A stretch of 27,648 bases of DNA from a virus. Below the pieces are notes generated by a model that did no database searches, was not told the origin of the DNA, and saw only the letters and a program-made list of their open reading frames with translations. Position 1 is the stretch's first letter. Each line of letters opens with the position of its first letter. The stretch spans positions 1-27,648 of IMG/VR virus record IMGVR_UViG_3300013126_000193. One strand, 5' to 3'. Shown here one piece after another: positions 1 to 27,648 of the stretch. The translations under genes were made by a program, and so were the position numbers.

Positions 1-1
1 A

Positions 2-193
2 ATTGGCTGGGATCGCTTTGGTCGGCACGTGATTGTCAACGGAGGGTGTCTGGTGGACCCGGCAAAGTTGGCGTATGTGTCACTTGACGACAGCAAAAGC
101 GCCGCCATGAAACAAGGTTTCGTTATGCTGAGGGCGGGCGTGCCGTATATTTTCGGGCGCTCACCCATAACGGATTGGTCAAGATGGTTGTAA
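2..193 (+). CDS. C-terminal end of a possible phage metallophosphoesterase (partial)
   Basis: An open frame enters from the left edge and stops at TAA 191-193, giving the last 63 residues of a longer protein. The visible part includes GRHVIVNGGCLVDP followed by a Tyr-Val and a Lys-Gln-Gly-Phe-Val segment. This resembles the C-terminal end of calcineurin-like phosphoesterases carried by phages, where an N-G-C or N-x-G-C element follows the last metal-binding His. None of the metal-ligand motifs (DxH, GDxxD, GNHE) lie within the window, so the assignment rests on weak resemblance. The next gene starts inside its last codons (ATG 184), which fits translational coupling in one operon. It could equally be another DNA-metabolism enzyme. 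Confidence 0.4.
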   Translation: MGWDRFGRHVIVNGGCLVDPAKLAYVSLDDSKSAAMKQGFVMLRAGVPYIFGRSPITDWSRWL

Positions 194-342
194 AAGTGCT
201 ACTCGCAGAGTTAGACGGTTTACTTGCCCGGATTGAAGCGGGCGAGACAAATAAGGATGACGCAAACCTACTCAGGGCGATCATCCAGCAGATGCAAGGC
301 ACGATCAAAGCGCTAGAGGAGTTAGTCGATAATGACAGATAG
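184..342 (+). CDS. Small hypothetical protein (52 aa)
   Basis: A 52-residue frame starts at ATG 184, inside the last codons of the preceding gene, and ends at TAG 340-342, inside the start of the next gene. It is rich in Leu, Ala, Glu and Gln and is predicted to be mostly helical (for example the stretch around IIQQMQGTIKALEELV), so a short coiled-coil or oligomeric helical protein is likely. No catalytic motif, Cys pair or membrane segment is visible. I do not recognise the family. The main support is the perfect chain of short overlaps linking it to both neighbours, which is the pattern seen throughout this genome. Confidence 0.6.
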   Translation: MVVKVLLAELDGLLARIEAGETNKDDANLLRAIIQQMQGTIKALEELVDNDR

Positions 343-532
343 CAAGGCCGCAAAACCGGACATAAAAGTTATCGGGCAAGTCTACAAAGTACAGACGCTT
401 GTAGACGGTGGTATCAGGCTCACGCTTGACCTGCCCGAAACTGCCGTAGATGTCATGGGTAAACTGGCGGCGTATCAGATCAACGCAATACCTGTGCAGG
501 CGATATTCAAACCTGCCGGAGGTGACAAATGA
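332..532 (+). CDS. Small hypothetical phage protein (66 aa)
   Basis: The ATG at 332 overlaps the previous stop by 11 nt, and the TGA at 530-532 overlaps the next ATG (ATGA). The 66 residues contain an alternating hydrophobic stretch (IKVIGQVYKVQTLVDGGI then LTLDLPE), suggesting a small beta-rich fold, followed by an amphipathic helix and a second strand (IPVQAIFKP). Small proteins of this look recur next to terminase genes in phages, but I know of no assigned function. No metal-binding or membrane signals are visible. A role in DNA packaging or nucleic-acid binding is inference from position only. Confidence 0.65.
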   Translation: MTDSKAAKPDIKVIGQVYKVQTLVDGGIRLTLDLPETAVDVMGKLAAYQINAIPVQAIFKPAGGDK

Positions 533-831
533 CAGACAGAGACGCAGGCGGCAAGTTCGTCAAAGGGCACTCGAAGCCCGGCCCAGGAAGGCCAAAGCGG
601 GCGACTGAGCAGGAGTACCAAGATATCCTTTACGAGGTGATACCGCTTGAACGCTTTCGCAAAATCATCGAAGCGCAGGCCAAGCGGGCCGAACGTGGTG
701 AGATTATGGCATTTAACGCCATCGCAAACCGGATTCTGCCGATCCTTGAACGGCGGGAACATACGGGCGAAAATGGCAGCGCAATAAAAATTGAGATCAT
801 CGACAAGACCGATGAACACGATACAAATTAG
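529..831 (+). CDS. Probable small terminase subunit (DUF5681-like N-terminus)
   Basis: This 100-residue protein opens with a basic, Gly/Pro-rich segment (GGKFVKGHSKPGPGRPK, about residues 7-23), typical of DUF5681-type small proteins encoded just before large terminases. The remainder is helical (YQDILYEVIPLERFRKIIEAQAKRA), consistent with a DNA-binding or oligomerising helical core. Small terminases recognise the packaging site and load DNA onto the large subunit. The start ATG 529 overlaps the preceding stop. The 3' end overlaps the large terminase start by about 20 nt. The call rests on the basic N-terminal motif plus position; sequence alone would not prove it. Confidence 0.65.
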   Translation: MTDRDAGGKFVKGHSKPGPGRPKRATEQEYQDILYEVIPLERFRKIIEAQAKRAERGEIMAFNAIANRILPILERREHTGENGSAIKIEIIDKTDEHDTN

Positions 832-2023
832 CCTCCCAATAATGCATAATGCGCAGCGTACCATAAATAAATGTGGTACGCGTTTTGTCATTATTTGTGC
901 AGGGCGGCGGTTTGGAAAAGACATCCTGCTCGAACGCAGGGTAGCGAAGAAAGTATTAGCGGGCGGGGTGGTCGGCTTTTTTGCCCCCACTTACCGCATG
1001 ATGCAGGACAACTATCGAGACATCAAAAACCTGTTAGCGCCAGCCGTTACCAGAGCAAGCGAGAGCGACCACCGTCTCGAATTGGTGACAGGCGGCAGGG
1101 TTGAAATGTGGTCGCTTGATAATGTGGATGCTGCAAGAGGGCGCAAGTACGATCATGCCGTTATCAACGAGGCGGCTATGGTGCGCAACTTATCCGATGC
1201 CTGGAATATGGTCATCAGGCCGACACTCGCAGATCGTAAAGGGAGCGCAGACCTTGCAAGCACCCCCAGAGGATTGAACGATTATTACCGCATCTGGCAG
1301 CAGGCGTCAGACCTGAAAGATTGGTCACGCCATCACTACCGCACAGACGATAATCCATATATTGCGCCAGAGGAAATCGCCGCCATGCGTGCCAGCCTGC
1401 CCGCCAGGGTGGTCACACAGGAAATAGATGCAGAGTTTGTCGAGGATGGCGCATATTTTCAGCGCATCGCAGAGCGGGCGATAATCGCACAGCCTGACAG
1501 GCCCGATCAGCACACAGGACATTACATAGTCGGCGGGCTGGATTGGGCGCAGTCGAGCGATTACACCGTATTGACATTAGGGTGTCGAGACTGTAATCGG
1601 GTTGTGGATTGGGACAGGTTCAACAAGATTGACTATTCTTACCAGCGCCTGCGAGTGCTGGAGATGTTAGGCCGCTGGAACGTGGCTGGCATCCTGCCCG
1701 AAACGAACAGCATCGGCGCACCGAATATTGAACTACTCAGGGACAAGGTCGCCATAATTACGGGGCCGGATGGGAAACCAGGCTTCACAACCACCGCAAC
1801 CAGCAAGCCCGCCTTGATACAATCTCTCGCCAGCGGATTAGAGCATGACGGATTCGGCGTGCCAATAGAATATGCTGATGAACTGAGAAGTTATCAGGTT
1901 GAATATGGGCGATCAGGACACCCGGCCTTCGGCGCTCCCGATGGGCAGCATGACGATAGAGTAATAAGCCTCGCCCTTGCATGGTGGGCGATGACAAGCA
2001 CGACAAACTGGCTAATGAGTTAG
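812..2023 (+). CDS. terL: Large terminase subunit (ATPase/nuclease)
   Basis: Packaging motor protein of 403 residues counted from ATG 812; an in-frame TTG at 791 would add seven residues. The ATPase domain shows Walker A AGRRFGKD (residues 30-37) and a Walker B-like strand HAVINEA (115-121), where Asn replaces the usual Asp before the catalytic Glu120. A TPRG coupling element follows at 151-154. The RNase H-like nuclease domain shows acidic residues D244 (GLDWAQ), E297 (LPETN) and the D381/D382 pair (HDDRVISLALAW). The length matches compact terminases of the Terminase_6 type. It lies between the putative small subunit and the portal, the usual order. The N-terminal start choice is uncertain because no clear Shine-Dalgarno precedes either codon; coupling to the upstream gene is likely. 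Confidence 0.93.
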   Translation: MNTIQISLPIMHNAQRTINKCGTRFVIICAGRRFGKDILLERRVAKKVLAGGVVGFFAPTYRMMQDNYRDIKNLLAPAVTRASESDHRLELVTGGRVEMWSLDNVDAARGRKYDHAVINEAAMVRNLSDAWNMVIRPTLADRKGSADLASTPRGLNDYYRIWQQASDLKDWSRHHYRTDDNPYIAPEEIAAMRASLPARVVTQEIDAEFVEDGAYFQRIAERAIIAQPDRPDQHTGHYIVGGLDWAQSSDYTVLTLGCRDCNRVVDWDRFNKIDYSYQRLRVLEMLGRWNVAGILPETNSIGAPNIELLRDKVAIITGPDGKPGFTTTATSKPALIQSLASGLEHDGFGVPIEYADELRSYQVEYGRSGHPAFGAPDGQHDDRVISLALAWWAMTSTTNWLMS

Positions 2024-2040
2024 CAAGAGGACAAAACACA

Positions 2041-3579
2041 ATGGCAAAGATATTTATGACCGGCACGAAGGGAGTAAAGGGCATCGACCTTCCACAGTAC
2101 CCCGATGAAGCCTGGGATTGGATCATCGGCAAGCCCGAAGGCGACACAGCGCTTTACAATAGCGTGGCTTTTCTCTATCGGGCAATAAACCTGACCGCTG
2201 GGGCTGTGGCTGCTATTCCGTTTGCCATTGTGGATGAGGCAAGCGGCGAAGATGTAGACACCTCTGCGACCTGGAAGAACCGCCTCGGCTTCCTGCCCAA
2301 CCCGAACAAGATCATTCAACTTGTCGAGATGTCGCTCATCATGTACGGTCAGGCTTATCTATTCCGAGAGCGCAACCGAGTTCGCACACTTGGCGTGCGA
2401 TACGTCACGCCGACCAGCATTACACCCCTGTTTGATCCTGCTCTGGGTGTCAAGGGCTTCAAGCGCATGGTAAGCGGAGAAGTGCGTGACCTCGAACCCG
2501 CTGACCTGCTCTATTTCTGGGAGCCCGACCCACGTGTCGAAATCGGGCCTCCCCTCGGCTGGCGCATGACTGCCATGCTTGATGCCGCAGGGCTTTTGCG
2601 CTGGTATGACTATTTCGTGAGTGAGTTTGCCAAGCGCGGCGGCGTGCTGCCGACCATGCTCATGGTCAAGGGTATTCCAAACGTGCAGGAGCGTGAACGT
2701 GTCGAGAACTACTGGGATCGGTTTATTCGCGGCACTTTCAGGGTGGCGGGTAAAATCTTCAACGGTGACAGCATGGATGTCAAAACCGTTGGCGAAGGGC
2801 CTGGCAGCATGGGCGACACAACCCTGACCGCCGATAAGCGCTCCGATATCGCCGTAGCCGCTGGTATCCCGCTCAGCCTGCTGATGAGCAACGCCGCCAA
2901 CTATGCCACAGCACAGGCAGACCGCAAGAACTGGTATCAGAATACTGTCGTTCCTGAGTGTAACTTTATCGCTGGCACCATCAATGCACAGCTTCTGGGG
3001 CAGGTCGGTATGCGGCTTGAGTTCAGGCCCGAAACGCTGGACGAGTTCCAGGAAGAGGAAACGCAGCGGGCCGCAGCCTGGAAGACCTATGTCGATGGCG
3101 GTATGAAGCGAGACATCGCCGCTCAGGTAGTCGGCATCGAACCTCCCCCAGGTGTCGAATATGATGAGATGTTCGAGAATGACGATATTCCAGAACTTCC
3201 AGCGCCAGCCGCAACCCCAGCGCCGCAGCTGCCCGAAGAGATCGACATCGAGGACAACATCGAGGACGCCGCAGAGGAAACGCCAGGCGCTCCAACCATG
3301 AGCGCACAGGCATGGGAAGACCTTGAGACATGGCGCAGACTGGCGTTGAAGGCCATCAAGAAAGGCGGCTCACCTTCGTTTGTTTTCACCACCGCTGAAA
3401 TCCCAGCGGGCATTTACCAGACCATCGCAGGAGGCTTGCAGGCGGCGCACGACACCGAAACCGTAGCCAGGGTATTCGATGCAGTTATCTCAGGCAGGGC
3501 CAGTCAGACCGACCAGACCGCAGAGGTCAAGGCACTATTGGAGGGCATCCGCTTAGGCGTGGAGGCGCTCAATAAATGA
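2041..3579 (+). CDS. HK97-family portal protein
   Basis: This 512-residue protein resembles the HK97-type portal family (Phage_portal), which forms the dodecameric ring at the capsid vertex through which DNA is packaged. Family-like segments include LYNSVAFLYRAINLTAGAVA near the N-terminus, a middle region with LLYFWEPDP, and the helical AAGIPLSLLMSNAANYATA. ATG 2041 is preferred over the upstream in-frame ATG 1981 because an AGAGGA Shine-Dalgarno lies at 2026-2031, after the terminase stop. The region after about residue 381 is an unusual tail: a Pro/Ala linker, an acidic segment (EEIDIEDNIEDAAEE) and a helical end of about 80 residues. The 3' end overlaps the next start by ATGA. Confidence 0.9.
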   Translation: MAKIFMTGTKGVKGIDLPQYPDEAWDWIIGKPEGDTALYNSVAFLYRAINLTAGAVAAIPFAIVDEASGEDVDTSATWKNRLGFLPNPNKIIQLVEMSLIMYGQAYLFRERNRVRTLGVRYVTPTSITPLFDPALGVKGFKRMVSGEVRDLEPADLLYFWEPDPRVEIGPPLGWRMTAMLDAAGLLRWYDYFVSEFAKRGGVLPTMLMVKGIPNVQERERVENYWDRFIRGTFRVAGKIFNGDSMDVKTVGEGPGSMGDTTLTADKRSDIAVAAGIPLSLLMSNAANYATAQADRKNWYQNTVVPECNFIAGTINAQLLGQVGMRLEFRPETLDEFQEEETQRAAAWKTYVDGGMKRDIAAQVVGIEPPPGVEYDEMFENDDIPELPAPAATPAPQLPEEIDIEDNIEDAAEETPGAPTMSAQAWEDLETWRRLALKAIKKGGSPSFVFTTAEIPAGIYQTIAGGLQAAHDTETVARVFDAVISGRASQTDQTAEVKALLEGIRLGVEALNK

Positions 3580-4406
3580 CACAACTCAAAGCCGCAATTG
3601 AGAACGCTATCCTATGGTTTGAAGAGCGGAATATACCCATTGACGATGACCTGCTGACGGGTTATAAAGCCCTGGAGCGTGACAGACGGGAACCAGGGCG
3701 CAGGCGCAAGGCAGAGTTCGAGCGCAAGTTATCCGCCCTGATGAAGCGCATCTTTCGCAGGCAAGCCGGGCAGATTGAGCAGCGACTACAAACGGTGGTC
3801 AAAGCGAAACCGCCAGACTATACCGATTGGTTTGATATTGACCCAGAGGACGAGAGCGACCTTGTAATGCTATTCACCTTAGCGGCGCAGGATGGCGTCA
3901 ATCTGTTTGGAGATCAAATCGGCATCGGCTTTGACCCAACCCTGACCAACGCTGAAGCGGCTAAATGGGCACGTAAATACACCGTAAATTTTATCGAGGG
4001 CATCACCCGCACCACAGGCCAAAAGCTGGCGGAGGTTATCGCCATGTTTATCGAGACGCCCGGAATGACCATCGGCGATGTGATGAAATTGCTGCCGTTT
4101 GACGAAGAGCGGGCTTTGACTGGGGCGACCACAGAGGTTACCAGAGCATACGCCGAAGCCAACCAGATAAGCGGGCTTGAGATGGCGAAAGAATACCCTG
4201 ACCTTGAAATCACGAAGACATGGTTTACGAATAACGATGACCTTGTCTGCCCTATTTGTGGCCCGCTGAACGGCAAAGAGATCCCGGTCGAGATGGCCTG
4301 GAATGCAGACGGCGACCCAACCAGCGCAGCAGATGGGATATATACCCCGCCCGCTCACCCACGTTGTCGATGCTGGACAGACTACGGCACTCGCACAGGG
4401 AGGTAA
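3576..4406 (+). CDS. Phage head morphogenesis protein, SPP1 gp7 type
   Basis: A 276-residue protein ending in the signature of the SPP1 gp7/Mu gpF-like minor head protein family (Phage_Mu_F): a TWFTNNDDLVCPICGPLNG segment followed by PPAHPRCRCW. Residues C225, C228, H261, C264 and C266 could form a metal-binding site. The N-terminal half is charged and helical. Members of this family are minor head proteins that bind the portal and can affect DNA ejection. It follows the portal gene with an ATGA overlap, the classical arrangement. The stop TAA at 4404-4406 is part of the Shine-Dalgarno region of the next gene, which suggests translational coupling. Confidence 0.88.
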   Translation: MTQLKAAIENAILWFEERNIPIDDDLLTGYKALERDRREPGRRRKAEFERKLSALMKRIFRRQAGQIEQRLQTVVKAKPPDYTDWFDIDPEDESDLVMLFTLAAQDGVNLFGDQIGIGFDPTLTNAEAAKWARKYTVNFIEGITRTTGQKLAEVIAMFIETPGMTIGDVMKLLPFDEERALTGATTEVTRAYAEANQISGLEMAKEYPDLEITKTWFTNNDDLVCPICGPLNGKEIPVEMAWNADGDPTSAADGIYTPPAHPRCRCWTDYGTRTGR

Positions 4407-4407
4407 T

Positions 4408-4935
4408 ATGTCAGGCTTTTTCAAGATCGAAATAACCGATGCTGACAAGCTGACCGCCGCCTTGAAGCGTTTCCCAGCAGAGACGCAAAAGGCGCTTGAA
4501 CAGGCGGGGCACGACAGCGCACGCCTGATACTTGAGGTGGAAGGTTTGCGGGCATATCCGCCAGCGACTGCGGCGAACTCGCCCGGACGCGTGCGGGAGG
4601 TGATCTTCGGCACAGGCAGGCGGGCAACTTTCAGGGTTGGGTATTATGTGCGCGGAAGAGGTGCATTCGTGCCGGTCAGGGGTGGCGAATATCGCTTCCT
4701 GGCCAACTCGGAGCGCTATGGGTCGCAGTGGTACACACGCAAGATCAGCGGCGGGGTTGAGATCGGCAACCGGGCCTCGTATGCTCAGTATCTCGCAGGC
4801 GACAATCAACCTGATTTTATGGCGGCGATTGGATGGCGCAAATTGTCAGAGGTGGCGGGTGAAAAGCTGCCAGAAATCACCGAACTGTACAATGACCGGA
4901 TAGGGCAGTTGTTGGCCCGGCTGGATTTGAATTGA
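4408..4935 (+). CDS. HK97 gp10-like minor neck/tail protein
   Basis: A 175-residue protein with FFKIEITDADKLTAALKRF at its start, a helical segment with RLILEVEGLRAYPP, and a C-terminal region with YAQYLAGDNQPDFMAAIGW. This is the pattern of HK97 gp10-like proteins, where the conserved motif around the tyrosine precedes a Q/N-P-x-F element. In HK97-like phages they act at the head-tail or tail-completion interface. ATG 4408 is chosen because GGGAGG at 4398-4403 sits just upstream; an in-frame ATG at 4303 lies deep inside the previous gene and is rejected. Its place before the capsid gene, rather than among the connectors, is uncommon. The last codons overlap the -35 element of the capsid promoter. 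Confidence 0.75.
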   Translation: MSGFFKIEITDADKLTAALKRFPAETQKALEQAGHDSARLILEVEGLRAYPPATAANSPGRVREVIFGTGRRATFRVGYYVRGRGAFVPVRGGEYRFLANSERYGSQWYTRKISGGVEIGNRASYAQYLAGDNQPDFMAAIGWRKLSEVAGEKLPEITELYNDRIGQLLARLDLN

Positions 4936-4960
4936 CATCGGGCCGAATATCCTGTACAAT
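4932..4960 (+). promoter_or_regulatory. Strong sigma70-type promoter upstream of capsid gene
   Basis: TTGACA at 4932-4937, a 17-nt spacer, then TACAAT at 4955-4960: a perfect -35 hexamer, optimal spacing, and a -10 with one mismatch from TATAAT. Expected transcription start is near 4967. The -35 begins on the final codons of the gp10-like gene. It would drive the leader at 4967-5080 and then the protease-capsid gene. Confidence 0.8.
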
Positions 4961-4966
4961 GTTCAT

Positions 4967-5080
4967 TAGTTGAATATTGGCTGACAGCCGCCCTCAGGTG
5001 AGGGAGCGAAACAGCTTAGCGTGACGATACGAAACACATCGGCGCAGTTTACCCGCAAGGGAGACTGCGCCTTTTTATTT
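4967..5080 (+). ncRNA. Structured capsid-gene leader RNA or small RNA (candidate)
   Basis: The segment between the promoter and the terminator would give a transcript of about 115 nt. It can fold: GGCT(4979-4982)/AGCC(4986-4989) competes with GCTG(4980-4983)/CAGC(5012-5015), and CCCTC(4991-4995)/GAGGG(5000-5004) forms a hairpin with an AGGT loop. Mutually exclusive pairings followed by an intrinsic terminator are the arrangement of an attenuator or riboswitch. A short stable RNA made from the promoter is an alternative. I do not match it to any known riboswitch class. The role is inferred from layout alone. Confidence 0.45.
5041..5080 (+). terminator. Intrinsic (rho-independent) terminator between promoter and capsid start
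   Basis: Stem GGCGCAGTTT (5041-5050) pairs with AGACTGCGCC (5062-5071, one G-U). After one bulged A it continues as CCC/GGG, capped by a GCAA tetraloop at 5055-5058. TTTTTATTT follows directly. It lies just 10 nt before the capsid start codon and next to its Shine-Dalgarno GAGGTG (5081-5086), so it must be partly read through or regulated. Confidence 0.8.
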
Positions 5081-5089
5081 GAGGTGAAC

Positions 5090-7051
5090 ATGCCTAATAA
5101 TGTACCGGAAGACCTGAAAGACAAATACGACAGCTGCGTTCAGCAGGTAATCGAGAGCGGCGAAAGTGAAGAGGCCGCATATCCAATTTGTTATATGTCA
5201 GTTGTCGAGGGTAAGAGCCTGGCGCACGCCAAAGCTTATTATTTCGAGAGCCTGAAAATTGGCGCACGAAACAGTGGGAACGATGCAAAGCGTCTCCAGG
5301 ATATCCACGATTTAGCCGTTGAGAATGGCGCAAAGTGTCACGACACTTACCCCGCCATGATGAGCCTGGAAGATGGTCTGGTAACGTTTGGCACAGCCGT
5401 CAAGGCCCTGGATAACGGCAGGGTTGGCGGATACCTTGTCAGATTCAGCACCGACAAAGACCCAGACCTTGCAGGTGATTTTTTCACCCCTGACACCGAC
5501 TTCGGCAACCACAAAACCGCCGATGTGTATTACAACCACGGACTTGATGCAACCCTGAAGCGGCGCAAAATCGGCAAGGTAGACCTGACACCTGATGACG
5601 TTGGCATCTGGGCCGAAGCGCAACTCGAACTCAGGGACGAATACGAGAAGGCGATTTACGACATGGCAAAAGCTGGCAAGTTGGGCTGGTCCAGCGGAAC
5701 AGCCTCGCACCTGATGGAGCGCAAGTCGGTTGGCAGCGCCCAAATGATAACCCGCTGGCCTCTCGGACTTGATGCCAGCCTTACACCGACACCCGCAGAA
5801 CCCAGAAACGGGGCGGTATCAATCAAAAGTTTACTTCCGGCAGAGGTGACAGGCGTCACGCTGGAAGATGACCCACAAGCTATCAAAACCACGAATGAGG
5901 TAAATATGGAACTCTCAGAAGAAAAATTAGCATCCATGCTTGAGGCGGCTGCAACCAAAGCCGTTCAGGCTGCACAGCCTCCGATCAAATCGGCTGGCTT
6001 TGCCACTGGTGCGGCCGAGGTTGTAAGAGACGAAGCCGATCAGCCGTTCAAGTCCTTTGGTCATTACATGCAGGCAGTCGCCCGCGCCGCAAACGGCAGC
6101 GAAGATGTGCGCTTGAAACCGATGAAAGCCTCCGGTCTGAACGAAGCGACCCCTTCACAGGGTGGGTATTTGGTGTATCCTCAGTACGTCAATCAGATCG
6201 TGAACAAGATGTATGCCACTTCCGGCATCCTGAACGCCGTGCGCTGGTTTGACCTCGGCCCGAACTCCAATCGCCTGATTATTCCGGCAGTCGATGAAAC
6301 CTCCCGCGTGGATGGCTCCCGCCAGGGTGGCGTCTTATCCTACTGGATGGCCGAAGCCGCAACCAAAACCGCCAGCAAGCCCAAGTTCCGCCAGATGGAA
6401 ATCATCGCTCACAAAGAAGCGGCACTGGTTTACTCGTCCGATGAACTCCTACAGGACGCAACCGCCCTCGAAGGTTATCTCAATCAGGCTGTGGCTGATG
6501 AACTGCGCTTCCAGGCTGAGGCCGCAATCTTCCGCGGCGATGGCGTTGGCAAGCCTCTGGGATGGATCAACTCGCCCTCTCTGGTGACTATCACCCGCGA
6601 CACCGGCAGCAAAATCCTTGCCGCTGATGTAATCGGCATGTGGACACGCCTCTGGCCGTCCTGCCATGCGAATGCAGTCTGGTACATCTCGCCCGAAGCG
6701 TCTGCACAGCTTTACCAGATGTATCTGACCAGCTCTCTGGCGTTCCCCTTCTACACCATCGATCAGGCTGGCGTTACCCGCATGTTTGGCCGTCCGGTTA
6801 TCGTGACTGAGTACGCCTCGGCCCTGAACACCACCGGCGATATCATGCTGGTTGATCCCACTCAGTATTTTGCAGTCCGCAAGGGCGGCGTTGAAGCGGC
6901 ATCGAGCATCCACGTTCAATTCGTGACTGACGAAACCGCTTACCGGTTTGTCTGGCGGGTCGGCGGGCAGTCCAGCTGGTCGTCTCCTGTGACACCCTAC
7001 AAGGGCAGCTCTACCCTGTCCGACATTGTTGTTCTCTCTTCAGCTACCTAA
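5090..7051 (+). CDS. Fused prohead protease / scaffold / HK97-type major capsid protein
   Basis: A single 653-residue frame combining two head proteins. Residues 10-40 carry a phage motif with spaced cysteines (CVQQVIESGESEEAAYPIC). Residues 57-83 carry GARNSGNDAKRLQDIHDLAV. Residues 110-240 look like an HK97-family prohead protease, with candidate catalytic His150 (YYNHG) and Ser201/Ser202 (SSGTAS). Residues 272-345 are the helical scaffold-like delta region. Residues 350-653 are an HK97-fold capsid protein (GGYLVYPQYVNQIVNKM, RGDGVGKPLGW). ATG 5090 is chosen for its GAGGTG Shine-Dalgarno at 5081-5086; an in-frame GTG at 5021 lacks one and would place the terminator in coding sequence. The protease would cleave the scaffold region during maturation. 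A second start at 5906 could yield capsid protein alone. Confidence 0.9.
   Translation: MPNNVPEDLKDKYDSCVQQVIESGESEEAAYPICYMSVVEGKSLAHAKAYYFESLKIGARNSGNDAKRLQDIHDLAVENGAKCHDTYPAMMSLEDGLVTFGTAVKALDNGRVGGYLVRFSTDKDPDLAGDFFTPDTDFGNHKTADVYYNHGLDATLKRRKIGKVDLTPDDVGIWAEAQLELRDEYEKAIYDMAKAGKLGWSSGTASHLMERKSVGSAQMITRWPLGLDASLTPTPAEPRNGAVSIKSLLPAEVTGVTLEDDPQAIKTTNEVNMELSEEKLASMLEAAATKAVQAAQPPIKSAGFATGAAEVVRDEADQPFKSFGHYMQAVARAANGSEDVRLKPMKASGLNEATPSQGGYLVYPQYVNQIVNKMYATSGILNAVRWFDLGPNSNRLIIPAVDETSRVDGSRQGGVLSYWMAEAATKTASKPKFRQMEIIAHKEAALVYSSDELLQDATALEGYLNQAVADELRFQAEAAIFRGDGVGKPLGWINSPSLVTITRDTGSKILAADVIGMWTRLWPSCHANAVWYISPEASAQLYQMYLTSSLAFPFYTIDQAGVTRMFGRPVIVTEYASALNTTGDIMLVDPTQYFAVRKGGVEAASSIHVQFVTDETAYRFVWRVGGQSSWSSPVTPYKGSSTLSDIVVLSSAT
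5897..5908 (+). promoter_or_regulatory. Internal ribosome binding site and start for stand-alone major capsid protein
   Basis: GAGGT at 5897-5901 lies five nt before an in-frame ATG at 5906-5908, exactly where the scaffold/capsid part of the fusion begins (Met273, MELSEEKLASML). Initiation here would yield a 381-residue protein, close to the usual length of HK97-type capsid proteins. This would supply excess capsid subunits over protease from one mRNA. Confidence 0.6.
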
Positions 7052-7064
7052 TAGGAGGTATTAG

Positions 7065-7547
7065 ATGGCTATTCTTCACAACCTTGACGAACGTACTCAC
7101 ATCGTCCCGCTGATCGCTCCCGTTGATGCTGCCGCCAACGCAAAGACTACCGGCTGGGTTGATATGAGTAAATACAACCAGGTGCAGTTCGTGACCTTCT
7201 TTGGCCTCGCTGACACTGTCGGCACGATTGGCCTTGAGCAGTGCGCGACCGCTGACACCACCACCGCAACCGAAACCGGCCTGGGCTTTTTCTACCGCCT
7301 GTCCGGTGCGGTCGCATCGGACACAATGGGCGCCATCACGCACGTTGCCAGCACTGACACTCTCGCCACTGCCGCAACCGATGACAGCGTGATCTTCACC
7401 ATCGAACCCGATCAGCTGACCGATGGTTACAGGTTTGCCCGTCTGGTATTCACTCCCTCCGGTACTTCCGCTTCTTGTCTGGTCGGCATCCATGCTGTCC
7501 TGATGGGCGCACGCTACGCCGGCAACGTTATGGTATCTGCTACCTAA
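7065..7547 (+). CDS. Probable capsid decoration or other virion protein (160 aa)
   Basis: A 160-residue, Thr/Ala/Val-rich protein with predicted beta strands throughout (WVDMSKYNQVQFVTFFG, RFARLVFTPSG) and few charged residues, as in virion surface proteins. It starts at ATG 7065 behind a near-perfect Shine-Dalgarno (AGGAGGT, 7054-7060), so it is probably highly expressed. It sits directly after the major capsid gene, the usual site for decoration or head-stabilising proteins. I do not see a trimeric lambda gpD signature. A head-fibre or other virion role is possible. The function is inference from position and composition. Confidence 0.7.
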   Translation: MAILHNLDERTHIVPLIAPVDAAANAKTTGWVDMSKYNQVQFVTFFGLADTVGTIGLEQCATADTTTATETGLGFFYRLSGAVASDTMGAITHVASTDTLATAATDDSVIFTIEPDQLTDGYRFARLVFTPSGTSASCLVGIHAVLMGARYAGNVMVSAT

Positions 7548-7566
7548 GCGACAGTAGGTAGGTAAT

Positions 7567-7594
7567 GGGGAGGTGGGTAAATGCCCATCTCCCC
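7567..7594 (+). other. Strong hairpin after the decoration gene
   Basis: GGGGAGGTGGG (7567-7577) pairs with CCCATCTCCCC (7584-7594) through 11 bp including one G-U, with a six-nt loop. No T-tract follows, so it is not a standard terminator. It could block RNA decay, mark mRNA processing or reduce read-through from the capsid genes into weaker downstream genes. It also disfavours an in-frame start at 7565. Confidence 0.7.
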
Positions 7595-7624
7595 AAAGCT
7601 GGCCTTGTCGAGAAAGAAACTACT

Positions 7625-8761
7625 ATGAAAACTGTCGCCATCGTAGGAAGTCACCCAGCAACCCGCAATAATGCGCCCTGGGACAATCAATCAATAGATA
7701 TCTGGGTATTCAACGAGGCTGCGAACGAAGCCTGGGTAAAGCGCTGGGACGCTTGTTTCCAGATGCACAAACCTGTTATCTACTCTAACCCGAATAATCG
7801 GACTGACCCCCATCATTGGGATTGGTTACAGCGTGACCACGGCAAGGCAATTTACATGCAGGCCGCAGATCCGCTTGTGCCAGGCTCAAAGACTTATCCC
7901 CTCGACCTGATTTCTCGCCGTTTCCTGAACAAGTTCACCCGTGGAGACGAGAAGCGCAAATTACAGTACTTCACTAACTCCATCTCATACGCCATCGCCC
8001 TGGCCATCTTTCTCGGATATGAGCGCATTCTGCTCTATGGGGCAGAGATGCAATCAAATACAGAATATTCTTACCAGCGTGATAACGTGGCGTTTTGGGT
8101 GGGCGTTGCGGCAGGCTACGGCGTGAGTGTCGAGATACACTCAGCATTCAACTTATTCGATCAGCCGATGTATGGCTATAATGGCGACCTGACCTACACC
8201 GCAAAGATGTTTGCGGACATGGCAGACCAGTATCGGGAAAAACTGACTGAGGCGCAGGCGAACCTGACCAAAGCGAACGAAGCACTAAACGGCATTGATG
8301 CCACAAATACGGAATTGATGCAGACCTTGATGAAGGCGGCATTCGATGCCAATGCCGAACTTGGGCAGATTGAGGGCGCTATCACTCAACTTGATGCTTA
8401 CGTGAAAAAGTGCGAGGACATGGCGAACCGAGGCGGCGAAGCGCTCATCAGCCGGCAGGAATTTGAGTATAACGCCGCTGTCGGTAATAATGCCTTCAGC
8501 GAGCATAAAAGCAATATTGACCGGATAGATGGGCAGTTGTCTTACCTTTACGGCGTCTTTATCACGACAAAAGACCAGAGGGCCATGATGAACTTTGCGC
8601 AGTTGTCCGCAAGCGAGCATAAGCTGGCGCAGGCGATGGGGCGCTCATATGGTCAGGCGGTGGTCAATACCGAATTGATGATTGACGCAGACAAGCGGCT
8701 GAGAGCAGCAGGCGGCGCAAAGTCGTTCGAGGCTCAAAAAGCACAAATGGCGGTAGCATGA
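7625..8761 (+). CDS. Rossmann-like protein (GT42/DUF115-like look) with helical C-terminus
   Basis: A 378-residue protein. The first 190 or so residues begin with the nucleotide-binding-like strand MKTVAIVGSHPATR and later carry SISYAIALAIFLGYERILLYG followed by EYSYQRDNVAFWVG. This order resembles GT42 sialyltransferases and DUF115-type proteins (N-terminal IxGxxPS strand, then an A-x-A-x-x-L-G-Y helix leading into a glycine strand). The similarity was judged by eye. The last 180 residues are helical and charged (YREKLTEAQANLTKANEAL), likely coiled coil. ATG 7625 is chosen because the conserved strand begins there; the in-frame ATG 7565 sits against a strong hairpin. It lies between capsid and connector genes, so virion or host-glycan modification is possible but unproven. 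Confidence 0.6.
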   Translation: MKTVAIVGSHPATRNNAPWDNQSIDIWVFNEAANEAWVKRWDACFQMHKPVIYSNPNNRTDPHHWDWLQRDHGKAIYMQAADPLVPGSKTYPLDLISRRFLNKFTRGDEKRKLQYFTNSISYAIALAIFLGYERILLYGAEMQSNTEYSYQRDNVAFWVGVAAGYGVSVEIHSAFNLFDQPMYGYNGDLTYTAKMFADMADQYREKLTEAQANLTKANEALNGIDATNTELMQTLMKAAFDANAELGQIEGAITQLDAYVKKCEDMANRGGEALISRQEFEYNAAVGNNAFSEHKSNIDRIDGQLSYLYGVFITTKDQRAMMNFAQLSASEHKLAQAMGRSYGQAVVNTELMIDADKRLRAAGGAKSFEAQKAQMAVA

Positions 8762-9576
8762 CAGTACAAAACGGATATATAACCCTGGCTGAATTCAAGG
8801 CCAGTTTAGACATTAGCGACACCGACACCACAGACGACAGCGCTCTGGAGCTGACCATCGAGCGAGCCAGCAGGTCGATTGACGGCTACTGCGGGCGAGC
8901 ATTCTATCCTGAGCGCAGGGTAAATTATTTCGATGTGCCACAGGGGCGATGTTTGGACATGGGATTATATGACTGCCTTGAGGTTGTCACCCTGACCAAT
9001 GGCAGCACCGGCACACTCGCTGCAAGCAATTATCAAACTTACCCTTATAATCAAACGCCATTTTACGAGATCCACCTCAAGCCGACAAGCGGGATCATCT
9101 GGGAAAGCGACACAGACAGCAACCCCTATGGGTCAATCTCGATTGACGGCGTCTGGGGTTATCGGCAGAACTACGCCCGCGATGGGTGGACATCTGTCAC
9201 CACATTGGGCGCAGCGCTTGCCAGCGACAGCAGCACCGCAGTTCTGACGGCTGAAAATTCGTTCGTCCCTGGCGACCTGATGAAGATTGACACGGAGATG
9301 ATGTTAGTCACCGCAAGCGACACTTCAGGCGCCACGATTACCAGGGCTTATAACGGAACGACAGCGGCAGGGCATCTCATCAATGCGCCCGTGTACCGAT
9401 TTACCCATGAGCAGGTGGTAAAGCAAGCGGCATTATTGCAGGCACAACGCTACTGGAAGCGCAAAGATGCCCCCTTCGGCGTGGCAGGTGTAAGCCAACT
9501 TGGGCAGGCGGTCGCCATCAGTGCAATTGATCCTGATATCACGTTCCTGCTTGATCCCGCTCGGAGGCTATTCTGA
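8758..9576 (+). CDS. Head-tail connector (gp6-like) with an inserted beta domain
   Basis: A 272-residue protein whose N-terminal part (ITLAEFKASLDIS then ALELTIERASRSIDGYCGRAF) fits the helical start of gp6/gp15-like head-tail connectors. These form the ring below the portal. The C-terminal helix (EQVVKQAALLQAQRYWKRKDAPFG-like, about residues 218-241) also fits this family. Residues 148-214 form an inserted beta-rich module (KIDTEMMLVTAS, then TRAYNGTTAAGH) seen in various phage structural proteins. Start ATG 8758 overlaps the previous stop (ATGA). The stop at 9574-9576 overlaps the next start (TGATG). Confidence 0.78.
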   Translation: MTVQNGYITLAEFKASLDISDTDTTDDSALELTIERASRSIDGYCGRAFYPERRVNYFDVPQGRCLDMGLYDCLEVVTLTNGSTGTLAASNYQTYPYNQTPFYEIHLKPTSGIIWESDTDSNPYGSISIDGVWGYRQNYARDGWTSVTTLGAALASDSSTAVLTAENSFVPGDLMKIDTEMMLVTASDTSGATITRAYNGTTAAGHLINAPVYRFTHEQVVKQAALLQAQRYWKRKDAPFGVAGVSQLGQAVAISAIDPDITFLLDPARRLF

Positions 9577-9995
9577 TGGCCGATCTCAGCGCAGTTATCG
9601 CACAGGTCGCCACAACTCTGGCGGGAGTGTCGGGCATTCGCAAGGCTCCGGTCAACCCAGAAGAGCAGATGAACGTATTTCCCTTTGCGGTGGTTTATCC
9701 GCTGGAAGGCGTAAGCACTTTCGGCACGCCTGGCGAACGGCTTGCGCTGGATAGCATCGTTATCGAGGTACACGTGGCGCGCAAAGACCTGCCCAGGGAT
9801 GTGGCGACCTCGCTCCCATTTGCGGACAGCGTTCCAGCGGCATTGATGTCTGACATGACAGCGACACAATGGGCCGGCACGATTGACACGTACGAGGCTA
9901 TCAATTGGACATTTACCGCTCTTGGATGGGGCGGAATTGAGACACTAGGCTTTAGGTTCACGATCAGCGGCATAAAGCGCCGCATATTGTATTAG
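9576..9995 (+). CDS. Probable tail terminator / tail completion protein
   Basis: A 139-residue protein located directly before the major tail protein, where phages usually encode the tail terminator that caps the tube and joins it to the head. Composition fits: an N-terminal helix (DLSAVIAQVATTLAGVSGI), then strands FPFAVVYPLEG and IVIEVHVARKD, a helix containing SLPFADSVPAALMSD, and a C-terminal strand FRFTISGIKRRI. No enzymatic residues are seen. The start overlaps the connector stop (TGATG). The alternative is a head-closure protein, since only one gene separates the connector from the tail tube here. Confidence 0.65.
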   Translation: MADLSAVIAQVATTLAGVSGIRKAPVNPEEQMNVFPFAVVYPLEGVSTFGTPGERLALDSIVIEVHVARKDLPRDVATSLPFADSVPAALMSDMTATQWAGTIDTYEAINWTFTALGWGGIETLGFRFTISGIKRRILY

Positions 9996-10003
9996 GAGGC
10001 TTT

Positions 10004-11011
10004 ATGACAACTGGTATTCGAGCATTACAGAAAATCGGTCTCGGGATTGAGAGTACATCAACCCCGGGCACATTGGTGGTATCGTCAACCCGCTGGCGTG
10101 GAATGGGCATGCTGCAGGACACAATGGCGACAGTCTTTCCCGAAGAGGCAGCGGGCAACTTGGGCGGGTCTAACTTGCAGTACATCTCCCGCTATGGCGG
10201 CGAGGTTGAATTGACGCAGGATGCCACATTCGAACAGCTCCCCTACGTGCTGACTTGCGGAGTGACCGCTCTCACAACTGGCGTGCAGGATGGGGCAGGG
10301 TCGGGCTATGTGTACGCTTACCCATTCGCGACCACAGCGACTACCGATGTCAACACCCTGACGATTGTCGGCGGGGATAACATCGCCCGCGAGAGTTTGG
10401 GTTATTCTTTCGTCCCCACTTTCAGCCTGACGGGCACGGGCGGCGAGGCTCTCCAGTTGTCTGCGACTTTCCGCGGCCAGCAGGTCGCACCGTATGTCAC
10501 AGCTGACACAAGCACCGTACCGGCTGTTGAACAAATCATCTTCAGCAAGGGCAAGTTGTACATCGACACTGACACCGGCACGATCGGCAGCACGCTTGTA
10601 TCGCAGACCCTGCTGGGCATGACGCTGAATGTCAATACCGGCTGGCAGGAAGTCCACAGCGCTGACGGTGTTCAGACCTTTTCGTTTATCAAGCAGGCGG
10701 CGCCAGAGATTACGCTCAATGTCACATTTGAACACAACGCCACAGCGGTCGCAGAGAAGGCAGCCTGGCGAGCGGGCACGCCCCGGCTCATCAAACTGCT
10801 GTTTGAAGGCTCAGCACTCACCACAGGGGCGACCTACACTAAAAAGACGCTTGATATCCGGCTGGCTGGAAAGTGGGAATCCTTCGCACAGATTGACGAG
10901 CAGAACGGGAACGACATCGTAACCGGTGTATTCCGCTGCCGCTATTCGAGCGTTGCCGCTCTGTTTGCGAGCCTGACCTGCGTCTTAGATGCGGTTACGG
11001 CGCTGCCATGA
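10004..11011 (+). CDS. Major tail (tube) protein
   Basis: A 335-residue, Thr/Gly/Ala-rich, beta-strand protein behind an AGGAGG-type Shine-Dalgarno (around 9995-10000), followed by the tail assembly chaperone gene with an ATGA overlap. Size, composition and position before the chaperone/tape-measure pair match major tail proteins, which polymerise around the tape measure to form the tube. Segments such as VLTCGVTALTTGVQDGAG and SFVPTFSLTGTGGE recall the tube proteins of siphoviruses with Ig-like or HK97 gp6-like folds. No membrane or catalytic motifs are seen. Confidence 0.8.
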   Translation: MTTGIRALQKIGLGIESTSTPGTLVVSSTRWRGMGMLQDTMATVFPEEAAGNLGGSNLQYISRYGGEVELTQDATFEQLPYVLTCGVTALTTGVQDGAGSGYVYAYPFATTATTDVNTLTIVGGDNIARESLGYSFVPTFSLTGTGGEALQLSATFRGQQVAPYVTADTSTVPAVEQIIFSKGKLYIDTDTGTIGSTLVSQTLLGMTLNVNTGWQEVHSADGVQTFSFIKQAAPEITLNVTFEHNATAVAEKAAWRAGTPRLIKLLFEGSALTTGATYTKKTLDIRLAGKWESFAQIDEQNGNDIVTGVFRCRYSSVAALFASLTCVLDAVTALP

Positions 11012-11268
11012 AACTGATATTTTCAGAAGACCGGCTCACCCTCGGCGACCTATTGCAAATCGAGGACGGGCGCACAAATCGACAGGTCGCTCAGTTCCTG
11101 GCCAAGTTCGTTGTGGACGAGGCTGGCGTTTATGTCGAGAAGGCCGAAGCCTGGAAGTTTGTCTGCGGCATGACAATCCCCGAAAGTCGTGAGGCGATGG
11201 GAAAATTCTGGGAGTTTATTCGGAGTTTGCGGGAGGGTGCAGTAAACCCCACGAACGCCGCCAGCTAA
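11008..11268 (+). CDS. Tail assembly chaperone gpG-like protein
   Basis: An 86-residue protein starting at ATG 11008 (ATGA overlap with the tail tube gene) and ending at TAA 11266-11268. Position between tail tube and tape measure, small size, and the slippery heptamer near its 3' end identify it as the short tail chaperone. Such proteins (lambda gpG) coat the tape measure during tail assembly and are absent from the virion. The central segment (FLAKFVVDEAGVYVEKAEAW) is helical. A longer frameshifted product is described separately. Confidence 0.78.
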   Translation: MKLIFSEDRLTLGDLLQIEDGRTNRQVAQFLAKFVVDEAGVYVEKAEAWKFVCGMTIPESREAMGKFWEFIRSLREGAVNPTNAAS

Positions 11269-11453
11269 TTAGCGCCATTTACCACGGCGGGGCGGGGCCG
11301 TGGTGGATGGGCCTACTACTGGCGGCTGGAGAATGGGGCATAACGCCCTGGGACTTAGCAGGCGGCTCACGAATACAATGGTATCAGCGCTGGGTTGAGT
11401 ATAAGAACCATCTGAACAAGTTTAGGATGCAAAAACAGAATGGCAACAAATGA
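11008..11453 (+). CDS. Tail assembly chaperone gpGT-like -1 frameshift product (joined at 11244-11250)
   Basis: The -1 frame stays open from upstream of the slippery site to TGA 11451-11453. After slipping at A-AAC-CCC the ribosome would read 67 extra residues (H-E-R-R-Q-L-I-S-A-I-Y and on), giving a protein of about 148 residues. The extension contains GPWWMGLLLAAGEWGITPWD and ends in a helix with RIQWYQRWVEYKNHLNKF. Trp-rich, hydrophobic T-domains like this are usual in lambda gpGT-type proteins, which bridge tape measure and tail tube. The T region has no start of its own and ends inside the tape-measure gene (ATG 11440). Coordinates cover both reading frames. Confidence 0.78.
11244..11250 (+). 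other. Programmed -1 frameshift site AAACCCC
   Basis: In the gpG frame the heptamer reads A AAC CCC, fitting X-XXY-YYZ with A and C. Both tRNAs can re-pair after a -1 slip (AAA, CCC). It lies 16 nt before the gpG stop and opens exactly the frame coding for the T domain. A hairpin downstream (11281-11304) might contribute, though it is farther away than usual. Confidence 0.75.
11281..11304 (+). other. GC-rich hairpin downstream of the frameshift site
   Basis: ACCACGGC (11281-11288) pairs perfectly with GCCGTGGT (11297-11304) around a GGGGCGGG loop. It begins 30 nt after the slippery heptamer. Stimulatory structures usually start 5-9 nt downstream, so a direct role in frameshifting is only possible, perhaps through a larger fold. 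Confidence 0.5.
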
Positions 11454-12948
11454 AGTCAAGATCAAAATTACAGCGCAGGATCAAGCTAGCGGGCCGATCA
11501 GCAAGCTAACCAACACGCTTGATAAAGTCTCGCAATCTGTTTTAGGTATCAACCTGACCGACCTCGTCAACCCTGCCACTCTAGCGGCTGGCGCTATCGG
11601 GCTATTGGTTGACCAGACGAAGAAAGCCATCTCCGAAACGCTGGACTATAACAAAGCAGTTCGGGAGTTGTCCGACAATCTGGGGATAACGACAGTCGAG
11701 ACTTCCATGCTCATCCAGACAGCAGACGATTTTACCGTCTCGCAAAATGACCTGACTTCTGCCCTGCAAATGGCGCTCAAAAACGGCTTTGCGCCCAGCA
11801 TCGAGACTATCGCACAGATGGCAGATGAATACCTCACAATCGCTGACCCCACAGAACGAGCGGCGAAGCTGACTGAGGTATTCGGGCGCAACTGGTCAAA
11901 ACTTGTGCCCATGCTCAAAGAGGGCGGAGACGCTATTCGAGCAGCCGCTGCCGCTCAGGATGAAGCCTTACTGGTGACTGAGGAGGCAGCGCAGGCTACC
12001 AGAGATTACGAAATCGCTATGGATAAGTGGGGCGACAGCGTCACGGTGCTAAAGAACAAAGTCGGTAACGCCCTGATACCTGCGCTGACATCGGTTGTCG
12101 ATTGGGCGACCCAGGGTAAGAGCGCGATGGTGCAACTCAGCGAGGCTTATAAGTCCAACCTGATACCTATGGGTGAGATGCAGGATATCTCAAGTGCGCT
12201 GGCGGCGGGATCAATGACTGAGGCCGAAGCGATAGCGGCGCTCAATGCGGCTATTGCCAACTATGACACAAAACTGAGAGAGACCGACAAGATCGAAGAG
12301 ATCCGCTTAGGGCGATTGGTTGAAACCAAAACGGCCACAGATGATGTCGCTACCGCCACAGTTGGGGCGACTGATATCATGAATGACTATACAAGTCAGT
12401 TGCTCTTCAACCTGGCAGCTTCAAAACTTGACGCTGAAGGAGCGATGGCGCTGGCGTATTCGATGGGTCTGGTAGACGATAACACGGTAGCGGCTTACGA
12501 TAGCGTGGCAAGGCTGACAGAGATTTACGACACCAACAATGACGGCATCGTATCAGGAACAGAGAACGTTGATGCTTATGTCGCATCGTTGGCAGCGCTC
12601 GACAGGCGCATTCGTGACCTGCCAGACAAAACCAGCATTGATATTTATGTCAACACTTACGGCAGCGTTCCGAGTATTCCGACAGTTGGCGGAGGCGGTA
12701 CAGCAGGGCCGGGAACGGGATCAGGTAAAGCGGTCGCCGATGCAATAGGCGGGCCAATGTACCCTGGCGAAACTCACATCGTAGGCGAAATGGGCTATCC
12801 CGAAACCGTTGTAGTCGGTGCAGGCGGAGGTTATGTTTACCCGACATCGCCGACCACTAACAATAATTACAATCTGACAATCAACAGCGCTGCACGATCA
12901 GAGCAGGTGTCGGCATCGTTTGCGCTTATGCGCGCTATGGCGAGGTGA
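11440..12948 (+). CDS. Tape measure protein (short), with an EF-hand-like loop
   Basis: A 502-residue protein immediately after the tail chaperones. It is helical and Ala-rich, with a Gly-rich hydrophobic C-terminal part (GGGGTAGPGTGSG, GAGGGYVYPTSPTTNNNYN). Its first residues, MATNEVKIKITAQDQASGPI, are a frequent start for tape-measure proteins. Tape measures set tail length; at roughly 0.15 nm per residue this one would suit a tail near 75 nm, short for a siphovirus. Residues 364-375 (DTNNDGIVSGTE) match the canonical EF-hand calcium loop. I see no peptidase or lysozyme domain. ATG 11440 overlaps the end of the gpT frame by 14 nt, implying coupled translation. Confidence 0.85.
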   Translation: MATNEVKIKITAQDQASGPISKLTNTLDKVSQSVLGINLTDLVNPATLAAGAIGLLVDQTKKAISETLDYNKAVRELSDNLGITTVETSMLIQTADDFTVSQNDLTSALQMALKNGFAPSIETIAQMADEYLTIADPTERAAKLTEVFGRNWSKLVPMLKEGGDAIRAAAAAQDEALLVTEEAAQATRDYEIAMDKWGDSVTVLKNKVGNALIPALTSVVDWATQGKSAMVQLSEAYKSNLIPMGEMQDISSALAAGSMTEAEAIAALNAAIANYDTKLRETDKIEEIRLGRLVETKTATDDVATATVGATDIMNDYTSQLLFNLAASKLDAEGAMALAYSMGLVDDNTVAAYDSVARLTEIYDTNNDGIVSGTENVDAYVASLAALDRRIRDLPDKTSIDIYVNTYGSVPSIPTVGGGGTAGPGTGSGKAVADAIGGPMYPGETHIVGEMGYPETVVVGAGGGYVYPTSPTTNNNYNLTINSAARSEQVSASFALMRAMAR

Positions 12949-12949
12949 T

Positions 12950-15349
12950 ATGACTACCGGATTATGGGATATTCTGATACCCAAAGAAACCACAAATTAC
13001 GTCAAAAATCCATCATTTGAAAACAGCACGGTGACAGGATGGACGGCGTCCTCAGTCGGTGCGGGATCGTATAGCGCAGCCGTTACCAGCAACTATGCAC
13101 TATTCGGCATTCAGTCGCTTGACATCTCCTGCACTGGCGTGATAACCGTCACGTTGTACCAGGATGTTACAGGGCTTACGATGGGTGATACCTATAATGG
13201 ATCCGTGTACGTGCTATCTGGGGCAGCCAACACAACGCTTACCCTCAGTGATGGCGGCGGGACATCCAACCCAACTACAGCGACCAACACAGGCAGCACA
13301 AGCTGGGAGCGACTGACGGCTTCAAAAGTTGCGCCTATCGGTGGCTCTATTCGAGTGACTATCACGGTTGTGAGTTCGGTTTTTGCGGCAGTAAATCTCG
13401 ATGGGGTCATGCTGGAGAATAGCGCGGTAGGCGAAACGACATACGGCATATCGACTTATTTTGACGGCGACACGCATAACTGTACCTGGAACGGCACACG
13501 TTACACCAGCGCAAGCCAGCGACCCGCTACGGCCTCGAATGGTGGTATCTGGGTTGACTTGCAAACATATTCGGCTTACGTGACAAGTGTCGTAGGGTTG
13601 GGTATCGGTGACAACGCCCTGACGATGGTGGAACACGCCATTAGGAACGGCGGAGAGGTGCGGCAGGTGAGAATACCCAGCCGTAACTTCACCCTGGGTT
13701 ATACGATCAGCTCTACCAGCCAATCGGCATTGCACACAGCCCGCCAGCGGCTTGAGAACCTTTTCAGGTCTAGCAGATTCGGCGGGATTGATCCGGTATA
13801 TTTTCGGTATCGTGGGGCAAGCAAGAATATCATTATTCCGGCCATCTACGAAGGTGGCATGAGTTATGTTCAGGTTGGCCAGGATGGATACGCCGAAAAC
13901 ATAGCCGCTCGGTTTGTACTTCAGGATGCGATGCTACTCAGGGAGACGCAGGGTATAAGCGTGCTGAACTATTCCAGCGGGATATTTACTTCGGCATTCA
14001 ACATCGCCCGTTTTGACGGCGAGGTCTGGAGTACGCCAGGCATCGGGTTTAATAACACCGTCTCGGCGCTGGCTGAGGCTTACGATGGCACGATTTACGC
14101 AGCGGGCGGGTTCACCGACACCGGAGGAGGCGAGGCTTTCAACAGGATAGCGCAGTTTGACGGCGACACCTGGAGCGCAGTCGATGGCGGAATGAATGGC
14201 TACGTTTACTCGCTCGACATCTCCTCAAATGGCGACCTTTACGCAGGCGGGAGTTTCACCACCGCCAGCGATACGGCGGTAACGGTCAATCGGGTCGCCA
14301 AGTACAGTTCGGGCGCATGGAGCGCTTTGGACGGCGGGGTTGATGCTCTGGTGTATGCGGTCAAAACAGACGACCAGGGCGGTTTATACGCTGGCGGTAT
14401 GTTCAGTTCGGCGGGCTCGACACCTGTCACAGTCGGCAGGTTGGCAAAGTACAGCGGCGACACCTGGAGCGCGGTACCGGCTGGTGACACGGGCGCAGAT
14501 GGGGCGGTGTATGCTCTGGAGTTTGACGCAAGCGGAAACCTTTATGCAGGCGGCGATTTTGCGACCATTGGCGGGATCAGTGCGGCAAAGGTCGCCAAGT
14601 TCAACGGCACGACATGGGCAGCGATGGGAAGCGGCTTCAATGCGGCAGTAACTAGTCTGCTTTACGCCGCAGATGGCTACCTCTACGCCGCAGGGCCATT
14701 TACGGATACAGGCGGCGGGGAGACGATAAACTCAGTCGCCCGCTGGAATGGGACAGCCTGGGAGAGTTTGGGCAGTGAAGCGCTATCTGACCCGCGGTCG
14801 CTGGCATATCGAAATGGCTTGCTTTACATCGGCGCAGGCGGGATTGTTTCGGGTATGCCATTAGTGCGCTTCAATGGGTCCAATTTTTTCACGGCTGATA
14901 TCAATATCCCCGGGGCAGGGCAGACGATAAACGCCATCCTGCCAACCCGCACAGGTAATAGGCTTTGGATTGCCGGAACGTTGAACGACACGACATCCAC
15001 CGTAGCCGCTCAGACAGTTGTCACCAACAGTGGCACAGGTGATGCACAGCCGAAATTGACGATCATCGGCAGCGGCACGACTACAGTTTATTGGCTGGAG
15101 AACCAGACTACGGGGCAGATAATTTATCTTGACCTCGCAGTTTTGAATGGTGAGCGGGTGACGCTGGATTTCAAGAGCGGCACGATTGAGAGCAGCTTGG
15201 GTAGGAATGTCTCTTCGGGAGTGCTAAACGGCAGTGAATTCGGAGCGTTTCAGGTGGTCAGCGGCAGCAACTATATTGCAGCGTTTGCTGCCACAACAGG
15301 CACACCGAAGCTGGTGTTATCCTGGGGCGAAACGGAGATCGGGTTATGA
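12950..15349 (+). CDS. Dit-like distal tail protein with N-terminal jelly-roll and inserted seven-repeat beta-propeller
   Basis: A 799-residue protein. Residues 16-165 look like a carbohydrate-binding jelly roll of the CBM4/9 type (NPSFENSTVTGWT start, LDGVMLE end). Residues 208-335 resemble the Dit N-terminal ring domain (TLGYTISSTSQSALHTARQR). Residues 350-684 are seven repeats of about 48 residues with the pattern V-A-K-[FYW]-x-G-x-x-W-S-A then G-x-L-Y-A-G-G-x-F. Residues 695-799 look like a Dit galectin-type sandwich (ENQTTGQIIYLDLA, GERVTLDFKSGTI). Dit forms the tail-tip hub; jelly-roll insertions in evolved Dit proteins bind host glycans. The propeller within the Dit fold suggests another receptor-binding part. 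ATG 12950 is preferred for its GAGGTG site at 12942-12947. Confidence 0.75.
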   Translation: MTTGLWDILIPKETTNYVKNPSFENSTVTGWTASSVGAGSYSAAVTSNYALFGIQSLDISCTGVITVTLYQDVTGLTMGDTYNGSVYVLSGAANTTLTLSDGGGTSNPTTATNTGSTSWERLTASKVAPIGGSIRVTITVVSSVFAAVNLDGVMLENSAVGETTYGISTYFDGDTHNCTWNGTRYTSASQRPATASNGGIWVDLQTYSAYVTSVVGLGIGDNALTMVEHAIRNGGEVRQVRIPSRNFTLGYTISSTSQSALHTARQRLENLFRSSRFGGIDPVYFRYRGASKNIIIPAIYEGGMSYVQVGQDGYAENIAARFVLQDAMLLRETQGISVLNYSSGIFTSAFNIARFDGEVWSTPGIGFNNTVSALAEAYDGTIYAAGGFTDTGGGEAFNRIAQFDGDTWSAVDGGMNGYVYSLDISSNGDLYAGGSFTTASDTAVTVNRVAKYSSGAWSALDGGVDALVYAVKTDDQGGLYAGGMFSSAGSTPVTVGRLAKYSGDTWSAVPAGDTGADGAVYALEFDASGNLYAGGDFATIGGISAAKVAKFNGTTWAAMGSGFNAAVTSLLYAADGYLYAAGPFTDTGGGETINSVARWNGTAWESLGSEALSDPRSLAYRNGLLYIGAGGIVSGMPLVRFNGSNFFTADINIPGAGQTINAILPTRTGNRLWIAGTLNDTTSTVAAQTVVTNSGTGDAQPKLTIIGSGTTTVYWLENQTTGQIIYLDLAVLNGERVTLDFKSGTIESSLGRNVSSGVLNGSEFGAFQVVSGSNYIAAFAATTGTPKLVLSWGETEIGL
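13997..15001 (+). repeat. Seven tandem propeller-blade repeats within the Dit-like gene
   Basis: Residues 350-684 of the encoded protein divide into units starting near residues 350, 397, 446, 495, 545, 593 and 637. Each has an aromatic-Asn/Asp-Gly-x-x-Trp/Phe core and a G-x-L-Y-x-x-G turn. Units 6 and 7 are the most diverged (LLYIGAGG, RLWIAGT). Seven units equal a full seven-bladed propeller. Confidence 0.75.
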
Positions 15350-16428
15350 AACAAGCCAGATGTAATGTTTGGCTGAAGACCGACCTGGGCGAAACGCTAG
15401 GAGCCCTGCAATACGATCAGCTTTCTATCGTGCGAGATGTCGAGAGTTATGACACGCTGGTTATCACAGCCAACCCGAAGCAAGCGCTATTGAACGGGGT
15501 CGCATACGATAGTTTTGTAGACCGCCGAATAACCATTGAGCGGTCTGGCGTAAACGTTCCCTACATGCGCACGGAGGGCGAATATTTTATTCGACAGGTG
15601 GTCGCCAACCGCAACAGTATCGAGTTTACCGGATATTCGGCGGAGGAGATGTTAGCCAGGCGCATCGTGGCTTACGCGGCAGGATCAACCGACAGCACGC
15701 CAACTTTACCCGCTGATGACATGATGAAGTTTATCGTGACACAAAATCTGGGATCAGGAGCGGCAGCGGCAAGGCAGCTTACAGGGCTGGCGGTCGAGGC
15801 TTATACCTCCCAGGCGGCAAGTGTCACGAAGGCTTTTGCGCACTCGAACGTGATGAGCATCCTCACCGAATTGAGAGAGATTACCCGCCAGGATGGGACG
15901 GAGGTATTCTTCAAGTTCACCCCCGATGGATCTGGCGGCTGGGTGTTCAGAACCTACGCCGGGCAGGTTGGGTTAGACCGGACGCAAAATGCACTGCATC
16001 TATCCGAGAGCAACGAGAACTTTATTCTTGACGCCATTGGGTTTGACGCAAACGAAGAGGTTACGTATATGTATGTTGGCGGAGCGGGTGTTGAAGCGGC
16101 CCGATTGATTGGGACGGCTGAGAATACCGCAAGGGTTGTTTTGTCGGCTTACAATCGGCGGGAGGCGTTTTACAACTCCAGTCAAGAAAAGACACAGGCA
16201 AGCGTAGATTTCACGGCTTCACAGGAACTATCACGCCGCAGGGCGCGCCGGATATTCAGCGGCACGATTGTGGAGCGGCCCGACTACCGTTATGGCATCG
16301 AATGGGATTTGGGCGACATCCTGACCGCTGAGCAGGATGGGCGGGCTTATACTGTGATGGTGCGTAAGGTCGGCATCAAAATAGACGAGACGGGCGAAAC
16401 CATAGCGGCGCAGGTTGAGGTGCAATAA
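15346..16428 (+). CDS. Tail hub protein, siphovirus ReqiPepy6 Gp37-like
   Basis: A 360-residue protein matching the look of the Gp37-like family of siphovirus tail proteins (PF14594). Supporting segments include an early VWLKTDLGETLGALQ, YDTLVITANPKQALLNGV, FTGYSAEEMLARRIV, and a C-terminal DLGDILTAEQDGRAYTVMVRKVGI strand pair. This family is thought to form the tail-tip hub or baseplate core, comparable to the N-terminal part of Tal proteins, without a peptidoglycan-cleaving domain. It lies between the Dit-like protein and the fibre, the expected order. ATG 15346 overlaps the previous stop (ATGA), and its own TAA overlaps the next ATG (TAATG). Confidence 0.82.
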   Translation: MKQARCNVWLKTDLGETLGALQYDQLSIVRDVESYDTLVITANPKQALLNGVAYDSFVDRRITIERSGVNVPYMRTEGEYFIRQVVANRNSIEFTGYSAEEMLARRIVAYAAGSTDSTPTLPADDMMKFIVTQNLGSGAAAARQLTGLAVEAYTSQAASVTKAFAHSNVMSILTELREITRQDGTEVFFKFTPDGSGGWVFRTYAGQVGLDRTQNALHLSESNENFILDAIGFDANEEVTYMYVGGAGVEAARLIGTAENTARVVLSAYNRREAFYNSSQEKTQASVDFTASQELSRRRARRIFSGTIVERPDYRYGIEWDLGDILTAEQDGRAYTVMVRKVGIKIDETGETIAAQVEVQ

Positions 16429-18407
16429 TGGCGACTGACGATATCATCCGAAAACTTGACCAGCTGGAGAAAGACATCGCAACCCTGATGGTGAACGAGG
16501 GCTTTGGGACGGCTGGGGGCGCATTATCTGGCGCTGGCACTGCGGGAAGAATAACGGAATGGGCGACATCTAGCACGCTGCAAAGCTCCACTCTCATCAA
16601 ATCGGGCGCTGGACTATTGACGCTTTCGGCAGGCGCAGACTACACCCTGACTGTGCCGGCGACTGGCACGGCGGTGGTGGGGAGCGGAGCGGCGGGACAG
16701 CTGGGATACTGGAGCGCAGCCAATACCCTGACAGGATCGGCTACTGCAAAGATCAGTGTTGGAGCGCAGGCTACAACGCTAACCCTGGATCACGAATTTG
16801 CATACCTGAAACTGTACGCGTCGGCTTATGACTCCAACTCGTCCAGCATTTATTTTGCACGCAACGGAATAGCGGGCGAGAACATCGCAGGCATCCGACT
16901 ATCGCAGATAAGCGGGCCGGCAAGCCAGCCGCAGTTGGATATCGGGATAGTTCAACTGGGTATCACCGGATCGACGCTAAGTTTCTCGACCTACAATGAC
17001 ACGCTTGGGAATGTACCGGGTGTTGTATGGACGCCGACAGACGTGCGCCTGCACGTGTCGGGCATCCAGACAGGCAACCTGGCAAAGCTGGCAGTTGGCG
17101 GCGGGATATGGGCGAGCGGACAAATACAATCAACCGTAGCAACAGGCACCGCGCCGTTCGTGATTGCATCCACAACCGTGAACACAAATCTGAACGCCGA
17201 CCTACTGGACGGACAGCACGCCAGTGATTTCGCAGCAGCCGGAAGTTATGTACCCACGGCGCGCACGATCACCGAGGGCGCAGGGTTGGCGGGTAACACC
17301 TACGACCTTAGCGCCAACCGGACGCTTGCGATGGGGACGCCAAGCACGCTGACGGTAAGCACGACCAACAGCGCCAGCGGGACAACCCACAGCCATGCCA
17401 TAACCAGCAGCAGTAACCCTGGGGCGGCTGCAGCGGTGCTGGCAAGTAATGCAAGTGGGTATTTGCGATTAGTGCGGCTGGGGTTGGGGGTTGACCCGAC
17501 CGCAGCGCTGTCATTTGTAGCGGGGACTACGGCAGCGGCGGGGATTGATTTCGGTGGAGATGTCAACCTGTACCGAGCCAGCACGACTACGCTGCAATCT
17601 GATAATTACATTCGGGCGGTCAGATTTGGCAGCGGGCGAGCTCCGCAAACGACATTTGACGCGATTGCCGACACGTCTATCACGCTTCAGGCGGTAGTGC
17701 ACTCGGCAACATTGACAACCGATGGTAATTTCATCTTCACAAAATCACACGGCACAACTGCTACTCCAGCAGCGCTTTTGAACAATGATGTGATTGGATC
17801 GTTCCAGTTTAAGGGATACTATGATGCCACCAATGTCACGACATCAAAAGCCAAGATTTATGCCCTGGCGAATGAAGCATGGTCATCCACCAATCAGGGG
17901 ACAAAGATTTCGTTTGCTGCAACGCCCAACGCCAGTACAACGCTGACCGATATTGCGGTGATTTATGGGGATGGGTTGGTTGTCAACGAGGGCGGAAACG
18001 CTGGGATTGACACCCGCTTCGAGAGCGACACCGAACCGAATATGTTATGGCTGGATGCGAGCGCGGACGCGTTGTATTTGGGCGGGGCAACCAACTATAC
18101 CAAGATCGATAAAGCTGGACTGATAACCACCAGGGGACGGCGGGACGCGGTAACGACAAAGACCGCAAACTATACGGCAACCAGCAACGATGAGGTAATT
18201 GTCGCCAACAAAGCCACAGCGATTACGATCACCCTGCCGGCAGCGACAGGCAGCGGGCAGCATTATCACATTGCCAGCATCGGGGCCGGGGCCTGTACAA
18301 TCCAGGCTGCTGGCGCCGAAACGATTTGGGGCAGCAATACACAAACCCTATACCAGTACGAGAGTATTGATATTTGGGATTATGCAGCAGGAGTGTGGAC
18401 GCCATGA
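16428..18407 (+). CDS. Tail fibre / receptor-binding protein
   Basis: A 659-residue, Gly/Ala/Thr/Ser-rich beta protein. A short coiled coil (residues 5-22, IIRKLDQLEKDIATLM) precedes repeated units such as GTAGRITEWATSSTLQSS and GAAGQLGYWSAANTLTG. A NADLLDGQHASDF element (residues 256-268) is typical of phage tail fibres. SGTTHSHAI and a GLGVDPTAALSFVAGT segment follow. The C-terminal region ITITLPAATGSGQHYHIASI ending in W-T-P is a common fibre tip domain. Such proteins trimerise and bind host surface structures. No enzymatic domain is seen. Start TAATG overlap; stop overlaps the next ATG. Confidence 0.82.
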   Translation: MATDDIIRKLDQLEKDIATLMVNEGFGTAGGALSGAGTAGRITEWATSSTLQSSTLIKSGAGLLTLSAGADYTLTVPATGTAVVGSGAAGQLGYWSAANTLTGSATAKISVGAQATTLTLDHEFAYLKLYASAYDSNSSSIYFARNGIAGENIAGIRLSQISGPASQPQLDIGIVQLGITGSTLSFSTYNDTLGNVPGVVWTPTDVRLHVSGIQTGNLAKLAVGGGIWASGQIQSTVATGTAPFVIASTTVNTNLNADLLDGQHASDFAAAGSYVPTARTITEGAGLAGNTYDLSANRTLAMGTPSTLTVSTTNSASGTTHSHAITSSSNPGAAAAVLASNASGYLRLVRLGLGVDPTAALSFVAGTTAAAGIDFGGDVNLYRASTTTLQSDNYIRAVRFGSGRAPQTTFDAIADTSITLQAVVHSATLTTDGNFIFTKSHGTTATPAALLNNDVIGSFQFKGYYDATNVTTSKAKIYALANEAWSSTNQGTKISFAATPNASTTLTDIAVIYGDGLVVNEGGNAGIDTRFESDTEPNMLWLDASADALYLGGATNYTKIDKAGLITTRGRRDAVTTKTANYTATSNDEVIVANKATAITITLPAATGSGQHYHIASIGAGACTIQAAGAETIWGSNTQTLYQYESIDIWDYAAGVWTP

Positions 18408-19012
18408 GTATTATTGGGACTATTCGAGACAGTGTTAGCGGTCTTGTCGCCAGTGTTGAAGCGCGCAAGCAGACCCCAACCGGAAATGCCCTGAATGTGC
18501 AAATTTGGCCGGGCGATATTATAAGCAATATACCTATTATGCTTGACCTTGAGCAACACCAGATTCATGAGGGCGAAACGCATCACGTACAATCTGAGCA
18601 ACTTACAATTGGGACTACAACCGTAAAATACGGGTTGACAGTCCCAACTTACGCCACAACGATACAAGCGCCGCATCTGCTAATTAGCGCTGACGCTTAC
18701 GATGGGACTGTTTTAGTAAGGCTCTACGAGGGCGCAACGTTCACAGGCGGGGCGCTAATTACAGCCTACAACAAAAACCGCAACAGCGCCACAGCTCCAG
18801 GGATGACGGTCACGGGCGGTATAACAAGCACAAATGGAACATTGATTGACACAATGTTTATCGGAGCTGGGCAAAAGGCCGCGGCGGGCGGGCGCTCTGA
18901 AAGTGAGTGGGTATTGAAAAGCAATACAATCTATCGGGTTGACGTTATCGGTCAGGTGGGCGCAACGCAGGCAATTATTCAATTTCAGTGGTACGAGGAT
19001 TTAGGCGTATGA
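18404..19012 (+). CDS. Hypothetical tail-associated beta protein (202 aa)
   Basis: ATG 18404 overlaps the fibre stop (ATGA). The 202-residue product is predicted to be mostly beta, with strands such as LLISADAYDGTVLVRLYEGA and TIYRVDVIGQVGATQAIIQF. It has a short helical N-terminus (IRDSVSGLVASVEARKQ). No known domain is recognised. Its place directly behind the fibre gene and its composition suggest an accessory tail-tip or fibre-associated protein, perhaps an assembly factor or adhesin. Confidence 0.65.
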   Translation: MSIIGTIRDSVSGLVASVEARKQTPTGNALNVQIWPGDIISNIPIMLDLEQHQIHEGETHHVQSEQLTIGTTTVKYGLTVPTYATTIQAPHLLISADAYDGTVLVRLYEGATFTGGALITAYNKNRNSATAPGMTVTGGITSTNGTLIDTMFIGAGQKAAAGGRSESEWVLKSNTIYRVDVIGQVGATQAIIQFQWYEDLGV

Positions 19013-19314
19013 GCGCAGTAATTATCAAACCTACAGGCTACGGCACGCCGGCACAGTTTTGGCGATTGTCTGACGTGGACATCTGGCGCAAGCAGGGTGG
19101 TGGAATGCGGGTCACGATTGCGGGATATGTCTCGCAGGAAGCATACGAGGCGGGGGCGGAGCCGATCAGCTACTACACCAAAGAATTGACGCAGGACGAG
19201 ATCCCGTTCGACCTGAACAACCTTGCGCCAGGCACACCCGCTTATGCACTGTTTGGCCTGATGTATACTCAGGTTATGGCAGACCCATTTTTCACCGGCG
19301 CAAAACCGATATAG
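19009..19314 (+). CDS. Small hypothetical tail-module protein (101 aa)
   Basis: A 101-residue protein starting at ATG 19009, overlapping the previous stop (ATGA). It contains RVTIAGYVSQEAYEAGAEPI followed by SYYTKELTQDEIPFDLNN, which resembles small phage proteins encoded after fibre genes whose function is unknown. It has no signal peptide or membrane segment. It is the second-last gene of the structural operon before the promoter region at 19547. The function is not recognised. Confidence 0.65.
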   Translation: MSAVIIKPTGYGTPAQFWRLSDVDIWRKQGGGMRVTIAGYVSQEAYEAGAEPISYYTKELTQDEIPFDLNNLAPGTPAYALFGLMYTQVMADPFFTGAKPI

Positions 19315-19326
19315 AAAGGACACGAC

Positions 19327-19479
19327 ATGAAAGAGTTTATCGAACTTCGTGAAGCAGAACTCAAGGCAGACCTTGAGAAGATCGCCACCCAGCTGGCAGA
19401 CCTGCAAGCCACTGCACAGCGCATCCAGGGCGCTCTGCTGATGCTGGGCGAGTTGAAGGCCAAGCAAACCGAAAGCTAA
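19327..19479 (+). CDS. Short coiled-coil protein (50 aa)
   Basis: A 50-residue frame from ATG 19327 to TAA 19477-19479, preceded by AAAGGA (19315-19320). The sequence is almost wholly heptad-like, with Leu/Ile at regular spacing (ELREAELKADLEKIATQLADLQ), so it very probably forms a coiled coil. It ends the late operon. A structural adaptor or chaperone is possible, but nothing specific can be said. Confidence 0.65.
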   Translation: MKEFIELREAELKADLEKIATQLADLQATAQRIQGALLMLGELKAKQTES

Positions 19480-19521
19480 CAGGGGGTTGACTAAAATACC
19501 CCTCAACCTGCGCTCCTCAGG

Positions 19522-19581
19522 CCAGTGTCAACTGGTAAACTGACTATTGACACCGTATGTATATATATGTATAATGTACAT
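19522..19581 (+). promoter_or_regulatory. Consensus sigma70 promoter inside inverted repeats (early operon control region)
   Basis: TTGACA (19547-19552), a 17-nt spacer and TATAAT (19570-19575) form a perfect consensus promoter. It is crowded by inverted repeats: GTGTCAA (19525-19531) with TTGACAC (19547-19553), centres 22 bp apart; CCAGT/ACTGG (19522-19526/19531-19535); and the palindrome TGTACA (19575-19580) beside an AT-rich run. These are candidate operators for the ribbon-helix-helix protein encoded next. The 133-nt gap 19480-19612 holds nothing else clear. Confidence 0.85.
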
Positions 19582-19612
19582 AGTTAGTAAACGATATCAA
19601 AAAGGAGCTTGA

Positions 19613-19789
19613 ATGGACGAACCGAAAACAGACCTCGCAGTATTGAAGACCTACTCCCTGAACATGGACACCATCGGCAAAATCGCAGTATTGGCCGAAC
19701 GCCTGAACATGAGCAAGGGCGCTGTCGTCCGGCTGGCAATCGATACACTCTACGCCGAAAACACCCAGACCGTCACCCAACCCGCATAA
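19613..19789 (+). CDS. Ribbon-helix-helix DNA-binding protein (58 aa)
   Basis: ATG 19613 follows an AAAAAGGAG Shine-Dalgarno (19599-19607) and a leader of about 30 nt from the promoter at 19547-19575. The 58-residue product has the ribbon-helix-helix (Arc/CopG/MetJ) pattern: strand LKTYSLNM (11-18), helix A (19-31, TIGKIAVLAERLN), a Met-Ser-Lys-Gly turn, and helix B (34-49, SKGAVVRLAIDTLYAE). These proteins act as dimers that bind short palindromes, often repressing their own promoter. Being the first gene of the operon, close to several inverted repeats, it is a strong candidate for an autoregulator of early genes. Confidence 0.75.
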   Translation: MDEPKTDLAVLKTYSLNMDTIGKIAVLAERLNMSKGAVVRLAIDTLYAENTQTVTQPA

Positions 19790-19846
19790 ATAAAACGCCC
19801 ATCCGCTGGGCCTCGAAAACACAGCGAACGGGCAAAAGGAAAGACT

Positions 19847-20197
19847 ATGACCGATTGTAACACACTCCCCTCAACCTTTGAAGTCCTTCAGACAGCCCAG
19901 ACCGCCCTGGTCAACTCCGAGTTGAAGAAAGACGCCGCATGGAAAGCATATTCAGAAGCGATTGACGACTACCAGCGGGGTTATATCACACACGCCAAAG
20001 TCGAACAGATGGCCGATAACGCCGCCGCTCTCGAAGCCCAGGCATCAGTCCTCTGGCGATCAGTCGAGAGCGCAAAGGCTGACCACCTCGCATATTTAGC
20101 CGCACAAGAGGAATTTGAAACCATGTGCGACTGCACGCCGATCTACACCTGCCCGATTTGCACCAGCCGGGCGCACAATTCCGAAATCGAATATTAG
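19847..20197 (+). CDS. Helical protein with C-terminal zinc-binding-like cysteine cluster (116 aa)
   Basis: ATG 19847 is preceded by a GGAAAG purine run. Residues 10-92 are long charged helices (TALVNSELKKDAAWKAYSEAI). The C-terminus has Cys94, Cys96, Cys102 and Cys105 in a CDC-x5-CPIC arrangement followed by His110, consistent with a small zinc knuckle. It lies between the putative regulator and recT, so a DNA-metabolism role is plausible. The 57-nt gap before it (19790-19846) contains weak pairing GCCCA/TGGGC only. The family is not recognised. Confidence 0.62.
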   Translation: MTDCNTLPSTFEVLQTAQTALVNSELKKDAAWKAYSEAIDDYQRGYITHAKVEQMADNAAALEAQASVLWRSVESAKADHLAYLAAQEEFETMCDCTPIYTCPICTSRAHNSEIEY

Positions 20198-20206
20198 GAG
20201 CATATC

Positions 20207-21361
20207 ATGAGCGATCAGAAGTCACTCACTGTTACCAATTATGACAAGGTCAAAGCCCTGGCTAAAAATACCCAGGTTATCCAGTCATTCGCCAGCATCA
20301 CCGGCAGCAAAACCAGCGCCGTGGCCTATATTAGCAGCGCACTACTCGCAGTCGCCAGTAATAACGCTTTGATGGAGTGTGAACCCGCCAGCATCATGTC
20401 GACCGCTCTGCGTGCCGCATCTCTGCATCTGTCATGCGATCCATCGCTCGGACAGGCTTATCCGGTGCCATTCAAGGGCAAAGCGACTTTGCAACTTGGC
20501 TACCGTGGTATCGAGCAGTTAGCCCTCCGAACTGGCAAATACCGTTTTATCAACACCAGCTATATCAGCGAAGGTCAGTCTATCGAGATTGACGAACTCA
20601 CCGGACAGGCACGCATTCACGGTGCAAAATCAGTCGGCGGTAAAGTTATTGGCTATTTCAACTATTTTGAACTGTTCAACGGATTTAGCCACGCTCTGTA
20701 TATGACCGTTGAAGAAATTCAGGAACACGGCAATAAATACAGCCAAAACTTCAGTAACCCCACTTCAAAGTGGAAAACAGAATTTCACAAAATGGCGATG
20801 AAAACCGTTCTCCGGCTCAACTTATTGCGCTATGGCGTGATCGAGCAGCGTGAACTGGTGCAGGGCGAAATGCATCAGGAAAACACCGGCGATGAACCGA
20901 TTGTATTTGAAACAACTTTTGAAGATGTCATTATCGAAGTTGAACCGCCAGCGCCCGCCCGGACAACGAATGAGGTTATGTCTGATTTAGGCTTTGACAC
21001 TCCCGCTGATGAGGAATGGCAGTCAGTGGGCGCTCAACAGAATGACCCTGATCCTGATATTGATTACCAACGCCCGCCAGCTAAACCGGCAGCAAAACAA
21101 CCCGTCCCCGCTCAACCCGCCAAGCTCTCCAATGGCAACGGAAAAACGCCCAGCACGCCTGCTGAATGGCTTATCGAAAACGGTCTAGCTGATAACGACT
21201 TTTCTGCCAATGGCATGATTAAGCTTTTCGGGAAGACAGTCACATCCGAAAACAAAGATGCTTTCAAGCAGTGGGCACGCCTTTACCGGGCGCATCGTGA
21301 CCTGGGCGCAAAGTCCGAGGAAGCCGCCGCTAAGGCTCACAACGGTAAGGTAGTCAAGTGA
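20207..21361 (+). CDS. recT: RecT-family single-strand annealing protein
   Basis: A 384-residue protein. Residues 15-225 carry RecT features: YISSALLAVASNNALMECEPASIM, ALRAASLHLSCDPSLGQAYPVPF, then LQLGYRGIEQLALRTG, and HKMAMKTVLRLNLLRYG. RecT binds single-stranded DNA and anneals complementary strands in phage recombination and repair. It is longer than typical RecT (about 270 residues), with an acidic/Pro-rich linker (VEPPAPAR; DPDPDIDYQRPP) and a helical C-terminal part (AFKQWARLYRAHRDLG). No partner exonuclease is seen in the window. The Shine-Dalgarno is TAGGAGC just after the previous gene. The stop overlaps the GTG of a small ORF. Confidence 0.9.
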   Translation: MSDQKSLTVTNYDKVKALAKNTQVIQSFASITGSKTSAVAYISSALLAVASNNALMECEPASIMSTALRAASLHLSCDPSLGQAYPVPFKGKATLQLGYRGIEQLALRTGKYRFINTSYISEGQSIEIDELTGQARIHGAKSVGGKVIGYFNYFELFNGFSHALYMTVEEIQEHGNKYSQNFSNPTSKWKTEFHKMAMKTVLRLNLLRYGVIEQRELVQGEMHQENTGDEPIVFETTFEDVIIEVEPPAPARTTNEVMSDLGFDTPADEEWQSVGAQQNDPDPDIDYQRPPAKPAAKQPVPAQPAKLSNGNGKTPSTPAEWLIENGLADNDFSANGMIKLFGKTVTSENKDAFKQWARLYRAHRDLGAKSEEAAAKAHNGKVVK

Positions 21362-21453
21362 AGCGCACATTTGCAGGCGCAGACCTGCGCACCTGGATCA
21401 TCGCTATCATCGTGGTCGTGGCCTTCATCCTGCTGCCCGCCCTTATCCCCTAA
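21358..21453 (+). CDS. Very small single-span membrane protein (31 aa, candidate)
   Basis: GTG 21358 overlaps the recT stop (GTGA), and the frame ends at TAA 21451-21453. The 31-residue product has a charged N-terminus (KRTFAGADLR) followed by a clear hydrophobic stretch, TWIIAIIVVVAFILLPALIP, fit for one membrane span with the N-terminus inside by charge. Overlap and membrane-like composition support it as a gene, though its size leaves doubt. Its position argues against a holin. Confidence 0.5.
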   Translation: MKRTFAGADLRTWIIAIIVVVAFILLPALIP

Positions 21454-21459
21454 CTACCC

Positions 21460-21487
21460 CTCCCCGCCCGTGGGGATAAACGCGGGC
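21460..21487 (+). other. Hairpin resembling a degenerate type I-E CRISPR repeat unit
   Basis: CCCC (21462-21465) and GGGG (21472-21475) flank a short loop, followed by ATAAACG, so the 3' part reads GGGGATAAAC as in many type I-E repeats. An alternative, more stable pairing is GCCCGTG (21466-21472) with CGCGGGC (21481-21487). It lies between the 31-aa ORF and the next Shine-Dalgarno. A chance hairpin controlling the next gene is the simpler reading. Confidence 0.35.
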
Positions 21488-21498
21488 AGGAGAGTTTT

Positions 21499-21873
21499 AT
21501 GAACGCTTTGGAATTACTCGAACAACTGGCAAATGTAGAAGCACAAGCTGCTATTATCAACATTCACTTTGACGACCTGCGCAAGAATATCTTGACCCCT
21601 GAAATCCAGGCAGAACTGGCAGAGATCGAAGCAGAGCGGGCCGAAACGATGAAATCAGTCGCCGCTGGCATCGAAACCTTGCGCGAACAAATCAAGGCCG
21701 CCGTCATCGCCAATGGCGCAACGGTCAAAGGCTCTATGTTCCAGGCGGTCTATGTAAAAGGCCGCGAAAGTTGGGACACGAAAGCGCTTGACGGATACGC
21801 CGCCGCTCACCCTGAGATTATGCCATTCAAGCAGATTGGAAGCCCGTCTGTGACTATTCGGGGGACGAAATGA
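21499..21873 (+). CDS. Gp157-like or related small phage protein (124 aa)
   Basis: ATG 21499 follows AGGAGA (21488-21493). The 124-residue protein has a helical N-terminal half (LLEQLANVEAQAAIINIHFD; ELAEIEAERAETMKSV). It ends with QAVYVKGRESWDTKALDGYA and a C-terminal PEIMPFKQIGSPSVTIR. A helical region plus this tail is reminiscent of phage Gp157-like proteins and other small proteins near recT genes. No function is established for it here. The stop TGA 21871-21873 overlaps the next ATG (ATGA). Confidence 0.68.
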   Translation: MNALELLEQLANVEAQAAIINIHFDDLRKNILTPEIQAELAEIEAERAETMKSVAAGIETLREQIKAAVIANGATVKGSMFQAVYVKGRESWDTKALDGYAAAHPEIMPFKQIGSPSVTIRGTK

Positions 21874-22535
21874 AACTGTACAAGGTACTGGACAATAATA
21901 AATCATGCTCAGGAGGATCGTTCGATTGGACGGATTATCTGCCCGATGGAGACAACCCTGGCAAATGGACGCCTAACCGTGATGCAGATTTATGCTCCTC
22001 CGGATGGCACGGAACGAATGCTAAACATATTATCGAATTTTTGGACGGAAACCAATTATTCGAGGTCGAAGCGCTAAACGAAGTTTGGGACGATGAAACC
22101 AAAAAGTTTACGTCTAATACAATGCGATTGGTGCGCAAGATTGACGCTTATAACGACAAAACATTACGCCTGTTTTCGGTCTGGTGCGCCAGACAGGTGC
22201 AGCACTTGATGACAGACGAGCGCAGTATCGAAGCTCTAGATATAGCCGAGCGCTACGCAAATGGAAATGCCACCTATGAAGAATTGGCGGCCGCATGGGA
22301 CGCCGCACGGGCGGCCGCACGGGACGCCGCAAGGGACGCCGCAAGGGACGCCGCATGGGCCTCCGCAAGGGACGCCGCAAAGGACGCCGCATGGGCCGCC
22401 GCATGGGCCGCCGCACGGGACGCCGCAAGGGACGCACGGGCGGCCGCACGGGACGCCGCATGGGCCGCCGCATGGGCCGCCGCATGGGCCGCACAGGCCA
22501 ATAAAATGATTGAGATGCTAGGAATTGGAGAATAG
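21870..22535 (+). CDS. DUF7666-like N-terminal domain with Ala-rich tandem-repeat helix
   Basis: The 221-residue product starts with MKLYKVLDNNKSCSGGSFDW, and has GKWTPNRDADLCSSGWHGTN and HIIEFLDGNQLFEVEA. This is similar in layout to DUF7666-type domains, whose function is unknown. A helical linker with WCARQVQHLMTDERSIEALD follows. From about residue 140 it becomes a repeat of Ala-Ala-[Arg/Trp]-[Asp/Ala], encoded by 12-bp units, making a continuous helix with Trp/Arg and Asp spaced every four residues. It ends with a non-repeat helix (ANKMIEMLGIGE). The start overlaps the previous stop. No nuclease or enzyme motif is visible. Confidence 0.68.
   Translation: MKLYKVLDNNKSCSGGSFDWTDYLPDGDNPGKWTPNRDADLCSSGWHGTNAKHIIEFLDGNQLFEVEALNEVWDDETKKFTSNTMRLVRKIDAYNDKTLRLFSVWCARQVQHLMTDERSIEALDIAERYANGNATYEELAAAWDAARAAARDAARDAARDAAWASARDAAKDAAWAAAWAAARDAARDARAAARDAAWAAAWAAAWAAQANKMIEMLGIGE
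22284..22497 (+). repeat. 12-bp tandem repeats (GACGCCGCAHGG-type)
   Basis: About seventeen degenerate copies of a 12-bp unit close to GACGCCGCANGG or GCCGCCGCATGG, coding for D-A-A-R or A-A-A-W quartets. One unit near 22433-22441 is shortened to nine bases (D-A-R), keeping the frame. Variation of Arg (AGG/CGG) and Trp (TGG) by single bases suggests spread by slippage with later point change. The repeat also produces long meaningless open frames on the other strand. Confidence 0.85.
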
Positions 22536-22539
22536 CGAA

Positions 22540-22833
22540 ATGAGCGAGAAAGAACCATCCGTAGCAGAGGTGTGGGCAGTTGATAGCAACGATTGCCCAT
22601 ATGGCAATAATCCCATTGAAGATGACGAAGAAGAGACCCCCGCACCCGCTCTTATCGCCATTCTTGACGCCTACGATCCCGACAATGACGGCCCATCGGC
22701 ACGCATCACCCGCACCGATTACAGGATCGCTGAGGCCCTGACAAACATCGAAAGCATCGTGCGCCGCCAGCACTACGAGATTGAGCAGCTAAAAGCGGCT
22801 TTGGCCGAAAAGCCGCAGGAGATGCCCTACTAA
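22540..22833 (+). CDS. Small hypothetical protein (97 aa)
   Basis: ATG 22540 follows GGAG (22527-22530). An in-frame TTG at 22525 overlaps the previous stop and is less likely. The protein is acidic in its first half (IEDDEEETPAPALIAILDAY) and ends with a helix YRIAEALTNIESIVRRQHYEIEQLKAAL likely to form a coiled coil. No domain is recognised. The stop overlaps the next ATG (TAATG). It sits inside the replication operon, so a protein-protein adaptor role is possible. Confidence 0.62.
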   Translation: MSEKEPSVAEVWAVDSNDCPYGNNPIEDDEEETPAPALIAILDAYDPDNDGPSARITRTDYRIAEALTNIESIVRRQHYEIEQLKAALAEKPQEMPY

Positions 22834-23231
22834 TGGCTACTCCTGAGTACACCAGGCTTAGAGCAAGCATCACGGACGCCGATTGTCTGCGGGCGTTCGA
22901 CTACCTTTGCGCCCATGTCGGCTACTCTAACCGGATCAGCATCGAAGCGATAGCGTCAAGCCTTTTCGGGGCCGGCACTGATGGCAATATCCGCAAGGCT
23001 CGCGACATCGTGGAGCTGCTGAGGACTGAGTACGGTATCGCAGTTTGCAGTTCGTCCGGCAAGTCGGGGCGCTGGCTGGCATCTTCGCAGGCTGAGCTTG
23101 ACGAGTGCCTGGGCGACTTCGTGTCACGGCGAAACTCGCTGGACGCCACTATTTCGGCTCTGCGCAGGGCGACTATTCCGGTGCCGGCTGAGGTCAGGCG
23201 AGCGCCGGTTATGCAGCCGAGTTTGTTTTAG
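22833..23231 (+). CDS. Winged-helix-like DNA-binding protein with C-terminal clamp-binding-like motif
   Basis: A 132-residue protein. Residues 14-75 (DADCLRAFDYLCAHVGYSN, then ISIEAIASSLFG, and RKARDIVELLRTEYGIAV) have the helix, helix, strand order of a winged-helix domain, of the sort found in phage proteins that combine a DNA-reading helix with a turn ending in G-R-W. The last residues are QPSLF, close to the QLxLF/QxxLF peptide by which bacterial proteins bind the DNA-polymerase sliding clamp. A replication or regulation role is inferred. Start TAATG overlap with the previous gene. Confidence 0.62.
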   Translation: MATPEYTRLRASITDADCLRAFDYLCAHVGYSNRISIEAIASSLFGAGTDGNIRKARDIVELLRTEYGIAVCSSSGKSGRWLASSQAELDECLGDFVSRRNSLDATISALRRATIPVPAEVRRAPVMQPSLF

Positions 23232-23242
23232 GAGATATAAGA

Positions 23243-25717
23243 ATGGATTATCAAGACTTTTTAGAGAATAAAATTATGGTCGTGAAAGACGCAGGCTTCG
23301 AGATCGAAGAGGGTGACTTTACACCAGGCGTATTATTTCCACACACAAAAGACGCCGTTCGATGGGCTTGCAGGTTAGGCCGGGCGCTGATTGCGATGTC
23401 TTTTGGTCTAGCAAAAACCCGGACGCAGATCGAGATCGCAAAACAGATCGTAAATAATAACCCTGGGCGAAGCTTTCTGATTGTTTGTCCTCTCGGGGTC
23501 AAGCACCAATTTCAAGAAGAGGATGGCCCGGCCCTGGGTACACGCTGGCAATATGTCAGGACAGACGAAGAGATTACGGCGGCTAATTCGCCTTTCCTGA
23601 TTACAAATTATGAGCGCGTCCGAGACGGTGACATTCATCCTGTTTTGCACCCGATCATAGGTGTTTCACTGGATGAGGGCAGCGTTATCCGTTCGCTAGG
23701 GTCAAAGACGTATGACGTATTCACCGATGCTTTCGAGCATTTACCCTACAGATTCGTAGCAACTGCCACACCTAGCCCGAATGACTATAAGGAGTTGATC
23801 TATTATGCTGAGTTTTTAGGCATTATGGATCATGGCCAGGCTCTTACCCGATTTTTCAAACGTGATACAGAACGTGCCGGGCATCTTACCCTGCACCAGC
23901 AGCATGAAAAGACATTCTGGCTATGGGTCGCATCCTGGGCGCTATTCCTCTTCACGCCGGGAGACCTGGGGTACTCCGATGAAGGTTACGTTTTGCCGCC
24001 TCTCCATGTCAATTGGGTCAAGGTTCAAGTCGATCAAACCAGAGCATGGAAACAAACAGACAAATTCGGGCAGCATCGTTTGATTTTAGACGCTGCCGCC
24101 GGTGTATCGGAGGCGTCCGCCGAAAAGCGGGAAACACTTTCCGCACGTGTCGCAGCGATGAAGGAAATTATCGACCAACGCCCAACCGATCATTGGCTTA
24201 TCTGGCATACCCTAGAAGCCGAACGCCGGGCGATTGAAGACGCAGTACCGGAAAGTCTATCAGTCTACGGTTCGCAGGATCTTGAGCTGCGTGAACAACG
24301 TATTCTTGGGTTTGTGCATGGAGACGTGCAAATTCTGGCGACAAAACCGGAGATTGCAGGATCCGGTTGCAACTTCCAGCGACATTGTCATCTAAATATC
24401 TTTTTAGGAGTTGATTACAAATTTCAAGACTTTATCCAGGCTGTCCACCGCACCTATCGTTTTCAGCAGAACAAAGAAGTCGAGATATTTGTCATATATG
24501 CCGAAAGTGAACAGTCGGTGATTGACGTGCTAAAACGCAAATGGCAGCAACATAACGAACTACTGCAAAACATGAGGGACATCATCAAGCGCTACGGGAT
24601 GTCTCACGAAGCGATGAAGAAAGACCTGAAAAGGAGTATTGGAATTATGCGCACTGAGATCAAAGGTAAATTATTTACGTTCGTCAATAATGATTGTGTC
24701 GCCGAAATAAAAAATCTTGACACAAACAGCGTAGGGCTTATTCATACGTCAATCCCATTTGGTAACCATTACAGCTACACGACCAGCGCCGAAGACTTCG
24801 GACATAATCCGTCTGATGCAGACTTCTGGGTACAGATGGATTATCTCATTCCTGATTTATTCCGAGTGTTGAAGCCGGGACGTGTCGCCGCTATCCATGT
24901 CAAGGATCGCATTCTTTACGGTCACCAGACAAAAAGCGGCTTCATGGAGGTATCTGAGTTCAGCGATGATTGCGTCAAAGCATTCCGAAAACACGGTTTT
25001 ATGTTTGAGGGTCGCCGAACAATTGTTACTGACGTTGTCCGGGAGAATGCGTCTACATATCGCCTGGGTTATACCGAGATGACTAGGGACGCCTCAAAGA
25101 TGGGCAGCGGATTACCTGAGTATTTGCTATGTTTCCGCAAGCCGCCGTCAAGCCCGGATACCGCCAGGGCGGACGAGCCTATCGTGAAATCGAAAGACGA
25201 TTACAGCCGGGGCCGCTGGCAGTATGATGCTCACGCATTCTGGCGCTCTAATGGCGACCGGCCGTTAATGCCAGATGAACTTTACAGCTACGCTGATCAG
25301 GTCTCCGCCGCTGAAGAGCTTGACCGCAAAGACCGTCTTTCAAGCAGTTTTTTTATGCACCCGCCAAAGTCTCCGACTGATTGGGTCTGGGATGATATCG
25401 TTTCGATGCGGACGCTGAACTCTGAGCAAAGCCGAAGTCGTGAACAGAATCATATCTGCCCGCTGCCTTTCGATATCGTTGAGCGGTCAATCCGTTTGTA
25501 CTCCAATCCTGGCGATCTTGTCCTTGACCCATTCGGCGGTATCGGCACCGTCCCCTATATGTCAATCAAGATGGGGCGAAAGGCTTACGGGGTCGAGCTC
25601 AAACCGGAATACTTCCAGTGCGCCGTGAAATACTGCCAAAATATGGAGCGCGAAGCCCTCGCACCAACACTATTTGATTTTTTGCAGGCATCTCAACCAT
25701 CAGCCGTTGAAAGCTAA
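23243..25717 (+). CDS. Fused SF2-type helicase / beta-class DNA methyltransferase
   Basis: An 824-residue protein. Residues 30-430 look like an SNF2-type SF2 helicase: Walker A-like FGLAKT (54-59, with Ala where GKT-type loops have Gly), LDEG (143-146), TATP (174-177), and QAVHRTYRFQQ (399-409, motif VI). Residues 469-824 look like an N4/N6 amino-methyltransferase of the beta class: catalytic motif TSIPFG (502-507, Ile where Pro is usual) and AdoMet motif DPFGGIGT (762-769) followed by a GVELKPEY segment. It could methylate phage DNA against host restriction, with the helicase part translocating DNA. No restriction enzyme is nearby. Start ATG 23243 with GGAGAT upstream. An in-frame start with AAAAGGAG at 24647 could yield methyltransferase alone. 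Confidence 0.85.
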   Translation: MDYQDFLENKIMVVKDAGFEIEEGDFTPGVLFPHTKDAVRWACRLGRALIAMSFGLAKTRTQIEIAKQIVNNNPGRSFLIVCPLGVKHQFQEEDGPALGTRWQYVRTDEEITAANSPFLITNYERVRDGDIHPVLHPIIGVSLDEGSVIRSLGSKTYDVFTDAFEHLPYRFVATATPSPNDYKELIYYAEFLGIMDHGQALTRFFKRDTERAGHLTLHQQHEKTFWLWVASWALFLFTPGDLGYSDEGYVLPPLHVNWVKVQVDQTRAWKQTDKFGQHRLILDAAAGVSEASAEKRETLSARVAAMKEIIDQRPTDHWLIWHTLEAERRAIEDAVPESLSVYGSQDLELREQRILGFVHGDVQILATKPEIAGSGCNFQRHCHLNIFLGVDYKFQDFIQAVHRTYRFQQNKEVEIFVIYAESEQSVIDVLKRKWQQHNELLQNMRDIIKRYGMSHEAMKKDLKRSIGIMRTEIKGKLFTFVNNDCVAEIKNLDTNSVGLIHTSIPFGNHYSYTTSAEDFGHNPSDADFWVQMDYLIPDLFRVLKPGRVAAIHVKDRILYGHQTKSGFMEVSEFSDDCVKAFRKHGFMFEGRRTIVTDVVRENASTYRLGYTEMTRDASKMGSGLPEYLLCFRKPPSSPDTARADEPIVKSKDDYSRGRWQYDAHAFWRSNGDRPLMPDELYSYADQVSAAEELDRKDRLSSSFFMHPPKSPTDWVWDDIVSMRTLNSEQSRSREQNHICPLPFDIVERSIRLYSNPGDLVLDPFGGIGTVPYMSIKMGRKAYGVELKPEYFQCAVKYCQNMEREALAPTLFDFLQASQPSAVES
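24629..24649 (+). promoter_or_regulatory. Internal ribosome binding site and in-frame ATG at helicase/methyltransferase junction
   Basis: AAAAGGAG (24629-24636) precedes an in-frame ATG (24647-24649, Met469) by ten nt, at the point where the helicase homology ends and the methyltransferase begins (MRTEIKGKLFTFVNND). Initiation here would give a 356-residue methyltransferase. The spacing is a little long. Confidence 0.5.
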
Positions 25718-25728
25718 GAGGTCGTAGA

Positions 25729-26469
25729 ATGGCCGATTATTGGATGAAGCTATATATCGAAGTTTTGGACGATCCTAAAATGGCAACATTGCCAGATCGT
25801 CTATGGCGGCGAATAATCGAACTGTTTCTGGCAGCTAAACGTTACAACAAAGACGGAGAGCTGCCGGAAACGGCACAAATAGCCTGGATTTTGCGAGTAT
25901 CTCCAGACGATCTATCGCTTGACCTGCGCCAGATTGAAAGCATGGGCATTATCAAGCGTTTACCCGATGGCGGCTGGTATGTGGTCAACTTCCTGAAGCG
26001 CCAGGCTGCCGTAGGAACTAACGAGCGGGTAAAGTCTCATCGGGAGCGTAAACAGCATGAACAATATAGCGATAACGAAGATGTAACGAATTTGAAACGA
26101 AACGTTACACAGAGACAGAGTCAGAAGCAGAATACAGAGTCAGAAGCAGAAACAGAAACAGAAACAGAGAGAGAGCAGAAAGACGCGCGTCTTTATCTGT
26201 CCCCTGACACCTCCGATATCCAGCGGGTGTTAGAAAGCATCACCGGCATACCAGTCACCCCAGACGCCGCCACGGTAGTCGATCAGATATTACAGATGGG
26301 CGCCTCCAGGGAGGATATCCAGAACGGTTATAACTGGTTGAAGAACCAGGGCAAGCAGTTTCGATATTACGGCTCGCTTGTTGGCCCAACTAGAACGGCG
26401 ATGGCTTCACGGCGTGGCAAGGCTCCCAATATGGTTATGGCAGGATACAGCCGGGTGGGTGAGGAATGA
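25729..26469 (+). CDS. Phage replisome organiser-like protein (winged helix + linker + helical end)
   Basis: A 246-residue protein. Residues 1-90 (MADYWMKLYIEVLDDPKMAT; WRRIIELFLAAKRYN; IESMGIIKRLPDGGWYVVNF) match the winged-helix N-terminal domain of phage replisome organisers, which bind the origin and recruit DnaB. A low-complexity linker follows (about residues 118-152), including E-T-E-T-E-T runs. The C-terminal 90 residues (IQRVLESITGIPV; GASREDIQNGYNWLKNQG) are helical and DnaD-like at best. The Shine-Dalgarno is AGAGG before ATG 25729. The stop overlaps the dnaB start (ATGA). The linker DNA itself contains repeats that might be an origin. Confidence 0.72.
   Translation: MADYWMKLYIEVLDDPKMATLPDRLWRRIIELFLAAKRYNKDGELPETAQIAWILRVSPDDLSLDLRQIESMGIIKRLPDGGWYVVNFLKRQAAVGTNERVKSHRERKQHEQYSDNEDVTNLKRNVTQRQSQKQNTESEAETETETEREQKDARLYLSPDTSDIQRVLESITGIPVTPDAATVVDQILQMGASREDIQNGYNWLKNQGKQFRYYGSLVGPTRTAMASRRGKAPNMVMAGYSRVGEE
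26071..26183 (+). repeat. Repeat cluster in the replisome organiser gene (possible origin)
   Basis: Two perfect 18-bp copies of ACAGAGTCAGAAGCAGAA occur at 26115-26132 and 26134-26151, followed by several ACAGAA-type hexamers to 26170 and a GAGAGA run. Just upstream are four AACG elements and the inverted pair GTAACG (26083-26088) / CGTTAC (26103-26108). The 19-bp period is not a multiple of three, so it is not simply protein repetition. Confidence 0.5.
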
Positions 26470-27648
26470 GCGATAATACCGAAACATTCCAGATATATTC
26501 GCCTGCCGCTGAAAAGGCCGTTATCGGTGCGCTGCTGATAAACCCAGAAGCTATTCGGGATATCGACCTGACCGCAAAAGACTTTTATATCTTTGCGAAC
26601 CAACTCACTTTCGAGGTCATTCAGTCGCTTTCACAGCGGGGTGTGTCGCCAGACTATGTAACCCTGGGGACTGAGTTTGACCGCCGGGGAATGCTCAAAG
26701 ATATCGACATGGCCAGCCTTGTGGAGATGATGACCTTCACGCCCAACAGCCTGAATTTCGAGGGCTATGCCGCTGAGGTCAAAGATCGCTCAATTCGCCG
26801 CCAAAAGCTGCTGCTGCTCACAAAAGCCGCTAAACTTTGCGGAGACCTGACAAATGACTTTACCGAAGAGTTCAGCAGATGGATAGCTACCGCCGCTTCA
26901 GATATCACAGTCGGCAAAGGCGCTGAACACTGGCAGGAATTTCTATCACTTGCAGATCAGTTTGTCCAGGAGCGGGCTGCTGACCCTGGCAAAGTCTGGG
27001 GACTTCCGACAGGCTTTGAGGATTACGACTTCGCTACTGGCGGTATGCAGCCGGGTGAGGTGATCCTTCTCACTGGTGAACCAGGCGTAGGAAAGTCGTT
27101 TTTCTTGCTTCAATGGGCGATGAACCTGGCGAAAAGCGGCACCGCTGGCGCGATCTACTCGCTGGAAATGCTAGCCCGCTCCGTAGCACTCAGGGCAATT
27201 TCGATGCAGTCTGGGGTCAGGTCAAAGTCTCTCAAACAGGGCCTGACCGATAGCACCGATTGGGAGAAATATTACCAGGCGCTCTCCGAATTATCCGAGA
27301 TGCCAGTCTACATGTCAGACCGCCCAGGGTGGACGGTATCATCGATGCGTGCCGATCTTGCCCGGCTGAAAGTCCGCCATAATGCCCGCTGGTTTATGGT
27401 TGATTATTCTTACCTCATGGCCGATGGCGATAAAGAAGGTTGGGACGAAATCCAAAAAACACAGTTCGTTATTTCGGGTCTAAAGCGCATCTGCAAAGAA
27501 CTGGACATGTCCGGGCTAGTCATCCACAGCATGAACAAAGCCGGACATCAGGATCCGACCAAGCTGACCTCACTTCGAGGCGGCGGTCAGGTGGCCTATG
27601 ATGCTGACATCGTTCTCAGTCTGACTACGCCGGACGAAATGCGCCCCA
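26466..27648 (+). CDS. dnaB: DnaB-type replicative helicase (partial, runs off window)
   Basis: The first 394 residues of a replicative DNA helicase start at ATG 26466, overlapping the previous stop (ATGA). The N-terminal domain has EKAVIGALLINPEAI and LTFEVIQSLSQRGV, as in DnaB. The RecA-like domain has Walker A GEPGVGKS (204-211), the SLEM motif (233-236) with catalytic Glu, Walker B MVDYSYLM (D313), and LRGGGQVAYDADIVLSL (370-386). At the usual Gln sensor position the sequence reads VIHSMNK rather than the common LSQLNR. It unwinds DNA ahead of the fork and is likely loaded by the replisome organiser encoded just upstream. No stop is reached by base 27648. Confidence 0.93.
   Translation, partial: MSDNTETFQIYSPAAEKAVIGALLINPEAIRDIDLTAKDFYIFANQLTFEVIQSLSQRGVSPDYVTLGTEFDRRGMLKDIDMASLVEMMTFTPNSLNFEGYAAEVKDRSIRRQKLLLLTKAAKLCGDLTNDFTEEFSRWIATAASDITVGKGAEHWQEFLSLADQFVQERAADPGKVWGLPTGFEDYDFATGGMQPGEVILLTGEPGVGKSFFLLQWAMNLAKSGTAGAIYSLEMLARSVALRAISMQSGVRSKSLKQGLTDSTDWEKYYQALSELSEMPVYMSDRPGWTVSSMRADLARLKVRHNARWFMVDYSYLMADGDKEGWDEIQKTQFVISGLKRICKELDMSGLVIHSMNKAGHQDPTKLTSLRGGGQVAYDADIVLSLTTPDEMRP

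Follow-up and report, generated by a model that had tools for sequence, protein, structure and literature searches.

A conserved promoter, leader and terminator before phage capsid genes as a candidate nut/put-like late-operon leader carrying a host rRNA-type signal

Why should a phage place a complete intrinsic terminator between a strong promoter and the capsid gene behind it? We addressed this question for a virus contig of 27,648 bases (hereafter, the window), in which an earlier note, made from the letters alone, had pointed to a promoter, a foldable leader and a terminator packed before the capsid start codon. The promoter is of the sigma-70 type (4932-4960, + strand), with -35 TTGACA at 4932-4937, a spacer of 17 nt and -10 TACAAT at 4955-4960, and matches the consensus at 11 of 12 positions; transcription would start at approximately 4966-4968. 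A leader of about 114 nt lies between promoter and terminator. The gene that follows (5090-7051, + strand) encodes a prohead protease-major capsid fusion (Phage_capsid PF05065, E 3e-37; Peptidase_S78, E 5e-4, slightly under the cut-off), and we propose that it is the first gene of an operon under control of the leader. Upstream are the genes for terminase, portal and a Mu F-like protein, and a small gene of uncharacterised product that ends at 4935.

Several other features of the window were recorded. Shortly downstream of the capsid gene, 7565-8761 encodes a 398-aa protein with no Pfam match, whose counterparts, judged by appearance, occur in two related loci (L002, 3891-4988; L035, from about 5722). 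At 23243-25717, a SNF2-type helicase domain and an N6/N4 DNA methylase domain are joined in one chain of 824 aa. An alanine-rich repeat tail (AARDAA-type) is present at 21870-22535, where long open frames overlap on both strands, probably as an effect of the repeat.

The terminator (5041-5080, + strand) consists of a hairpin at 5041-5071 (GGCGCAGTTTACCCGCAAGGGAGACTGCGCC, 13 pairs) and the U-tract TTTTTATTT at 5072-5080. Its fold has an energy of -26.8 kcal/mol and a z-score of -5.2 over a 58-nt stretch, no shuffled sequence being equally good, and on the window's + strand it ranks first among compact hairpins followed by a long U-tract. An automated terminator scan did not flag the hairpin at 5041-5071. 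The ribosome-binding site GAGGTGA (5081-5087, + strand) fills most of the space before the ATG at 5090, which lies 9 nt from the end of the U-tract and 18 nt from the hairpin. As a whole, 4961-5095 folds with a z-score of -4.2. The leader without its terminator (4967-5040) has an ordinary single-sequence energy (z -0.75), and support for its structure is therefore comparative. Promoter, leader and terminator at 4932-5090, as described in the earlier note, were confirmed as genuine features and not chance. The note's expectation of controlled read-through was also right in spirit. A strong promoter separated from the gene it drives by a terminator is sensible only with conditional or partial read-through.

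Dozens of related phages have kept this arrangement. Iterated capsid-protein searches, one of which reported about 380 capsid relatives, yielded about 120 virus loci and 11 loci in metagenome-assembled genomes (MAGs), several of the latter labelled Chloroflexi, Anaerolineae or Anaerolineales, and the recurrent order upstream of the capsid gene was promoter, leader, strong hairpin with U-tract, ribosome-binding site and ATG. Under a fixed rule (a hairpin immediately upstream of the start, at -15 kcal/mol or better), terminator-like hairpins preceded 47 of 70 capsid genes versus 32 of 396 other genes in the same loci (Fisher p 4e-26), the loci being mutually related and the counts thus not fully independent events. 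About a quarter of the capsid homologues had no terminator. We curated 55 leaders, selected by the presence of a terminator, and in 54 of them the hairpin-to-ATG gap was 15-31 nt. Promoter scores in these 55 leaders exceeded those of shuffled sequences (p 1.4e-10), and the 85 nt upstream of the terminator had a more stable fold than their shuffled counterparts (mean z -1.0, p 2e-7). One locus (L083) has an extra small gene between the element and the capsid gene.

Late mRNAs frequently carry stabilising 5' hairpins, and very long hairpins were found in some relatives (L046 and L118). These observations would suit a simpler reading without regulated antitermination, in which the hairpin merely blocks transcription from upstream, or acts as an RNase III or mRNA-stability element through which the capsid mRNA acquires a stable 5' end. 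However, a U-tract follows the hairpin in most relatives, and the promoter precedes the hairpin, so that an insulator would also stop transcription from the capsid promoter. Moreover, covarying hairpins and an rRNA operon (rrn)-like motif in the leader are left unexplained. We regard this reading as very unlikely.

Comparison of leaders revealed a shared structure. Leaders of all subgroups together gave no usable MAFFT alignment, and a DNA similarity search of phage records and a search with the exact leader pattern returned no match. Nine leaders could be aligned (L011, L053, L056, L067, L068, L057, L014, L064 and L088; the L011-like subgroup), and they support the order P1 enclosing P2, then P3, then the terminator. 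The covariation check that the earlier note had called for gave compensatory changes: 16 of 29 pairs changed on both sides, and the covariation score was 0.594, whereas shuffles scored 0.212 +/- 0.025 and no slid structure exceeded 0.119. A 16-row alignment, itself fitted to the structure, showed two-sided changes in 28 of 29 pairs. In the window, the P1 helix (4979-4983 with 5012-5016, + strand) encloses the P2 hairpin CCCTC-AGGT-GAGGG (4991-5004), an assignment based on the sequence, the relatives' covariation and a covariance model match. A weak candidate P3 (CGAT 5025-5028 with ATCG 5038-5041, + strand) may be the counterpart of the strong P3 of the relatives; P3 covaries in the relatives, and the covariance model does not align that of the window.

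Covariance models placed these leaders at a single kind of site. Model R1, built from the nine-leader alignment, had 16 matches at E <=10 in 526 kb, each immediately upstream of a capsid gene. For its widened version R2, all 15 matches (E <=10) in 474 kb were on the + strand and immediately upstream of a capsid gene, and 8 of the 15 were outside the training set. The window is among these 8; its match at 4953-5084 had an E-value of 0.12 in 474 kb and 1.5e-4 in its own 601 bases, E-values of these models (R3 included) being rough. A second leader subgroup, recognised by eye, carries an internal loop inside P1 with AGGAUA opposite GAAAAG (L019, 4834-4900; L123, 2771-2841; L083, 1064-1140; L069, 2861-2922; L065, 1811-1874). 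This loop is perhaps a protein-binding module. R3, a core model of the second subgroup, was weak, leaders accounting for 2 of its 8 new matches.

Do the leader helices compete with the terminator? Mutually exclusive pairings, and with them an attenuator, had been suggested for the window. The sequence permits alternative pairings, but neither of two such exchanges was enriched: complementarity of the leader to the 5' arm of the terminator showed no enrichment in 55 leaders (p 0.93), and pairing of the motif with the U-tract and ribosome-binding site, present in the window's minimum-energy fold, was rejected as not conserved in the same 55 leaders (p 0.97). Leaders of the L011-like subgroup can form a UGAC/GUCA pairing across P3 that would compete with the 5' arm of the terminator, and three of the four pairs are invariant (GAC/GUC). 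This competition would suit a classical attenuator or riboswitch, in which a ligand, a protein or the ribosome switches an alternative leader helix that sequesters the terminator's 5' arm, but the competing pairs do not covary. Nor did any Rfam riboswitch or leader family match the window or 16 related loci (Rfam 15, gathering threshold), in agreement with the earlier note, which knew of no riboswitch class that the element fits. Because leader-terminator pairing is not generally conserved, classical attenuation is unlikely outside this one subgroup, and as the general mechanism we consider it distinctly unlikely.

What most leaders do share is a motif at the 5' end of the transcript. It has the form A[AG]YYN[AG]ATA, which is rrn boxA/NusA-site-like, and occurred in 34 of 55 leaders versus 3.4 expected; the window's version is AGTTGAATA (4968-4976, + strand). 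Its best form, TAACAACTGAATAG, corresponds to what we take to be the NusA site of rRNA leaders. The RNA in the NusA co-crystal of Beuth et al. (2005), for which structure entries exist, is reportedly GAACUCAAUAG. NusA of M. tuberculosis binds boxC-like rrn leader RNA (PMC6614801). The hosts are probably Anaerolineae, as judged from MAG bins; other capsid matches lay in bins with different labels (Verrucomicrobiota, Lokiarchaeota, Burkholderiales and more), some of them probably misbinned.

Host rRNA leaders carry a related signal. In 16S loci from genomes ranking among the relatives of two Anaerolineae MAGs, most rrn leaders contained GNACCUURACAAYUGAADAGUGA about 75-155 nt upstream of 16S. 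The first part of this sequence fits the boxA consensus GYTCTTTAANA, a gammaproteobacterial consensus, at most positions (PMC5725501). An apparent second motif copy (e.g., GATCATTGACAACTGAGTAACC) was also seen about 250-290 nt upstream of 16S in L146, L154, L163 and other loci. When a matrix built from host sites only was applied to 517 kb of phage DNA, the four top matches were exact, all were TAACAACTGAATAG and all were in capsid leaders, which make up about 1.5% of positions. The best host-matrix score per leader exceeded that of shuffles (55 leaders, p 3e-5), with 16 leaders individually significant. Motif counts in whole host MAGs showed no excess over the backward control. Phage leaders match the 3' end of boxA (YAACA) and the adjacent NusA-type segment, and the 5' half, the NusB/S10 site, is absent. 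An additional hairpin separates the -10 element from the motif in four leaders (L048, L051, L103 and L112), which ties the motif to the RNA and not to promoter spacing. The window's own copy is a weak match to the host matrix, not significant alone (p 0.6), and the membership of the window rests on architecture, location and model match.

The same arrangement was found before other late operons. A protein-blind scan of all virus contigs with TATAAT-N4-16-ACAACTGAATAG returned 41 stretches, several of which contained leader, terminator and ribosome-binding site followed by a late gene of an unrelated family. These genes encode a ClpP-type head protease with capsid (L196, L206, L215, L225 and L233), a scaffold with another capsid family (L212 and L227), a third head protein (L208) and protease/structural proteins (L228), or belong to a terminase operon (L203) or a lysis cassette ahead of terminase (L224). 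Terminator and gene were both present in 8 of 30 non-redundant stretches versus 0 of 39 in a reversed-motif control, whose stretches were somewhat more AT-rich (p 7e-4). A scan with a second -10 variant (TAAAAT) found terminator and gene in L016 only. Seven stretches (L195, L197, L200, L210, L214, L220 and L232) are cyanobacterial-looking sequences inside virus contigs, in which TTGACAACTGAATAG has a promoter on one side and a tRNA-like sequence, followed by a porin-like gene, on the other.

Could the element be a small RNA gene, as the earlier note had also considered? Such a gene would produce an abundant, trans-acting RNA of about 114 nt ending at 5080, either a decoy that titrates NusA or other Nus factors from host rRNA transcription or a regulator of other phage mRNAs, with the capsid expressed by leakage or from other promoters. 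The element's own promoter and strong terminator and its conserved structure would fit, and the rrn-like motif would suit a decoy. On the other hand, the narrow gap found in 54 of 55 curated leaders links the terminator closely to the start codon, which makes a free-standing small RNA less likely, and in different phages the element heads late operons and keeps the same orientation, which such an RNA would not need. On balance, this alternative is unlikely.

The reading that we favour, with moderate confidence, is that 4932-5090 is a cis-acting, nut/put-like late-operon leader on which Nus factors, perhaps together with a phage protein, allow polymerase to pass the terminator. A host Nus-type signal combined with phage-variable hairpins follows the logic of nut or put, and processive antitermination is therefore favoured. 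Host RNA polymerase would start at the strong promoter and transcribe first the 5' signal, which resembles the site for antitermination in host rRNA operons (the 3' half of boxA with an adjacent NusA-type site), and then hairpins that vary from phage to phage. Unmodified polymerase, including polymerase arriving from the terminase and portal genes, would be stopped at the terminator, which lies 15-31 nt ahead of the start codon. Nus factors loaded on the signal would let polymerase pass, and the capsid operon would be expressed. The architecture, its conservation, the subgroup covariation, the match to the host rrn motif and the recurrence at late operons can be read from the sequences; from them we infer that Nus factors are loaded and that polymerase reads through, as well as the timing and the involvement of any phage factor. 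The Nus factors of E. coli by themselves counteract Rho, whereas lambda N is required for resistance to intrinsic terminators (PMC5725501). An additional factor or RNA effect would thus be needed, and a further factor beyond the Nus factors is likely. The help could come from a putative phage protein reading the variable hairpins, as lambda N reads boxB, or from RNA alone, as in HK022 put.

More tentatively, and at slightly less than an even chance, these leaders may represent a widespread class of late-operon switch centred on Anaerolineae phages. In this class, a leader with a host rrn signal and phage-specific hairpins would license the crossing of an intrinsic terminator directly upstream of head, terminase or lysis genes, and late timing would be RNA-borne and Nus-dependent, not set by a Q-type DNA-bound factor. 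The type of control is known; judged against open-licence papers, what appears to be new is that these phages employ it ahead of late operons and with a host rrn-like signal. Beyond the earlier note, the present analysis adds a motif that resembles rRNA antitermination signals and is also present in host rRNA leaders, and the occurrence of the arrangement before other late operons. Should the proposal hold, a host rRNA antitermination signal would set the timing of capsid production in phages that infect a large, little-studied bacterial phylum, and the reach of RNA-borne, Nus-type antitermination would extend beyond early phage genes to late ones. A sequence signature would also become available for locating late operons in metagenomic phages, and the action of Nus factors on intrinsic terminators outside gammaproteobacteria could be studied with a natural terminator-plus-licence module.

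Several known systems resemble this element in part. Lambda nut (boxA-boxB, with N and Nus factors) is likewise a promoter-proximal RNA signal ahead of terminators, in which a host Nus-factor site is followed by a phage-variable hairpin; the P1/P2 and P3 hairpins after the leader motif, which covary in the L011-like subgroup, would be the boxB-like feature. However, nut serves early operons and the present element precedes head, terminase or lysis operons, and the 5' half of boxA is missing from the present leaders. To our knowledge, an rrn-like motif is not part of HK022 put. Put RNA (PMC9378689) similarly forms hairpins near the transcript 5' end, ahead of a terminator within a phage operon, but it serves early genes and is factor-independent.

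The lambda Q system (pR'-tR') offers the same layout of late promoter, short leader and terminator before a late operon, with read-through giving the timing. Q binds promoter DNA, whereas the conserved elements described here look RNA-borne, as indicated by covarying helices and by hairpin insertions before the motif; the variable motif-to-promoter distance argues against a DNA-fixed (Q/qut-like) element. Bacterial rrn antitermination leaders (boxA/boxC, Nus factors) share URACAAYUGAAUAG, which is common to phage leaders and Anaerolineae-related rrn leaders. Unlike these, the phage version lacks the boxA 5' half, has an intrinsic terminator right behind the motif and is followed by a protein operon. 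The rimP leader and other premature-terminator attenuators (PMC2965389) also have a 5'-UTR terminator close to the start codon and no clear antiterminator, and NusA has been proposed as the regulator. There, however, the conserved part is the terminator stem, whereas here it is the leader, placed before phage head genes.
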